The translations under genes were made by a program, and so were the position numbers. This document shows, in pieces, positions 1-64,000 of a DNA stretch of 64,000 nucleotides; the stretch's first letter is position 1, and the number at the start of each line of letters is the position of its first letter. The notes beneath the pieces were generated by a model. That model did not search any database and was not told the DNA's origin. It worked only from the letters and a program-made list of their open reading frames with translations. The DNA comes from Methanosarcina barkeri str. Wiesmoor (GTDB lineage: Archaea > Halobacteriota > Methanosarcinia > Methanosarcinales > Methanosarcinaceae), in contig NZ_CP009526.1 in assembly GCF_000969985.1 (NCBI RefSeq), positions 1,302,001 through 1,366,000 on the forward strand, read 5' to 3'.

Positions 1-87
1 AATCACTCGAGTTCTGCAAACCTACAAGCCTTTTCAAAAAAGGCTTGACTGACTATTTTTTCTGAAAAAGTTTGATCAAGAACCAGT

Positions 88-311
88 TTAATCAAGAACC
101 AGTTTGATCAAGGGAGGACGGGAGCCCTTGACTGAGATTGCGCCTTCGGGGCAGATACCAAGGCAGAAACCCATACCACCCAGAGTTTCTCGGATAAGAC
201 CTTTGCTTTTCAGTTAATGATTTTAATAGCACCTTCGGCGCAGGGTGCAACATATTTTCCGCATCCTGTGCATTTCTTTTCGTCAATTTTTACTATCATT
301 CGTTTTACCAT
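88..311 (-). pseudogene. decayed 2x[4Fe-4S] ferredoxin
   Basis: Reading from ATG at 311 gives a ferredoxin start (MVKRMIVKIDEKKCTGCG) that runs into an in-frame TGA just after residues KIIN. The next part continues in the same frame for a while, and then only a shifted frame gives the second cluster motif GFCLGICPEGAISVKG, ending at TAA at 88. In the first cluster motif the third cysteine of CxxCxxCxxxC is Tyr (CTGCGKYVAPC). One stop, at least one frameshift and a lost ligand make this a pseudogene of a small electron carrier. The 3' end overlaps short direct repeats (GATCAAGAACCAGTTT-like). Confidence 0.8.
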
Positions 312-410
312 TTAACCAACCCCCCACAATATATTCAAACCAAAAATATATTTTAATTGCACAAAATAAGTGAAATTTCAGCATAAAATGGCGTTGAGCA
401 AGAGTTACAT

Positions 411-839
411 TCAAAGGTCCGGCAAATATCCTTCCCTGTGCAGTATTTTCTTATAGTCGCCTATTAATTTGCACAGCTTGCGAGTATAATTTATAAAGTC
501 CGTGCCTGTATCTCCTTTGAACAACAGCTTTTCAGCTTTTTCTAGAAGATCGGGATAAACAAGTACCAGCTCTTCTTTTGTGTGTAGGAACAGAGCTGAA
601 AAGTCCCTGTGGATGCTCATGCTTCTCTGAAGCAGTTCCATATCCAGAGTCTTTTCAGAGATATAGTCTTTGAACTTCGTGTAAGCATAAAAGTTTGCAA
701 TATTATGGTTTAAGGAATTTAAAATCGAATACAGAATATTGTCCGTGTTTGGAAGGGGAATGTCACGAAGTTCAAGGTCCACACCTTCGTAATTTTCATC
801 TTCTTCAATATTCCTGTCTCGAGTTATGTCGTTGCTCAT
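411..839 (-). CDS. conserved-looking hypothetical protein, 142 aa
   Basis: I do not recognise a family. The 142-residue product has an acidic N-terminus (about residues 1-25) followed by a mostly helical body rich in Leu, Lys and Glu. There is no signal peptide, membrane segment or cysteine cluster. A purine-rich AGGGTAATAAA precedes the ATG and could serve as a weak ribosome site. Codon use looks like that of neighbouring real genes. It stands alone between two decayed genes, so context gives no role. Probably a soluble cytoplasmic protein; function unknown. Confidence 0.65.
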   Translation of the reverse strand: MSNDITRDRNIEEDENYEGVDLELRDIPLPNTDNILYSILNSLNHNIANFYAYTKFKDYISEKTLDMELLQRSMSIHRDFSALFLHTKEELVLVYPDLLEKAEKLLFKGDTGTDFINYTRKLCKLIGDYKKILHREGYLPDL

Positions 840-930
840 TTTATTACCCTAGTTTATTCGTAAGTTATATTTTCATCATAGAATTTTAAATGCAAGAAAC
901 ATAAAAATGACACCTTGCACCTGATAAAGT

Positions 931-1229
931 TTAATCCTCGTTTCCAGGTGCAGGAACAATCCCTAGGTTGCATCAGACCAAGAAGATTAGCTTCACCCCA
1001 CAACTAATGAATCTTACTGTCCTTAATACGGAAAATCTCTATTCCAGTCATTGTTATCAGCTTGTCTGTAGCTGGCAAACCCATGAAACTACATCTGGTA
1101 CGCCACTAGCTGTAAAGCGTGATGTAATGGTATTATCTGAAATCATATCCTCAACTATAACATTCTTCCTTTAGAAGGGTCTTCTTTAGAGAATCGACGA
1201 AGTATTGCCTTGTTCTCTTCTGTAGACAT
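931..1229 (-). pseudogene. decayed SnoaL-like (ester cyclase family) gene
   Basis: Reading from ATG at 1229 gives MSTEENKAILRRFSKED, typical of the N-terminus of SnoaL-like ester cyclase proteins, preceded by GAGGGAAAT as a ribosome site. The frame soon stops. Downstream in other frames appear the family's C-terminal pieces: TDKLITMTGIEIFRIKDSKIH, then a stop, WGEANLLGLMQ, and after a further shift LGIVPAPGNED with a TAA at 931. The span is about 300 bp where the family needs about 400, so a central part is deleted. Multiple lesions make this a clear pseudogene. Confidence 0.75.
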
Positions 1230-1307
1230 ATTTCCCTCATTTGCGCGTTTATCTGCTCAGCTTTTGATGTATTTCTTGCCTATAAATCTTTTTATCAAAA
1301 GTTTTTT

Positions 1308-1652
1308 TCAGTGATGAGTACCTTCCACAACCTGTATTCCTGCATCCTGAATCGTTTTTTTTATATTGTCAAGATTAGGGCACTTAGGATAAGTGTCTTC
1401 CATAAGCATACAGGAACTGAGGTGTACCGCATCCAGGTCATACTTCTTGAGGGCGTTTACCAGACGGTATACTCTCCTGCCCGAGCAGCCTCCACACGTG
1501 AAAAAGGCGATTATCTGAGTGTTTTCGTCGTAGGTCTCAAAGTGGGACTTTCTTTCATTGAAGGCCTTAAAGCATCCTACTCCCGGACAGGTTTCCGAGA
1601 CGATATCGCAGCGCACGACCGCTATTTTTGTAGGTTTTGCTTTTTCTTTCAT
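1308..1652 (-). CDS. CGGC domain protein
   Basis: The 114-residue protein carries the signature CGGCSGRR at residues 53-60 that defines the CGGC family, plus cysteines at 15, 22, 27, 81 and 91. The start MKEKAKPTKIAVVRCDIVSE forms a first beta strand and the last part (SSCMLMEDTYPKCP) is also family-typical. The spacing of cysteines suggests metal binding or redox chemistry; the family has no settled biochemical role. It lies 50 bp upstream (in its own direction, downstream) of the cupin gene on the same strand, so the two may be co-transcribed. Confidence 0.85.
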   Translation of the reverse strand: MKEKAKPTKIAVVRCDIVSETCPGVGCFKAFNERKSHFETYDENTQIIAFFTCGGCSGRRVYRLVNALKKYDLDAVHLSSCMLMEDTYPKCPNLDNIKKTIQDAGIQVVEGTHH

Positions 1653-1701
1653 TTATGCCTCGCTCTGAACCATTTTGACAGCCGTTCACATTTGCTTTAG
1701 C

Positions 1702-2040
1702 TTACGGCATGCGCGTAGCTTCGGTTTGTCTTGGAGCCTTTACGACCAGCACCCTGAAAATTCCATTTCCCGGATTCAGAAGACGATGGGGAATTCTTGC
1801 AGGGCTCTCAATCAGCATATCTCGGCTAACTTCCTGTTGTTCTTCACCAATTTCAACAATACCTTTTCCTTCAAGAATGTAGAAAAAGACATCTGTGGGA
1901 GTCATGTGCTTTTTTAAAGCTTCTCCTGGCTTAAGCTCTATATGTACTGCCTGGGCGTGTTCGGTATTGTAGAGCATCCGGACACTCACATTGTGAGGGT
2001 TCGGTTTTTCAGGTGAAGATTTCATCTCAGTAACTTTCAT
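1702..2040 (-). CDS. cupin domain protein
   Basis: A single small beta-barrel cupin. The first cupin motif is seen as HIELKPGEALKKHMTPTDVFFYILEGKG and the second as ESPARIPHRLLNPG; the His residues in these motifs would bind a divalent metal, though the first motif has fewer His than canonical enzymes. The frame is open further upstream to 2112, but the ATG at 2040 is preceded by GGGGAGAA at good spacing and begins the conserved fold, so I prefer it. Substrate cannot be told from sequence; such proteins act as isomerases, dioxygenases or ligand-binding sensors. It precedes the CGGC gene in the same direction. Confidence 0.8.
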   Translation of the reverse strand: MKVTEMKSSPEKPNPHNVSVRMLYNTEHAQAVHIELKPGEALKKHMTPTDVFFYILEGKGIVEIGEEQQEVSRDMLIESPARIPHRLLNPGNGIFRVLVVKAPRQTEATRMP

Positions 2041-2180
2041 TAATTCTCCCCTTTTGACCATAGTTTTTTGTTTTTCAGCATTATGCCTTACCCCAGCATT
2101 ATGCCTTAACACTGTTTCTTAATAGTAATACTGACCAGGATTATGTGATCACTCTATTCATTTTTTTTATTCTACTGATG

Positions 2181-2337
2181 TTCTATTCTGATATCCGTCT
2201 ATCAGTTATGTTTTATTCTGATATCCGTCTATCAGTTATGTTTTATTCTGATATCCGTCTATCAGTTATGTTCTATTCTGATATCCGTCTATCAGTTATG
2301 TTCTATTCTGATATCCGTCTATCTGTTCTATTCTGAT
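2181..2337. repeat. 30-bp tandem repeat, about 5 copies
   Basis: The unit TTCTATTCTGATATCCGTCT followed by ATCAGTTATG repeats at exactly 30 bp from 2181, with only T/C changes between copies; the last copy is truncated. Because 30 is a multiple of three it creates a spurious open frame on the plus strand. There are no unique spacers, so it is not a CRISPR array. Confidence 0.95.
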
Positions 2338-2544
2338 CCGTCCCATATATTCCTGGCCGGTATAAGTTTCACTATTTTGGAATGTATTATGAATTTCAAT
2401 CTCTGAAACTCTGGATTTCTTCTGGGTTAATAGTTGGTGAAGAGTTTACAGAGGAAACACTTTGAATGGGAGCAGATCAGAAAGCACTTAAAATTGAATA
2501 AAGCAATTTAAGAGTTGTAAATGCTATACAAAACTTACCTGATT

Positions 2545-3204
2545 TTACAGGCCTACCTGGGCTTTGAATTCCTCAAGACCCACGCCGTCAATGAATTTTC
2601 CAAGCCTCTTTTTCGTGCCAGAATTTTTATAGAAATTAACAATTCTATCGATTGCGTCAAGGACTTCCTCTTCTGACAGGTTTTTTGCAACAACCTCAGC
2701 AAGTCTTGGACTTGCAGCCGCAGCACCTCCTACCATCAGGGTATATCCTTTAGCAGTACCCATTACCCCTATGTCCTTAATGGCAGGCTCAGAGCAAGAG
2801 TTTGGACAACCGGAAACTGCCATCTTGAACTTGGAAGGCATCGACATTCCGTGGTATTTTTCATCCAGTTTAAGACCCAGGCCTACTGCATCCTGTTTTC
2901 CTTGCTTGCAGAAAGTAGTCCCAGGACAGAACTTTACACTTCTTACGCAAAGCCCTACAGCGGCGCCGGGTTTCATATCCAGATCAGCCCACGCATTGTC
3001 AAGGTCTTCCTCCTTCAGGCCTACGATTGCAATCCTCTGGGCAGAAGTCATCTTAAGGGCAGCAGCTCCATATTTTTCTGCAACGTCGGCTATCTTCCTG
3101 AGAGTGTTAGGGTCCGCAATTCCTCCTGGGATATGAGGGGCGATTGCATAGGTTTCACGGTCTCTCTGAACGATTGCACCTTTTTCCGGTAAGTTGTCTT
3201 TCAT
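2545..3204 (-). CDS. siroheme/[4Fe-4S] sulfite-nitrite reductase-like protein (Dsr-LP type)
   Basis: A compact 219-residue relative of the siroheme reductases. It has the iron-sulfur/siroheme ligand pattern C93-x5-C99 (FCPGTTFCKQG) and C133-x3-C137 (SGCPNSCSEP), and an N-terminal ferredoxin-like half. Full dissimilatory sulfite reductase subunits are about twice as long, so this belongs with the small Dsr-like proteins common in methanogens, whose electron donor and substrate are uncertain. ATG at 3204 follows GGAGAG at good spacing; an in-frame start at 3231 lacks such a site. It is divergent from an HxlR-type regulator 360 bp away, which may control it. Could act on sulfite or nitrite, or in siroheme-related chemistry. 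Confidence 0.85.
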   Translation of the reverse strand: MKDNLPEKGAIVQRDRETYAIAPHIPGGIADPNTLRKIADVAEKYGAAALKMTSAQRIAIVGLKEEDLDNAWADLDMKPGAAVGLCVRSVKFCPGTTFCKQGKQDAVGLGLKLDEKYHGMSMPSKFKMAVSGCPNSCSEPAIKDIGVMGTAKGYTLMVGGAAAASPRLAEVVAKNLSEEEVLDAIDRIVNFYKNSGTKKRLGKFIDGVGLEEFKAQVGL

Positions 3205-3562
3205 GGTTGTTATACTCTCCAAACTTTGCAAATTTTCTATATGGTTAGATTTCCAGCAGTTCTGACAAAATAGCCCGAGTTCCGTCTTTGAAGACCGGGT
3301 CCGTTTAACTTATTTTGTTTGCTCAAGCGGAGTAATTTCAGATAAAGACTTAAATTTCTTTTTGGTAGAGCGAGGATTGTTACTTCAGACTCAGTATTTC
3401 AGTCACGGGTTTCTTTCAATTCTGTTTTGTCAGACACAGAGAAACTTTTATAGAAAATTAATACAAATCTGTTTTATAAAATATGTGATATATTAGTATT
3501 CTTTTGATATCACTATATTAGAGATACTAATTTATATATTAGACAGTTTCTATGTTTATACT
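3205..3562. promoter_or_regulatory. divergent promoter region with palindromic AT-rich boxes
   Basis: The 358-bp gap between the reductase-like gene and the HxlR gene holds no gene. Near the regulator (about 3480-3545) are related boxes GATATATTAGTATTC, GATATCACTATATTAG and GAGATACTAATTTATATA, which read as overlapping inverted repeats of ATACTAAT/ATTAGTAT. They surround a TATA-like TTTATATAT about 20 bp before the HxlR start, consistent with operators for autoregulation. This is inference from pattern only. Confidence 0.45.
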
Positions 3563-3919
3563 ATGAAAGACTGTACAGTCTACAAGACCATGAATATCAT
3601 CGGGAAAAGGTGGACAATCCATATCCTTCTGGAGCTGTACAAGGGGGAAAAAAAGGAAAAGCGTTTTAATGAGCTCAAAAGGAAACTCGGCTACATAACT
3701 CCAAAAATTCTCTCCGAGAGGCTGACAGAGCTGGAAACTGAGGGCCTTATTGAAAAGAAGGTTGATCATTCAACAAACCCTCCAAAATCCGAGTATTACT
3801 TGACCGAAAGTGGGGTGGATTTCGTGAAAATAATACAGGAAATTAAACGTTGGGGACTGAAGTGGAAATTTCAGAATGAAGAATGTGAAAAGGCTATTTG
3901 CATGTACTGTGAGCGCTAA
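3563..3919 (+). CDS. HxlR-type winged-helix transcriptional regulator
   Basis: A 118-residue winged helix protein. The family pattern is clear: N-terminal Cys4, then IIGKRWTIHILLEL, the recognition region RFNELKRKLGYITPKILSERL, and the wing with EYYLTESG. HxlR regulators are small dimers, often redox or aldehyde responsive through the N-terminal cysteine. Here the extra C-terminal cysteines (CEKAICMYCER) could add metal or redox sensing. It is divergent from the siroheme reductase-like gene, the most likely target along with itself. Confidence 0.9.
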   Translation: MKDCTVYKTMNIIGKRWTIHILLELYKGEKKEKRFNELKRKLGYITPKILSERLTELETEGLIEKKVDHSTNPPKSEYYLTESGVDFVKIIQEIKRWGLKWKFQNEECEKAICMYCER

Positions 3920-4317
3920 ACCATAACTAAGTAAAGAGAGTTCAAAAACGTAAAATATGCGAGAAAGAAAATAAAGGCACCGACAAAAGCACTGTGACTT
4001 CCATTCATCCCGTTTTTACATGTTTGTAGCGGTTACAGGCTCTGAAAATATCTTTTAACAATTCTAAAAAATCTTTTAAATATTCTACCAAGGTCTTTCA
4101 ATGATTTTTTTCTTTATCCACTCAAATTTTTCCATATTTTGCTTTTTTATGTTTTGTAATGCTGTATTTGGTACATGTAAATATTTAAGTTCGAAATTAT
4201 AATCTGAATCTAATCTGAATCTAATCTGAATCTAATCTGAATCTAATCTGAATCTAATCTGAATCTAATCTGAATCTAATCTGAATCTAATCTGCAGATA
4301 ATTCGGAAGGCCATTAA
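3920..4317. other. intergenic stretch with 11-bp tandem repeat
   Basis: No gene seen. AT-rich spacer whose second half (about 4200-4293) is the 11-bp repeat described separately. Confidence 0.6.
4200..4293. repeat. 11-bp tandem repeat, about 8 copies
   Basis: Perfect repeats of AATCTGAATCT lie directly upstream of the decayed acyl-CoA synthetase gene. Perfect identity of the copies suggests recent slippage expansion. Confidence 0.95.
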
Positions 4318-4732
4318 TGACCACTGAAGGACAGATTGACTTTTTCTTCAAGCCTGAAAGCATAGCCCTGATCCGGAGTCTCACCAAACTCTGAAAAGCT
4401 CTCCTGTACAATCCTAGAAAACCTCCTGAAAAATGGGGTTTCAGGGGAAGATATCCGTAAATCCGGGCTAATGGATACATTTTTTATAAGCAGCAATAAA
4501 GTTGAAAGGCCTCCAAAAGGTAGAGTTTCGGTGCTTACTCAGAGCGGCTCCTTTGCCGCTATGATTCTGGAAGAAATAGCAAACGAGGAAGCAAGGGTTG
4601 CACGGGTAGTAAGTTATGGAAATAAAGTGGATGTGGACGAAAAGGACTGCCTTGAATTTCTGGCAGGAGACGAAGCAACAAAAGCTGTTGCTATCTATAT
4701 CGAGTCTGTTGGAAACGGACGCAGTTTCCTTG
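4318..4732 (+). pseudogene. decayed ADP-forming acyl-CoA synthetase (fragment)
   Basis: ATG at 4318 starts a CoA-binding-domain N-terminus (TEGQIDFFFKPESIALI) that then shifts frame. ENLLKNGVSGEDIR follows in the frame that continues to RPPKGRVSVLTQSGSFAAMI and AIYIESVGNGRSFL, motifs of the ligase-CoA domain of ADP-forming acetyl/acyl-CoA synthetases. The segment between residues of about 45 and 125 of a normal enzyme is missing, and everything after GNGRSFL is lost. Such enzymes make ATP from acyl-CoA. This copy cannot be functional. It ends where MATE transporter sequence begins, in another frame. Confidence 0.8.
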
Positions 4733-5485
4733 CTGTTTGTTCTTCAGGAAGGATACTTATGTAGCCTTTAACTTCAAGGATTTCCGCTTTGAGAATAGCT
4801 TGTAAAAGAGATCTTCAATGTTGCACTTCCGGCTTCAGCCCAGCAGCTTTCCATGTTCCTGTCAATGATGTTCATGAACTACATTATTGTGCTTGTAAGT
4901 GGCACTGATGGAGTTGCGGTCTATGCGACAGGATGGAGAATAGCAACAATTGCAACTGCTCATTTAATGGGAATGGCAACTGCTGTAATTTCCGTATGTG
5001 GAACTGCAATCGGAGCCCATGATTATATAAAGGCAAAGGTTGCTCCTTCTTACTCTATCAGGCTTGGATTCCTTATAGAATGTGTGGCAGGAATTCTTAT
5101 ATTTGCGTTCTCCATGCCGATAGTGCCCATATTTACACAGTCCGAAGGTGCAACCCACATAACTGGCGATCTTGCCCACTTCCTGCGTGTGATGTGCATC
5201 TTCTATCCCATGCTTGCACTTGGCCTCTTTTCCTCCTCTTTCTTCCAGGAAGCAGGAAAAGGTCTTAACTCTCTGATTGCAACCCTTCTCAGAACTACTA
5301 TCTTCACCCCTCTATTTGCAGCTCTACTGGCTTTTATCTTTAATATGGGGCAGGCGGGAGCCTGGTGGGGTTTAGTCATAGGCAATGGAATCGGCTCTCT
5401 GTTGATGTATATTTGGGCAGAATATTTCCTGAGAGCACTATTAAGAACAAAATATATTACAAGGACTGAAGGAACTTCAGCTTGA
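4733..5485 (+). pseudogene. decayed MATE family efflux transporter (C-terminal half)
   Basis: From about 4740 the sequence reads FFRKDTYVAFNFKDFRFENSL, a loop typical of MATE transporters, then stops; after a frameshift near 4800 it continues KEIFNVALPASAQQLSM and then stays open to 5485. The open part has about six membrane segments and the second MATE half (for example AGKGLNSLIATLLRT and QAGAWWGLVIGNGIGS). A complete MATE protein has 12 segments in about 450 residues, so the N-terminal half is missing. If translation began at the internal ATG at 4853 a 210-residue half transporter would result; I think this is a relic. Confidence 0.75.
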
Positions 5486-5580
5486 AATAGACAAGAGCTC
5501 TTTCCCCTAATTTTTATTAACACTATTTAGTTTTGAATCGGTAAGCTATTGAGATATTGAATATTTTTTCAGCTATTCAT

Positions 5581-5665
5581 ATCTCGAATACCTTTTTAGT
5601 TATTTATATCTCGAATACCTTTTTAGTTATTTATATCTCGAATACTTTTTTAGCTATATAAGACA
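5581..5665. repeat. 27-bp tandem repeat, about 3 copies
   Basis: The unit ATCTCGAATACCTTTTTAGT followed by TATTTAT recurs at 5581, 5608 and 5635; a degenerate related copy lies on either side. It sits between the MATE relic and the convergent hydrolase gene. Confidence 0.9.
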
Positions 5666-5738
5666 TTGAATATTTTTTCAGATTTTTTTTCCTTCCAGGT
5701 TCTTGTTTTTCAGAACTAGTGGTTCTTGTTTTTCAGAA

Positions 5739-7001
5739 TTAATTGCTCATTATCCAGTTGTGTATAATTACCCATAACTCGCGAGAGTTATAATCAAGGG
5801 CTATGCTACTGTGACCCTGGTTCTTCCAGCTTACGGAAGTAACCTTATCATTTATTTTTCCGACCTCGTTTTTGTACCACCAGGAGCCGTAGTCACTGAA
5901 ACCTCCCCCAAGCCCGATATAAAGAACAGGTGAGTTTATTCTTGAAAAGTCAATTTCATAGCCTTCCACGTTCCCCATCAGTCCGGCCATATAAAGATCC
6001 AGGTGTTTAGGTGCGTAGGGAACGGCCCCTCCGGTCAAGGTCAAGTTAAGTAGCTTGTTTTCGTCAACATAGTAAAGGCCGTCCAGATCTCCGCTCCAGT
6101 AGTGATAATTTGGAGTATAGGGATTTTCATTGAGTGCATGAGTCTGGGTAGCCATAAGCCGGAAAAATTGTCTGTTTGTAAGGTCAGGTTGAAAAATAGA
6201 TTCTCGGTCCGGATCGGTTAAAGCCAGACTGGCTATCTGCATCATGGCAGCCATATTGCTGCCGTTATAGATCCTGTTTTCCATACATCTGAAAATTGTG
6301 TCAAATTCCTGTGCCTGAGCTCTTATTAACTCCGAATATTTAGGCTCGTACTTAATAATAATATCAATAGATACCATTCTGTTAACCGAACCCAAAACAA
6401 GGTCGTTATATTTGCTAGCTCCGTAAGCAGTAAGGATCAAAGCCCCATGACTGTGGCCAATTGCCGTAACCTCGATGTCCTCTACCGTTTTATTACTCAG
6501 GAAAGCTGTATGGATTCTTGATACAGCGATGCCGTTGTATGTATCATTCAGGTAACTGTCAATGGTCCAGTTTTCCATGTAACTGAAATCGGTCTCATTT
6601 ACCGGAACGTTTGTCTCTCTTCGATCCAGAATATATGTACTATATCCTTGCTGAGCGTAGTATATCGCCATATCGGAATAGAAACTTTCAGTCAAAGCCT
6701 GCCCAGGCAGGATTATTAAATTTTTATTTTGATCTGTGCTCCAGGCGCTCTTTTCTTTTACATAGTTGGTGAGTACAATGTAATCATACTCTCCAGTTCC
6801 AACTTTTATCTTAAGCTTATACTCTGCCACATTACTGCAAACAAGGCCAATTCTATTGCTTTTCACTAAAGAAGAGTATATTCCTGGTACTCGGAACGAA
6901 GCGGAACTATGATAAAAAATTCCCAGCTTATCAGATTGATTAAACAGAGTCTCGGTTTTGTTCTCGGAGTTGACAGTTAATGGTGCTATTTGGGTCTTCA
7001 T
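5739..7001 (-). CDS. alpha/beta hydrolase-like protein, 420 aa
   Basis: The nucleophile elbow GHSHG (residues 182-186, Ser184) after a beta strand EVTAIG, a likely oxyanion segment LPGQALTESF (about 98-107) and a late GHSSIALD (His397) give the order expected for an alpha/beta hydrolase. YSTYILDRRETN resembles a strand of the core fold. There is no signal peptide, so the enzyme is probably cytoplasmic; the ester or amide substrate is unknown. The N-terminal 95 residues form an extra domain not typical of minimal hydrolases. ATG at 7001 follows AAGGTGAGAAG. It stands alone, convergent to the MATE relic. Confidence 0.7.
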   Translation of the reverse strand: MKTQIAPLTVNSENKTETLFNQSDKLGIFYHSSASFRVPGIYSSLVKSNRIGLVCSNVAEYKLKIKVGTGEYDYIVLTNYVKEKSAWSTDQNKNLIILPGQALTESFYSDMAIYYAQQGYSTYILDRRETNVPVNETDFSYMENWTIDSYLNDTYNGIAVSRIHTAFLSNKTVEDIEVTAIGHSHGALILTAYGASKYNDLVLGSVNRMVSIDIIIKYEPKYSELIRAQAQEFDTIFRCMENRIYNGSNMAAMMQIASLALTDPDRESIFQPDLTNRQFFRLMATQTHALNENPYTPNYHYWSGDLDGLYYVDENKLLNLTLTGGAVPYAPKHLDLYMAGLMGNVEGYEIDFSRINSPVLYIGLGGGFSDYGSWWYKNEVGKINDKVTSVSWKNQGHSSIALDYNSRELWVIIHNWIMSN

Positions 7002-7755
7002 CTTCTCACCTTTGTGAGATTCTTGAGTTAGGTTCTAGACTCAAGAATCTATATTTTTGTAAAGTAAGGCAGGCTAATTTTCATCTTTGACTTCAAATTA
7101 TGATAACATAAAACAGCAAAAAGCAAACTCATTAGGTTAAAAACCAAATCCTGGAAATATGATGATATAGGGATTATTTATCGCCAGCAACGGTATGTAA
7201 ATCCGGAACAAAGTCATTCGGTTTTCAACTTACACACTTCAGTCGTAAAATATTACTCAATTCATCTCATAATTTTATACAGATATACTTTGTGGTTTGA
7301 GATTTTAGCTAAATTTTATGTGAATGTTTCTATTTATGTATAAAAGAGTAACATTCACAGAAACACCGGAGAGCCATGTGCACAAATACTGCAGAAAAAG
7401 AGACATAAACAAATATCGCATGAAAAGGTACATACTCAAATATCCCAAGAAAATATAAATAAACACCAATAACCCCAATAATAGGCACAAAAAATAGTAA
7501 GGCCACATTAAATCATACTTCTCATTTAAATTATCATTGGACGTAAGTAGAATATTCAGGATATTATCAAAAAAGTCGAAAATAAATTAAACCAAGATGC
7601 TCATTACGTGCTGGAAAAGATGCTCATTACGTACTGGAAAATATTGATTTAAAGTAAACTTTGATCTGTGAAGATCAACGCTGAGAATTTTAGAAAAAAT
7701 TATTTCAAAAAACTATTGTACAGGTAATTTAATACCCCTGCAAGGAGGTATAAAA
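7002..7755. other. 750-bp AT-rich spacer
   Basis: I see no convincing gene. Near 7020-7046 TTGAGTTAGGTTCTAGACTCAA forms an imperfect palindrome just upstream of the hydrolase gene. Near 7598-7640 GATGCTCATTACGTGCTGGAAAA is followed by a near copy (GATGCTCATTACGTACTGGAAAA). The last 20 bp hold the strong ribosome site GGAGGT for the next gene. Confidence 0.5.
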
Positions 7756-8541
7756 TTGAAAAACTATTTGCCCATGCTATTGATGTTGATCTTTATTTCT
7801 GGGGCTGTACTCTCAATTGCTGTTGCTGGTGCCGCCGATAACCCCGTAGTAAACGAAACGGTATCAAAGGTTTTAAAGACCAACGAATGTGTCAATAAAT
7901 CTACTAATCAATCTACATCACAGAATCAGACATGTAACATAAACAAGACTGAGTCCATAAACCAGACTGAACCTACGACAGAAACTCCTGTGGCTGAACA
8001 GAAGTTCAGGGTGGGACCGACTGTGGTACTGAGGCCGGTTAATGATGTAATAACCAAAGACGAAGATGGCCTTGTTGAACTCTATATTGATAATCCGTCC
8101 CTCAATGATGTGACTCTGAATGTGGATGCAAGGATTGGCGTACCCTCTGGGATTCATGTATACGGACAGGATTTTGCTCAGACTGGTGCAGCTGGTACGG
8201 CTTATGGAACATTTTCCGTGCCTTCCGGAAGTGCCCGGACAATCTCTATTGATCTCAAGGGAGATAAAGTCGGCACTTATACTGTACATTTCAGTGGTCT
8301 CTACTGGCCTGGAGACAATAAGGACAGTTACAACCCGATTTCACTCAGTCATCCTTTTGAAGTCAAGGAAGCTTCCGAAAATTCTGAAAAGGCTTCCAGC
8401 TCTGATGATAATGGAGAAGTCGAAGCTGAAAATACTGGAGGAGTAAAAGCTGAAGGACAGGGTTCATTTAGTGCTCCTGGATTTGGAATACTAGTTGCAG
8501 CTATAGGTCTGTTAGGGGTTTATGCTGTTAAGAAGAAGTAA
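7756..8541 (+). CDS. exported surface protein with PGF-type sorting tail, 261 aa
   Basis: The start is TTG, set by GGAGGT seven bases upstream; no ATG fits. A signal peptide (about residues 1-26, LLMLIFISGAVLSIAVAGA) is followed by a Thr/Asn-rich stretch with many N-glycosylation sequons (about 30-75), then a beta-rich domain (about 80-205), an acidic linker, and the C-terminal tail SAPGFGILVAAIGLLGVYAVKKK: PGF motif, hydrophobic helix, basic end. That is the arrangement of archaeosortase A substrates anchored at the cell surface. The beta domain resembles that in the next gene (shared pattern around GIHVYGQDFAQTG versus GMSVSSSEFVQSG). Role unknown. Confidence 0.8.
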   Translation: MKNYLPMLLMLIFISGAVLSIAVAGAADNPVVNETVSKVLKTNECVNKSTNQSTSQNQTCNINKTESINQTEPTTETPVAEQKFRVGPTVVLRPVNDVITKDEDGLVELYIDNPSLNDVTLNVDARIGVPSGIHVYGQDFAQTGAAGTAYGTFSVPSGSARTISIDLKGDKVGTYTVHFSGLYWPGDNKDSYNPISLSHPFEVKEASENSEKASSSDDNGEVEAENTGGVKAEGQGSFSAPGFGILVAAIGLLGVYAVKKK

Positions 8542-8713
8542 ATCAGGTTAAAAAAGTGTTTAAACGCAATTGTGGGAAAAATACATACATTTTTCCTTTT
8601 TTAAATTTTTACAGTTAAGAAAGGCATCTGTAATCCAGAGAAGCCTTTTACTTAAGCTTATACTGGTATTTTACTGGGTATTTACAGATGGCAGCCCAAA
8701 AAAAGGTGGTATA

Positions 8714-9916
8714 ATGTCTGAGAGGGCCATTTTAAAAACTCTAATAGTTTATCTCTTAATTGGTTGTTTCCTGGTAAGTAACGTTTCGTGTGTATATGCT
8801 TCATCTGAAGCTTCGACAGATTCTTACAAGAACAAAACAGAGGTTTCTGAAGAAGAGCAGCCTTCAGAAGAGGCACAGAATTCCGAAGAGCAGTTAGAAT
8901 CTTTTGAAGAGCAGTTAGACTCCTCTGAAGATACAGACATGCAAAGCTCAGGAAATGATGAGAACGAAAGTGAAGGAACTCAGCCTACTAAAAATACGGA
9001 AATAGAACCTGATGATGGAGAAGCCGAAATAAATCTCTTGGAAAATACGGAAATAGAGCCTGATGATGAAGAAGCCGAAACAAATCTCTCGAAAAATACG
9101 GAAATAGAGCCTGATGATGAAGAGGCCGAAACAAATCTCTCGGAATATACGGAAATAGAGCCTGATAATGAAGAGGCCGAAACAAACTTCTCGACAAATA
9201 ACGAAACGGCGTCTTCCAAGAACCTGGTAAATCAGTCTTCGGGGTATGAGACAGTAGAAACCGAAGGTACGGAAAATCAAACTTCAGGAGAGATGGGAGT
9301 TGCAGAGGATACAGAAGGTGATTCTTCGCATTATATCGGAAACTCGTACCATATAGAACATTCAGAGTACACTATAGTAGAGAATAACACATATGTACAA
9401 TCCGAACCTGTAAAAAAAGAGGCTTTGGAAAGTTCAGGATCAACTGAAAATTCAAAATCTGCTGCACCGCCTTCTGCAAGTGTCAATCTTCACGGTGAGA
9501 AGACCAGGGTTGTTTCTGGGGAAGACATTCTGCTTAAGCTTTCAGCCGTTAATCTTATCACAAAACCTGTCATGCACGTCCAGGTCATAATAATTCCACC
9601 CTCAGGAATGAGTGTTTCTTCCTCAGAGTTTGTCCAGTCGGGCGCAGGACAGTATACGACAACCTACGAACTTGAACCCGGACAGGGCAGGGACATCGAA
9701 GTAAGGATTGAAACCAACCAGCCTGGAGACTTTAATGTTGAGGGAAGGGTGGTTTATTATTTCGGGGAAGATACTGAAAACGCCGAAGATTATACGCTTA
9801 ATCTACCTATAAAGGTCGAAACAAAGTCGTATCCTGTAGAAGAATCCCTGCCTGGATTTAGGCTGATGAGCCTGGTATTCACATTAGTCGCGGTATTTAT
9901 CTTAAAAAGACGTTAA
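8714..9916 (+). CDS. exported acidic-repeat surface protein with PGF-type tail, 400 aa
   Basis: The frame is open from 8570, but ATG at 8714 follows AAAAGGTGG and starts a signal peptide (ILKTLIVYLLIGCFLVSNVS). Residues of about 25-220 are an acidic, Glu/Ser/Thr-rich stalk containing four tandem copies of a 17-residue unit (NTEIEPDDEEAETNLSK-like; 51-bp DNA repeat at about 8990-9195). A beta domain follows (about 290-375) that matches the domain of the preceding gene, then SLPGFRLMSLVFTLVAVFILKRR as a sorting tail. The two genes look like diverged paralogs, in the same direction 172 bp apart. Probably a cell-wall-anchored protein with an extended stalk. Confidence 0.8.
   Translation: MSERAILKTLIVYLLIGCFLVSNVSCVYASSEASTDSYKNKTEVSEEEQPSEEAQNSEEQLESFEEQLDSSEDTDMQSSGNDENESEGTQPTKNTEIEPDDGEAEINLLENTEIEPDDEEAETNLSKNTEIEPDDEEAETNLSEYTEIEPDNEEAETNFSTNNETASSKNLVNQSSGYETVETEGTENQTSGEMGVAEDTEGDSSHYIGNSYHIEHSEYTIVENNTYVQSEPVKKEALESSGSTENSKSAAPPSASVNLHGEKTRVVSGEDILLKLSAVNLITKPVMHVQVIIIPPSGMSVSSSEFVQSGAGQYTTTYELEPGQGRDIEVRIETNQPGDFNVEGRVVYYFGEDTENAEDYTLNLPIKVETKSYPVEESLPGFRLMSLVFTLVAVFILKRR
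8990..9195. repeat. 51-bp in-frame tandem repeat, 4 copies
   Basis: Each copy encodes NTEIEPDDEEAETNLSK with minor changes; the middle copies are nearly identical in DNA. It forms the stalk of the surface protein and is expected to vary in number between strains. Confidence 0.9.
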
Positions 9917-10118
9917 CGGTTTCAGGAATGTTAATTCTAAAACTAACATCGTGCGGGCGTGTTAATATGTATGTGCATGCATTGTACATATTTATACTTG
10001 CGCGTATAAAAAGAAAACCGGATTATAGCTAAATTGTCGGAGGGTGTGAGGAGAGGACAATCCTATGAATTACAGAAGTTTACCCTCTCATCCTACGTTG
10101 TTTTGTGAAAACGCAGAG

Positions 10119-10304
10119 TTATACAAGTTGGTTTAATTCTTTAATTGAGTTTAATAATTTATTCTGATTTAAGGGCATATCATTATTTGCAGGTTTAATG
10201 TTATCTTGTGAGGAACTATTTATAAGTTTAATATCTCCCTGTGAGCCTGAAAACGCTAAAGCACTTAACATTATCAACGTAATTGCTCCTATAAAAACGA
10301 TCAT
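10119..10304 (-). CDS. possible small exported peptide, 61 aa
   Basis: The frame begins with a hydrophobic signal-like helix (MIVFIGAITLIMLSALAFSG) followed by a polar Asn/Ser/Lys-rich tail. No ribosome site is visible upstream of the ATG and the family is unknown to me. It may be a genuine small secreted peptide or chance. Confidence 0.25.
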   Translation of the reverse strand: MIVFIGAITLIMLSALAFSGSQGDIKLINSSSQDNIKPANNDMPLNQNKLLNSIKELNQLV

Positions 10305-10433
10305 ATTTCAATGTGTTTTTTGTATGAAACTACCATATTAATTAATAGAATCTGTTAAATTTGGATTATATCCAATTTTTCCTCGGAACGAGGAAAATTG
10401 TGTAGCTTTAATAAAGCTACTTGAATAGTTACC

Positions 10434-10552
10434 TAATTTTTATATAAGACAATTTAGTTTTGCGTCAATTTATACTAATTTTTATATAAGACAATTTAGT
10501 TTTGCGTCAATTTATACTAATTTTTATATAAGACAAATCCTATAAGGAATTA
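10434..10552. repeat. 42-bp direct repeat, 2.7 copies
   Basis: Copies begin at 10434, 10476 and 10518 with TAATTTTTATATAAGACAAT; the first two are identical over 42 bp and the third is cut short. Each copy carries a TATA-like TTTTTATATAAG. Confidence 0.9.
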
Positions 10553-10884
10553 TCCAAGTGCTCTTTATGATCAACAAACCGATAAAACAGCATTAAGGTT
10601 CGCGTATTCTAAAATCCACTATAATAAAAGATTAGAAAACAAGAGACATCGAGAAACAGATACGTTTCAGTTTTTTCCACTATATCCACACAATGAGAAC
10701 ATGATTTGAAAGAACGGAAGTAAAGAAGTTGTTTCCACGAGATGCATTAAATATTAAAAGGGCGTGAATAGAATTTTCATAAATTTTCAAGCTCAAACAA
10801 TCGATTGATTGCGCTGAATACGAGATTTGAGAAAGGCAATTTTGGTTTTTTGAATCAATTATTTAAAAAACAACTGGTGATATT

Positions 10885-12330
10885 TTGGAAGTTAATTGCA
10901 TCGATTCTTTGAAAAATATAAGAACTCAAACTTTTAAAAACAAGTTTGAGTGGAGTATAATTATTGCGTTATTAATAGCGCCACTAATAATTGGCGCTAT
11001 TTACATTCGTGCATATGGAGTTAACGTTCCTTATTGGGATCAATGGGATACAGTACCGGTTTTTCTCGAGAAATTATATAACTCACAACTGACTTTTTTT
11101 GACTTACTAGCACAACATAATGAAAGCAGGCCGTTTTTCCCGAATGTAGTTATGATTATACTGGCTGAGTTTACCCACTACAATGTCTTATACGAAATAT
11201 ATTTTATGTACGCATTGTATTGTGTTTCATTTATTATTTTATACTTAATGTATGTAAAGGATCATTCTATAAGTAAATCTTCCTGCTTAAAATTTATACC
11301 AGTATCCTTTTTCTTCTTCAATTTATTCCAGATGAGCAATGTGCTTTATGGTGTACGCATAGGGCAATCCATGGAAATCTTTGGATTGATATCTGCATTA
11401 TACCTGATTGATAAAAGTAAAAACTTTGATTTAATATTTATAAGCTCAATTATAGCAGCAATAATTTCTACATTTTCGTTTGTGGCAGGACTTTCAACAT
11501 GGCCTGTATGCTTGATGCTAATCTTTTTGAAGGATTCAGAGCAAAAAAGAAAGAAAATAGTGCTCTGGTGTGTTAGTGCAATAGCAGTAGTCGGGATATA
11601 TTTTCATGACTATGTAAAGCCTAGTAAACATCCCTCTCTTTTGTATTCCTTCCAGAACCCTGTAAATGGAGTCCTTGACTTTCTCAGCTCATTCGGATCG
11701 ACAATATCTAGAGATCTAGATACTTCTCGAGTAATAGGCATTTTGATGTTAATTCTATTATTTTGTATAATCTTATTGAATAGAAAGAACCTCAGGATAA
11801 ATAAGAATGCAAAATGGTACGCTTTAATGTTATATTCTCTGCTTGTTTCCCTAGAAATTTCCCTGGGGAGATCAGGGTTTGGAACTGAATCTATGCTGTC
11901 ACAAAGGTATTACCTGCTCACTTACTGGAGTATAATTGCACTATACCTCATAGAGCTTAACTACTTGGACTTAGGAATTCCAGACTGTAAAAACAACATA
12001 AAATCTCAAGAGCCCTTAATTTTACAGAAGAAATTAAACTATAACTATTTATTAATGGGTATAATACTGGCATTACTTTTTATGAGTGTTGCAACCCATT
12101 TAATAATGGGAATCCAGGAAGGCAAAGAGACAAAGACTGAAAGGGAATCTATGGCTAACTATCTTGAAAACTACAAGTTTCAACCAAGTGAAAATTTAAA
12201 AACCTTATACCCGAATACAACTATTGTTCGCCAGAGGGCCTCTTTCCTTGAGAGTAGAAACTTATCTGTGTTCTATAAGGATAACAATCCAGGTAATATA
12301 GTGTCGCATCAACAACAAAATGTCGTATAA
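10885..12330 (+). CDS. polytopic membrane protein, possible GT-C-like glycosyltransferase
   Basis: The 481-residue product has a first membrane helix at about 25-45, then a loop with YWDQWDTVPVFLEKL and HNESRPFFP, followed by about nine more helices and a soluble C-terminal tail. An acidic first loop after helix 1 and a many-helix body is the layout of GT-C lipid-linked sugar transferases, but no decisive motif is visible, so this is a suggestion. Start is TTG after GGTGATAT; codon use is AT-rich, lower in GC than most neighbours, which could mean acquisition. It is flanked by large spacers on both sides. Confidence 0.6.
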   Translation: MEVNCIDSLKNIRTQTFKNKFEWSIIIALLIAPLIIGAIYIRAYGVNVPYWDQWDTVPVFLEKLYNSQLTFFDLLAQHNESRPFFPNVVMIILAEFTHYNVLYEIYFMYALYCVSFIILYLMYVKDHSISKSSCLKFIPVSFFFFNLFQMSNVLYGVRIGQSMEIFGLISALYLIDKSKNFDLIFISSIIAAIISTFSFVAGLSTWPVCLMLIFLKDSEQKRKKIVLWCVSAIAVVGIYFHDYVKPSKHPSLLYSFQNPVNGVLDFLSSFGSTISRDLDTSRVIGILMLILLFCIILLNRKNLRINKNAKWYALMLYSLLVSLEISLGRSGFGTESMLSQRYYLLTYWSIIALYLIELNYLDLGIPDCKNNIKSQEPLILQKKLNYNYLLMGIILALLFMSVATHLIMGIQEGKETKTERESMANYLENYKFQPSENLKTLYPNTTIVRQRASFLESRNLSVFYKDNNPGNIVSHQQQNVV

Positions 12331-12378
12331 AGCAGATAGAATATATTCAAAAGTTAAATCTCTGAGGATTCATGTGAT

Positions 12379-12500
12379 GAGCTCATCCAAAACCAATTTT
12401 ATCCCACATAAGGTCTCAGAAATATTTTCGTAATCCGAAGATCGGTTGATTATTTGGAATCTGAATTCTGGGAAGTGATGTTGAGTTTTGGGATGAGCTC
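12379..12500. mobile_element. putative miniature inverted-repeat element
   Basis: Begins GAGCTCATCCAAAAC and ends GTTTTGGGATGAGCTC, an imperfect terminal inverted repeat of about 15 bp bracketing 120 bp without a gene. A related pair of ends (CCTATCCCAAAA and TTTTGGGATGACC) occurs at 37054-37183, which supports a dispersed non-autonomous element family. Confidence 0.45.
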
Positions 12501-12636
12501 AATATTAAGCTGATTTTGAAATTTTCATTTTTGTACTCAAAACTAATAGTTTGTTCTGATTTGATATTTTTATTGGCCAATGAAGTTTTTATAATGCAAA
12601 AAGCCTGAAAAATTACAGAGAGTAGATGAAAGTAAA

Positions 12637-12725
12637 TTTTACAAGTAATTAATAGCTAGAAAATGAACTTAAATTCAAATTTTTACAAGTAATTAATAGC
12701 TAGAAAATGAACTTAAATTCAAATT
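12637..12725. repeat. 44-bp direct repeat, 2 copies
   Basis: TTTTACAAGTAATTAATAGC with the following 24 bases is repeated without change at 12637 and 12681. Confidence 0.95.
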
Positions 12726-13079
12726 TATTAAAAAACGGTAAATTCGTCATTTATATATCAGATTTAAATAAAAATAACGATATTTTATATATTTACTACT
12801 TATTTGAATATAAAAAATCGAACTTTCTATAATATTGGTTTCTAATTTATATTTCCATAATTATTATATCCTCTGGATAATAATAAACTAGCGATACAAT
12901 GAAAAATCGCTTTTATCGGCAAATAATAAAGCAATATAGTTTACTAATTAGATAGTCTTCCAGAAATGTGCGCAGATTATTGATTCTTAAATTAAGTATA
13001 TTTGCCCATAAACAGTGAATTGAAGAACCAGCAATGGTGAAATTGTATCGAATCTAGCATAATGGTGGAGATGATATAG

Positions 13080-13475
13080 ATGAGAGAACAAAAATTTAAC
13101 AAAATAAAGAAGACAGTCTTTATTTTGTTAGCGGTCTTTTTTGTAGTAGCAGTGACAGCTGCATCGGCAAGTGCATGCACTTCAAAAGACAAGGATGATA
13201 AATGTAAAAGCTGCGCTAAAGAAAAGGTAGCTAAAGAAAAACCAGCTAAAGAAAAACCAGCTAAAGTGGTTGGTCAAAAGGCAGCTCAAAAAGTAACTCA
13301 AGAAGAGCTGGGCAACAAATACTTAGACTTCGTAGAGAATAACTGGTTTGGTGGTGTCAAAGGAGGCTATTGTGACAACGGATGGGGAGGCTGTTGTAAC
13401 AACGGATGTAGAAGCTATTGTTGTGACAAAGTATGTATCGGATGCTATTGTGACGACTGTTGGGGCTGTTGTTAA
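13080..13475 (+). CDS. exported cysteine-rich protein, 131 aa
   Basis: GGAGATGATATAG precedes the ATG. A signal peptide (about residues 8-33, ending ASASA) leads to a Lys-rich linker with KEKPAKEKPAK repeats (about 45-65) and a C-terminal Cys/Gly/Tyr domain (about 97-131) with 12 cysteines in 35 residues, as CC, CxxC and CxxxC pairs; three more lie near the N-terminus. The pattern suggests many disulfides or metal binding outside the cell. The signal peptide resembles that of the two-repeat protein at 29363 (KKT-ILL-VxxFxxxVTAA). I do not recognise a named family. Confidence 0.75.
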   Translation: MREQKFNKIKKTVFILLAVFFVVAVTAASASACTSKDKDDKCKSCAKEKVAKEKPAKEKPAKVVGQKAAQKVTQEELGNKYLDFVENNWFGGVKGGYCDNGWGGCCNNGCRSYCCDKVCIGCYCDDCWGCC

Positions 13476-13593
13476 CAGTTGATAAGTCTAACCATGGACT
13501 AAGCTGTGGATAAATTATACTAATAAAGACCCATTTGTATACTCCGCATCGGTTGCAGAAACAGTGGGACTCTAAAATTACTGGAGTCTTTTT

Positions 13594-13717
13594 GATAGGA
13601 CTTACGCAGTAAATGAGCTAAGATAAAATGCGAGCAGTTCTGTAATAAGCATTGTAGGAAAGTACAGTTTAAGGTTCCATGCTGCTGTTTTTCGATTTAA
13701 CCGCGTAAGTCCTATCC
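13594..13717. mobile_element. MITE-like element with GGACTTACGC ends
   Basis: Opens with GATAGGACTTACGCAGT and closes with CCGCGTAAGTCCTATC, giving about 13 bp of terminal inverted repeat around a 124-bp non-coding core. Ends of this type (GGACTTACGC) are known from several transposase families, so this is most likely a deletion derivative mobilised in trans. It fills most of the gap between the Cys-rich protein gene and hisI. Confidence 0.7.
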
Positions 13718-13782
13718 ATAAAATGATAAAAATAAAAAAAGAAATAAAGAACTCAACGTTTCTTAAATTTTAGTCTCAAATA

Positions 13783-14151
13783 TTAAGATTTATATACCTC
13801 ATCAGGCTCAAAGACCTTTTCTCCCACAACCTCTCCTTCAAGGTTTCTATAAAAACAGGATCTATATCCCATATGGCAGGCTCCACCTACCTGTTCCACG
13901 AGCAGGAGAAGAGAGTCCATGTCACAGTCAACCCTTATTTCTTTCACTTTCTGTACATGCCCTGAAGTCTCTCCTTTTTTCCATAACTGCTGTCTGCTTC
14001 TGCTCCAGAAGTGTGTAATTCCGGTCTCTACGGTCTTCTCAAGGGCTTCCCGGTTCATATAGGCGCACATGAGCACCTCCCTGCTAAGCTGGTCCTGAAC
14101 CACAGCAAGGATAAGACCCTTCTCGGATTTCAAAGCATCAAAATCAATCAT
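13783..14151 (-). CDS. hisI: phosphoribosyl-AMP cyclohydrolase
   Basis: Opens the purine ring of phosphoribosyl-AMP, the third step of histidine synthesis. The 122 residues from ATG at 14151 match the usual length; the frame stays open upstream to 14346 but that extension overlaps the debranching-enzyme gene and is not family-like. Metal ligands are visible as DCDMDS (D75, D77, D79 for Mg; C76) and C92/C99 for Zn ([11 protein letters not shown]). [20 protein letters not shown] is the conserved substrate-binding stretch. No clear ribosome site is seen. No other his gene is nearby, as often in archaea. Confidence 0.95.
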
Positions 14152-14239
14152 GGGAGATAAATTGCAAAACAAGTATAAAAAAGAGAGGGCATTAGATCTT
14201 AAGGGTGCCCGAGAAACGAAATTAAACCTAGCTCTTTTT

Positions 14240-16219
14240 TCAGGGTTTGATTCCAAGTACATCCTCAACGTACGCTCTGAGAATTTCCGCAACGCTCCAG
14301 GCCTGAGCAATGCAGCCTCCTGGAGTATAAGGATAATCCCCGTCAAATACTTCGGAAATTGTGCCTATGCCTGCAGTTTCAAGGTGCGTATCAAAACCCT
14401 GCAGGAGAGCCCGCATATCTTCAAGGCTTTCTTTAGAATAGTTGTGAACCTTCCGGTAAGCTTTCACATAAGCTCCAAGGAGCCAGGGCCAGACCGTCCC
14501 GTTATGATAGGCGGCATCTCTGGCTGCCGCATCTCCTTGATAGTGTCCTTTATAAGCAGGATGGTCACTTGAAAGAGTTCTAAGCCCAAAAGGAGTAAGG
14601 AGATCTTTTTCAACTCTCCTTACTATTGCTTTTTCTTTCTCAAGTGACAGACTAGTATAAGGCATAGCTACTGCGAAGATTTGGTTGGGGCGGATCGCAG
14701 GGTCTTTTATCTCATTTCCTGCTTCGTCCTGAGACACGAGGTCAAAGAGGCAATTTGTCTCCGGATTCCAGAATACACTCTCAAAATTTGAAGCTACTCC
14801 GGCTGCAAGAGTTTCATATGAGGAAATATTTTTTCCTAAATGAGTGCCCAGATTAGAGGCTGTTTTCAGGGCATTATACCATAGAGCATTAATTTCACAG
14901 GCTTTGCCTGCTCTTGGGGTCACTGCTTGTTCCCCTATTTTAGCATCCATCCAGGTTAACTGAGGACCCTGACGGATAAGATAATCGGAATCCATGCCAA
15001 TTCCAAAATCCGTACCTTTACGGTAATTCTCTATGATGTTCTCCACGGTATCCCAGACATCCGAGAGGAAAAGGAAGTCTTTCGTATATGCGAAATATCG
15101 GCCCACAGTGTGAATAAACCAGAGAGAAGCGTCCACAGTGTTATAAATTGGTTCCCCTCCAAGTGCCAGAAAAGCATTCGGGATCAGGCCTCTCTTACAA
15201 TTCCTGGAAAAGTTTTTGAGAATGAATTTTGCCTCTTCAAAACGACGGGGAATTAAAAGCAAGCCAGGAATAGAGATCATAGTGTCCCGCCCCCAGTCTG
15301 AAAACCAGTGATATCCTGCAATCACTGTACTTTCACCTGAAGAAGGATTCTTCACTATAAAAGAGTCTGTTGCCCTGAGAAGCTTAAGAGCAAAGGGTTC
15401 GGTAAGCCTTGAATTGAAGGCAAGAAGATTTTGTCGGTAGGTTTCTCTTGTATAGGATTCTTCAACCTGTTCGAGCGTCAGAGAAGAAATATCTTCGGTT
15501 GAAGCGGCAATGAAAAAATGGGAGGTACCCAGTTTGAGTTTGCTTTCAAAGTAACCCGGATTGAAATTATCTTCCTGGAAGTTGAGTCCCCTTTGCTTCT
15601 CAGTATCATACTCAAAGTTATAGTACCATTTAGGATCGGAATGATATTGAAGATTGGATGAAAGCGAGAAGGTACAGCCGTTAGAGCTTTCCAATTTTAC
15701 TCCTGCAGGATCGGCCTTCTGACTAAAGGAAAGTTCTCCTGAATGAACAGTGTAATGGAAATTTCTGGAATTTACCAGCGGAAAGATTCTTAGCAGAGCT
15801 CCTTCTCTCCTGGATTTAATGTCATAGAGAATGCAGGTTGTGTTGCTGTTGTGAATCATGAAGACTTTTTTCTTTATGGTAAAGTCTCCGGGCTGGTAAA
15901 CCCAGAGAGGAAAAGGAACAAGGATAAATTTGGAGAGGTAACTGAAGCCTGAAGGAAACACAGTATCAGGATACTTATGGGTTGCAAGCTGATAAACTTC
16001 CTTGTTAATCGAAACTTCCTCATCAAGGGAAGAAAGCAATACAAACCTTCCTGGTGGGTTTTCTGGAGCTGCCACAAGCAGTCCATGATAAGTCCTTGTG
16101 CCTGTCCCTATTACTGTAGATGAGGCATATCCCCCGAGTCCGTTTCCTACGATCCACTCTTTCTTTATTCCTTCCTCGTATGTGGAAAAGGAATCTGCTC
16201 CAAACCTGATTCCACTCAT
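14240..16219 (-). CDS. glycogen debranching enzyme (amylo-alpha-1,6-glucosidase, GDE type)
   Basis: A 659-residue two-domain enzyme. The N-terminal GDE domain shows [12 protein letters not shown] and [10 protein letters not shown] (about residues 27-52); the C-terminal (alpha/alpha)6 barrel shows [25 protein letters not shown] and [13 protein letters not shown], the catalytic-site segments of archaeal/bacterial GDE proteins. It removes alpha-1,6 branches of glycogen in the cytoplasm and would work with the glycogen synthase-like and phosphorylase genes at 37.3-40.6 kb. The gene is followed 88 bp later by hisI in the same direction. Confidence 0.92.
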
Positions 16220-16408
16220 AATATATCTGGTTAGGACTTGATTTCTTAAATATTAGTATCCCCAGAACTAAGAAGTGAGGAAATCTAGGAAAGTAAAAGG
16301 AGCCAGGAAAGTAAAAAAGCTAGCTTATAATAACAAATATTAAGTTAGAAAATTTCAAATGTAATCATAAACTATTTTAGCTGTGCAGGATATAAGAAAG
16401 TGAGAATC

Positions 16409-17563
16409 ATGAAGCAAGACCTTTTAGAAATCCTTGTTGATATCTTCAAATCTTCTGGATACAATGCCACAATATCCAGCCAGTATGATATTTTTGTGGA
16501 GAAAAACAAACATAAAGCTTATGTCAGATGTGCCCTGCAATCGGGTCGCGAGGAGATAAAAGCCTTTACAGAAAAAATAGGGGACTGTACAGGAATCTAT
16601 GTAATGACCCAGAAGGGGTCTGAAGAATTAATCGATTATGCAGCTGAACTTGGGATCTATGTTTGGGACAGGGATGAACTGGCCCTTCAAATTGGAAGAG
16701 CAGTTCTTGTAAATTTAGACCATAAATCAAATATTTCGTATTCTGAACCAGAGAATCAAATATCAAATGATGCACGAGATCAGTATAGGCAAACAATTTT
16801 CGAATTACCTGTCGAAAACTGGAAGTTAAAAGAAGACTCCAGAGAGAAGCCTTACTTTAAAGAAGATCTCTTACCCCTTCAGAACCAGCAATCAGAGGCC
16901 AAAAAAATTTCTTTTGAAAATCAATCTCTGACACGGATCTTTGAAATTAAAAAAAATTTAAGGACGCCGGAACAGGTTGAAGTTCCAGAAACCGAGTCAT
17001 ACGAAGTGTTGAATATAAGGTCTGTAGAACCAAGGATTTCTAAAAACCAGGCTATTATTATTGCAAAACCATATATATACAACCCTAAGGATGCAGTTTT
17101 AAAGTTTGTACCTTTCTGGAAATATAGATACAATGTTGAGGCGGAGAAACGCTTCAGATCAAAAGTCCTGACCATTGCCGGAAAGGGAAAGGGATTTCTT
17201 AATGCTCTAAATAAGTCAAAGGAAGAGATGGAGATAGAAGGGTTTGGCACACCTACAAGGGTTCCTGCCGTGCAGTATGAGTTAAAAAGACCGAATGTGG
17301 ACAAAAAACAGGCCGGAAAAATTCTTCTGGACTTTATTAAAGAGGAGAATACACGCGAGATACGTTTTAACAATACGGAAGGACAGGCTGTTATATATGA
17401 ACACAGGAGTATTGGCCCAAGGTCTGATGAAATACAGCTTGATATGGAGCTTGTGTATATCCCTGTCTGGGAAGTGAAAGGGAAACGTAACTCTCTGGAA
17501 ATCAATGCTTATAATGCAAAGGTTCTTGAGGAGCCTGTTGATGAAGATGCCGAATTTCTGTGA
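16409..17563 (+). CDS. protein with Mrr-like restriction endonuclease-type N-domain, 384 aa
   Basis: The first 110 residues (LLEILVDIFKSSGYNA, then a strand with IFVEKNKHKAYVRCAL, and IGDCTGIYVMTQKGSEELIDYAAELGI) have the layout of a restriction-endonuclease-like fold of the Mrr/RecB kind: helix, DIFVEK core strand, later strand ending before a helix with AxxxGI. The remaining 270 residues contain two similar halves (FVPFWKYRYNVEAE versus LVYIPVWEVKGK), with charged segments between. No membrane segment. ATG at 16409 follows AGTGAG; an alternative GTG lies at 16400. Nuclease activity is not proven, since one acidic residue of the usual triad is not obvious. Confidence 0.6.
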   Translation: MKQDLLEILVDIFKSSGYNATISSQYDIFVEKNKHKAYVRCALQSGREEIKAFTEKIGDCTGIYVMTQKGSEELIDYAAELGIYVWDRDELALQIGRAVLVNLDHKSNISYSEPENQISNDARDQYRQTIFELPVENWKLKEDSREKPYFKEDLLPLQNQQSEAKKISFENQSLTRIFEIKKNLRTPEQVEVPETESYEVLNIRSVEPRISKNQAIIIAKPYIYNPKDAVLKFVPFWKYRYNVEAEKRFRSKVLTIAGKGKGFLNALNKSKEEMEIEGFGTPTRVPAVQYELKRPNVDKKQAGKILLDFIKEENTREIRFNNTEGQAVIYEHRSIGPRSDEIQLDMELVYIPVWEVKGKRNSLEINAYNAKVLEEPVDEDAEFL

Positions 17564-17778
17564 ATTGGAAACCTAAAACAAGTATTGGAAGAAAAATATA
17601 TAAAATAGAAGATATATTTTTATATACTGGCAGAATAGCAGGATTTCTTGAAAAAGAATCCAGGTCCTATCCTCCCAGACTCCTGCGAAAAAGTTTTTTT
17701 CAGGAAAAAGCGCAATTTTACAATAAACGTTATATTCGCCCGATGCAAGAGTATATAACGTTTGGATATTATCTTTAA
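17560..17778 (+). CDS. doubtful small ORF overlapping preceding stop
   Basis: GTG at 17560 overlaps the preceding stop codon as GTGA, the arrangement expected of translational coupling. The 72 residues are basic with no domain I recognise, and the frame runs through the inverted repeat at 17726. Equally likely a chance frame. Confidence 0.2.
   Translation: MNWKPKTSIGRKIYKIEDIFLYTGRIAGFLEKESRSYPPRLLRKSFFQEKAQFYNKRYIRPMQEYITFGYYL
17726..17764. promoter_or_regulatory. 10-bp inverted repeat upstream of IscA-like gene
   Basis: AAACGTTATA and TATAACGTTT are exact inverted repeats separated by about 19 bp, 95 bp before the IscA-like start. They could be an operator pair or an RNA hairpin. A TATA-like CCATAAATATTTC follows about 45 bp upstream of the start. 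Confidence 0.45.
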
Positions 17779-17856
17779 TCTGTAACGGATGGCATCTTAT
17801 AGAAACTAAAACCCATAAATATTTCATAAGTATAAAAAGTAAAAAGAGGTGCGTAA

Positions 17857-18177
17857 ATGATAGAAGTAACAGACAGAGCTGCTGCAGAATTGAAAACACT
17901 GATTGAACAGGAAGAGAAACCTGAGCTTGCTCTCAGAATTTTTGTTGCCGGGGTTGCCTGCAGTGGAATTCAGTATGGTTTAGCCTTTGATGATGAAACG
18001 AAGGAAGATGACGTGACTATGGAAAGTAACGGGATTAAACTCGTTATGGCAAAAGATATCGAAAGGAGCTTCTCTGAGGGCAGTATTGACTTTGTTGAGG
18101 ACGAAAACGGAAAGGGATTCCTTATCCGCAATCCAAATGCCGGCGGTGGATGCGGCACCTGTGGCGGATGCCATTAA
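17857..18177 (+). CDS. IscA/HesB-type iron-sulfur cluster assembly protein
   Basis: A 106-residue A-type carrier-like protein. It keeps Cys35 (GVACSGIQYGLAF) and the C-terminal cysteines in CGTCGGC (C99, C102, C105), so the CGC motif of IscA is extended to CxxCxxC. The middle (IERSFSEGSIDFVED) is family-typical. It would hold or deliver Fe-S clusters to apoproteins. AAGAGGTGCGTAA gives a good ribosome site. NAC follows 70 bp later with its own ribosome site. Confidence 0.9.
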   Translation: MIEVTDRAAAELKTLIEQEEKPELALRIFVAGVACSGIQYGLAFDDETKEDDVTMESNGIKLVMAKDIERSFSEGSIDFVEDENGKGFLIRNPNAGGGCGTCGGCH

Positions 18178-18247
18178 GTAAAGTAAAATCGCGCTGATAT
18201 TGAACCCAAACCTGAAAAATATACGAAAATAAAGGAGAAACAAGCCT

Positions 18248-18610
18248 ATGTTCCCAGGAATGGGAGGTATGGGAGGCCGGGGAATGAACCCGGCTAAAAT
18301 GAAACAGATGATGAAACAGATGGGGATTGATGTTAAAGAACTCAAGGATGTTCAGGAAGTAGTTATAAAAACTGCAGACTCTAATATCATTATAGAGAAT
18401 GCAAATGTTACTATCATGAAAGTCCAGGGTTCGGAGACATACCAGATCGTAGGTGACGCAAAAGAAGTCCCAAAAGAACTGGAAATTCCCGCTGAAGATA
18501 TAAAACTCGTAATGGAGCAGACCGGCGTTTCTGAAGATGAAGCCCGGAAAGCCCTGAATGATTCAAATGGAGATCTGGCAGAAGCCATTGTGGCACTTTC
18601 TTCTGCCTGA
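18248..18610 (+). CDS. nascent polypeptide-associated complex protein (archaeal NAC)
   Basis: Binds nascent chains at the ribosome exit. The 120 residues show an N-terminal Met/Gly-rich segment with a basic ribosome-contact part (MNPAKMKQMMKQMG), the NAC beta-barrel (EVVIKTADSNIIIENANVTIMKVQG), and a C-terminal UBA helix bundle (QTGVSEDEARKALNDSNGDL). This is the homodimeric archaeal type. GGAGAAACAAGCCT precedes the ATG. Confidence 0.97.
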   Translation: MFPGMGGMGGRGMNPAKMKQMMKQMGIDVKELKDVQEVVIKTADSNIIIENANVTIMKVQGSETYQIVGDAKEVPKELEIPAEDIKLVMEQTGVSEDEARKALNDSNGDLAEAIVALSSA

Positions 18611-18886
18611 CTTATTTTTTTCGTGGATTTTTATAATTAGTATCAACTTTTTCTGAGTTTTTATAATCGTTGCTAAATTTTTGTAAATTTTTATGCTTAA
18701 ATTTATAGTTATATCTATATTTATTGCTCACTAGGATTCCGTCTCTTCCGCTCCCATTAGTGGATACAGCAAGAGTTGGGCATCGGTATGATGGACCAAA
18801 ATTTATCCTGAATCAAAAAAGGTTAGCCATTCAGATTTCCGTTGGTGTAAGTTTATTTTTCGTTACTGCAAAAATTTGGAGGTTTG

Positions 18887-19291
18887 CTCGAGAGTGTCTA
18901 CCCTCGAGCGATACTTGGTAAGGTATTACATGGTTTTTTACATAATTTTTAAAGGTTTATCCATTACATGTTTTTGGAGGTTTGCTCGAGAGTATTTGCC
19001 CTCGAGCTATATTTGATAGATATTTGAAAACTGGGTTGTGTTTTTTAATCTTATTTTTAAGGTTGCCAATCTTTATTCTTCGTCAATTGCGCTGACGTAC
19101 CTGGGAAACAGGAGCATGTAATTCTCCTGATAAGATTTCCCATCTTCATTAATATCAAGAGTCCATATTATTTCAGGTGTTCTAGCTATTGGTTTTGTTT
19201 GAATAGTTTAATTCCTCCGAACTCAATTTCATTTTAGAATTTGCCCGTTTTCTATCCTGGTGTACGTCTCCCGGGAGTGTTCCATCCCGGG
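18887..19291. repeat. three paired self-palindrome sites (N6-10 bp-N6)
   Basis: CTCGAG lies at 18887-18892 and 18903-18908, again at 18985-18990 and 19001-19006, and CCCGGG at 19270-19275 and 19286-19291. Each pair is separated by exactly 10 bp, with spacers AGTGTCTACC, AGTATTTGCC and AGTGTTCCAT. The first two sites are inside a longer direct repeat beginning TTTGGAGGTTTG. As RNA or single strand each would fold into a perfect 6-7-bp stem with a 10-nt loop; around the third site the pairing extends (GGTGT/ACGCC). Confidence 0.85.
19073..19207 (-). pseudogene. short decayed coding remnant
   Basis: Minus-strand frame of about 44 codons ending at TAA (19073) with protein-like composition (PEIIWTLDINEDGK, YMLLFPRYVSAIDEE) but no start codon and a stop immediately upstream. 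Looks like the C-terminal end of a lost gene; family not recognised. Confidence 0.3.
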
Positions 19292-20234
19292 ACGAACGCC
19301 AGCTTATTGCATGTCTGTTTGCTCTTACATAGAGGATTGAATTTTTCCCATCCCTAACTTAACTCGAAAACTAAGTAAGGTTATGGATTTGGGTAATGGA
19401 TCTTAGCTTCATAGGTAATGCAAATATAAAAATCGGAGAATATACATTTAGATAGAATTCATTAGATAACTGTCCAGAGACCTACTGAGTTTTGCCGATT
19501 TCGGCAGAAATGAAATAGATATGAAGGTTCCTGTCTCAGGAAGGAGAAACCGATTTTTGTGAAAACTTAAGTATGGGCATAACTTGAGTTGTGTTCTCAG
19601 TTTGTCCTTTTATTTTTCATCTTTTCAGACATCTGTTTTTCATATTTACTTATATATCAGGGTAAATTCATCCTTTTTTATTTTCATTTTTTGGATTCTT
19701 TTTCTAAATGCCTCATAGTTTCATATTATACTGTAAGGATTTGTAATAATAAAGTTTTAAAACTTAGTAAAAAATTCTAATTTAACCCTGGTACTAAAAA
19801 CCGGAGTATTTTATGAATTTATCAGTCCGTAAGAAAAACCCATCTCATAGTCAGTTATCAATCCGGAAAACTGTCTCATCCCTGACTTTTAGTAATAAAT
19901 TTCCAATATTTTGTTTCTTACAGAAAAATAAGATATGAACTGATCTGGACGAAAAGTTCCTTTCTATGGCATTTCTCCAGAAAAACGTATGAACTCCTGC
20001 ATAAATAATTATTTTCTAAAGATAACTACCTATTTATAAAAGGGCCCTCAAGTTTGCTTGATGAGTTTATCCTGTAAATCAAAATTTAATCTTTGAACTT
20101 AGTCTCTCAGTAGCCTATGTTCTCAGTAGCCGATTGAGCTTCTGATCATAAAGACCATTCATGAAATCTATATGGTAAGGAATGAAATGAGGTTTGAGGC
20201 AGGCTCAAAATTGAATACTAATCAAGGTGTCAGT

Positions 20235-21389
20235 ATGTCCGAAAAGAATTTCAATTCTCATCCTCTGGAAAAGGAAGACGGTTCCGAGCAGCTGTATGAG
20301 AATATTCAAAAAAACAGACTTCTCAATTTCCTCCGTTGTCTTCATGCTCATTCTCATGGTAACTCCTGTATTCATTTCCAGGCACACTCCCATGAACGCT
20401 CCCACGAGCACAGCCACACTCATGGAACCATTGACCCTTCAATACTTACTATTAACAAAGGGCTCTGGGCAGTAAAATGGTCGTTTATAGGGCTGATGAT
20501 CACAGCCGTTCTGCAGATTTTCATTGTTTTTATTTCCGGCAGTGTTGCCCTTCTTGCCGATACCATCCACAACTTTGGGGATGCATCAACTGCAATTCCT
20601 CTTGCAATAGCTTTTTCCCTGGCCAGAAGAAAACCAAGTAAACGCTTTTCTTATGGATACGGCAGGGTAGAGGACCTTGCAGGTATAATAGTTGTTTTCC
20701 TGATCTTTTTCAGTGCTGCTGTTGCGGGTTATGAGTCTGTGAACCGCTTCTTAAACCCTCAGCCTGTAGAACATTTGCAGGCTGTAGCTGTTGCCGCAAT
20801 TATAGGTTGTATAGGAAACGAAATTGTAGCCCAGTTCAGGATGAAAGTTGGAAAAGAAATAGGGAGTGCTGCTCTTATTGCAGATGGATACCATGCCAGA
20901 GTGGACGGTTTCACCAGCCTTGCAGTTCTTATCGGAGCTATCGGCATCTGGCTTGGATATCCTATCATTGACCCTCTCATTGGAATGTTAATCACAATCA
21001 GTATCCTCAAAATAGTCCTTGATTCAAGCAAGCTCGTGTTTACCCGCCTTCTTGACGGCGTTGAGCCTGAAATCATCGATAAAGTAAAAAATATTACTGA
21101 AAGCGTAGACGGGGTATGTGAAGTCACGGACCTTAGAGTCCGTTGGATAGGACACCGGCTCCATGCAGAGATCAATGCTTCCGTTGCTTCTTCTCTTTCG
21201 GTTGAGGAAGGGCATGAAATCGCCAATGCAATAAGAGAGAAACTTCTTGAAAACTTCTCTTACCTTTCCGGTACTACTATCCATGTGGATCCTCTCACAG
21301 CTTCAGGGGAATCCTATCACTATGGATCTGAGAGCCCGGAAGTTCTACATGATAAACAAAAGCAAATTTCGAATGCCTGTTCCCGATGA
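20235..21389 (+). CDS. cation diffusion facilitator (CDF) metal transporter
   Basis: A 384-residue CDF exporter. The cytoplasmic N-terminus is His-rich (HAHSHG, HSHERSHEHSHTHG, about residues 37-64), likely a metal buffer. Six membrane helices follow with the paired transport-site motifs H112xxxD116 (DTIHNFGD) and H220xxxD224 (DGYHARVDG); the C-terminal ferredoxin-like domain starts near 300. The HxxxD pattern suits Zn, Cd or Co export. ATG at 20235 follows AAGGTG; the open frame goes back to 20172. No partner gene adjoins it. Confidence 0.93.
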   Translation: MSEKNFNSHPLEKEDGSEQLYENIQKNRLLNFLRCLHAHSHGNSCIHFQAHSHERSHEHSHTHGTIDPSILTINKGLWAVKWSFIGLMITAVLQIFIVFISGSVALLADTIHNFGDASTAIPLAIAFSLARRKPSKRFSYGYGRVEDLAGIIVVFLIFFSAAVAGYESVNRFLNPQPVEHLQAVAVAAIIGCIGNEIVAQFRMKVGKEIGSAALIADGYHARVDGFTSLAVLIGAIGIWLGYPIIDPLIGMLITISILKIVLDSSKLVFTRLLDGVEPEIIDKVKNITESVDGVCEVTDLRVRWIGHRLHAEINASVASSLSVEEGHEIANAIREKLLENFSYLSGTTIHVDPLTASGESYHYGSESPEVLHDKQKQISNACSR

Positions 21390-22066
21390 GATTCCATGAT
21401 ATTTTAGGTTTGCTTGGAACTTTATTGAAAAAAGCCTTATTTTTCTAAGAGATTATCTTAATTTAATCATAAGGTTTCGGTGAACTTGCCGGAACCTTCA
21501 GGCTATTTTCAAGTAAACCTAAAGGTTTCTGTCATTTTCAGGTTTTGTGATAATAACTATTTGTTTTTTATGTAACTGTCTCTCTTTTTAAAACTAAACT
21601 CTTAATAAAACATCATCTACTAAGCATGACAATGACTATTTTTTGTAATGAGAGTCTAATATTATAAAATAAAAGCATTATCTTATAAAATAGAATTCTT
21701 AACTAAAAATTAAAAGAAACATGTCAGAACTTGACGGCTTTCATCCCCCACCTGCCAACTTCCGGTTCTCAACGGAAGCTGGCGAGGAAGGGGACTTCAC
21801 GCATTAGAATTAAAAGTTCCATTCAATAAAATTCACGATTTTTGTATCTTTAAGTATACAGAACTGCCATTTATCTTTTCTATACAGCAGTATTCTGTTA
21901 ATTTTATATACTTGAAATAAATTCCTTACATCCGTTTTATTATGCCAATTAATAGGGGCACTCGATTATTCTAATTATAGTGTTACTTTTTATTATCTAA
22001 TATTATTATATTATTATATTATTATTTGAAATTTATTTGCAGTAAGTGATTAGGAGGAATTGCGAA
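21390..22066. other. 680-bp spacer
   Basis: No gene seen. It includes a hairpin-rich block at 21733-21802 resembling an insertion sequence end and a TTATTATATT repeat just before the GT2 gene. Confidence 0.5.
21733..21802. mobile_element. solo hairpin resembling an IS200/IS605-type end
   Basis: Contains the stem ACTTCCGGTTCTCAACGGAAGC nested within CCTGCCAACTT...AGCTGGCGAGG and flanked by CATCCCCCACC and GGAAGGGGACTTC, a nested, GC-rich hairpin in an otherwise AT-rich spacer. On the minus strand it reads GGGGATGAAAGCCGTCAAG at its end, like right-end structures of archaeal TnpB-type elements as I recall them. No transposase lies near, so it would be a relic. Confidence 0.35.
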
Positions 22067-23164
22067 ATGACAAACGTTCTGCCTCCACAGAACAATGTCA
22101 TCGCGTTTGTGCCAGCTCATAATGAGGCGGATATAATCCACTCAACCATAGAATCCATTCTTACTCAAACAGTCAAAGTCGATGTTATTGTAATAAGTGA
22201 TAACAGTACAGATGATACGGTTAGTATAGTAAGAAGTATAGCTGCCATTGATGACCGCGTAAGTTTGATAGAAACTGTTGGGAATAAATTTAAAAAATCT
22301 GGGGCACTGAACACTGCCTATAAAAATGTCGATCTGAATTCATATGATTATGTACTATCAGTCGATGGTGATACAATCGTAGCTCCAGATCTTGTTGAAC
22401 AAGCATTAATAGAATTTCAGCTAGATCCACTACTCGGGGCAGTGTGCTCTCGTGCAGGTGTAGTCAAACAGACAACTAACGGGTTTTTTGAAAAATTAGT
22501 CTATCACTGGCAGTATGTCGAATACGCAGAATTCGACAGAAGCCGAGTTAGTCAGGATCGGGGGATTAAAGTCGCGCACGGGATGTGCACAGTGTATAAG
22601 GTAGAAGCAATAAAAGCAGTTATGGCAAGACGCATAGCTACTGGAAAACTTGACTGCACTTTATATGATATGCATAACATCACCGAAGATTACGAGTTAA
22701 CGGTAACTCTAAAAGAGCTTGGTTACCACACAGCTGCAGGTTTTGGGATGCATGCCTGGACAGACGTTCCATTAAAACTAAGCGAGTTATGGAAGCAACG
22801 AGTCCGCTGGCTTCGTGGTGGGCTTGATACATTGTGGGAGCATGGATGGAATAAAAGCACCAGAAAAGACATCCTGAACGCCGGACTCTTCTGGATTATG
22901 TTATCTTTCCAGATTCTTTTGCTAAATTATGCTTTGTATGACATAGTTAAGGGTGCTTATCATCCCAACTGGATGTTCATAATGGTAATGAGTTTAATGT
23001 ATGTGGACAGTGTTTACACACTGCGATATGTGCAGGACCTCAGTAAGTGGGACTATCTTGTGAGAATAACGTTTATTCCTCAGATATTTTATGCGTGGTT
23101 TACTATTGCTCAGCTAGTCTATGCATACTACCTCTTTCTCTTTAAACCTAATCAGGATTGGTAA
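22067..23164 (+). CDS. processive family 2 glycosyltransferase
   Basis: A 365-residue polysaccharide synthase of the cellulose/chitin/hyaluronan synthase type. All hallmarks are visible: FVPAHNEAD, ISDNSTDD, the DxD at residues 100-102 (SVDGDTIV), the TED acidic base (NITEDYELT) and QRVRW (QxxRW). Three or four membrane helices end the protein. It would extend a beta-linked polymer from a nucleotide sugar at the membrane. GGAGG sits 12 bases before ATG 22067. The stop TAA is one base before the ATG of the next gene (TAATATG), so the two are coupled. Confidence 0.93.
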   Translation: MTNVLPPQNNVIAFVPAHNEADIIHSTIESILTQTVKVDVIVISDNSTDDTVSIVRSIAAIDDRVSLIETVGNKFKKSGALNTAYKNVDLNSYDYVLSVDGDTIVAPDLVEQALIEFQLDPLLGAVCSRAGVVKQTTNGFFEKLVYHWQYVEYAEFDRSRVSQDRGIKVAHGMCTVYKVEAIKAVMARRIATGKLDCTLYDMHNITEDYELTVTLKELGYHTAAGFGMHAWTDVPLKLSELWKQRVRWLRGGLDTLWEHGWNKSTRKDILNAGLFWIMLSFQILLLNYALYDIVKGAYHPNWMFIMVMSLMYVDSVYTLRYVQDLSKWDYLVRITFIPQIFYAWFTIAQLVYAYYLFLFKPNQDW

Positions 23165-23165
23165 T

Positions 23166-24083
23166 ATGTCATTGACGCAGTACTTGCATATGATTTTCAC
23201 GTATAATGTACCGAATCAACTCAACTTCTGGCATATTTTGTTAACACGATACCTGCATATGATTTTTACGTATCGCACGTATTATCAATTCAGTGATTGG
23301 AATAAATTACTGCCGAGATACCTACAGACGTTTGTGTCAATATTAGTTTTGGCTGACGTTACTATAAAATTGTCAAAAGACATATACAAAACAAGAGCCC
23401 TACAGAAGAATCGAAAAGGACTATTAGAATTAAACTGGACAATTCCCAGGTGGGTGAGTGAAAAGTCACATCTTGGATTTGACAAATGCTGCACGCTTCT
23501 CGATGGGTTCTACATAAATCAAAACATTATCAAGCAAAAACAGGTAGAGAATGTACTGAGTAAAAGTAAACAGTGCATAATGCGAGTATTGTGGAGTGTT
23601 CTCTTGTCTACAAAGAAGACAGAGAACTTAGAGGTTAATAATATTATCGAAACTCAGATAATCCAGTCTCCTATGAATGATTTCTATAAACGTTCTTCCG
23701 TTCCAATAGCCATGGTTGATCTCAAAGGCAATGTTTTAGCAGGTGTCGGGTGGCAGGATACCTTGATTAGATTCTATAGTGTATATCCCAAAGACTGCAA
23801 ACGCTGCATGGAAAATGATGAAAAGTTATTCATGAATGTTTCTCCTGGGGAGTTTAAGATTTACAGGAGTCAGACCAACATATGGTGCATAGTAACTCCT
23901 TTTATGATAGGTGATGTTCATGTCGCCAATATCTTTACAGGGCAGTTTTTTTTTGAATGTGAGGCTATAGACTATGAATTTTTTCGTTCTTGGGCTAGAA
24001 AATACGGCTTCGACGAGGAAAAATCTATAGAAATGCTTGAAAAAGTTCCGCGATTGAGCAAGAAGGATGTGGATAAATGTTAA
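23166..24083 (+). CDS. protein with N-terminal repeats and C-terminal PocR-type sensor domain
   Basis: About 305 residues from ATG 23166. Residues 1-55 contain three copies of a roughly 23-residue unit (LTQYLHMIFTYNV..., LTRYLHMIFTYRT..., LPRYLQTF), encoded by imperfect DNA repeats. Residues of about 170-305 match PocR ligand-binding domains (IAMVDLKGNVLAGVGWQD, DCKRCMENDEK, WCIVTPFMIGDVHVANIFTGQF), usually found at the N-terminus of Methanosarcina sensor kinases. Here it stops right after the end of the domain (LSKKDVDKC), with no kinase. Either a stand-alone sensor coupled to the synthase or a truncated kinase fused to foreign sequence. Confidence 0.6.
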   Translation: MSLTQYLHMIFTYNVPNQLNFWHILLTRYLHMIFTYRTYYQFSDWNKLLPRYLQTFVSILVLADVTIKLSKDIYKTRALQKNRKGLLELNWTIPRWVSEKSHLGFDKCCTLLDGFYINQNIIKQKQVENVLSKSKQCIMRVLWSVLLSTKKTENLEVNNIIETQIIQSPMNDFYKRSSVPIAMVDLKGNVLAGVGWQDTLIRFYSVYPKDCKRCMENDEKLFMNVSPGEFKIYRSQTNIWCIVTPFMIGDVHVANIFTGQFFFECEAIDYEFFRSWARKYGFDEEKSIEMLEKVPRLSKKDVDKC

Positions 24084-24420
24084 ATTCCTATTGGCGTTTA
24101 CTAAACTGATCACTAATAACTACTTGTCATGCCCCATTAGCTGGTTTGTATCTCATCTTAAAACCAATTTGTTCAAATACAATCGTGTCTAAGCTGGCAG
24201 GAATACGGAAAATCGGTTTGTAAGAATTTTTAATTTTATTTCATTCGAATACCCCGCTAGCTTGCTGCGGGGTGCGCCAGCGCAACTTTTTAGCCACAAC
24301 AAACTTAAAATTTTTTTTGTTTAGGCTCTATACTAACAACTCCAATTGAAGAATTTTTGGCAGCCATTTCTTAAATATTTATGAGAAAGTAGTTTAGTGG
24401 CTTAAAAGCCACTTTGTAAT
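24084..24420. other. 340-bp spacer with solo hairpin element
   Basis: No gene. Holds the GC hairpin listed at 24250-24290. Confidence 0.5.
24250..24290. mobile_element. dispersed hairpin, copy 1
   Basis: ACCCCGCTAGCTTGCTGCGGGGT followed by GCGCCAGCGCAACTTT. A near copy is at 38842. On the minus strand it reads as a hairpin followed by TATTCGAATGAAAT. The recurrence in two unrelated spacers suggests solo ends of an IS200/IS605-like element. Confidence 0.5.
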
Positions 24421-27147
24421 TCAATCGTTAGTAACTGTGAAGTTACTAATTATAAGTTCAATGTTTTTTCCATTAGATGGAGGAGCCATTAGCCATAAAT
24501 TCATTATGACACTTTCAGGCTCTTGTGGGATGGCAGAAATGTTTGTATTGTTATAGTCTGCTATTATTGTTCCATCTGCCTGCATGGATGTAAGTCTTAT
24601 ATAATTGGGTTTCCACTCAATTCTATAAGTCGTGTTTGTGCCTTTGATACTCGATGGAACTAGATATGCCTTACTATTTCCTTTTATTTTAGAAGGTTCT
24701 ATGGAATACCATAGTTGATTTCCATTATGGTCACCCCATCTTGAAATTCCTACAGTTGATGCATTATTATCATCTAAATAAGTACAAAGTCCTATTGCAC
24801 TGTTTTTGTCAAATGTGTAAACAGGTGAAGCTACAGTCCACGTAAAAGTACCATAATGATATGTATTTTGGCTGCTTAACATTGTGCATTCCCATATACT
24901 GTTGTTTTTTACAATTGTTAAGTGCATCCTATCCTGGTTATCTATCCATGCACCTGAAATATTCCAGTAATTATTACCAGGATTTGCTTTGCCACCTGTC
25001 AAATACCAGTTTTGTCTTTTCCAATTAATTACTCCTTTTGAAGGGTATGTGGCCGTTCCTGACTGAACACGTTCGCTATCCTGAGAATCACTTTGGGATG
25101 ATAAGTTCAGAAGACTAGCAGGAGCCATCACATGAGTATCAGTTACGTTCTCGGAGTCATTTGGCACGCGTTCAATATCCAGAGATTCATTTTGGTGCGG
25201 TAAGTCCAGAAAACTAGCAGGGATCATCACCTGGTAATCAGTCACAGTCCGAGAGTCAGTTGGCACAACTTCAATTTGCATGTATGTTCCCATATTCGTT
25301 ACTTTTACTTTTGGTGTGTGACCTATTTTGTATCCCCAAATTTCGTTGATTTTCCTTATGACTCCTTTGTTATTTACGTAGTCGCCCTGTGAGAGCATCC
25401 ACTGTTTTGAGGTATTGAGACACTTTTCATTTTTGACTGTCATAACAGGAGCATGCAGGGTTGTGAAATTTCCAACTTTCCAGATACCATTTGCCTGAGT
25501 TGCTTGTGTGTAAAAAGCAGTCCAAACGCCATTGATATCTTTAGCAGTTATCCATAGTTTCAGAATGTTTCCGTCATTACTAAATATACCTGCACTGCAA
25601 GATAACTCAATATTCTTATGCGTGGCAGATGAAGAGTCATCAACCCGTAGAATGGGTGATTTTTGAATTGTAAAATTATCTGTGTAGCTGCTTGTGGTTG
25701 CAAGATATAGATTATTATTGCCTGTGAATGTAAAAAGTGCATAGAGCTTTGAGTCTTTAGGATGATTCATCATATTTATATGACAGGTTTCATAATCGCT
25801 TGATTGACCAACTGCTTGCTTATTACTGAAATTTACTCCGTCAGTTGAAGTGTATCTGTATATTACATTCGGATTGGAATCGGTGTCAACAGTCCACATA
25901 TAAAATATTCCGGTTGTGTTATCATACAACACGGTTGGTGATATTCCATGTGTAATAACTTTCATTTCAGGTGAAACAGTATTTCCATCATATGTCCTAA
26001 CTTTCAAATCTTTTATATCTTCATTACCGGTAACGTTTTCAATTACATAGTAGCACATGAATTTTCCAGTTGTAGGGTTATATACAAGATCAGGATCAGA
26101 TCCATAAGCATTTGAGTCATATTTAGATACAACCGACTTTCCTATGGGGTTTGTTACTCCTGGCGGTGCATACCAGAGCAGTCCGTCATCAGAATAATAT
26201 AAACATGCATTTTCATACTTACGGTCTGAATACATATAATGTGTTGTAATAAGCATCCACCAGTTGTGGCCAAATACTCCAGACGAATTATAATAAATAT
26301 CTACATTGTTGAACTGGTTACAACCGTATGGATCTGGTATAGATAATGGGAGTCGATTTTGGTTTACATTGAGCATACTCATATTTGCATTGCCGTAAGT
26401 GTCGTAACTATATGCAACTGTATGTGGAAGATTTTCTCCTGTGTACTCACTTAGCGTGATGCCGGGATTAGGCATAATAGCATCCGAAGTGCTTGAATTT
26501 ACCCAAATTATTGATCTTGATATTCCCTGACTTTGGAATGAGCCATCAGTAGTGGAGAAAACCGTATGCCACCAACCTGTTTCGGAACTACTGTCAATAT
26601 CAACCATATTGTCGAGTCTCAAGATAGAGATCAACGTGTGCAGCCAATAGAGATATATGTGCCACAAATCTAAATCTACTTCATTAGTCACACCTGCAAG
26701 TGGGCCAGAACCAAAAGAAGCATCAGAATATGTACCTACATCACTGGTACCCTTTGAAATTGTTTCATTAACTGCCAGTTCAATTCCATTAGTGAAAGGT
26801 TTGTTCAGCACAACATTTGCAGAGGAGGTCACGCCTGCACCTGACAATATCAGCTGTCCGTTTTGTATGTCTACGGTTGATTTCCTACTCCCTTTTTTAT
26901 AACTAGTCCATTTTGATGTGTCTAAGTTGCTTGAGCTGAAGTTATCATATACCCACATGACTGCATCTCCATTTGGAGAATATCCAGGCGTATTATATAC
27001 ATTGAAATATTGTGTACTGCCGTCCATGCTGATATTAAGCCACAAATTATGTTGAGGATCTATGTAATATGGTAGTGCAGCAGAAGCAGCACCTGCCGAT
27101 GTAAGCAGTAGTAAGGATGCTATTAATGATATGTAAATATTTTTCAT
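24421..27147 (-). CDS. large exported protein with lectin-like and GH43-like propeller domains, 908 aa
   Basis: Signal peptide at residues 1-24 (LIASLLLLTSAGAASA). Residues of about 55-240 look like a concanavalin-type beta sandwich (DNFSSSNLDTSKWTSY). Residues of about 270-600 carry propeller-like strands (CLYYSDDGLLWY, GSDPDLVYNPTTGKFMCYYV, TDSNPNVIYRYTSTDGVNF) as in GH43-type five-blade enzymes. Residues 640-700 hold a duplicated linker (MIPASFLDLPHQNE versus MAPASLLNLSSQSD). The last 170 residues form a second sandwich (YHYGTFTWTV, YRIEWKPNYIRLTS) like GH16. No sorting tail. I prefer ATG at 27147 after AGTGAG; GTG at 27156 is possible. It probably binds or cuts an extracellular glycan; catalytic residues were not assigned. 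Confidence 0.7.
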   Translation of the reverse strand: MKNIYISLIASLLLLTSAGAASAALPYYIDPQHNLWLNISMDGSTQYFNVYNTPGYSPNGDAVMWVYDNFSSSNLDTSKWTSYKKGSRKSTVDIQNGQLILSGAGVTSSANVVLNKPFTNGIELAVNETISKGTSDVGTYSDASFGSGPLAGVTNEVDLDLWHIYLYWLHTLISILRLDNMVDIDSSSETGWWHTVFSTTDGSFQSQGISRSIIWVNSSTSDAIMPNPGITLSEYTGENLPHTVAYSYDTYGNANMSMLNVNQNRLPLSIPDPYGCNQFNNVDIYYNSSGVFGHNWWMLITTHYMYSDRKYENACLYYSDDGLLWYAPPGVTNPIGKSVVSKYDSNAYGSDPDLVYNPTTGKFMCYYVIENVTGNEDIKDLKVRTYDGNTVSPEMKVITHGISPTVLYDNTTGIFYMWTVDTDSNPNVIYRYTSTDGVNFSNKQAVGQSSDYETCHINMMNHPKDSKLYALFTFTGNNNLYLATTSSYTDNFTIQKSPILRVDDSSSATHKNIELSCSAGIFSNDGNILKLWITAKDINGVWTAFYTQATQANGIWKVGNFTTLHAPVMTVKNEKCLNTSKQWMLSQGDYVNNKGVIRKINEIWGYKIGHTPKVKVTNMGTYMQIEVVPTDSRTVTDYQVMIPASFLDLPHQNESLDIERVPNDSENVTDTHVMAPASLLNLSSQSDSQDSERVQSGTATYPSKGVINWKRQNWYLTGGKANPGNNYWNISGAWIDNQDRMHLTIVKNNSIWECTMLSSQNTYHYGTFTWTVASPVYTFDKNSAIGLCTYLDDNNASTVGISRWGDHNGNQLWYSIEPSKIKGNSKAYLVPSSIKGTNTTYRIEWKPNYIRLTSMQADGTIIADYNNTNISAIPQEPESVIMNLWLMAPPSNGKNIELIISNFTVTND

Positions 27148-27167
27148 TTGGCTCACTTACAGAAATT

Positions 27168-28331
27168 TTATTTTGGGTTTAATGATTCAACTCCGATCAT
27201 TGTTTTACTTCTATGCAAATGAGCAATTCGATTTACACTGAAATAACTTAACAAGACTGTTGATAGAAATAAAACCGGGTAAAATACCAATTGGTTACTA
27301 GATATCTCAAAATGTGGATATACTATTTGAGTAATAATATCTATATAAAATACATGAATTAGATATATTCCAAACGAATATTTTCCTAATGATAAAATAA
27401 TGTGTGAATATTTATTTTTCTGGATTGAAAAAGTCAAACTAATTATTAAAGCTATTAAAATAGTCAATGGGAAGTATAATGATTCAATAAGGGTTAGAAG
27501 CATAAAATAAGTATGTGGAATTTCGTAATAATCTCCGTACCTAATAATGCCTTTTATAAATAACAGAGAAATAATTCCTGTCATAACCAGGATTGCTAGA
27601 ATAACCCACGTTTTAACCTTTAAAATTTGTTTCTTTACATTTTTGTAATTTTGACATGCATAAATTCCAAGTACAAAGTAAAATATGTAAGAAAGAAATA
27701 TGAGTGATAGCCAGGAGTTTATAAGGAGGTTTAAATAATAATTTATTGAATTTAGATAAGTTGACATCTCTAAGACGGTTTGAGCAAAATCACTCACTAC
27801 TATCCATATTTGTTGAATTATTAAAATTATACCTGCAAAATAGAGTGTCCTATTATTATCTGCAAATTTATTATATATTTTTATTATGTAAGGGTAGGAT
27901 ATGTAAAACTGTCCTATCACAGCAAAGTACCATAAATGATAGGAACTACTTGTGGTGAGCAAATTTATTATCATTGTTAATATAGAAGGTGAATTGGCTT
28001 TGCCATTTATCGTAGATAATCCTATATTTAATAGTGTATAAAAAACAGAGAAGATAATATATTGAGGAAGTATTGATTTAACTCTTTTTGCATAAAATCT
28101 TTTTTTTGAAAACTGGCCCTTGTAAATAAAAGAGAGTACAAAACCAGATATAAATATGAACGATGGAACCGCAAAATGTGAAAATACATCTATTATCACA
28201 TTTATTATTAATAACAGATTTATATCTCGTATTTCTGTGAAATTAGCAGAAGTATGAATAGCTATTACAGCTAATATAGCAAGTCCTCTCAGATAATCAA
28301 TTTCTTCTATTCTATTTTTCTGTAGATTCAT
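27168..28331 (-). CDS. acyltransferase family 3 membrane protein
   Basis: A 387-residue polytopic protein with about ten helices. The N-terminus IDYLRGLAILAVIAIHTSA has the R-x10-H pattern of acyltransferase 3 proteins, and SFIFISGFVLSF and KRFYAKRVKSILPQY are also typical. These enzymes O-acylate sugars of surface glycans. It lies 20 bp upstream of the 908-residue exported protein in the same direction, so the two form an operon that may decorate and bind the same polymer. Confidence 0.9.
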   Translation of the reverse strand: MNLQKNRIEEIDYLRGLAILAVIAIHTSANFTEIRDINLLLIINVIIDVFSHFAVPSFIFISGFVLSFIYKGQFSKKRFYAKRVKSILPQYIIFSVFYTLLNIGLSTINGKANSPSILTMIINLLTTSSSYHLWYFAVIGQFYISYPYIIKIYNKFADNNRTLYFAGIILIIQQIWIVVSDFAQTVLEMSTYLNSINYYLNLLINSWLSLIFLSYIFYFVLGIYACQNYKNVKKQILKVKTWVILAILVMTGIISLLFIKGIIRYGDYYEIPHTYFMLLTLIESLYFPLTILIALIISLTFSIQKNKYSHIILSLGKYSFGIYLIHVFYIDIITQIVYPHFEISSNQLVFYPVLFLSTVLLSYFSVNRIAHLHRSKTMIGVESLNPK

Positions 28332-29362
28332 ATGCTTTCATCACTTTTTCAGTCACATTCATTTATTTTTAAATTTATCTACCTAACTTTTATAAATGTT
28401 GAAAATGCCGGTATGAACGTCGTTCAAAGTATATTCCTAACTAGAATAAATCGTGGTAATTTTAGCCACAAAGAAAATTCAAACAATTTTAAAATAATCT
28501 ATTTATAAAAAGGAATATATTACCTTCAATTATCACACTTATCTAATTTGCAGGCAATATTGAATTTATATTTATAAACTTTTCTAACTGAGTATTGAGA
28601 CTTTATCATGAACAATTCAACTTCAAAATTTTTTTATTTAATTTTGATGGTATCTCAATAATCAGTTAATACTTCCAGCATTCACAGGTTCTCATTCTAC
28701 TCTCATTTTCTGCTTTGTATATGTCCAGTTTACTATATGCTGGGAAGCTTAGAACAGATATAGACGAAGGAGCACTTAACGGTGAATCTGACAGTGTGTC
28801 AATTTAGCATGAAAGTACGGAATAAAACTGGCTCTCCATATTCCTTTTGATTTTCTGCTCCTTATCAAATTTGAGTCTTCTATGGCAATTCACTGATTAG
28901 TTTAGCAGTGGCTTGAAAAACCAAAATTAAGACAACATTACCACCTAAGGTAATGACGAGATCGATAGTCAAAGAAAGGTAAAGTAGAGTACTTTCATTT
29001 CTTTGTGCCTGTTATTCAAAGAATATCATGTTCTTTTTCTGTAATATCACAACCTCAAAAAGTATGATAGAAAACACCATATCAGAAGATTAATTTCCTC
29101 ACGTACACAACAATTTGATTTTGAATTTACGACAAATTCGAGACACTGCCGGAAAATAATCAGTAACTTGACTATACTGTTTAAAGTCAAGTTTTTGTGC
29201 CTATGTACAGCCTGGTTCTTTCGATGCGGAGATTTTTATTTATTCCTTATTTATATTTCTATTAATATTATACTCTATGACTAATGACTATTATGTTGCA
29301 TATGTTTGAAATTGACTTTGTTGGCAATTGGTAAGGTTGAAACAGATTTGGGGAGTAAATAA
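28332..29362. other. 1.0-kb AT-rich spacer
   Basis: No gene, tRNA or clear repeat is seen. Divergent promoters for the acyltransferase and the two-repeat protein should lie at its ends; TTTATATTTCTATTAATATT near 29250 is TATA-like but not unique in this AT-rich region. Confidence 0.4.
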
Positions 29363-29860
29363 ATGGGTATAAAAAAGACATTGGCTATTTTGCTGGTAGT
29401 CTGTTTTATATTATCAGTGACAGCTGCGGCGGTAAGCGCAAACCAGCAAGAATATAACAGAGGCTACAAAGACGGCTGCAGAGATGGCTATAAAGACGGA
29501 TTTAGAGAAGGCAAAGCTGATAGCAAGAAGCCCTACAGTGCATTTATAAAGAAAGAAGCCAGAAAAAGCGACTATGATAGAGGCTACGAAAGAGGTTATA
29601 GTGACTGTTTCCCTAAAGGCTATAAGGCAGGCCTAAAAGCTGGGTCAGCAGGCGGAAATCAAAAAGAATATGATAGAGGCTACAAAGACGGCTGCAGAGA
29701 CGGCTATAGAGACGGATTTAGAGAAGGCAAAGTTGACAGCAGGAAGCCCTACAGTGCATTTATAAAGAAAGAAGCCAGAAAAAGCGATTATGCAAGAGGC
29801 TATGAAAGAGGTTATAGTGACTGCTTCCCAAGAGGTTATAAGGCAGGCTTGAATACTTGA
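29363..29860 (+). CDS. exported two-repeat protein rich in GYxxG motifs, 165 aa
   Basis: GGGGAGTAAATAA gives a strong ribosome site. A signal peptide (residues 1-26) is followed by two nearly identical units of 72 and 66 residues. Each holds a series YxRGYKDGCRDGYKDGFREG, then PYSAFIKKEARKSDY and RGYERGYSDCFPKGYKAG; each has two Cys. The 216-bp DNA repeat is close to identical, so the duplication is recent. The regular four-residue G spacing suggests an elongated or glycine-zipper-like structure. Family not recognised; the signal peptide is like that of the Cys-rich protein at 13080. Confidence 0.75.
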   Translation: MGIKKTLAILLVVCFILSVTAAAVSANQQEYNRGYKDGCRDGYKDGFREGKADSKKPYSAFIKKEARKSDYDRGYERGYSDCFPKGYKAGLKAGSAGGNQKEYDRGYKDGCRDGYRDGFREGKVDSRKPYSAFIKKEARKSDYARGYERGYSDCFPRGYKAGLNT

Positions 29861-29976
29861 AGATAAAGCAACCTTTTTTTATTTTTTTGACTCTACCTCT
29901 TATTATTTTTTAACTCCACCTCTTATCTGTAAAATTCTCTCTTCTCTTCTCCTAAATCTCTCCTCTACCAAAAACA

Positions 29977-32900
29977 TTAGTAGAGATCTTCACTGGAATC
30001 ATCTTTGTTTTCAATGCATTTTAAGGCTTCCAGTTTCCTTTTCGCGTCTGCCATTTCGGGATAGAGGCGAAGGATTTCATTGAAGGTGTTTATGGCCTCG
30101 GTATACTTTCCCAGTTTTCCGAGGATAACTCCCCTGTAATTCATAGCTTGCACATCGTGAGGTCTTATCCTGAGCAGCCTGTCAAAGGTTCTCAGGGCAT
30201 CCTCATATTCTTCTATTTTTGCAAGAGATATCCCGAGATATTTCAGTGACTGCTCGTGCCAGGGGTTAATGGCAAGAGCTTCGTCAAAGGCCCTGCAGGC
30301 AGTTTCATACATTTTCTGTTTGAAGCAGACAACTCCTACACTATAAATTGCCTTGATGTTTTCAGGGTCTTTTTCCAGTGCAAGGTCAAAGGCTTTCAGG
30401 GCTTCCCTGTACATTTCAAGCTTGCAGAACGCGATTCCTTTGTAGTTCAGGACATCGAGATTCTCTGGGGAAATGTCAAGGATGCGGTCAAAATAGTCAA
30501 TTGATTCCTGGGGCCGGTTAAGCTTGATAAGAGTCGTGGCTGCATTATACAGAGTTTCTTCATTCTTCGGATTGAAAAGAGCGGCTTTTTCAAAGGCTTT
30601 CAGTGCCGCCTCCGGACTTTCGAGTTCCAGCAGGCAGAGCCCGAGGTAGTTCAAGCTTTCAGGGTCTTCGGGAGAGGCTTCCAGCAGCATTCCAAAAGTC
30701 TCAGCGGCAGCTTCGTATTCACTCAGGTTGAAAAGCACAAGCCCTCTATAATAGAGAGCTTCCCTATGCGCCGGGTCCTGCTGCAAAACTATATCAAAAG
30801 CCTCAAGAGCTTTTTCGCACTCCTGAAGCTCCATTCTGGCAATCCCGAGCCTGTAACAGGCTTCAATAGAATTCAAAAAATCAGGGGCGGACAGGAGTAC
30901 TTTTTCGAGGTCCTGAGCTGCTTCCTCAAAGTGCTGGAGCTGGAAACTGGCCTCTGATCGGCTGTAGAGAGCATTTACGTTGTCAGGTTTCAGGGTTAGA
31001 GCAGAACTGAAAGCCTGGCTTGCTTCTTCATACATATTCAATCTAAGAAGGGAAAGCCCTATCTGTTCCCAGGCAGCTTCCAGAGCTGGATCAAGTTCCA
31101 CGGCATTTTCAAAAGCTTCAACGGCTTGTTCATCCTGGTCAAGCCCCCTTAGAGCGAGCCCTGCTACATACCAGAGGTCTGAAGCCTCGGGTTTTACTTC
31201 AAGAAGTTTCTCAAATATCTCGATGGCGGCTTCATAGTGTTCCAGTTTGAGCTGGGAAAGCCCCATTTTCATCCAGACATCTTCGAGTTCAGTTTCACTT
31301 AATTTCTCTTTTAATTCAAACTTATCTTCTAATCTTGTTTCATCTTCTAACTCAGGGCTTTCTCTCATTTTTTCTCTCTGAGTTTCGTCCAGGCTTAATT
31401 CGTCAATTTCTTCAGGGATTTCTGTCTGATCTTCCAGGGCAGCCTGTTCGAATGAATCCAGAGCTTCAACATAGTATCCAAGAGAAAATAGAATGAGCCC
31501 TCTTCTATACCAGGCTTTTTCAAAGTCAGGATAAAGGAAACGAAGTTCCGAAAATATTTCAAGGGCCTCCTCAGATCTGCCGAGCTCCTGAAACACAATC
31601 CCTTTGCTGTAAAGGGCCTCTTTTGAAGCCGATTCACTTGCTGTAAGTTTTCCAAGAGGTAGCAGGGCTTCTTCGTATCTTCCAAGCTGTATCAGAGAAA
31701 ATGTAAACTTTTCTAGGAGTTCTTCAAAAGCTTTTGTATTCTCGAAAGCTGGAATTTCTCCTGCGTTTTCTTCTCCTATGCTTTCTTTTCCTGCGCTTTC
31801 CTCATAGTTTTCTTCTTCAAACTTTCCAGCGTCTTTAATATTAAAGTTCTCGGTTTCAAGTTCGAGAAGAGTATAAACTGTAGAAACTACTTCTTCTGGC
31901 TTTTCAAGTTCGAAAAGTGCCAGGGCTTTTTTGTACAGTATTTCAAGATCAAGTGCCCCGGAATCAAGGATGGCATTGAAGATTTCCACGGCTTTTTCAT
32001 ATTCTCTGTTTTCGAAGTAGGCGATTCCTGTATAATAAGAAATTTCGGGTTGCTGGCAGCCGAGATCAAGAGCATTTTCAAAGGATCTTACGGCTTCTTC
32101 AAAATTCCCAAGCCTGAAAAAGGCAATACCCCTGTAGTAATATAGATCTTCTTTTTTCTGGCAATATTCCAGTGCCGTCTTAAATGCTTCAACGGCCTCT
32201 GGATATTCCTCAAGCTCGAAGTGAGTATAGGCTTTTTGTTCAAGTGCATAAGTGCAGTCCGGCTTCAATTTAAGGACAGAATCAAAAATAGTCGAAGCCC
32301 TCTTTACTTCCCCAAGGGCTTTTAAAGCAACTCCTTTCCTGAAAAGGACAGTTTTTCGCTCCGGGTTCTTGCTTAGAACCTGATCAAAGAGTCCAAGGGC
32401 TTCTTCATAAAACCCCTGCTTGAAGGAGGCTGTACTCAGGTGTGCAAGAGCCTCGGTATCGGATGGATTTCTTTTAAGGACCTCCCTGAAACCCGAGGCC
32501 GATTCTCCATATCTCTTCGACCGCAGTAAAGCGAGGCTTCTCATGTAAAGAGCATCAAGGTTTTCAGGATCCATTTTCAGGGCGGATTCAAAAACCCTAA
32601 TTGCTTCCTCAAAGTTCCCAAGCTCAAAATAGGAAAGTCCCAACTGGTAACATGTATCCTGATAAGCAGGGTCAAGCTCAAGGACTTTCTCAAAATCCTT
32701 TGCTGCTTCTTTATGCTGCTTCAGTTTTGAATGGGATATCCCTTTCAAATACCATGCCTCTACAAACAGAGGATTATTTTCGGTAAGCCTTGAAAAAACC
32801 TCAAGCGCTCTTTCGTAAGCTTCCAGTCTTATAAGTACAAGCCCTTTCCAGTAGAACGAAGAGTACTTTTCTTTAGAGATACTTTGTTCAGAGAATTTTT

Positions 32901-35900
32901 GCTTGGAGTTATTTTGTTCAGAGAATTTTTGATTAGAGTTATTTTGTTCAGAGATACTTTGTTCAGAAAAGTTTTGTTCAGAGTTATTTTGTTCAGAAAA
33001 GTTTTGTTCAGAGTTATTTTGTTCAGAAAAGTTTTGTTCAGAAATGCCTTGTTCAGAAACATTTTGTTCAGAGTTATTTAGTTCATATGAGTTTTTTTCA
33101 GGACAGTATACAAAAGAGTCATCTGAGCCCTCACTTACTTCTTCAAAAAGAGATAGGGCTTTATTGTATTCTCCGGATTCGAAACTGGCGATTCCTAGCT
33201 CAAACTTTACTTCTTTGTTGTTAGGGTCAAGTTCCAGTACTCTCAAAAGGGTTTCAGCTCCGGATTTGTATTTCTTTAACTGCAGGAAACAAATAGCTTT
33301 TTTATGGAGTGCAGAAAGGTTCTCTGGATTTCCTTCAAGTACAGCTTCAAGAGCCTTCAGGGCAGCTTTGTATTGTTCGGTTTCAAACAGACAGATGGCT
33401 CTGTACTCCAGGGCTTCCTTCATTTCAGGATTAAGGCGAACTGAGGACTCAAAAGCACACGCTGCTTCCTCTAACATATTTATCCTATACAGGCTAAGAC
33501 CTCTGTAGTACCAGAGAATATCGGAATTCGGCTTTTCTTCAAGAGCGCTCTCAAAGGTTTTCAGGGCAGGGAGATACCTTTCAAGCTGCATTTGCGCAAA
33601 TCCTTTGTAAGTACGAGCGTTCTCGTAATCAGAATTCTCATCCTCGTAATCAGGATTCTCGTCTTCGTAATCAGGCCTCTTTGTCTCATCACGTGCTGGG
33701 TTATCTATGTCATCACGATCGAGATTTTTTAGCTCCTCATAATCGGAGTTACTTATCTCTTTATTATTTAGATTTCTTACAATTACTTCGTCAAAGGCTG
33801 TTATAGCCTCCTCAAAGCGTTTCAGTTTTATCAGGGCAAGCCCTTTTCTATACCAGGCTTCCCTGGACTCCGGCTTTTCACTGAGCACCTGATCAAAAGC
33901 CTGAAGCGCAGTATCATACTTTCCGATTTCCATTGCAAATTTTCCTTTCCTGCGCTGGATTTTCAGATCTTCGGGATTTTTAGCAGCTAGTTTTTCAAAA
34001 GTTTCCAGGGCTTCTTCCTGCTTTCCTAGTTTCGCCTGCGCAACCGCAAGGCTATATAATAGATCGGGATAATCGGGATTAAGGGACAGGATTTTTTCAA
34101 AACATTCCAGGGCAGTTTCTGTTTTTCCTAGTTTTAGCAGGGCTGTTCCTCTGTTGTAAATGGAATCAAGGTCTTCAGGATTTGTTTTAAGAACTTCGTC
34201 AAAGGCTTCGCTGGCTTTTTCATAGTCATCAACAGCCAGCAAAATCAGTCCTCTATTTTTCCAGGCATCTTCGAAGTCAGGCCTGAGGCTCACAGCTTTT
34301 TCAAAAGCTTCAAGGGCTTCTTCAGTTCTTCCAAGTTTTCCCAGCACTATTCCTTTATTATTCCATCCTTTCTCAAGATACGGGTTTAGCCGCAGACCTT
34401 CTTCAAAGTCTTCGAGAGCTTCTTCATAGCGATCCATGGAATAGAGTGCATATCCCTTATTCATCCAGCAAGCGTCGTTATCAGGTTTGAGTTCCGCAAC
34501 TTTCTCAAGAGCTTTCAGGGCAGGCTCGAATTTTCCATTATCAAGGAGGATTAATCCTTGCTGCAGCCAGAGCCCATAATTTTCGGGTTCTTTTTCAAGG
34601 CTCTGTGCAAGAGAGTCAAGAGCCTCTTCGATACGGCCTAACTTGATCAGCATAGTGCCCCTGAGTTTTTGGGCCTTAATAAATTCTGGATTTTGTTCAA
34701 GCATGGAATCGAAGGCTTTGAGGGCTTCTTCATACTTTCCTTCTCTGGCAAGCAAACGTCCCTGCTGGTACAGGGCATCACCGTATGCAGGGTCCAGTTC
34801 GGCAGTTCTGGAAAAAGATTTTGCAGCTTCTCCAAAGTGCTGCAGTTTCACGAGAGCAAGAGCCCTATTGTACCAGATTTCTTTAGTTTCTGGATAAATT
34901 TCAAGCACAGAATCAAAGGCTTCAAGGGCTTCTTCATAGACCTCAAGCTTCATCAGAGCAAGGCATTTGTAATTCCATGCTTCAAAATAAGTGGGATCCA
35001 GCTTGATAGCTTCTTCAAAGGCTTTTATGGCATCATTGAGCCTTAGCAGCTGGATAAGCGCAAGACCTTTCTTGAGCCAGATTTCTTTATTTCCTGGGTT
35101 TATTTTCAAAATTTTCGTAAAAGTTTTCTCGGCATCTTCATAGCGGGAAAGTTCGTTTAAAAGAATACCCTTCTGATAGAGAGCAGTCTCACTGACAGGA
35201 AATTTCCTTAAAAATGCGTCAACACATTCCAGAGCTTCTTCGTTCTTCCCCAGCTTTATCAACGAAAAATATTTTTGTTTCCAGGCATCTTTATGTCTGG
35301 GTTTTTCTCGAATCAGAGAATCAAAGCATTCCAGCGCTTCTCCATACTTCTCAAGATTTGCAAGAACCAGGCCTTTTGAGTAGCAAGCGTCTGAGTTTTT
35401 CGGGTTGATCTCAAGTGCATGCTCAAAACATTCCAGTGCTTCTTCGTAGTTGCCGGTTTTTCCAGTTACGGTGCCTCGGGCATACCAGGCGCTTCCGCAT
35501 TCCGGTTCAAGCTCAATTGCTTTCTCAAAACAAAGAATTGAAGCCTCATTTTTTTCCAGTTCAGCAAACGCCAGTCCTTTTTGGTACCAGATTTTTGGAT
35601 TGTCAGGATTTATTTCGAGTGCGTTGTCATAAGTTTCGAGAGCTGCTTCAAACTTTTCAAGGGTGGCCAGAGCAATTCCTTTTTTGTACAGGGCATCAAA
35701 ATTTTCGGGCTCGAAGTGCAGGACCTGGTCAAAGGAGTCGAGGGCTTCTTCTGGTTTTTTAATTTTCAGTAGTGCAAGTCCTCTGTTAAATAGAGCTCCT
35801 GTGTGACCTGAATCCTTGTCCACAATCTTGTTGAAGACATTAATTGATTTTTCGTACCTTTTCTGTTTAATCAGGCCAAGTCCTCTTTGAAAAGCTTCAT

Positions 35901-35916
35901 CGTGATTGATAACCAA
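29977..35916 (-). CDS. giant TPR-repeat protein, 1979 aa
   Basis: Built almost wholly of 34-residue tetratricopeptide repeats (pattern AWYxKGLALxxLxxYEEALEAFDxxLExxP), roughly fifty copies, forming a long superhelical scaffold for protein partners. Four acidic or low-complexity inserts break the solenoid: DYEDEN repeats (about residues 720-765), a run of five-residue SEQN-type units (about 945-1015), a Glu-rich linker near 1350-1390, and another near 1495-1540. No membrane segment or enzyme domain. The only plausible start is TTG at 35916, directly after GGAGGAG (tight spacing). Function unknown; assembly platform likely. Confidence 0.9.
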   Translation of the reverse strand: MVINHDEAFQRGLGLIKQKRYEKSINVFNKIVDKDSGHTGALFNRGLALLKIKKPEEALDSFDQVLHFEPENFDALYKKGIALATLEKFEAALETYDNALEINPDNPKIWYQKGLAFAELEKNEASILCFEKAIELEPECGSAWYARGTVTGKTGNYEEALECFEHALEINPKNSDACYSKGLVLANLEKYGEALECFDSLIREKPRHKDAWKQKYFSLIKLGKNEEALECVDAFLRKFPVSETALYQKGILLNELSRYEDAEKTFTKILKINPGNKEIWLKKGLALIQLLRLNDAIKAFEEAIKLDPTYFEAWNYKCLALMKLEVYEEALEAFDSVLEIYPETKEIWYNRALALVKLQHFGEAAKSFSRTAELDPAYGDALYQQGRLLAREGKYEEALKAFDSMLEQNPEFIKAQKLRGTMLIKLGRIEEALDSLAQSLEKEPENYGLWLQQGLILLDNGKFEPALKALEKVAELKPDNDACWMNKGYALYSMDRYEEALEDFEEGLRLNPYLEKGWNNKGIVLGKLGRTEEALEAFEKAVSLRPDFEDAWKNRGLILLAVDDYEKASEAFDEVLKTNPEDLDSIYNRGTALLKLGKTETALECFEKILSLNPDYPDLLYSLAVAQAKLGKQEEALETFEKLAAKNPEDLKIQRRKGKFAMEIGKYDTALQAFDQVLSEKPESREAWYRKGLALIKLKRFEEAITAFDEVIVRNLNNKEISNSDYEELKNLDRDDIDNPARDETKRPDYEDENPDYEDENSDYENARTYKGFAQMQLERYLPALKTFESALEEKPNSDILWYYRGLSLYRINMLEEAACAFESSVRLNPEMKEALEYRAICLFETEQYKAALKALEAVLEGNPENLSALHKKAICFLQLKKYKSGAETLLRVLELDPNNKEVKFELGIASFESGEYNKALSLFEEVSEGSDDSFVYCPEKNSYELNNSEQNVSEQGISEQNFSEQNNSEQNFSEQNNSEQNFSEQSISEQNNSNQKFSEQNNSKQKFSEQSISKEKYSSFYWKGLVLIRLEAYERALEVFSRLTENNPLFVEAWYLKGISHSKLKQHKEAAKDFEKVLELDPAYQDTCYQLGLSYFELGNFEEAIRVFESALKMDPENLDALYMRSLALLRSKRYGESASGFREVLKRNPSDTEALAHLSTASFKQGFYEEALGLFDQVLSKNPERKTVLFRKGVALKALGEVKRASTIFDSVLKLKPDCTYALEQKAYTHFELEEYPEAVEAFKTALEYCQKKEDLYYYRGIAFFRLGNFEEAVRSFENALDLGCQQPEISYYTGIAYFENREYEKAVEIFNAILDSGALDLEILYKKALALFELEKPEEVVSTVYTLLELETENFNIKDAGKFEEENYEESAGKESIGEENAGEIPAFENTKAFEELLEKFTFSLIQLGRYEEALLPLGKLTASESASKEALYSKGIVFQELGRSEEALEIFSELRFLYPDFEKAWYRRGLILFSLGYYVEALDSFEQAALEDQTEIPEEIDELSLDETQREKMRESPELEDETRLEDKFELKEKLSETELEDVWMKMGLSQLKLEHYEAAIEIFEKLLEVKPEASDLWYVAGLALRGLDQDEQAVEAFENAVELDPALEAAWEQIGLSLLRLNMYEEASQAFSSALTLKPDNVNALYSRSEASFQLQHFEEAAQDLEKVLLSAPDFLNSIEACYRLGIARMELQECEKALEAFDIVLQQDPAHREALYYRGLVLFNLSEYEAAAETFGMLLEASPEDPESLNYLGLCLLELESPEAALKAFEKAALFNPKNEETLYNAATTLIKLNRPQESIDYFDRILDISPENLDVLNYKGIAFCKLEMYREALKAFDLALEKDPENIKAIYSVGVVCFKQKMYETACRAFDEALAINPWHEQSLKYLGISLAKIEEYEDALRTFDRLLRIRPHDVQAMNYRGVILGKLGKYTEAINTFNEILRLYPEMADAKRKLEALKCIENKDDSSEDLY
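32870..33085. repeat. 15-bp in-frame repeat encoding SEQN units
   Basis: About fourteen copies of a five-residue unit (NSEQN, FSEQN, ISEQS) in the giant TPR gene. DNA copies are close to identical in the middle, a sign of slippage expansion. Confidence 0.9.
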
Positions 35917-35960
35917 CTCCTCCGATCCTATTTCTAATCCTATTCTTATAATTCTCGGTC

Positions 35961-36028
35961 CTATTCCTGCATTTTCTTGATTCTATTCCTGCATTTTCCT
36001 GATTCTATTTCTGCATTTTCCTGATTCT
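35961..36028. repeat. 22-bp tandem repeat, 3 copies
   Basis: CTATTCCTGCATTTTCYTGATT recurs at 35961, 35983 and 36005, just upstream of the TPR gene start. Confidence 0.9.
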
Positions 36029-36174
36029 GTTACTGAAAGCGCAAAGATCTAAAATTTGAGTACTATTTTTTTATCGGACCTTACTAATATTTTGCTCTGT
36101 TTTCTCCGACTTATCAGTTTTTGTAAGCTTTTGCCTCTCACTTGCTACTTTAAACTCGTTTCCAAAACGTTAAT

Positions 36175-36223
36175 GATTTACCAATGTTAACCTTTAGATT
36201 TACCAATGTTAACCTTTTGATTT
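36175..36223. repeat. 22-bp direct repeat, 2 copies
   Basis: GATTTACCAATGTTAACCTT followed by two bases is repeated at 36175 and 36197; TTAACATTGGTAAA may be a binding site but nothing proves this. Confidence 0.85.
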
Positions 36224-36469
36224 AGTACTACATCCAATATGAAGTCTGTATCATTATTAATTTTTGTTTAGAATCTAATTTCCTAACATTGTATATAAAC
36301 GATCCTCAATAATTGAGAGTGGGAGAATAATTTTTAGTCTATTTTTAAAATGTCTTTTTAAAAAACGTCTTCATGGACTTTGCAGGCAACTGTATTGTAA
36401 ATATACTGTTGATGAAAACACCTATAAAGTCTAAAATAAAACCTTAAGTTATGTTTTCTATAATTTAAA

Positions 36470-37000
36470 TTAAACTTCAAAAACTCTTGATAATACTTCA
36501 TGAAGATGCCGGCATGTTTCTTTATTGAAACAGACAAGAAAAACCTTTTCAGGCAATCTATTTTCCTGAAGGAATTTCGTTATTTCGAAAACTGCAATTC
36601 CTGCAGCCCTTTCTGAAGGAAAGTTATATACTCCTGTACTTATAGCTGGAAAAGCAATGGTTTTTACTGCATATTCCTTTGCAAGTTCAAGGCTTTTTCT
36701 GTAACAGGAAGCCAGTAAACTATCCTCTCCTTTCTGCCCCCCCTGCCATACCGGCCCGACAGTGTGTATTACCCATTTTGCAGGCAGGAAATATCCCTTT
36801 GTGATTTTTGCTTCTCCTGTGGCACAGCCTTTTAAACCCTTACATTCTTCCAGTAGGCCTGGCCCTGCAGCTCTATGGATAGCACCATCGACTCCTCCTC
36901 CTCCAAGAAGAGTAGAATTTGCGGCATTTACAACTGCATCCACTTTCAGTTTTACGATATCTCCTTGAATTACTGTTATTCTGTCCGAAATACGTACCAT
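36470..37000 (-). CDS. macro domain protein (ADP-ribose binding/deacylase type)
   Basis: A 176-residue stand-alone macro domain. The ADP-ribose contacts are all visible: [19 protein letters not shown] (N-terminal loop with NAAN), [14 protein letters not shown], and [11 protein letters not shown]. Proteins like this hydrolyse O-acetyl-ADP-ribose or mono-ADP-ribosylated side chains. The start ATG at 37000 follows AAAGAGCAGATT. No sirtuin or ADP-ribosyltransferase is adjacent, so partners are unknown. Confidence 0.93.
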
Positions 37001-37300
37001 AATCTGCTCTTTTTCTTCGGTTCGTTATATATTGTCTGATGTATTTACACTATGAGCCTATCCCAAAAGCCACTTTACTCTTAATCATTGGGAATTCTCA
37101 GAATTATTTTCATGATCATGAGCTTGATTTATTATTCAAAATACAAGGTCCAAGAAGCAAATTTCAAGTTTTGGGATGACCTCTATAATAAATGTACAAC
37201 CAATGAAAGTGCTTGCAGATGGCAGCATTTTTATGCTAAATTAGGCATGCTGCCTTTTAGATATTTGTTCTATGTATTTTTTTGTCCTTTAACCTTGCTT
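37001..37300. other. 300-bp spacer with mobile-element relic and hairpin
   Basis: Holds the inverted-repeat element at 37054-37183 and the hairpin GGCAGCAT ... ATGCTGCC (37219-37255). An open frame on the plus strand that starts here runs antisense into the glycosyltransferase and is not believed. Confidence 0.5.
37054..37183. mobile_element. putative miniature inverted-repeat element, second copy type
   Basis: Begins GAGCCTATCCCAAAAGCC and ends AGTTTTGGGATGACCTC, with the same end theme as the element at 12379-12500. Core non-coding, about 130 bp. Confidence 0.4.
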
Positions 37301-38455
37301 TTAAATTATTTTTTTGTATACCTCGAGAGTTTTTCCAGCTATTATTTTCCAGTTATATCGCTTTTTAATAAGGTCGTAACCTTTTTCTCCCATCCGGTTG
37401 TGGCCAAGCCCTTCAAGGACATAATTAAGGCCCCATGCAATAGAAGATGGTTCCTTATGAGTAATAACGCCTGTCTTGAAATTTTCCACAAGGGCTACTG
37501 CATCACTTGCAACTACAGGTTTTTTTGCATCCCAGGCTTCAAGCACCACAATTCCGAAGGGTTCATTCCGGCTGGGCACACACACGAGGTCGCAGGCATT
37601 GAACCAGTCTATTACAGTATTATCTGGAGCGTACCCGAGGAAATTGCATGAATTTCCAATGCCAAGTTTTTGAGCCCTATATTCACAATGAGCACGCATT
37701 TCTCCTTCACCGATCAGCACAAACTGTGCATTCCTCTTCTTCAGGACTTTAGCAGCAGCTTCCACCAGCAGGTCAGGCCCCTTCTGATAAGACATCCTTC
37801 CTGTGAAAAGCACCACTGGAACACATGGATGGATGCCGTATTGCCTTTTCACATCACCAGGGTCGATTTGCCTTCTTATTTTTCCCACGTTTATGCCGTT
37901 AGGAATTTCCCAGAGCTTGTAGTCAGGGATTTTGTAAATTTGTTTGATTTCTTCCTTCAATATGGTCGAGGTTATGATAATCTCCGAAGATTCATAGCCT
38001 CCGAGCCACTCCCTATGTGAGATTTCCTTTGCTTCCCACCAATCTCCATGATGATTTCCATTACGTCCCCATTCTGTACTGTGGAAGGTCAGCACAAAGG
38101 GCAGTCCAAACTGGGCTTTTATCCTGCAAAGCACATTTACGGGGTGCCAGTCGTGACCATGTAATACATCAAACTCTCCTGTGCTTTCTCTCACTTCAAG
38201 GAACCGGCAGTACATAGCATCACACATCCGGTTCATTTGCTCAACAATTCCCCCGCTTTGATCACAGGCAATTTTGTGATAATAAACCCCATTTATTACT
38301 TCATCTTTATCTTCGCGGTCTCGTGTAAACAGGTGGATTTCATGTCCCTCTGCCGCAAGAGCCTCAGATAGCTCGGATACGTGGGGCGAAATACCTCCCA
38401 CACGTATTGAATATAAACTTTCCCAGGTAAACATTCCTATTCTCATCTTTTTCAT
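37301..38455 (-). CDS. GT4 family glycosyltransferase, glycogen synthase-like
   Basis: A GT-B enzyme of about 384 residues. The N-domain begins RIGMFTWESLYSIRVGGIS (glycine loop) and contains VLHGHDWHPVN; the C-domain has LFTGRMSYQKGPDLL and NEPFGIVVLEAW, the E-x7-E motif of retaining GT4 enzymes. ATG at 38455 follows GAGGTAAGTAGGGCT; the frame extends upstream to 38530 without a better start. The enzyme sits next to alpha-glucan phosphorylase in the same direction, and a debranching enzyme lies 21 kb away, so glycogen synthesis from a nucleotide sugar is likely. Confidence 0.88.
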   Translation of the reverse strand: MKKMRIGMFTWESLYSIRVGGISPHVSELSEALAAEGHEIHLFTRDREDKDEVINGVYYHKIACDQSGGIVEQMNRMCDAMYCRFLEVRESTGEFDVLHGHDWHPVNVLCRIKAQFGLPFVLTFHSTEWGRNGNHHGDWWEAKEISHREWLGGYESSEIIITSTILKEEIKQIYKIPDYKLWEIPNGINVGKIRRQIDPGDVKRQYGIHPCVPVVLFTGRMSYQKGPDLLVEAAAKVLKKRNAQFVLIGEGEMRAHCEYRAQKLGIGNSCNFLGYAPDNTVIDWFNACDLVCVPSRNEPFGIVVLEAWDAKKPVVASDAVALVENFKTGVITHKEPSSIAWGLNYVLEGLGHNRMGEKGYDLIKKRYNWKIIAGKTLEVYKKII

Positions 38456-38935
38456 AGCCCTACTTACCTCTTTTTGTAACAGAGAACGAGAGCGTATCCG
38501 AAAAGTCGGTAATGAATGTTGATAAGTCACAATAGGTCTGTAGTATTAGAATATCAATTCCGTTCTTATATTTCGTATTGTAAAAGTTATAACATCTAAT
38601 CACTTTTTGAATAGGCTCTAAATAGTTCTCTCTTTATTGTTACGTCTAAATATTTTTTACTTTATTTCTTTTGCTAATCTAACAATTTACAGTTCTTTCT
38701 GCTAAAAATACAGTTAAAGAGCCAAACAATTAAACAGAAATACATATAATTTTATGATCTACAGAAATACATATAATTTATATGATCTCACTATAAAATC
38801 TCATTTATTTCAGTCGAATTTTTGAGTGGTAGCGTTAACATACCCCGTTGCTTGCAGCGGGGTGTGCCAGCGCAACTTTGATTCGTCAGTTTAAGTACTT
38901 TTTCTAAATTGAATTCAGTTAGATTTTAAAGACTT
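38456..38935. other. 480-bp spacer between phosphorylase and GT4 genes
   Basis: No gene. ACAGAAATACATATAATTT occurs twice near 38733-38780, and a dispersed GC hairpin is at 38841-38880. Confidence 0.5.
38841..38880. mobile_element. dispersed hairpin, copy 2
   Basis: ACCCCGTTGCTTGCAGCGGGGT followed by GTGCCAGCGCAACTTT, near-identical to the copy at 24250-24290. Changes in the stem keep pairing partly intact. Confidence 0.5.
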
Positions 38936-40612
38936 TTAAAGATAAGCCTGTGTGACATAATACCTCATCATCCTATGACTGTTAAAATAAGATGCTATCA
39001 TACCTATCGAATTATTGATTAGCTTGAGCCATTCGTCTTTTTGTTCGTAGTACATAGGGACGATGATGTAGTAGAGTTTGTAATAGAGATCTCTAAGCTC
39101 AGCAGTTCTTATTTCTTCGATCGAAATTTTTTCATCTGGTTTGGGCCCAATAGACCAACCTGTCACATCTTCAATCCATCCCTCAATCCACCAACCATCA
39201 AGCACGCTAAAATTCACTACTCCATTATGAGCAGCTTTCATACCACTTGTACCTGATGCTTCGTAGGGACAGTTAGGAGTATTAAGCCAGACATCAACTC
39301 CAGAAACCATTTTTGCAGCAAGATCCATATTATAATTTTCTAGAAATACAATTTTTATGTCGTCACGAAGAGTTTCTATTATTTTAAAAATATCCCTTAT
39401 AATTTGTTTTCCGGCTTCATCATTAGGATGGGCTTTACCTGCAAAAATAAGCTGAATTTTACCTCTTTTATTTATGCTCCTAAGCATCTCAAGATCAGAA
39501 AAAATTAAAGTTGGACGCTTATATGATGTCATACGCCGTGCAAAGCCTATTGTAAGAGTATCATAATCCATTCCTACGCCTGTTTTTTTGTTCACCTCGT
39601 CGATCAAATCTCTTTTTGCACTCCAATGTGCTTCCCAGATCTCGGTGTCTGGAATTTCTCCGACCCTTATCAGAAGTTCAGGTTCATTTTCCCAATCTGG
39701 AAGATAGCGATCATAAAGCTTTTTGAAATAAGGGGAAGTCCATGTATAGGAATGAACACCATTTGTAATGGCATGAATTTTATAACCAGGGTAAAGTGCA
39801 CTTGAAATCTGGCTGTGTCTTTTTGTAACACCATTGATGTAGTTCGATAAGTTCATAGCAAAAATGCTTGTATCAAAGTAATCTGTTCCTCCAAACTTGC
39901 GGAGGATTTCAACATCGCTTTTATCCTGGATTAGATCTTTTACAAGCCCATAATTGAATTTATCATGCCCTGCTTCCACTGGAGTATGGGTAGTAAAGAT
40001 ACAAAGCTCCTTTATTTTTGTTGGGTCTACGCTGTTTTGCTTTAAAAGTTCTAGAGCAAGCAAGCTTGAATGCCCTTCATTCATATGGTACTTTCGGACT
40101 TTGAACCCAAGAGCATTAAGCATCCGTACTCCTCCTATTCCGAGTACTATTTCCTGCTTGAGCCTATAACGTTGATCGCCTCCATATAGAAAATCCGTAA
40201 TCTTACGGTCTTCCGATTCATTTCCTTCAACATTTGTATCTAGAAAAATTATCGGCACGCAGCCTCCGATATGGCTCTTGTAAGTATAAATCCAGGCTCT
40301 AAGTTTAACGTCTCTATCCTGAATTTTTACTTTTACTTCTTCTTTGCAAAGAGTCATAAAATGCGCAGGATTCCACTCATCCTTATGTTCTATCTGATTT
40401 CCTGCAGGGTCAAGAGTCTGTCTAAAATATCCTTTATTACTTACTAGTGTTACTGCTACAAATGGAATATTTAAATCCGCAGCTGAGCGGATAGCATCAC
40501 CTGCAAGACCCCCTAATCCTCCTGCATATGTCGCGATGTCACTACGAAGGCCTATCTCCATTGAAAAATAAGCAATATTTTGTCTCTCCAGTGCTTCATG
40601 AAGATTATCCAT
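38936..40612 (-). CDS. glgP: alpha-glucan (glycogen/maltodextrin) phosphorylase
   Basis: Releases glucose-1-phosphate from alpha-glucans with PLP. The 558-residue protein is the short archaeal/bacterial form. Visible are YFSMEIGL at the start, the glycine-rich TYAGGLGGLAGD, KYHMNEGHSSLL, and SGTSGMKAAHNG with the PLP lysine at K459. AAAGGACTTGATGAT precedes ATG 40612. It lies upstream of the GT4 gene in the same direction; together with the debranching enzyme this completes glycogen turnover. Confidence 0.95.
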   Translation of the reverse strand: MDNLHEALERQNIAYFSMEIGLRSDIATYAGGLGGLAGDAIRSAADLNIPFVAVTLVSNKGYFRQTLDPAGNQIEHKDEWNPAHFMTLCKEEVKVKIQDRDVKLRAWIYTYKSHIGGCVPIIFLDTNVEGNESEDRKITDFLYGGDQRYRLKQEIVLGIGGVRMLNALGFKVRKYHMNEGHSSLLALELLKQNSVDPTKIKELCIFTTHTPVEAGHDKFNYGLVKDLIQDKSDVEILRKFGGTDYFDTSIFAMNLSNYINGVTKRHSQISSALYPGYKIHAITNGVHSYTWTSPYFKKLYDRYLPDWENEPELLIRVGEIPDTEIWEAHWSAKRDLIDEVNKKTGVGMDYDTLTIGFARRMTSYKRPTLIFSDLEMLRSINKRGKIQLIFAGKAHPNDEAGKQIIRDIFKIIETLRDDIKIVFLENYNMDLAAKMVSGVDVWLNTPNCPYEASGTSGMKAAHNGVVNFSVLDGWWIEGWIEDVTGWSIGPKPDEKISIEEIRTAELRDLYYKLYYIIVPMYYEQKDEWLKLINNSIGMIASYFNSHRMMRYYVTQAYL

Positions 40613-41563
40613 ATCATCAAGTCCTTTATTTTTTATTATAAATGATTATATTTGAAAATATTAAAATGTACATTTTTGAAAACGAACATAATTTTCCATT
40701 GAATAATACACATAAATAAAAATTCTTTTAACGGTTGACAATATCTCAAAATTTTTGTAAAATTTGTTTTATATTATTTAAACGTAACTATTTAGCCTAC
40801 CAAAAAAGTTGATTAATATCGATTTTGATGAAAACAAGGGGTTTAATAACTGACTGATTAATATAGAAAAAACGCAATCAGTCGCCAACAATCAAAGAGA
40901 ATCCATTCAAAAAGATTTGTGCGTTGAATTTTAATGGTATGTTGAATCTTAATGACGATGGCTATTGATGTTGTTTTACTCCGGTTGAATAGTTACGAAA
41001 TAGTAATTCCTTTATAAATGTTACTTATATCTACTCTAAAAATGTTTTTATAGAAAGCCTCTTGTACGAAACATATCAAACATTTTTAATTGGGTCTTAT
41101 AACATCAAATCTCAGTATTCAAATTTAACCTGATGTTGTCAGTTAAGATAATATTTTTACAGAGACATAATTTCAATATAATGTTATTTTCTGGATAGGC
41201 TCATAAAATAAATTGTACTTCCAAATAATATTTGCTAAGCAAAATTATTTCATAGCCAAACACGTTTTTCCTACGGATAGTGGGACAAAAGCCTGTGGAC
41301 TTATTCTCCTCTGAGAAATGAATGAAACAGGAAGAGGCAATCCGGGAAACCGTCTCATATCACACTATTCAATCTGGTATGGTAATTTCGGTTTTCCAAA
41401 GGCGATTACTTGCCTTTGACGTGAACTCTGAAAATTTTGATGTGCCTCAAGGGTTAGAAGACTATAAGTTATCGATCTAAAAGATCAGTAGTATACGAGA
41501 ATGTCGTAGAAAATTCAAAAGATTAAAAACTTACAAATCGAAACTTAACATGGGGAGATAATT
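40613..41563. other. 950-bp AT-rich spacer before mtaA
   Basis: No gene seen. It must contain the mtaA promoter and leader; TTTTTATAGAAAGCC near 41046 is a weak TATA candidate, which would imply a leader of about 490 nt, but I cannot choose with confidence. The ribosome site GGGGAGATAATT ends it. Confidence 0.4.
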
Positions 41564-42583
41564 ATGAATGAGATGGCACTTAAAGAAAGACTTTTAAATG
41601 CACTTGAAGGCAAAGAAGTTGACAAAGTACCGGTCTGTTCTGTAACCCAGACAGGGATCGTTGAATTAATGGATAAGGTGGGGGCTCCCTGGCCGGAGGC
41701 TCATTCTGACCCTGAAAAAATGGCGACGCTCGCGATTGCAAACTATGAATTAAGCGGGCTTGAAGCTGTGAGAGTTCCATATTGCCTTACTGTGCTTGCC
41801 GAAGCTATGGGTTGTGAGGTTAATATGGGAACTAAAAACAGGCAGCCGTCAGTTACTGCACATCCGTATCCCAAAAGCCTTGAGGGTATGGAAATGCCTG
41901 AGAACCTTCTTGACATGGGCAGGATCCGGACTGTACTTGATTCAATCAAAATTATAAGGGAAAGAGTAGGGCCAGATGTACCTATTATAGGAGGAATGGA
42001 AGGACCTGTTACTCTTGCTTCCGATCTGGCGAGTGTAAAGTCCTTTATGAAATGGTCTGTTAAAAAGCCCGATCTATTACATCAGGTACTGGATTTTGCA
42101 ACCGATGCTACAATAGCTTATGCAAATTCAATGGTTGTTGCAGGAGCAGACGTAATTTCTGTTGCCGATCCTGTAGCATCTCCTGACCTGATGAGTCCGG
42201 ACTCTTTTAAAAATGAACTCCAGTCAAGGCTGCAGAAATTTTCCTCAAACGTAAATTCGGTTACGGTCCTGCATATCTGTGGAAGTGTGTCTCCGATCCT
42301 TGACTATATGGCAGATTGTGGTTTCGAAGGTTTAAGCGTTGAAGAAAAAGTTGGCAGTATTAAGAAGGCTAAGGAAGTGCTTGGAGATCGGGCAAGGCTC
42401 GTAGGAAATATCTCAAGCCCCTTTGTTCTGCTTCCAGGTCCGATCGATAAGATAAAAGAAGAATCGAAAAAAGCTATTTCCGAAGGTGTAGACGTACTGG
42501 CTCCTGGCTGTGGAATTGCACCTATGACTCCGCTTTCTCACATTAAAGCTATGGTCGAGGCAAGAGACGAATATTACGCTTGA
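41564..42583 (+). CDS. mtaA: methylcobamide:CoM methyltransferase (methanol-specific MtaA)
   Basis: Transfers the methyl group from methyl-MtaC corrinoid to coenzyme M, giving methyl-CoM. The 339-residue length is that of MtaA/MtbA. The zinc ligands are visible at H237 and C239 (VLHICGS) and C316 (APGCGIAP), at the positions known for MtaA. MtaA and MtbA are close relatives; I choose MtaA because mtaCB lie next door, with convergent orientation, 450 bp away. A strong ribosome site GGGGAG precedes the ATG. Cytoplasmic enzyme of methanol-dependent methanogenesis. Confidence 0.9.
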   Translation: MNEMALKERLLNALEGKEVDKVPVCSVTQTGIVELMDKVGAPWPEAHSDPEKMATLAIANYELSGLEAVRVPYCLTVLAEAMGCEVNMGTKNRQPSVTAHPYPKSLEGMEMPENLLDMGRIRTVLDSIKIIRERVGPDVPIIGGMEGPVTLASDLASVKSFMKWSVKKPDLLHQVLDFATDATIAYANSMVVAGADVISVADPVASPDLMSPDSFKNELQSRLQKFSSNVNSVTVLHICGSVSPILDYMADCGFEGLSVEEKVGSIKKAKEVLGDRARLVGNISSPFVLLPGPIDKIKEESKKAISEGVDVLAPGCGIAPMTPLSHIKAMVEARDEYYA

Positions 42584-43030
42584 AGATCTACAATATAAAT
42601 AATTTAACTATTTTTCTATTATTTTTTTACGAATTTTTCACTAATTTTTATTAATATTTTTTATTGTCATTTTCAATTTTTTAACATGCTGTCTGTGATA
42701 CCCGTATCCTTTCTTGGGAGAACGGGATTTTGTTCACTTCTTTCTCTCAGGCAACCTATTTCCTGATTATACATTCTTGTTGTAATTATTTTGACCGGTT
42801 TTTCGTGCTTTACGTAATTGTAGATAGTAAATTAAGTGTTAATTTTTACAAGCATAACTATATGGTGTTCACTCAAATGTTGCTGCTTAACAGAAAAATC
42901 TCCAGTGCTAAATGAGTCTGTCAGTACTAATTTCTATATAAATTTATCAGGAAAATTAGAAAATACACTCGGAATTTTAAAAAAGGAACACTCGATATTT
43001 TAAAAAAAGAAAAAAAGAGAATTGCCTTGA
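42584..43030. other. 450-bp convergent spacer between mtaA and mtaB
   Basis: No gene. T-rich tracts (TTTTTCTATTATTTTTTTACG near 42610) after mtaA and A-rich tracts before the mtaB stop (T-rich on its own strand) fit archaeal intrinsic termination for both converging transcripts. Confidence 0.5.
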
Positions 43031-44416
43031 TTAGAGGTCGTAGTTCTCTGGCTTGAAGACTTTGACTTCCTGTTTATACTTTGTAAGGCAGTCACTCATG
43101 AACTGATCCTTATCGTCGGTAAGAGCTTCGAAAGCTTCCTTTGCGTCTGCAAGGGCTTTAGCTTCGAATCTGGATAGCTCGAGTTTGCCCTTTGCTCCTT
43201 CTTCGACAATATTGATACATTCTATTGCGGCATTCTTGGCACGGAGGTAAATATCATTTCCGTCTTTTGCAATTGCTTGCCCGACTCTATAGGAGTTTTG
43301 GTATGCGAGTACATAACCCTGTGCGTCTCTGTATATATCGGAAGCTACAAACATGTCCCTAAGTATTTTTTCATTACCCGAATTAAGAGCAACATTCATT
43401 AGGGCACAGTCATAAGCTAAGGTCTCGCCCCAACACTGAACTGTGGTACCACCAAATTCACCGTGATACTCAACAGATTCGTTGGACCAGAGGTCACAGC
43501 ACTGCATGACAATGTTCCCCATCAGGTCGGAGTGAGCACAGGTCGAAGTCTTACCTTCCTGAGCTATCGGGACACCTGCAATAGATTTTACAATGGTATT
43601 CTCGTAACCACAGTCCTTTCCAGGGCCGACTGCACCGGCTTCGTAAGCAACGAGAGATCTTGCGGCAGAAATAGTCCTTGCAATGATTGCAAGTGTGTGG
43701 GCGAGGTTCTTGTCCAGCAGCCCACCTGCGATGAACATCGCAGTGTTTGCCTGGGCACAGTCTGTGTCACCTGATGCTATTACATTATTCTTTTTTGCAA
43801 CTGATGCGATGTCTTGCCAGATCATTTCCATATCTATGCTACCGAGAACACCTATACCGTAAAGTACGCCTGCCATATCGTTCCTGAGAATTGCATAGTC
43901 GAATACTTCTTTTCCACCCATTGACTCTACTGCAAGCATGTCAGCCCCATTCTGGGCGCACTGCTCGAATGCCTCCATAAAGACGCTGTACTTGTCTCCT
44001 CTGAGAGCGAGGAAGTCTCTGGTCTCGCGGATGTCACCAATGGTGTGGCGGAGTGCGCACTTTATGCCGTATTCATCATGGTAATCCTCCATGATAGTTT
44101 TCTGGGCATGCGCAACGGCTGCTCCCCAATCCGGGTGATTGGACATCTGCTGAACGTGTTCAGTTTCAAGCACGACAGCAGGAGCTCCGATTTGAACCAT
44201 CCTTGCCATAATGTCGGTGGTGATCCTTTCGTATTCCTTTATGAGCTTTTCTTTGGATGCTCCGGCTTCAGGTCTTGGGGCATAGTTTACTTCGGGAGTA
44301 GTGTACCCGGCACCGATTTCAAGTTCCAGTCCGGTTTTAACTGGCGTGACAGCTTTTCCGAAAACCATATCATCTGCGCTTGCATAAGCCATTTTAGTAC
44401 ATCTTGTTACTGCCAT
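43031..44416 (-). CDS. mtaB: methanol:corrinoid methyltransferase
   Basis: Activates methanol on a zinc ion and transfers its methyl group to Co(I) on MtaC. The 461 residues match the family exactly, and the three zinc ligands known from the Methanosarcina barkeri enzyme fall at the same positions: E164 (LAVESMGG), C220 (GDTDCAQ) and C269 (GKDCGYE). There is no in-frame amber codon, unlike the methylamine enzymes. It lies 12 bp downstream of mtaC and is co-transcribed with it. Ribosome site GAGGAGATGGAGTA is strong. Confidence 0.97.
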   Translation of the reverse strand: MAVTRCTKMAYASADDMVFGKAVTPVKTGLELEIGAGYTTPEVNYAPRPEAGASKEKLIKEYERITTDIMARMVQIGAPAVVLETEHVQQMSNHPDWGAAVAHAQKTIMEDYHDEYGIKCALRHTIGDIRETRDFLALRGDKYSVFMEAFEQCAQNGADMLAVESMGGKEVFDYAILRNDMAGVLYGIGVLGSIDMEMIWQDIASVAKKNNVIASGDTDCAQANTAMFIAGGLLDKNLAHTLAIIARTISAARSLVAYEAGAVGPGKDCGYENTIVKSIAGVPIAQEGKTSTCAHSDLMGNIVMQCCDLWSNESVEYHGEFGGTTVQCWGETLAYDCALMNVALNSGNEKILRDMFVASDIYRDAQGYVLAYQNSYRVGQAIAKDGNDIYLRAKNAAIECINIVEEGAKGKLELSRFEAKALADAKEAFEALTDDKDQFMSDCLTKYKQEVKVFKPENYDL

Positions 44417-44428
44417 TACTCCATCTCC

Positions 44429-45211
44429 TCAGTGTTTATGGAATTTCTCCCTCAGTTTCACAATGTTGTCCCCATGTTCCTTGATGAAATCTGCTATCTT
44501 AGGAGCATCGGCTGCTTCTTCGCCATATACCCCTAATTCATACTGGGATACGAAGTCCTGGTTCACAGCACCGCCGCCACATGCAAACGGAATCCTGTAG
44601 CCTTTCTCCAGAAGCTTGTCATTAACTTCTTTGAATGCGTACATGGTTGTGGTCATCAGGGCAGTGCCTGTAAGCATGAGAGGACTTTCTCTCTCCACAG
44701 CCGCTATTACTTCATCTACAGGGACATCTCTTCCAAGATCCACTACTTCATATCCGTTAGCTCTGAGCAATGCGGCTACTATATTCTTTCCGATATCGTG
44801 GACGTCGCCTTCTGCAACGTGGCAAACGACTTTACCTTTAACCACAGGTGCTCTTCCTGCTTTCTGCTTAACATATTCGATGCCCTCCAACATGGCATCA
44901 GCAGACATCATAACGTTTGGCAGGAAAATTACTCCCTCGTCATAAAGCTTGGTGACCACTCCCATTCCAACCATTAGAGCATCATCGATAAGAGAGATTG
45001 GGTCCTTTCCAGAGCTAATAGCCTTTTCCAACCCTTCAACAACGTCGTCCTCTTCGCCTTCAAAGATGGCCTTTGCAATTGGATAAATCATTGAATCCTT
45101 TGGGTACAGTTCTTCTGCAGCCTCTTCCGGTGTCATTTCCTTTTCCATTTTTACATTGTAACGAACCAGAATACCACTGGGATCTATATCTATCAAATGT
45201 TTAACCTCCAT
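44429..45211 (-). CDS. mtaC: methanol-specific corrinoid protein
   Basis: Carries the corrinoid that shuttles methyl groups between MtaB and MtaA. The 260 residues comprise an N-terminal helical cap (about 30-120) and a B12-binding Rossmann domain with GDVHDIG, the cobalt-ligating His at H138, followed by LTGTALMTTTM and a late GG motif (CGGGAVNQ). It is the first gene of the mtaCB operon. The leader is long: the best TATA box lies about 250 bp upstream. Confidence 0.97.
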   Translation of the reverse strand: MEVKHLIDIDPSGILVRYNVKMEKEMTPEEAAEELYPKDSMIYPIAKAIFEGEEDDVVEGLEKAISSGKDPISLIDDALMVGMGVVTKLYDEGVIFLPNVMMSADAMLEGIEYVKQKAGRAPVVKGKVVCHVAEGDVHDIGKNIVAALLRANGYEVVDLGRDVPVDEVIAAVERESPLMLTGTALMTTTMYAFKEVNDKLLEKGYRIPFACGGGAVNQDFVSQYELGVYGEEAADAPKIADFIKEHGDNIVKLREKFHKH

Positions 45212-45456
45212 TTTGGCATTTGAGGAGCAAATAATCCCTGATCATTTACAGGGGTAAAAACCGGGTTAAAAACCAAAGTTCTCCTGAAGTAGATCTAATT
45301 TATACAATCTGATTTTTATACAATCTGATTTTGGCACTTAATTTTCTCGATTTTTTTCACAGAGACAACTAAGTGAGACCCATACAGGTATAAAACCCTA
45401 AATTCTTCCCAATTTTTTAAAGGGACTCCTAGCTCCCCTTAATTTAATTGGAATCC

Positions 45457-45470
45457 TATATATATAAAAC
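45457..45470 (-). promoter_or_regulatory. candidate mtaCB promoter
   Basis: On the minus strand TTTTATATATATAGG is the clearest TATA box upstream of mtaC. A start about 25 nt downstream would give an untranslated leader of about 220 nt; long leaders are known for Methanosarcina mtaCB operons. Other AT-rich boxes exist, so this is a best guess. Confidence 0.45.
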
Positions 45471-45950
45471 TCACTGAGCAAGTTTTAGGTTCTAACACTG
45501 AACTTCAGACTATACTTTTCTTTATTGAGGAACTTGTTATTCTTAATGTTCAGTTTTTACTAATTTTCTTAACTCAGATGCAGTTTAAAAATTATACAAT
45601 TATTAATATTCAAAAAATTTTTATAACAGTGTGTGGCTCTTAATTTTTCAGCAGGTTAAGTTAATTGCCAGAAAATATTTTGTAATATAAATTATTTACT
45701 AAGTTTAAAACTAAAAGCCTATCTTTAATAATAAATATATTTTATCTTGTTCTTTTTTTCTTAACTTATTTTCTTTTGGAAAAGTATATCTATCAGCTTT
45801 TTAGTTTAGTTTGTTTAGAAGTATTTTCCCATAATATTTATATACCAGTAATGTCTTTAGAAGATCCTCTGATCTTGGAAGATTAGTAATCATTAAATCT
45901 ATAGATTTTGCAAAAATTCCTTTTTGCGACGAAATCTATGGTTAAAAATA
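45471..45950. other. divergent spacer between mtaCB and rRNA promoters
   Basis: AT-rich and without a gene. AGATCCTCTGATCTTGGAAGA near 45860 is an imperfect palindrome of unknown meaning. Confidence 0.4.
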
Positions 45951-45963
45951 AACTAAACAAAAG

Positions 45964-46260
45964 CTTTATATACAAGAAATCCCTTGTATGTATCCCTCAC
46001 AAAAAGCAAAATTGTGAGCATTCGACTCTCTTACGATCCCTTATTATATAAATGGCAATATCTCTATAGATTCAAGCAAACTTATCTCTTTGTTCAGAAT
46101 CTAAGTGTGAAAAATTGCCTGATGGGAAAGTTATATATACTAAATATGTCTTGTATACTTCCTTCGCACAACGCGATTGTGTCGAGGTGAATAACACAAA
46201 GCTTTATATATAAGAAATGCCTTGTATATGACCCTGCGCAAACTGATTGTGTAGGTAAAA
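45964..46260 (+). promoter_or_regulatory. three tandem rRNA promoters with conserved start-site hairpins
   Basis: TATA boxes are at 45964 (CTTTATATACA), 46130 (GTTATATATAC) and 46202 (CTTTATATATA), two of them preceded by purine-rich BRE-like AAAG. Each is followed at constant distance by CTTGTATR and then a small inverted repeat: CTCACAA...TTGTGAG, CGCACAA...TTGTGTCG and GCGCAA...TTGTGT. Transcription should begin about 25 nt after each box, within or just before these repeats, so each transcript would begin with a similar hairpin. Confidence 0.75.
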
Positions 46261-46314
46261 AATCACATATCTCTTTCATCTTTTAATGGAGTCAGGAGTT
46301 TTTTCCTGTCTGAC

Positions 46315-46359
46315 GAGGATTTTGTCGGTTCGGTTAATTCTGGGCGGTGAGAGTTTTTC
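46315..46359 (+). other. 16S rRNA processing stem, 5' strand
   Basis: GAGGATTTTGTCGGTTCGGT and what follows pair with 47941-47984, looping out the 16S as in archaeal precursors cleaved at a bulge-helix-bulge. Confidence 0.85.
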
Positions 46360-46458
46360 ATAATATATCATCGCGAAACGAAAATAACTGAATTGATAGT
46401 TGTTAGTGCAAGTTTCTGCGACCAAGACCTTTATTTTGAAGTGTGCGATACATTAACA

Positions 46459-47936
<1,478 letters not shown>

Positions 47937-47940
47937 AAGC

Positions 47941-47984
47941 AAAAAAACTCACCACCCAGATGCCGATAAACCGAACAAAATCCT
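47941..47984 (+). other. 16S rRNA processing stem, 3' strand
   Basis: AAAAAACTCACCACCCAGAT through ATCCTC is complementary to 46315-46359. Confidence 0.85.
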
Positions 47985-48021
47985 CACCCCGGAGATCCGC
48001 TGTGGATCTCTAGTCTCTCTA

Positions 48022-48094
48022 GGGCTTGTAGATCAGATGGAAGATCGCTGCCTTTGCAAGGCAGAGGCCCTGGGTTCGAATCCCAGCAAGTCCA
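48022..48094 (+). tRNA. tRNA-Ala (TGC) in the rRNA spacer
   Basis: The acceptor stem GGGCTTG/CAAGTCC contains the G3:U70 pair that marks alanine tRNAs. The anticodon arm CTGCC-TTTGCAA-GGCAG reads TGC, and the T arm is CTGGG-TTCGAAT-CCCAG. The 3' CCA is not encoded: the discriminator A is followed by T residues. Location between 16S and 23S is usual in euryarchaea. Confidence 0.97.
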
Positions 48095-48159
48095 TTTTTA
48101 TGCACCCGGAAAGTAAATTTTCGGGGAAGGGCGGATTGCCTGCGTTGACACGCAGGTAC

Positions 48160-48212
48160 ATGAAGTCATGTATAAGTGCTGTATACTGGACGCTTTCTGG
48201 ACCTGGTTAGGA
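48160..48212 (+). other. 23S rRNA processing stem, 5' strand
   Basis: ATGAAGTCATGTATAAGTGC and TGTATACTG pair with 51136-51163, and CTGGACCTGGTTA pairs with TAATCCGGTCCAG near 51116-51127. Confidence 0.85.
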
Positions 48213-48221
48213 TACACAGGA

Positions 48222-51098
<2,877 letters not shown>

Positions 51099-51108
51099 CT
51101 ATCCGTTC

Positions 51109-51163
51109 CTTTCTTAATCCGGTCCAGGCGAAATTCAGTATGCAGCACTGTACATGACTTCAT
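51109..51163 (+). other. 23S rRNA processing stem, 3' strand
   Basis: CTTTCTTAATCCGGTCCAGG and CAGTATGCAGCACTGTACAT pair with the 5' strand at 48160-48212. Confidence 0.85.
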
Positions 51164-51189
51164 TTTTCCACAATCCCATTTATAGGTAG

Positions 51190-51314
51190 AGTTTGGCGGC
51201 CATAGCGGCAGTGTAACTCCTGTACCCATCCCGAACACAGTAGATAAGCCTGCCCGCGTTCCTTACTGTACTGAAGTGTGCGAGCCTTCGGGAACTCTGG
51301 ATCGCTGCCATACT
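51190..51314 (+). rRNA. 5S ribosomal RNA
   Basis: AGTTTGGCGG pairs with the 3' CTGCCATACT; internal CCCATCCCGAACACAG is the conserved 5S segment. About 125 nt. Confidence 0.95.
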
Positions 51315-51602
51315 CACCTTATAATACCTTACTTTTCATAATCTGTTTTTTGTAACTTATTATTGTATCTTTTTTATGTTACTGCTTTTGTATAAATTGT
51401 TTTATCAGCCTTTTATAACATGTTTGCTCTTTTCTGTTTCTTTCCTTTTGAGTGCGAGCTCATCCTTTAAGCCTTGCATTTTGAAGAATCACGTGCATAT
51501 TTCAACATTTGATAAATCTGCTTATGTGTTTTAAGATAGTTTATAAAAATGATTGAGTAGAGGTTTATTTACTTTAGTCCCAAAAAGGTATCTCTTGCAG
51601 GT
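51315..51602. terminator. rRNA operon terminator region
   Basis: T-rich tracts (CTGTTTTTTGTAAC near 51343 and TATCTTTTTTATG near 51366) follow the 5S gene and fit archaeal intrinsic termination. No gene is seen up to cbiZ. Confidence 0.5.
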
Positions 51603-52205
51603 TCATTCTCCCCGCAGATCAAGTCCTGCTTTTACTCCTTTTATCACGGCTTCAGTAATCTTTTTTCCAAAATCTGTGCTTGAACCTGCGTAAAGTATTT
51701 CCTGTCTTTCCTCATTTTCCGGGCCAGGTTTTGAGTCAATTTCATAAGCAATAATAACTGCATCCGTATTGGTGCCCAGGAAATTGTAGCCTTTTTCAAG
51801 CAGAGCAAGCCCTTTTGCTTCTGTGGCTGTGATTATCGCTCCAAGGAGAGCTGTCTCGGATAGTTTTGCCTTTGAGACCAGAATTATATTTATGGTTCCA
51901 ACTTTTGCTCTGAATTCTGATCCGTTGCTCACGCCAGCGGTCATGAAAGCTGTCAGGTAGTCATTTTCTACTACCTGAAGGTATTCCATTTTTACAGCTG
52001 TAAGGAGGCCGAAATGAGCTTCTGCAAGGCCCAGTTTCAAGGCTTCTTCCTTTAAAAACTCCTGCGGGTCAGGAGGGTTAAAGGTTCTTGGCACCTGTTT
52101 GTTGAAAAGATACTTCACCCGTGCGCAGCCGCCGTTTAAACCCGTGCTTACGGCTTCAAAATCTCCTTTTATTATAAGGGTACTGTCCTTCACATAGTAC
52201 TGCAT
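51603..52205 (-). CDS. cbiZ: adenosylcobinamide amidohydrolase
   Basis: Cleaves the aminopropanol side chain of adenosylcobinamide so that salvaged corrinoids enter the cobyric acid route in archaea. The 200-residue protein shows FMTAGVSNGSEF, GTINIILV, and FLGTNTDAVIIAYE, the conserved stretches of CbiZ. GGAGAGCCTTATAT precedes ATG 52205. Its place between the mta and mtm genes, whose products depend on corrinoid, fits a supply role, though it is not in an operon with them. Confidence 0.88.
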   Translation of the reverse strand: MQYYVKDSTLIIKGDFEAVSTGLNGGCARVKYLFNKQVPRTFNPPDPQEFLKEEALKLGLAEAHFGLLTAVKMEYLQVVENDYLTAFMTAGVSNGSEFRAKVGTINIILVSKAKLSETALLGAIITATEAKGLALLEKGYNFLGTNTDAVIIAYEIDSKPGPENEERQEILYAGSSTDFGKKITEAVIKGVKAGLDLRGE

Positions 52206-52734
52206 ATATAAGGCTCTCCGTTTTTACTAAAGAAATGTATATAATTGATCGAACTTACGAGAATAATGCTTTTTTATCCTAAAATTATTTCGCTTTTTAA
52301 ATTCTTTTATTGTATTCTATACCGTATGCTAGTGATCCACTATTTTAATTCAACTTTAAATTTACTTCTTTTACATGATCATTACAAAGTACCAAAATAG
52401 AATTGAAATTTACTCAGTGTTTAGGAATGATTGAGATATAAATTTCAGTTTTCACTTCGGTAATGACTCTATAATTGCACTTCTCAAATATCATTAATGA
52501 CAAATGTGGGTATAAATACTTGAAATTAAATTTTCATCATTCCTTGACCTTTTGCGTTGATGTTGTTGCATCGTATATTGAACTTTCAAATGGTTTTGAA
52601 TCTTCAAGATCATTTCAGGATATAACAAGTCCTATAAATTTTCTATCTAGAGCTTTCTAATATTCACACAGAAATACAGGAAACCTAAAGGAGCCAGAAC
52701 TGTTAAATATTTAGAGAAAATACAAATAGTCTTT
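52206..52734. other. 530-bp AT-rich spacer
   Basis: Divergent region of cbiZ and the methyltransferase gene. No gene believed; a TATA-like TTAAATATTTAG about 27 bp before ATG 52735 suggests a leaderless or nearly leaderless transcript for the latter. Confidence 0.5.
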
Positions 52735-53526
52735 ATGTATTCTTGGGATCCAAAACTTTATTCTTCGAATTCCTCAGCTCAGAAAAATTGGGGGTTTGAA
52801 CTTCTTGCAAAGCTGAACTTGAAAGGAAATGAAAGGTTTCTGGATGTTGGCTGCGGGGATGGAAAACTTAGTGCTGAAGTTGCAAAAATTCTACCTGAAG
52901 GCTCTGTTCTAGGAATCGATCTCTCTGAAGAAATGATTACTTTTGCCAGGAATCATTATCCTCAAGAGAAGTTTCCAAACCTTGCTTTTATGCAAGCAAA
53001 TGCAAGTGAACTTACTTTTGACTATGAGTTTGACATTGTCTTTTCCAATGCTGTTCTTCACTGGATAAAAGTTCCTGAAGCTGCTCTGAAGGGTTTTTGG
53101 AAAAGCCTCAAGCCTGGCGGAGTATTTCTGGCCCAGCTTGGAGGGAGAGGAAACGCTGCAGAGATTCTCAAAACTCTTGACTATATGCTCGAAAACGACA
53201 AATGGAGTTCTTATTTCAAGGATTTCGTATTTCCGTATGGCTTTTACGGACCTGAAGAATACGGTAAATGGCTCAAAGATGCAGGTTTTTTAATTAAGCG
53301 TTTGGAATTGATCTCAAAAGACATGGCTCTTCATGGAGAAAATGAACTCTTCGCCTGGATTGCTTCAACCTGGCACCCTTATATACAGCGGGTACCTCCA
53401 GAATTAAAAGAGGATTTTATAAGCGAACTTGTAACTCTTTTTGTGAAAAATTATCCGCCTGATGACAAAGGATATGTCCATGTCCAGATGAAAAGGCTGG
53501 AAATTGAGGCTTATCGGGAGAAATGA
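52735..53526 (+). CDS. SAM-dependent class I methyltransferase, trans-aconitate methyltransferase-like
   Basis: A 263-residue Rossmann methyltransferase. Motif I is FLDVGCGDGKLS (about 36-47), motif II acidic end GIDLSEEMI, motif post-II QANASEL, and motif IV IVFSNAVLHWI. The layout, including LKPGGVFLAQLGG and a helical C-terminal cap, resembles trans-aconitate 2-methyltransferases, but the substrate is not decided by sequence. No ribosome site precedes the ATG, in line with a leaderless transcript. Confidence 0.85.
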   Translation: MYSWDPKLYSSNSSAQKNWGFELLAKLNLKGNERFLDVGCGDGKLSAEVAKILPEGSVLGIDLSEEMITFARNHYPQEKFPNLAFMQANASELTFDYEFDIVFSNAVLHWIKVPEAALKGFWKSLKPGGVFLAQLGGRGNAAEILKTLDYMLENDKWSSYFKDFVFPYGFYGPEEYGKWLKDAGFLIKRLELISKDMALHGENELFAWIASTWHPYIQRVPPELKEDFISELVTLFVKNYPPDDKGYVHVQMKRLEIEAYREK

Positions 53527-54043
53527 GGCCTATTGGGAGAATTCCCCTGAACAGGAATAATACTAATTTCATTTTTGAAGTCTGTGTTTTTCTTCTTAAA
53601 TTGGCTTCTAATAGCTTATTTTGTTTCTTCCAATCTTGTTCTCAGTTTCCACTCAGCCATTGAGTACAATAACAAGCATAGAACCATTATTACCATTGCA
53701 AGTGCTTCTATTCTGGACTCTTTTTTCAGGTGACGGTGGAGTTAATCGAAAATTTTTCATTTTTATATAACTTTTTCGTTTATATAGAAATTTTTCGTTT
53801 CTGCTTCAACTTTTTTTATTTTTATATTGGAATTTTCCGGCTTGATTTCAATATAATTCAATCAAAATATATTTATATTATATATTGTCGCCCGCATATT
53901 CTCTGACGCAAAATATATATACTTTCTATATTGGAGGAAAAGATTTATATATTGATGAGGGGTAATGAGCTTCCGTTACCCGGCAAGTGGAAAACTAATT
54001 CCTGACCGGCCAAACGTGAAAAACAAAAAGAAGTGATAATGGG
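53527..54043. promoter_or_regulatory. mtmCB promoter and leader
   Basis: Two TATA candidates lie at about 53919 (AAAATATATATAC) and 53943 (GATTTATATATTG). The leader holds a hairpin GGGTAA ... TTACCC at 53960-53981 and ends with AGAAGTGATA before ATG 54044. The upstream 400 bp are AT-rich with repeated TTTTTCNTTTNTATA patterns. Confidence 0.5.
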
Positions 54044-54697
54044 ATGACAAATACTGAAATCTTTGATAAGTTACGCGACGCAATCGTAAATCAAAATGTC
54101 GCAGGTACTCCAGAGCTATGCAAGGAGGCTCTGGCTTCAGGAATTCCGGCACTTGACATTATTACAAAGGGCCTTTCCGTTGGAATGAAAATTGTCGGTG
54201 ACAAGTTCGAAGCCGCCGAGATTTTTTTGCCTCAGATCATGATGTCCGGAAAAGCGATGAGTAATGCAATGGAAGTCCTTACCCCTGAACTTGAAAAGAA
54301 CAAGAAAGAAGGAGAAGAAGCAGGACTTGCCATCACCTTTGTTGCAGAAGGGGATATTCACGACATTGGTCACAGGCTTGTTACCACAATGCTTGGAGCA
54401 AATGGGTTCCAGATCGTTGACCTGGGAGTTGATGTGCTTAATGAAAACGTCGTAGAAGAAGCTGCAAAGCACAAGGGAGATAAAGTCCTCTTAGTAGGCT
54501 CTGCCCTTATGACCACCTCCATGCTCGGCCAGAAAGACCTTATGGACAGGCTCAATGAAGAAAAACTCAGGGACAATGTAAAGTGCATGTTCGGAGGAGC
54601 ACCAGTATCTGATAAATGGATCGAAGAAATCGGAGCTGATGCAACTGCAGAAAATGCTGCTGAGGCTGCAAAAGTTGCACTTGAGGTAATGAAATAA
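54044..54697 (+). CDS. mtmC: monomethylamine corrinoid protein
   Basis: Methyl carrier between MtmB and the CoM methyltransferase. The 217 residues contain the helical cap (SGIPALDIITKGLSVGMK) and the corrinoid domain with GDIHDIG (cobalt ligand H106), LLVGSALMTTSM and FGGAPVSDKW. It is the first gene of the operon, 17 bp before mtmB. It is distinct from MtaC in length and sequence, and the pairing with an amber-containing mtmB supports the monomethylamine assignment. Confidence 0.95.
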   Translation: MTNTEIFDKLRDAIVNQNVAGTPELCKEALASGIPALDIITKGLSVGMKIVGDKFEAAEIFLPQIMMSGKAMSNAMEVLTPELEKNKKEGEEAGLAITFVAEGDIHDIGHRLVTTMLGANGFQIVDLGVDVLNENVVEEAAKHKGDKVLLVGSALMTTSMLGQKDLMDRLNEEKLRDNVKCMFGGAPVSDKWIEEIGADATAENAAEAAKVALEVMK

Positions 54698-54714
54698 TCC
54701 TGGGAGGCAAGACA

Positions 54715-56091
54715 ATGACATTTAGAAAGTCCTTTGATTGCTATGATTTCTACGACAGAGCAAAAGTAGGAGAAAAGTGTACTCTGGACGACTGGGATCT
54801 CATGAGGATCCCAATGAAAGCAATGGAACTCAAGCAGAAGTATGGGCTTGACTTCAAGGGAGAGTTTATCCCGACAGATAAGGATATGATGGAAAAACTC
54901 TTCAAGGCCGGCTTTGAGATGCTACTTGAGTGTGGAATTTATTGCACAGATACCCATAGGATCGTAAAGTACACTGAAGACGAAATCTGGGATGCAATCA
55001 ACAATGCCCAGAAGGAATTTGTGCTCGGAACTGGCAGGGATGCCGTTAATGTAAGGAAGAGAAGTGTTGGTGACAAGGCAAAGCCAATCGTACAGGGTGG
55101 ACCTACCGGTTCTCCAATTTCCGAAGACGTGTTTATGCCTGTTCACATGAGCTATGCCCTGGAAAAGGAAGTAGACACGATTGTTAATGGTGTCATGACT
55201 ACAGTACGTGGAAAAGCTCCTGTTCCAAAAAGTCCTTATGAAGTTCTTGCTGCAAAGACCGAAACAAGGCTAATTAAGAATGCTTGCGCCATGGCTGGTA
55301 GGCCTGGCATGGGTGTCTAGGGCCCAGAGACCTCACTGTCCGCCCAGGGAAACATTTCCGCTGACTGTGCCGGCGGAATGACCTGTACGGACAGTCACGA
55401 GGTCTCGCAACTCTGTGAACTCAAGATCGATCTCGATGCAATTTCAGTTATTGCTCACTACAATGGGAACAGCGACATCATAATGGACGAACAGATGCCG
55501 ATCTTTGGAGGATATGCAGGCGGCATTGAAGAAACGACTATAGTCAACATTGCAACCCATATCAACTCCCTTGTTATGAGCAACGCAAGCTGGCACCTGG
55601 ACGGCCCTGTCCACATTCGCTGGGGTTCAACAAACACCAGAGAGACATTGACGATTGCAGGCTGGGCATGTGCAACAATTTCCGAATTTACGGACATACT
55701 GTCAGGTAACCAGTACTACCCATGTGCAGGCCCATGCACTGAGATGTGCCTGCTCGAAGCTTCAGCCCAATCCATTACTGACACTGCTTCAGGCAGAGAA
55801 ATCCTCTCCGGTGTCGCATCCGCAAAGGGTGTCGTTACCGACAAGACCACAGGTATGGAAGCCAGAATGATGGGAGAAGTAGCAAGGGCAACGGCAGGTG
55901 TGGAAATCTCAGAAGTAAATGTGATACTCGACAAGCTTGTAGCACTCTACGAGAAGAATTACGCAAGCGCACCAGCAGGAAAGACCTTCCAGGAATGCTA
56001 CGACGTAAAGACCGTAACACCAACTGAAGAGTACATGCAGGTATACGACGGAGCAAGAAAGAAGCTCGAAGACCTGGGACTTGTATTCTAA
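54715..56091 (+). CDS. mtmB: monomethylamine methyltransferase with in-frame UAG (pyrrolysine)
   Basis: Transfers a methyl group from monomethylamine to the corrinoid of MtmC. The reading frame is interrupted by TAG at 55318-55320, codon 202, and then continues without change of frame to TAA at 56091, giving 458 residues, the family length. Residue 202 is the known pyrrolysine position in MtmB (context GRPGMGV-Pyl-GPETSLSAQG). The sequence after the TAG is fully conserved-looking (ISADCAGGMTCTDSHEVSQL), so this is readthrough, not decay. GGGAGGCAAGACA is a strong ribosome site. Needs PylS, tRNA-Pyl and PylBCD, not in this window. Confidence 0.98.
55318..55400 (+). promoter_or_regulatory. Pyl amber codon and downstream PYLIS-type stem region
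   Basis: The TAG is followed by GGGCCCAGAGACC and several complementary segments (GGCGGAATG, GTCCGCC), matching the position of the stem-loop described after mtmB amber codons. Its need for readthrough is debated. Confidence 0.7.
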
Positions 56092-56175
56092 GATAAAAAT
56101 AAACATAGTTTGTTAAAACCGAAATTACTTCTCAAAATAGAAGCCAATTGAGAAAGCGCTTAATTCTACGACTGA

Positions 56176-56210
56176 GTCTGGACGTTCAGTCCAGGCTTTC
56201 TGACTTTTTT
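56176..56210 (+). terminator. mtmCB terminator
   Basis: GTCTGGAC-GTTCA-GTCCAGGC forms an 8-bp stem followed by CTTTCTGACTTTTTT, 85 bp after the mtmB stop. Confidence 0.75.
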
Positions 56211-56750
56211 GGGTACTTTCTTCATGCTTTTTCTACACTTTCACGGCGTAGACTTCTCTGTGAAAATAACATCCTTTTTTAAGTGCCTATTTTTTCAGGT
56301 GCCAGTGCATGATCCAAACTGGTTGATTTTGATGAGAGGAAGGCATTGATTGATTGATTGATTGATTTGAACAAGTTTATTCAAATGAGTTCTATACAAT
56401 TGGTACTGCACCTTGAATTTCAGATTTATAAAAAATAGAATAGGCTGCTCACGAGAAAACGGTTAGAGACGGACAAGAAGAAGGAAATAAAACTTATCCT
56501 TCCTGATAATCGTTTTGGTCGTGGTGTATGAAATGAGGCTTTAATATCTACTCGCAAGCAACCGGATTCTTATTACCTATAAGTGATATTTATACTTTGC
56601 CACAACTAATATTCTCATTTTAACACTTTCCAGTTTTTTCCGGTTCCGAAGTGAATAAATATTTCTCAACAGTGCTTTTTTCCCATGATAAAGCTCATAT
56701 TCTCACATATCCATACTTACTTGAGAGAGAACCTGGGGGCATGAAGGATT
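56211..56750. other. spacer after mtmCB
   Basis: No gene. Contains ATTGATTGATTGATTGATT (4-bp tandem repeat near 56348-56366) followed by TTTGAACAAGTTTATTCAAA, an inverted repeat. Leader of the next gene at the end. Confidence 0.5.
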
Positions 56751-56777
56751 ATTCTACCGCTCGATGAAAACGAAGCT

Positions 56778-57629
56778 TTGGAAATGGGACTTACTCTGGT
56801 TAATGAAAAGAATGAAACCGACATCAAAGAAGTCCTTAACTACCTCTTAGAGCTTGCACTGAAATATGCAAAAGAAGAGAATGAAATCGACACAAAAAGA
56901 TTAATTGAATATATGAAAAAGATAGGAAAAGCGGCAGCTGTTGCCAAGCTTGAACCAATTGTTGTCAATACGCTTTTGCTTTTTCCCCAGGTTGCCACAG
57001 AGGCATGCAAGCAGAATATGGAAAATGTTCTTGTGAGCATAGCACTTGCATTTGGAGAGATTGGAAAGGTCGCAGCAGAACAAAAAATGGAGACTCCTGC
57101 AAAGATCGCAGCTTCCTACCTTGGCGAGATGGGAAATACTGCAGCTTCGCGAAGAGCTAAAAAGGGAACAATTGCAGTTATTTTCGCTCTTGGGGAGATC
57201 GGAAAAAGCGTTACATGGCAAAAGCTGGGTGATGTTGCAAGCAGTACAGCTTTCCTTCTCGGGGAAACCGGGAAGGTTGCTGCAAGCCAGAATTTTGAGG
57301 ACGCGGTATTAAATGCCGAGCTGCTGTTGCAGGAGATCGGAACAGGTGCAATTGAAAAAAACTTGAAAGAAACTGCAGATATGAGTGTACGCTCTATCCA
57401 GGATATAGAAAAAACTGCAGATCGTCAGGGGCTTGATAAGGCTTTGCTTCAGGCAGCCTATTCACTCGAGGCAATTAAATTTAATGCCGAGGATCGCTAT
57501 CTAATGAATGCATCCATAATTGCTGAAGTGGCTCTCCTTCACTTTGAAAGATTGAATATTGAGAGACTGGAAGATAAGCTGAATAAAATTTCCAGGGGAA
57601 AAAAGAGATCACCAGGTACAGGTTTATGA
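56778..57629 (+). CDS. 23-residue alpha-repeat protein, paralog 1
   Basis: About 284 residues from TTG 56778. From about residue 43 the sequence falls into nine or ten consecutive units of exactly 23 residues, pattern xxxAxxxLGEIGKxAAxxxxExx (for example AKIAASYLGEMGNTAASRRAKKG, TIAVIFALGEIGKSVTWQKL). Predicted all-helical, soluble, no signal peptide. I do not recognise the family; unit length differs from TPR (34), HEAT (about 37) and ARM (about 42). Alignment with paralogs 3 and 4 shows the frame is homologous up to ATT at 56751, which aligns with their ATG, so the true start may be upstream and non-canonical. It is followed by paralog 2. Confidence 0.7.
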   Translation: MEMGLTLVNEKNETDIKEVLNYLLELALKYAKEENEIDTKRLIEYMKKIGKAAAVAKLEPIVVNTLLLFPQVATEACKQNMENVLVSIALAFGEIGKVAAEQKMETPAKIAASYLGEMGNTAASRRAKKGTIAVIFALGEIGKSVTWQKLGDVASSTAFLLGETGKVAASQNFEDAVLNAELLLQEIGTGAIEKNLKETADMSVRSIQDIEKTADRQGLDKALLQAAYSLEAIKFNAEDRYLMNASIIAEVALLHFERLNIERLEDKLNKISRGKKRSPGTGL

Positions 57630-57784
57630 ACTGTTACATTCAGTTTAATGATTATTCATATTGAGTTAATCAGTTCGATATTAAATCTCAATCGTTGCCT
57701 TCTTTACAGGGAAAGGAGTGCAGGAAGGATTACCTGGTTTTAAGGTGCTTTTTCCCGATATAAATTTTTAGTGGGGTGTTCTGA

Positions 57785-58621
57785 ACGTCTATTTCAAACG
57801 AAACCGGGGCAACGGATCTCGGGCTAACTTCAGTTAAGGAAAATGATGAGCTTGGCGTATTACGATCCATAGATTTCCTTACGGAACGAGGAACCGAATA
57901 TATAAATAGAAAACTCGAGCCCGATGCAAAAAAGGCTATTATCTGCATAAGAGACATAGGTAGCGCGGCTGTCTTTCAAAAAATGGAAATCGGGGTATTT
58001 TTATCACTCTTTTCGCTTGGAAAGATGGCTGAAATTGCAAGAGAGCAGAAAATGACTGATACCGGTTTAAGCATCCTTTACTCTCTCTGTGCAATTGGGA
58101 AAGCAGCGGTTGGGCAAAATATGGAGTCTGCGGTCAGGATCGCAGTCTCATATCTTGGAGAAATTGCGAATTCTGCCTCGCTTCAGAAGACGGAGAGAGA
58201 GGCGCTTGCTGCGGCGCTTGCTATAGGATCTATAGGAAAGGAAACTTTCGGGCAGCAGAGTATCAGGGTTCCGGAAAACGGAGGATTTCTTCCTCCAAAG
58301 TCATCTATCCTCTTATCTCAACCTCCTGGAAAAGAGGCTATTCTCTTCTCCAGAGAATTTCCGGGTATTTTTAGTCTGCTTGTTCAACAGGGAGGAGAAA
58401 CCGATTCCCTTCAGGATATTCCTGTCCTTTCGGAAAATGAATCGTCTTATACGGGTTTTACCGACTTTGAGAATTTAATCATAAGAGCTGCTAATTCTCT
58501 GGGAACGATGATTTTTGAAGTTAATGCAAAATTTTTAATAAGTCACGTGCTTATGACAAAACTTGCCCTTGAAACTCTCAATGGATCTGAATATATACAT
58601 GAAGCCGAATCTCTTGATTGA
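57785..58621 (+). CDS. 23-residue alpha-repeat protein, paralog 2 (start uncertain, possibly decayed)
   Basis: The first ATG in frame is at 57983, but coding similarity to the other paralogs extends upstream to ACG at 57785, immediately after a TGA: ISNETGATDLGLTSVKE aligns gap-free with LPLDENEALEMGLTLVNE of paralog 1. Units of 23 residues include AKKAIICIRDIGSAAVFQKM, VFLSLFSLGKMAEIAREQKM and VRIAVSYLGEIANSASLQKT. A 70-residue Ser/Pro-rich insert (about residues 180-250) separates the last repeat and the C-terminal cap. Either translated from a non-ATG codon, from 57983 as a shortened protein, or a start-loss pseudogene. Confidence 0.55.
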   Translation, partial: TSISNETGATDLGLTSVKENDELGVLRSIDFLTERGTEYINRKLEPDAKKAIICIRDIGSAAVFQKMEIGVFLSLFSLGKMAEIAREQKMTDTGLSILYSLCAIGKAAVGQNMESAVRIAVSYLGEIANSASLQKTEREALAAALAIGSIGKETFGQQSIRVPENGGFLPPKSSILLSQPPGKEAILFSREFPGIFSLLVQQGGETDSLQDIPVLSENESSYTGFTDFENLIIRAANSLGTMIFEVNAKFLISHVLMTKLALETLNGSEYIHEAESLD

Positions 58622-58953
58622 AAACTTATAATATTTTAAAGTGCCGTTTGCTCTGAATAGCTTTGATCCTGGTTGCAGTTCCAGGGAATCCTCTAATTTC
58701 ATGGGACCTGTTTAACTGAGAATCGACATAACTGATTCAAGTGGCTGCATCGGTAGAGTACTTAATATGATGCGAATTCTAGCTACCGTTGAATGGCTTG
58801 AGAAATGCAGGAAACCTTAACATTTAAGGTATATTTTTCAGAATATATATTTCATAATGATTTTTATTCCAATTATTCATCTTACAAGTTGTTATAAAAA
58901 CAAGATTTCTTTTTTGCCAGGTCAACTTTGGTAATTTTAGGGGTTATTGGTCC
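58622..58953. other. 330-bp spacer
   Basis: No gene. AT-rich second half provides the promoter of the beta-helix gene; AGGGGTTATT lies before its ATG. Confidence 0.4.
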
Positions 58954-60456
58954 ATGAAACGGAAACGCATTCAGGTTATTCTCATAATTTTTCTATTTAT
59001 GCTTTGGACAGCAATTACTCAAACCGAGGCTGCGGTTGTCACTGTAAATAACAGTGGTGATGGGAATTATTCTTCGATCCAGGAAGCTATCAATAATTCA
59101 CATGATGGGGATACAGTCCTTGTAAGCCCCGGTGTATACAGGGAAAATATAATCGTCAACAGGGAACTTACAATTCTCTCTCATCCCATGCTCTCAGGCA
59201 GCCAGACTAACCGCACCTATATTATAGGTACGGTTTCTGACAATGCGGTCTTCAGTATCAGCTCAGACAATGTGACACTAAACGGTTTTCATATTGCAGG
59301 AGATCCTTTCGGAAAGGATATGTCTCAGGAGGTCGGGCTTTACCTTGAAGGTGTACGAAATTGCTCCTTAAATAACAATACGCTGATACTGACAGATCAA
59401 GGGATTGTTCTCAAGAGTTCTCAGGACAACCATCTTGATGGAAACCTTGTAAGCCTTGGGAACGAGGGGATTGTGCTTGACAATTCAGAGGAGAATGTAC
59501 TGTCAAACAATTGGGTAGTGAGAAATAATCAGGGAATTTCGCTGAATAATTCCTTTAACAATAATCTTGTTAACAATACTGCAGGTTCAAATGGAGTGGG
59601 CATTCTCCTGCAAATGTCTCAGGGAAATAAGCTTGCTTATAACCTAATTTTGAAAAATGAATATGGGGTTCTAGGCCAGGTGGCCGGGTCCAATATTTTA
59701 ACCAATAATAATCTCTACTTTAACGACATTGGCGTGGATCTTAGGGGTTCATCAAACAATTCATTCTATGAAAATGAATTTGTTAACTTTCTGAATGCAG
59801 CAGACGAAGGAAATAATATATGGAACAGCAGCTCGACAGGTAACTTCTGGAATGATCATACAGGGGCAGATGCCGATGGAAATGGTATAATCGATAATCA
59901 GTACGCCATTAACCAGATCACTGGAGCTATTGATTATATGCCTTTGATAAATAGGATTTCTTCAGGCAGTGGCTCCGAAGCTTTGGGTGCTAATGGCTAC
60001 ATTTTGTTGGTGCTATTTGAAAAAAAGTACCCTGAAAACTCAACGGGTAACCGCGAAAAAGGGGCTGTTATCGAGACAACCGAACTTGGACAGATAAATA
60101 AATTCCTTGAGGAAGGTCCGGTATTTTTGAAACTTGGGGCTGAATGGTGTGGAGCCTGCCAATCCATGAAACCTATTCTCGATGAGCTGGTTTCCAAGTA
60201 CGGGGATAGAGCAACAATAATGTCCATAAATATAAACAAAAATCCTCAGCTTGCAACTTATTTTGATGTAGGCTACATTCCAGACTCTTCCATGATTGTG
60301 GGTATTGAAAATGGAACATATGTTTACATGCAACTGGATGGTAATATTACCACAGACAGAGTAAGGGCAAGAATTGTTGGACTGGAAGACAAAGAAGTGT
60401 ACGAAAAAGTTCTGGAAAACGCTCTTACCTATGAAGAGAAAAGTAAATCGAAATAA
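58954..60456 (+). CDS. exported beta-helix protein fused to a C-terminal thioredoxin domain
   Basis: Signal peptide at residues 1-26. Residues of about 28-330 are right-handed parallel beta-helix repeats of the NosD/CASH type (SIQEAINNSHDGDTVLVSPGVY start, then NSEENVLSNNWVV, NSFNNNLVNNTAG, SSNNSFYENEF). A C-terminal thioredoxin-like domain starts near 370 with FLKLGAEWCGACQSMKP (WCGAC, C399 and C402), ISINKNP-like and GYIPDSSMIV (the cis-Pro region). So an extracellular carbohydrate- or surface-binding domain carries a redox-active or disulfide-forming domain. No membrane anchor is visible at the C-terminus. It separates the repeat-protein paralogs 2 and 3. Confidence 0.8.
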   Translation: MKRKRIQVILIIFLFMLWTAITQTEAAVVTVNNSGDGNYSSIQEAINNSHDGDTVLVSPGVYRENIIVNRELTILSHPMLSGSQTNRTYIIGTVSDNAVFSISSDNVTLNGFHIAGDPFGKDMSQEVGLYLEGVRNCSLNNNTLILTDQGIVLKSSQDNHLDGNLVSLGNEGIVLDNSEENVLSNNWVVRNNQGISLNNSFNNNLVNNTAGSNGVGILLQMSQGNKLAYNLILKNEYGVLGQVAGSNILTNNNLYFNDIGVDLRGSSNNSFYENEFVNFLNAADEGNNIWNSSSTGNFWNDHTGADADGNGIIDNQYAINQITGAIDYMPLINRISSGSGSEALGANGYILLVLFEKKYPENSTGNREKGAVIETTELGQINKFLEEGPVFLKLGAEWCGACQSMKPILDELVSKYGDRATIMSININKNPQLATYFDVGYIPDSSMIVGIENGTYVYMQLDGNITTDRVRARIVGLEDKEVYEKVLENALTYEEKSKSK

Positions 60457-60790
60457 AAGAGGCCTTTGAATGGTACGTAATTCCGACTAAGTTCAAAATT
60501 TACTTTCTGAAAAAAACGGAAACCCTTTTTTGAATGAACTGCTTCGGTTACAAAATAGTAACACTAATAACCTCGTAACTTCATAGAGTAAGCCAGACTC
60601 CATTTCCTGCGTAGCCGTATCTCTTACACAATAATTTGAAATTAAAAATATGCGATGAAATATACAGGCAAGAATTATAAAACCTGCGGGAAAATATTGA
60701 AGCTTAATGCGTTCTACTAATAATAAGAGACACTACCAATAGGATACTATCAATAAAGAGGGATACTATCAATAAAGAGGGGCAAAAAGA
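60457..60790. other. 330-bp spacer with short direct repeat
   Basis: No gene. GATACTATCAATAAAGAGG occurs twice in succession (about 60741-60780), the second copy supplying the ribosome site GAGGGG of the next gene. Confidence 0.6.
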
Positions 60791-61684
60791 ATGATTACAT
60801 TAAATGAGGCAGAGGCAGTTGAAGTAAATTTATCTGCAGTTGACGAGGGAGATGAGAACAGAGCTTTCCAGGCCCTTGATTCCCTTACAGGAATTGCGGC
60901 AGATTTCCTTTCTGAGAATGAAGAGGCAGATGCCGAGAGAGTCATCCTATCAATTGAGAATGGCGCACAGGCAGCTGCAGAGAAAGAGATGGAGCTTGTT
61001 ACAATTAATTCTATCCTGTCCCTCGGGAAACTGGCAAGGAAAGCAGCAGACAATGGATTTGAGTCTGCCCTCGGCAAGGCCTCCATAGCAATAGGAAAAT
61101 TGGGAAAAACTGCAGCTGTACATTCTCTTGAAGCTGGTTCAAAGGTCGCTGCTACAACTCTGATGGAGATCTGGAACTTCTTCCCAGAACAGTGGGATCA
61201 GGAAAAGGTAATTTCCTTTTCTTTGCTCTTTAAAGAGATCGGAACCTCTGCTGCCAGACAGGGTATGGAGGACGTTGTGCTCAGTGCAGTAACCTGCCTG
61301 GGAGAAATCGGGAAAAAAGTTGCAGCAAAAAGCCTTGAACTTGAAACTGTAAGCAGCCTGCTTTTGCTTGAGGAAATTGGTAAACTTGCGGCGGAGAATT
61401 ACTTTGATGAAGCTTTGAGTTCAACAGCGCTTTCCATAGAAGATATCGGGAAACTATCTGTAAAGAAGGGGCTTAATGATGCAGCTTTGCAGTGTCAGTG
61501 GGCACTTGAGACTCTGCGAGTCCAGGCTGAAGAAAAGGTTCTAAATAATTCTTCAATCGTGGCGGAAGTGGCTCTGGATAATTTTAAAGATGTCAGCTAT
61601 ACGGATTCCGAGGAAAAAGTGGAGAAGTTCCAGGTAATAAAGACTCTTCAGAAAAAAATCCAATCTAATATGAAAATTCAGTAA
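60791..61684 (+). CDS. 23-residue alpha-repeat protein, paralog 3
   Basis: GAGGGGCAAAAAGA before ATG 60791 decides the start. The 297 residues have an acidic N-terminal cap (1-48), about nine units of 23 residues, with only one unit of 24 and one of 22 (for example TINSILSLGKLARKAADNGF, VLSAVTCLGEIGKKVAAKSL, TVSSLLLLEEIGKLAAENYF), and a charged C-terminal tail. The C-terminal unit (SSIVAEVALDNFK) matches paralog 1 (ASIIAEVALLHFE). Cytoplasmic, all-helical; function unknown. Confidence 0.8.
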   Translation: MITLNEAEAVEVNLSAVDEGDENRAFQALDSLTGIAADFLSENEEADAERVILSIENGAQAAAEKEMELVTINSILSLGKLARKAADNGFESALGKASIAIGKLGKTAAVHSLEAGSKVAATTLMEIWNFFPEQWDQEKVISFSLLFKEIGTSAARQGMEDVVLSAVTCLGEIGKKVAAKSLELETVSSLLLLEEIGKLAAENYFDEALSSTALSIEDIGKLSVKKGLNDAALQCQWALETLRVQAEEKVLNNSSIVAEVALDNFKDVSYTDSEEKVEKFQVIKTLQKKIQSNMKIQ

Positions 61685-62525
61685 GAGGTACTCTAACGCA
61701 GCTGTTTATATAGCTCAGTTATTTATTCCATCTGTTTATCCAAGAAAAATATTTACATAATAAACTTTTCGTTTTTGTAGATGGCCTGGTTTATTCTGGC
61801 TTTAAATTTTTTATGAATTTTTACTTTTGACCTACTCCCAGATTTCGATTTTTTTTATTCTGTTTTGGAAAAAGAAGTGATTTTTATTCAGACTTTCTTG
61901 AAGAAAACCTATACCTGTTCCTGGTAAAGCTGAAATAAGTGTTCGAGTACTCTTTGAAAGTTTCTCACTTCTTTGAAACCATTAGTTTTAAATAAATTAC
62001 TACAGTATTTCTCTAAAGCAAATTATTGCTTCCTTGATAAGTGCTTGAGGTTTCAAAGTGAAGTGTTATAAGAGGCGTTTAGATTTAGTCTGTACTTAGC
62101 ATACAATACTCTGCACTTAGCATGCAAAACAGTTGTTCGGGTAAGAGGAAGGTAAGGAGTGGAACCCTTCCCCCTACCTCGAAGGTTGATTTTACTCACG
62201 CAGGAGAATATGCCAGAAACCCGGCGTGAGTTTTTTACTCAGATGATATATATTATGCATGAAATGTATTTAACTCTTTCTATTTTATATATATGTCTTT
62301 TAATCGGGTCATCTTTTATTTTAATCCCAATTTTAATCCCAATTTTAATTTCAATTTCTGTCAAGTAAACATATAAAATTAAGTATAATCTGAAATAGTA
62401 ATCTTGAAGTTCCAAATGTATTTTGAAAATTATAGGAAAACTAATATCTGAGTAAACCTATATAAATACTTAAATTTCTAAAATCCAAAAATTTTTAACG
62501 AATTTTACTGGAAAGGGGTTTTAAT
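61685..62525. other. 840-bp spacer
   Basis: No protein gene believed. Contains the hairpin pair at 62140-62236 listed separately. The last 15 bases carry AAAGGGG for paralog 4. Confidence 0.5.
62140..62236 (+). ncRNA. candidate structured RNA with two hairpins and T-tail
   Basis: GAGGAAGGTAAGG ... CCCTACCTC forms a first stem (62145-62180), and ACTCACGC ... GCGTGAGT (62194-62231) a second, followed by TTTTTT. In an AT-rich spacer this GC-rich pair with a terminal T-run could be a small RNA with terminator, or an insertion sequence end. Confidence 0.35.
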
Positions 62526-63272
62526 ATGTTCTCACTGAACGAACAAAAGGCTATTGAACTTGGAGAATCTGGAGAACGAGCAATAAGAGAACAGAATGAA
62601 TATGATGCGCTCCAGTATGCTGAGTACCTCCGGGAATTAGGGCATGAGTTGCTTGAAAGTAATTTTGAGAAAGAGTCAAAGCGAGTCGTTATCTCACTCA
62701 GAAACATTGGTAATAAAGCTATCCAGAAAAAGATGGATAATGTTGCGTCCACAGCTATTAATGAACTTAAATATCTTTCTGAAACTGCACTTGATAAGAA
62801 TTTCTCAAACGCGATGTGGTCTTTTTCAAAAGCTGCACAGGAGATCGGAAAAGGAGCAGTACAGGCCGAGATGCTCGAACCTGCAAAACTTGCGATCGAC
62901 ACGCTTAAAATGATAGGGATGGGCGCAGTTGAGAAGAAAATGGAAGTTGTAACCCTCTGGACAACCATGTCACTTGAGGAAATGGCTTATCTTGCAAATA
63001 AGCAGCAACTTGAAGATTTAACTAAGGAAGCAAAAGAGGCTAGAGAAGAAATTATAGAATACTCCGAAGCCTCAGGGTTTGTTACAAAGGAACAGATTGA
63101 CAAATACCCACAGCTTATCGCCCAAACCGTAAGTCAATTCTCAGAGCTTCGGAATCTACAGCCTGCAGGTTATGAGACCAAGCCTAATGAAGAATTCACA
63201 GAAGAGGAATTCTTTGAGGGAGAAGGGGAGGAACAAGATCCTGAAACTGAAGCTGCCAGAAAGGAAAAGTAA
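62526..63272 (+). CDS. 23-residue alpha-repeat protein, paralog 4
   Basis: AAAGGGGTTTTAAT before ATG 62526 supports the start. The 248 residues have an N-terminal cap (MFSLNEQKAIELGESGERAI), at least five 23-residue units (SKRVVISLRNIGNKAIQKKM, AKLAIDTLKMIGMGAVEKKM, TLWTTMSLEEMAYLANKQQL) and then a different C-terminus, ending in a highly acidic stretch (EEFFEGEGEEQDPETE). It is the shortest and most diverged member. Followed by two tandem terminators. Confidence 0.8.
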   Translation: MFSLNEQKAIELGESGERAIREQNEYDALQYAEYLRELGHELLESNFEKESKRVVISLRNIGNKAIQKKMDNVASTAINELKYLSETALDKNFSNAMWSFSKAAQEIGKGAVQAEMLEPAKLAIDTLKMIGMGAVEKKMEVVTLWTTMSLEEMAYLANKQQLEDLTKEAKEAREEIIEYSEASGFVTKEQIDKYPQLIAQTVSQFSELRNLQPAGYETKPNEEFTEEEFFEGEGEEQDPETEAARKEK

Positions 63273-63330
63273 CCTGATAACCAGAATAATGAGACTGGTA
63301 ATTAAAAAATAATTTCTCCTGGAAAATTTC

Positions 63331-63401
63331 TGGCTGTTTGCACAGCTGGATGTCTTTTTTCATAATATCTCGGGCTGTTTATACAGCCGGCTGTCTTTTT
63401 T
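63331..63401 (+). terminator. tandem duplicated terminators
   Basis: TGGCTGTTTGCACAGCTGGA (63331-63350) with a T-run at 63354, then GGGCTGTTTATACAGCC (63372-63388) with a T-run at 63394. They are a duplicated hairpin plus U-tract pair for the plus strand; the second overlaps the end of trpG. Confidence 0.75.
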
Positions 63402-63981
63402 TATAATTTTTGGAAATTTCCAGAAAACTTTCTATTATTTTCAGCCCATTGGGAGTAAGCACGGATTCGGGATGGAACTGCAGGCCATAGATTGGATACT
63501 TTACATGTTCCACCGCCATAATGCTCCCGTCCTCAGCCCTGGCAGTAACTTTTATCCCGGGGGCAGGCTCCCCAATTTCAAGGGAGTGATAACGGCCTGC
63601 TTCAAATGGGCCTTGAAAGGCTGAAAACAATGCAGAGTCCTCATGAAGAATCTTCGAACTTTTTCCATGCACTGGACCGACCTTGCTTCTTCGGACAGCT
63701 CCGCCGAAAGCCACATTGATTGCCTGGTGTCCAAGGCAGACTCCAAGAAGGGGAATTTCCCTGCCCATTTCCCGGATTATTTCCAGGCAATTTCCTATAT
63801 CCCTGGGGTCTGAAGGATTACCCGGACCCGGGGAAATAACCAGGGCATCAGGCTTTATCTTCCGGAGTTCCTCAAGAGAAACCGTATTGGGAAGTACCAG
63901 AGTATCTTTCTCAAAATAAGATATATAGTCTACAAGATTCCATACAAAGGAATCCTTGTTGTTTATGAAAACCACCTTCAT
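63379..63981 (-). CDS. trpG: anthranilate synthase glutamine amidotransferase subunit
   Basis: Supplies ammonia from glutamine to anthranilate synthase in tryptophan synthesis. A 200-residue class I amidotransferase with catalytic Cys82 (GVCLGHQ), His170 and Glu172 (LQFHPES), and PGPGNPSD. PabA of aminodeoxychorismate synthase is similar, but the HSLEIGEP and length fit either; TrpG is preferred for a methanogen. GGAGGTGTTTTCAG gives a strong ribosome site. The partner trpE is expected just beyond the end of the window. Confidence 0.9.
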   Translation of the reverse strand: MKVVFINNKDSFVWNLVDYISYFEKDTLVLPNTVSLEELRKIKPDALVISPGPGNPSDPRDIGNCLEIIREMGREIPLLGVCLGHQAINVAFGGAVRRSKVGPVHGKSSKILHEDSALFSAFQGPFEAGRYHSLEIGEPAPGIKVTARAEDGSIMAVEHVKYPIYGLQFHPESVLTPNGLKIIESFLEISKNYKKRQPAV

Positions 63982-64000
63982 CTGAAAACACCTCCTGAAC

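Follow-up and report, generated by a model that had tools for sequence, protein, structure and literature searches.

A 23-residue repeat family of Methanosarcina with a predicted one-helix solenoid unit and membrane-fused DUF2254 relatives

In a window of 64,000 nucleotides from Methanosarcina barkeri str. Wiesmoor, by which we mean the whole stretch of DNA that was analysed, four paralogous genes (P1–P4) code for proteins with consecutive units of 23 residues, and in the predicted structures of two of these proteins each unit corresponds to one helix. We suggest, with a probability of about two in three, that these proteins are single-helix solenoids which derive from a DUF2254 ancestor and now act as rigid cytosolic docking rods. 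The structural part of this proposal, a single-helix unit within a stacked fold resembling that of designed repeat proteins, appears highly probable judging from the models. The features of the window are:

56735–56739, + strand: GGGGG motif resembling a ribosome-binding site, 8 nt 5′ of the ATT of P1, read from the sequence
56748–57629, + strand: paralog 1 (P1), about 293 aa; terminal helices on either side of 11 in-register units of 23 residues
56814–57572, + strand: repeat array of P1, 11 units of 23 codons
57785–58621, + strand: paralog 2 (P2), 278 aa; homologous start position occupied by ACG
57848–58261, + strand: repeat array of P2, 6 motif-bearing units
58262–58468, + strand: middle segment of P2, without the 23-residue motif, kept among orthologs
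60791–61684, + strand: paralog 3 (P3), 297 aa; 13 helices in the AlphaFold2 model
60854–61612, + strand: repeat array of P3, 11 units
62526–63272, + strand: paralog 4 (P4), 248 aa; terminal helix, 7 units and an acidic tail
62598–63080, + strand: repeat array of P4, 7 units

Repeat register and reading frames

For the period test the ortholog profile of each paralog was compared with itself at every lag, and 300 column shuffles served as the null. At lag 23 the z score was 11.1 for P1, 5.6 for P2, 9.5 for P3 and 5.4 for P4, and at lags 22 and 24 it was between −1.7 and 0.6 in all four. These values bear out an earlier note on this DNA, which had described consecutive in-register units of 23 residues, with hardly any insertions or deletions, in the four paralogs. 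Lags 23, 46 and 69 are the top ones in all four paralogs; they are also prominent in two more paralogs that the genome encodes, and again 22 and 24 are not. Cut at 23 residues, P1 and P3 stay in register over their entire length, with zero indels. Between the terminal helices they hold 11 full units each, and P4 holds 7; the earlier hand counts of nine or ten units (P1 and P3) and at least five (P4) were too low. The paralogs also share their N- and C-terminal ends, as had been stated. In P2, six motif units are followed by about 69 motif-free residues, that is, the length of three units, and then by a recognisable C-terminal end, and this loss of the motif over three units is a point against our preferred explanation. 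Small indels occur elsewhere in the family: in some species P3 has one additional residue, and the indels amount to a few residues in P6 and to four in P7.

The unit consensus of P1, P3 and P4 reads E1, Ala4, Ala7, Ala/Ile8, Leu11, Gly/Glu12 and Glu13 in its first 13 positions and Ile/Leu14, Gly15, Lys16, Ala18, Ala19, Lys/Gln21 and Leu/Met/Phe23 in the remaining ones. Variability is lowest at position 15 and highest at positions 17 and 20–22, which fits a helix that is packed tightly and exposed at one end. An alternation of odd and even units, which would be expected of a two-layer solenoid with different faces, was not consistently seen, nor was lag 46 consistently preferred over lag 23. 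The lack of a consistent odd/even difference suggests two equivalent layers in the rod.

Ahead of the conserved coding region of P1 and P2 there is no ATG, GTG or TTG. P1 probably starts at the ATT at position 56748 or at the adjacent ATT at 56751; among its 19 orthologs an ATT start is found in 17, and the other two have a GTG just before the ATT position. G-runs at a similar spacing are also present 5′ of P3 (GGGG, 8 nt) and P4 (GGGG, 7 nt). The ACG of P2 at 57785 lies upstream of the listed ATG open reading frame, and the homologous codon in 20 orthologs is ATG in 11, ACG in 7 (the P2 of the window included), GTG in one and ATA in one. The lack of a canonical start codon would fit a reading of P1 and P2 as decaying pseudogenes. 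We reject this reading, which has very little probability, on the dN/dS ratios. Both frames are open across the genus, and purifying selection acts on every paralog, with dN/dS values of 0.10–0.23 for P1–P4 (0.10–0.17 for the full P2 gene), 0.11–0.19 for P6 and 0.20–0.33 for P7. In fact the codons ahead of the first canonical start are themselves constrained, with values of 0.05 for codons 2–11 of P1 and 0.09 for codons 2–66 of P2, and this suggests a weak and unusual initiation rather than decay. A TAG-containing monomethylamine methyltransferase gene is located just upstream and, like the P3 orthologs with a name in GTDB, all from Methanosarcina, it places the window in a Methanosarcina chromosome.

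Predicted fold and known repeat families

The AlphaFold2 model of P3, calculated from an alignment of 39 family members, has a pLDDT of 92.2 and a pTM of 0.90. Its helices start at residues 22, 45, 68, 91, 114, 137, 160, 183, 206, 229 and 252, exactly 23 residues apart; most of them comprise 20 residues followed by a turn of three residues, and the main irregular turn is at residues 129–136. P4 is 24% identical to P3 and was modelled from an alignment in which its own orthologs came first. Its helices start at residues 25, 48, 71, 94, 117, 140 and 163 (25+23k) with the same step as in P3, and its acidic tail (residues 200–248) is predicted to be disordered. As the helix starts are 23 residues apart in both models, one unit would be a single helix and two units a hairpin. 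The models of P3 and P4 thus reproduce, in prediction, the regular solenoid with one unit per 23 residues that had been postulated from the sequence.

In Foldseek searches the P4 model had its best matches in 8fin_A, with a TM of 0.87 by target at an rmsd of 2.3, and in DHR54 (0.81), and the first natural protein appeared at rank 21. The best matches of the P3 model were a designed circular repeat, with a TM of 0.53 by query, and DHR54, with 0.73 by target; natural proteins, among them eIF3a PCI and LGN TPR, were weaker by E-value. A viral structure library gave no match below 1e-3. The designed repeats DHR54 (5cwl) and hinge cs207A (8fin) likewise consist of stacked antiparallel helices of nearly equal length joined by very short turns. 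These designs are artificial and presumably built of two-helix units, whereas the P1–P4 family occurs in nature and has a single helix per sequence unit. From the superposition on these stacked antiparallel designs we infer that the helices of P3 and P4 fold back on each other. Natural alpha-solenoids are usually described as repeats of two- or three-helix units. In prediction only, the P3 and P4 models show what characterises the alpha-solenoid class, namely helical units in tandem that stack to form a rod or superhelix. The two or more helices per sequence unit of TPR, HEAT, ARM and PPR-type repeats are not found in the models, which have one helix per 23 residues. Of the earlier comparison with established alpha-solenoids, the solenoid geometry is retained; their two-helix unit is not, each unit of the models being a single helix.

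Pfam and NCBIfam scans of P1–P4 returned neither a credible family nor a catalytic domain, an outcome that the earlier note had named as favouring novelty, and a PDB sequence search with P3 alone gave no match. LRV, TPR and ARM families of Pfam were not matched at E ≤ 1 in P1–P4 or the soluble members, nor at E ≤ 0.01 in the distant relatives. Short, nearly identical tandem alpha repeats have been described in archaea, bacteria and fungi in a survey that included Methanosarcina mazei (Palidwor et al. 2009; PMC2647740). These alpha-rod repeats resemble the 23-mer as short tandem archaeal alpha units; unlike it, they are longer, with 31–35 residues and two helices of about 10 residues (PMC2647740).

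The sole recurring weak signal is HEAT_PBS (PF03130), and the 23-mer might be a shortened PBS-lyase HEAT repeat (EZ-HEAT), that is, a hairpin of 31 residues whose two helices became one with the loss of about 8 residues. The signal is present below threshold in 8 of 39 soluble members and at E ≤ 0.01 in 2 of 28 distant relatives. Only one of the latter, L086, is clearly above the cut-off (35.7 bits against 20.9); its array scores 41.6 bits, and none of six permuted, shuffled or reversed controls of this array reaches the cut-off. In addition, the alignment with designed alphaRep proteins, which are HEAT-like with 31 residues, is only weak and has insertions of about 8 residues in each unit. 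On the other side, P1–P4 themselves are unmatched at E ≤ 1, genuine HEAT_PBS arrays in the same genome advance by 93 nt or 31 aa, and the P3 and P4 models have one helix where HEAT has two. The AAxxLGxIG motif common to HEAT_PBS and the 23-mer is short and could be convergent. A HEAT_PBS unit has about 27–31 residues and two helices, here with a 31-residue spacing, as opposed to 23 residues and one helix. On these sequence comparisons we would not assign P1–P4 to HEAT_PBS, and the resemblance could be due to descent or to convergence; the shortened hairpin appears rather unlikely to us. The earlier statement that there is no known domain holds for P1–P4 and fails for the distant relatives, which carry DUF2254 and in one case an array scoring as HEAT_PBS.

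The earlier note had also set the family apart by its period. This is correct with respect to HEAT_PBS with its 31 residues here, but a period of 23 is insufficient by itself, as many leucine-rich repeats, including the common bacterial unit, have 23 residues too. In fact, in a search of PDB sequences the family profile A3 matches the leucine-rich repeat protein LIC11098 from Leptospira (4u08) with an E-value of 5.5e-9 and in a 23-residue register on the 'EIG' motif. Nevertheless, the strand signature LxxLxLxxN is absent from the units, no member matches a Pfam LRR family and neither the P3 nor the P4 AlphaFold2 model contains a β-strand. We reject an identity with leucine-rich repeats, whose probability is negligible, as the match stems from the same period and the LxxEIG motif. 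The neck of the animal lectin DC-SIGNR is a natural protein of solved structure with 23-residue one-helix repeats (PMC2971551), and P1–P4 could by analogy form an extended, oligomeric, segmented stalk of helical repeats placed end to end. Yet each repeat of the neck has a proline and a heptad pattern, and it forms four-helix bundles between chains in a collinear tetrameric stalk (PMC2971551), whereas the units of P1–P4 are rich in Gly and Ala and have no conserved proline at the repeat junctions. In addition, the monomer model of P3 is compact (pTM 0.90) and the P3 and P4 models superpose on stacked hairpin designs, and we consider such a stalk very improbable.

Distribution and the DUF2254 fusions

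The genome contains six clear members, namely P1–P4, P6 (C2:1935697) and P7 (C2:2415549), and additionally a DUF2254-fused relative (C2:4224115). Members were found in all 31 Methanosarcina species searched, and full-length P3 orthologs of at least 61% identity in 28 of 31 Methanosarcina genomes; the P3 ortholog of M. spelaei is 90% identical. The gene order P1-P2-P3 is kept, and in some species a shorter extra paralog, P5, sits in the cluster. Two sister genera have close relatives of the P1–P4 set. A growth of the family by local tandem duplication, as proposed earlier, does not agree with these data: P1, P2 and P4 are only 19–32% identical to P3, the set is genus-wide and extends to sister genera, and P1 is nearest to P6 at a distance of 570 kb and not to its neighbours in the cluster. 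Thus, a recent tandem expansion does not account for the cluster. Weaker relatives were found with the family profile A1 throughout the class and the phylum (Halobacteriota). No family relatives were found in viral contigs, plasmids or phages; one profile scan of genome contigs and viruses used P3 orthologs only as query alignment.

The distant relatives are mostly 400–700 aa long and have a DUF2254 membrane segment followed by 23-residue units. DUF2254 (PF10011) was found in 23 of 28 of them, with only roughly the N-terminal half of the Pfam model aligned in the matches (positions 3–177 of 368), and lag 23 is top or near-top in all 28 tested. In a profile–profile comparison the soluble family matches the fusions with a probability of 99.7 and an E-value of 3e-25. 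P1–P4 and the DUF2254 proteins thus have the array in common, which is the C-terminal part of the relatives, and differ in the membrane segment: a Pfam scan found no DUF2254 domain in P1–P4, and no signal peptide or membrane segment was seen in them. In the L086 array next-but-one units are 50% alike and adjacent ones 41%, as if blocks of two units had been copied. DUF2254 has been described as a membrane family in which both knotted and unknotted members are predicted (PMC11184937), and we found no function for it in the open-access literature.

No conserved operon or partner was found; the genes beside the cluster and those beside the fusion genes differ from case to case, and this is a further point against our preferred explanation. 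At 19 loci of DUF2254-type array genes the recurring neighbours track local synteny in a few genera and not the family; among them is a fibrillarin-like methylase, named by eye.

Proposed origin and role

We propose that each unit would consist of a 20-residue helix (positions 1–20) and a three-residue turn (21–23, ending in Leu, Met or Phe), and that successive helices would pack via Ala 4/7/8/18/19, Gly 12/15 and Leu 11/Ile 14, so that the rod would lengthen by one equivalent helix per unit. The array might at first have been the cytosolic portion of a membrane protein with DUF2254; in the Methanosarcina lineage it would have become a separate soluble protein, which ancient duplications would then have spread over at least six genes. 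The direction from membrane-fused to soluble is suggested by the distribution and not by a rooted tree. Each paralog could serve as a rigid docking rod with a partner protein bound along the helical face; the rod would be membrane-tethered in the DUF2254 forms and free in Methanosarcina. For solenoids, binding of a partner is what one assumes by default, and we put forward this docking role, as the simplest mechanism for P1–P4, tentatively.

The alpha-solenoid is a known kind of structure; the single-helix unit appears to be new when set against solved structures and the open-access literature, and might have been described earlier elsewhere. It seems to us an even chance that the family constitutes a natural alpha-solenoid class whose structure and function have not been described. 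All helices of this class would be equivalent fold-back units of 23 residues and would form a nearly straight rod of a type so far solved only for designs, and the class would occur across Halobacteriota as the cytosolic arm of DUF2254 proteins and as free paralogs in Methanosarcina.

If this is true, one 20-residue helix sequence would serve both running directions, and the family would be a natural counterpart of the designed repeat proteins. It would also be a new type of scaffold, a test of whether solenoids begin with duplication of one helix or of a hairpin, and a first handle on the DUF2254 proteins. The soluble paralogs are conserved in every sampled Methanosarcina species and are open to genetic tests in the laboratory strains M. 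acetivorans and M. mazei.

Start codons of P1 and P2

P1, the first of the four paralogs built of 23-residue repeat units that are predicted to form one helix each, appears to start with an ATT codon, which is kept in 17 of the 19 Methanosarcina orthologs and is preceded at a distance of 8 nt by a GGGGG motif. In Methanosarcina barkeri the ATT at this start is doubled in tandem (56735-56756). A nearby out-of-frame ATG is unconserved among the orthologs, and codons 2-11 of P1 have a dN/dS of 0.05.

The second paralog, P2, starts as follows:
57785-57787, + strand, ACG start codon of P2

The same ACG is found in six other orthologs, while ATG is present in 11 and GTG and ATA in one each. The first in-frame ATG lies only at 57983; the 65 codons ahead of it have a dN/dS of 0.09 and are under purifying selection. 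In the middle of P2 (58262-58468) the 23-residue motif is lost and the sequence is still conserved; among the paralogs, P2 is the most strongly constrained.

Neighbouring genes and a fifth paralog

Upstream of P1, a corrinoid-binding protein gene at 54044 precedes the following gene:
54715-56091, mtmB (monomethylamine methyltransferase); its reading frame contains a TAG codon (55318-55320) that presumably encodes pyrrolysine

Between P2 and P3, a NosD/beta-helix protein is fused to a C-terminal thioredoxin domain (58954-60456); this gene is missing from the corresponding position in another species (L041). The 12-nt tandem repeat ATTTTAATCCCA (62318-62357) lies upstream of P4.

In several species a shorter fifth cluster paralog, P5 (about 204 aa), follows P3; it was not found within the 64,000-nt window. 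Examples are:
L044:3192-3815, - strand, P5
L127:5651-6262, + strand, P5

Relatives and contrasts within the genome

The only protein found in the same genome with DUF2254, the membrane domain preceding the 23-residue repeat array in most distant relatives, is encoded at C2:4224115-4224558 (L116:514-2154, - strand) and has a degenerate form of the repeat region after the membrane domain. A 1104-aa frame at C2:3776961-3778064 (L155) carries a HEAT_PBS array with a spacing of 93 nt (31 aa) and offers a natural contrast to the 23-aa family within one genome.

Follow-up and report, generated by a model that had tools for sequence, protein, structure and literature searches.

Thiol keeping and editing outside the membrane has been little studied in archaea. 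In Methanosarcina, a link of one exported thioredoxin to CcdA is already published: MmTrx2/MaTrx6 (active site WCGPC) is encoded upstream of CcdA in M. mazei and M. acetivorans, and a homologue was reported to reduce insulin (PMC6262447). Adjacent thioredoxin and CcdA genes of M. acetivorans have been named ccmG and ccdA; strains without ccmG, ccdA or both had holo-MmcA at the parent level in reducing laboratory growth (PMC9084895) and, therefore, no phenotype ties the pathway to a substrate. Concanavalin-A-interacting proteins were reported to include MM0991, an M. mazei thioredoxin predicted to be a lipoprotein (PMC4350412). As for beta-helix proteins, NosD-like genes were reported to be enriched in Methanosarcina without nos operons (PMC12904285).

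Here we describe a gene of Methanosarcina barkeri str. Wiesmoor in which a NosD-type beta-helix is joined to a thioredoxin domain. The gene is situated in a 64,000-nucleotide stretch of contig NZ_CP009526.1 (positions 1,302,001 to 1,366,000), hereafter the window. We found no description of this fusion in the literature searched; its M. acetivorans orthologue (L031) may appear in McCarver and Lessner 2014.

The fusion gene and its conservation

The original prediction of a single frame made of a signal peptide, a beta-helix and a thioredoxin domain with WCGAC was confirmed in order and coordinates by the ORF and by Pfam (Table 1). The frame opens with the ATG at 58954 and runs with no internal stops to the stop codon at 60454-60456, thus coding for 500 amino acids; the WCGAC motif takes residues 398-402. 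The N-terminus was judged by inspection and hydropathy, with a 19-residue Kyte-Doolittle maximum of 1.97 and all stretches after residue 40 at or below 0.95. By inspection, signal-peptide-like N-termini without a lipobox were seen in 13 of 13 fusions. The protein has three cysteines, C137 in the beta-helix along with C399 and C402. Since C137 is kept in all 13 fusions and the same cysteine is present in six listed beta-helix-only relatives, it is a feature of the beta-helix and not evidence for a partner thiol.

Table 1. Features of the fusion gene and of the surrounding repeat-protein genes (positions in the window).
Feature	Coordinates	Strand	Evidence
rep1, helical-repeat protein, no known family	56778..57629	+	Pfam, NCBIfam, locus comparison
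rep2, helical-repeat protein	57983..58621	+	Pfam, NCBIfam, locus comparison
Whole fusion gene, 500 codons + stop	58954..60456	+	ORF; orthologues in 13/30 genus genomes
Signal-peptide-like N-terminus (~residues 1-27), without lipobox	58954..59034	+	sequence, hydropathy
NosD-type right-handed parallel beta-helix and C-terminal cap (~residues 30-335)	59041..59958	+	Pfam, NCBIfam, AlphaFold2, Foldseek to NosD; C-cap matched by 2kzw
Variable linker, residues 336-367	59959..60054	+	alignment; dN higher than in either domain
Thioredoxin domain and family-specific C-terminal extension, residues 368-500	60055..60453	+	Pfam, module alignment, profile alignment
Lys393, at the buried-acid position (Asp26 of E. 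coli thioredoxin)	60130..60132	+	HMMER alignment
Active-site CGAC, residues 399-402	60148..60159	+	both Cys invariant in 30/30 aligned modules
Pro443, thioredoxin cis-proline position (IPD)	60280..60282	+	invariant in 30/30 modules
rep3, helical-repeat protein	60791..61684	+	Pfam, NCBIfam, locus comparison
rep4, helical-repeat protein	62526..63272	+	Pfam, NCBIfam, locus comparison

A co-linear fusion, with nearly the whole protein in one stop-free frame, was found in 13 of the 30 Methanosarcina genomes; the identity of the other fusions to that of the window varied from 58 to 86%. Two public records, L050 (M. spelaei) and L051, also contain the fusion. That two genes were united artificially through a frameshift, a read error or a misassembly (the first and last of which the original prediction had kept in view) is practically excluded by this recurrence of the same uninterrupted frame.

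When the gene of the window was compared at the nucleotide level with seven of its 12 orthologues, omega was 0.20-0.24 in the signal and beta-helix part and 0.12-0.23 in the thioredoxin part, while values in the short linker were 0.24-0.89. The low omega in both halves means that the beta-helix and the thioredoxin parts are kept by purifying selection. Two decayed copies were also seen: only four pieces of the fusion remain at the syntenic place in genome G003, and the copy in G011 is frameshifted and internally shortened. Among plasmid records, 43 had a match to the fusion with none covering 80% of the protein, while PHROGs gave no match. A promoter and terminator scan around the gene, which models bacterial promoters, gave nothing beyond chance that we used. 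The fusion is real, selected and lineage-restricted.

The 11 fusions situated in the repeat-protein cluster formed one clade in the trees of both halves, with support of 100/99 for thioredoxin and 97/99 for the beta-helix; placement of the remaining two (L031 and L032) was ambiguous in either tree. A single clade of 14 thioredoxin rows (the 13 fusions and the decayed G011 copy) was not rejected (p-AU 0.281). The simplest history, though unproven, is that the fusion arose once and moved into the cluster later. We also observed a similarity between the linker of the window's fusion and the lipobox region of L005, a lipoprotein, with only one of 300 shuffles scoring as high. In the same test on all 13 fusions, four gave at most 9/300 and a fifth 19/300, all in the near clade of the window. 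The other eight, including the deep-branching ones, gave at least 91/300 and, for this reason, the idea of a fossil signal peptide in the linker was set aside as unproven.

Beta-helix half and repeat-protein neighbourhood

In Pfam, NosD (PF05048) matched residues 121-304 with 112.2 bits (cut-off 23.6) and Beta_helix (PF13229) scored 49.4 bits (cut-off 25.9). NCBIfam agreed with Pfam on the repeat and the domain. The fusion reached no equivalog cut-off of NCBIfam; the score for the NosD copper maturation model TIGR04247 was 113.3 bits versus 300. AlphaFold2 modelled the beta-helix core (residues 131-250) at pLDDT block means mostly of 70-94. The top Foldseek match was NosD (7osf), with query-normalised TM-scores of 0.16-0.39 obtained for the whole, low-confidence model, from which only the class, a beta-helix, was taken. 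A beta-helix-only paralogue was 51-59% identical over approximately residues 1-340, and the six listed proteins of this type had 341-378 amino acids. By similarity and inspection, the neighbours that we read were repeat proteins, mtmB-like and trp-like genes, with no nos genes among them.

The four related repeat proteins rep1-rep4 (56778-63272) had no Pfam or NCBIfam match, and their cluster is located between methylamine and trp-like genes. A methylamine methyltransferase-like gene at 54715-56091, presumably MtmB, contains an in-frame TAG (55318-55320), the codon expected for pyrrolysine. The start of rep2 is doubtful as its frame runs upstream of the first ATG and several orthologues of 252-278 amino acids begin upstream; one of these has ATG where the window reads ACG.

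The position of the fusion in this cluster had been thought possibly coincidental. We see that the fusion is followed by rep3 on the same strand in 11 of 13 cases, preceded by rep1 in all 10 cases with contigs long enough, and accompanied by rep2 in nine. On the other hand, fusion and cluster also occur separately. The two fusions that diverge most, of G001 (which we take to be M. acetivorans) and G019, sit outside the cluster, while rep3 had matches in 28 of the 30 Methanosarcina genomes. Moreover, three of the five loci read from genomes lacking the fusion at that place (G006, G007 and G009) carry rep1-rep2-rep3 with nothing between. The cluster is, therefore, a conserved address of one clade and not a functional requirement.

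A functional tie between the fusion and the repeat proteins was considered and found unsupported. Three of the four repeat proteins have no signal-like N-terminal hydrophobic stretch (the start of rep2 being uncertain) and they look cytoplasmic; gaps of about 330 bases flank the fusion on both sides, and each partner occurs without the other. In the rep2-rep3 interval of G001 we observed a different beta-helix ORF (L110, 5765-7459, minus strand; 34% identity over 253 residues), which gives the impression of recurrent insertion of beta-helix genes at this site.

Exported thioredoxin family and its active site

The Pfam Thioredoxin model (PF00085) matched residues 386-448 with 45.1 bits (cut-off 23.5), while the score for the classical TrxA equivalog TIGR01068 was below its cut-off (42.7 versus 96.8 bits; NCBIfam). 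In two AlphaFold2 jobs this part had pLDDT mostly below 50; the thioredoxin fold of the fusion is assigned from sequence profiles. With a threshold of E 0.001, neither Pfam nor NCBIfam matched the fusion to the CcmG/TlpA/ResA family.

We built a family profile, A1, from 30 exported thioredoxin modules, the fusion itself being one row. A1 matched the fusion, C-terminal extension included, at E 3.6e-69; the kinship to lipoproteins was also seen in pairwise search. Of the 111 Methanosarcinaceae genomes, 97 had a match to the profile, including 84 of the 85 of good quality; in a sample of 392 genomes from the phylum, 69 had one. Thioredoxin-only paralogues have 162-205 amino acids and are 45-61% identical to the module of the fusion; all 17 that were listed start with a lipobox signal (e.g., LFTAGC). 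Genomes carry up to six copies of the module, and that of the window has five thioredoxin-only paralogues besides the fusion. We infer that MM0991, MmTrx2 and these modules make one family.

Outside Methanosarcina, A1 frames longer than 400 residues were found only in G173 and G284 of the phylum sample, where a module in a long frame is, thus, rare. The attachment was called unusual in the original prediction, and within this phylum sample the architecture is rare; the thioredoxin half as such is one member of an exported family made up mostly of lipoproteins. Other joins were observed as well. In proteins of G004, G025 and G027 (L087-L089), the same module comes after a signal-like start and is followed by one or two PKD repeats (the Pfam scan was done on the G004 protein). 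The G173 protein (L100, 6973-11943) is an exported-looking frame of 1656 residues made of thioredoxin, a NosD beta-helix and LamG, an architecture found in one of the 51 genomes of its family. These joins mean that the module was repeatedly connected to surface-type domains. Tandem thioredoxin modules were present upstream of ccdA in G070 and G077.

Three side observations concern related proteins. Two genomes of a different genus encode cysteine-less thioredoxin-like lipoproteins next to ccdA (L108, 3697-4206; L109, 2483-3025). A 3498-residue protein (L099, 3106-13602) combines an N-terminal thioredoxin with alpha-2-macroglobulin-type domains. The genome of the window also codes for a 471-residue DsbD-like protein (L105, 3724-5139, minus strand) that has a CxxC-containing stretch at its N-terminus besides a membrane part of the CcdA type.

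Both active-site cysteines and the cis-proline were invariant in all 13 fusions. This invariance makes it very unlikely that the domain has a passive role in binding or structure and undergoes no redox turnover, even if the cysteine-less relatives beside ccdA (L108 and L109) indicate that the fold can persist without chemistry. Around the cysteines the family is diverse, with 24 types of the five-letter motif among 51 modules.

The residue located six positions before the first cysteine was Lys or Arg in 30 of 30 aligned modules. Among 53 modules it was Lys in 39, Arg in 10 and Glu in two, with two modules having no CXXC; i.e., 49 of the 51 CXXC modules, and 13 of 13 fusions, have a basic residue there. 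In the profile alignment this residue coincides with the buried Asp of solved thioredoxins, so that the fusion has Lys393 where classical TrxA has its acid. In thioredoxin and cDsbD the buried acid was reported to shape the thiol pKa (PMC3961690). A basic residue at this position should stabilise the thiolate and may render the active site of the fusion more oxidising than that of a thioredoxin. Judged from sequence, a more oxidising protein, an isomerase and an effect compensated elsewhere would all fit this pattern.

CcdA pairing and the role of the fusion

The DsbD_TM model (PF02683; CcdA/DsbD) had matches in all 30 Methanosarcina genomes. For 41 of the 85 above-cut-off CcdA matches, the same strand carries an exported thioredoxin module at a distance of 31-326 bases upstream, and these pairs were spread over 29 of the 30 genomes. 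Counted from the modules, 41 of the 91 in the genus were paired with CcdA and 50 had no CcdA match within 1 kb downstream. All fused modules fall in the latter group, with ccdA adjacent to none of the 13 fusions. The pairing was also seen in other genera and families (L101, L102, L108 and L109) and in four of five further loci (L115, L117, L118 and L119, but not L116). The electrons used by the family of the thioredoxin half probably come from the cell interior.

The oxidising systems searched were DsbB and VKOR; each model had matches in none of the 30 Methanosarcina genomes, while controls matched in other genomes. Such an absence of a partner, the link of the relatives to CcdA and the insulin reduction by the MaTrx6 homologue (PMC6262447) make it unlikely that the fusion is an oxidase, a DsbA-like maker of envelope disulfides in which the basic residue lowers the thiol pKa. 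This reading would agree with the basic residue that nearly all CXXC modules have in place of the buried acid, as well as with the varied CXXC dipeptides.

We propose, with a probability of roughly 0.55, that the fusion is an exported thiol-disulfide oxidoreductase, i.e., a disulfide reductase or isomerase mounted on a beta-helix and recharged from CcdA either directly or by relay. The protein would be exported and its signal removed. The NosD-type beta-helix would then serve as a rigid carrier, in place of the lipid anchor of the sister thioredoxins, and perhaps also as a binding surface for envelope polymers. Through C399 and C402 the thioredoxin domain would reduce or reshuffle disulfides of envelope proteins. 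Cytoplasmic electrons arriving via CcdA would restore its reduced state, either directly or through a lipoprotein thioredoxin that exchanges thiols with it. Export, reducing direction, relay and carrier role are what we infer for the fusion.

In favour of a reductase we counted the conservation of the fusion, the omega values, the lipoprotein relatives, the CcdA pairing, the absence of DsbB and VKOR and the insulin-reducing homologue. Against it we counted the non-adjacent ccdA, Lys or Arg at the buried-acid position, the low-confidence thioredoxin model and the unchanged holo-MmcA. Extracytoplasmic disulfide handling is the likeliest role; the original prediction, which suggested disulfide handling at the cell surface, is partly supported, and it is refined by the kinship to the CcdA-linked exported thioredoxin family.

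Two more specific roles were also weighed. That the fusion is a CcmG-type apocytochrome c reductase, redundant with the lipoprotein thioredoxins, appears quite improbable, given the parent-level holo-MmcA after ccmG, ccdA or double deletion (PMC9084895) and the unmatched CcmG/TlpA models, despite the name ccmG given there to the ccdA-adjacent gene. A single deletion could still be masked, as G001 has three exported modules. That deletions of ccmG and ccdA spared cytochrome c might be explained by redundancy among exported thioredoxins, the fusion being one of them. The second role, an outer-surface electron contact, e.g., in direct interspecies electron transfer (DIET), is suggested by a secreted lipoprotein thioredoxin of M. 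barkeri that was 2.7-fold up in a DIET co-culture (PMC6315138, Table 5). However, that protein has the lipoprotein site PS51257 and is not the fusion, dithiol chemistry moves electron pairs, and the authors call such roles premature; we consider this role highly improbable.

Returning to a CcdA-recharged reductase or isomerase, one could tentatively imagine, though we rather doubt it, a modular extracytoplasmic thiol network in Methanosarcina. A CcdA-fed module with the basic residue would have been duplicated onto lipid anchor, beta-helix and PKD carriers, placing reducing or isomerising power at different envelope depths or polymers, with the beta-helix version as the outer-surface part. One model genus unites a CcdA-type supply in all genomes, unmatched DsbB and VKOR, and exported thioredoxins with an unusual active site, and its natural fusions suggest a destination of thioredoxin activity. 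The parts are of known kinds, while the combination and the active site of the family seem to be without description in the literature found.

Compared with known systems, the fusion shares the right-handed beta-helix with NosD (PF05048; TIGR04247; 7osf); unlike NosD, it scores below the TIGR04247 cut-off, has no nos neighbours and carries an appended thioredoxin. As in the bacterial periplasmic pathways of DsbD and CcdA-TlpA, an exported thioredoxin fold would be fed by a CcdA-type transporter (the linkage being that of relatives), but here a basic residue replaces the buried acid and the mount is a beta-helix. The thioredoxin-PKD fusions likewise have the exported module on a surface-type scaffold, with the difference that the PKD repeats are C-terminal to thioredoxin. 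The G173 protein also combines thioredoxin and a NosD-type beta-helix in one frame; it differs in the reversed order, in its length of 1656 amino acids and in belonging to another family of the phylum. The closest are MmTrx2/MaTrx6 and the 'ccmG' of PMC9084895, with which the fusion shares the module, the C-terminal extension, the basic residue before CXXC and 45-61% identity. Proteins of the MmTrx2/MaTrx6 type are lipobox lipoproteins of 162-205 amino acids, many encoded directly upstream of ccdA, whereas the fusion has a signal peptide and a beta-helix instead of the lipid anchor, and ccdA is not adjacent.
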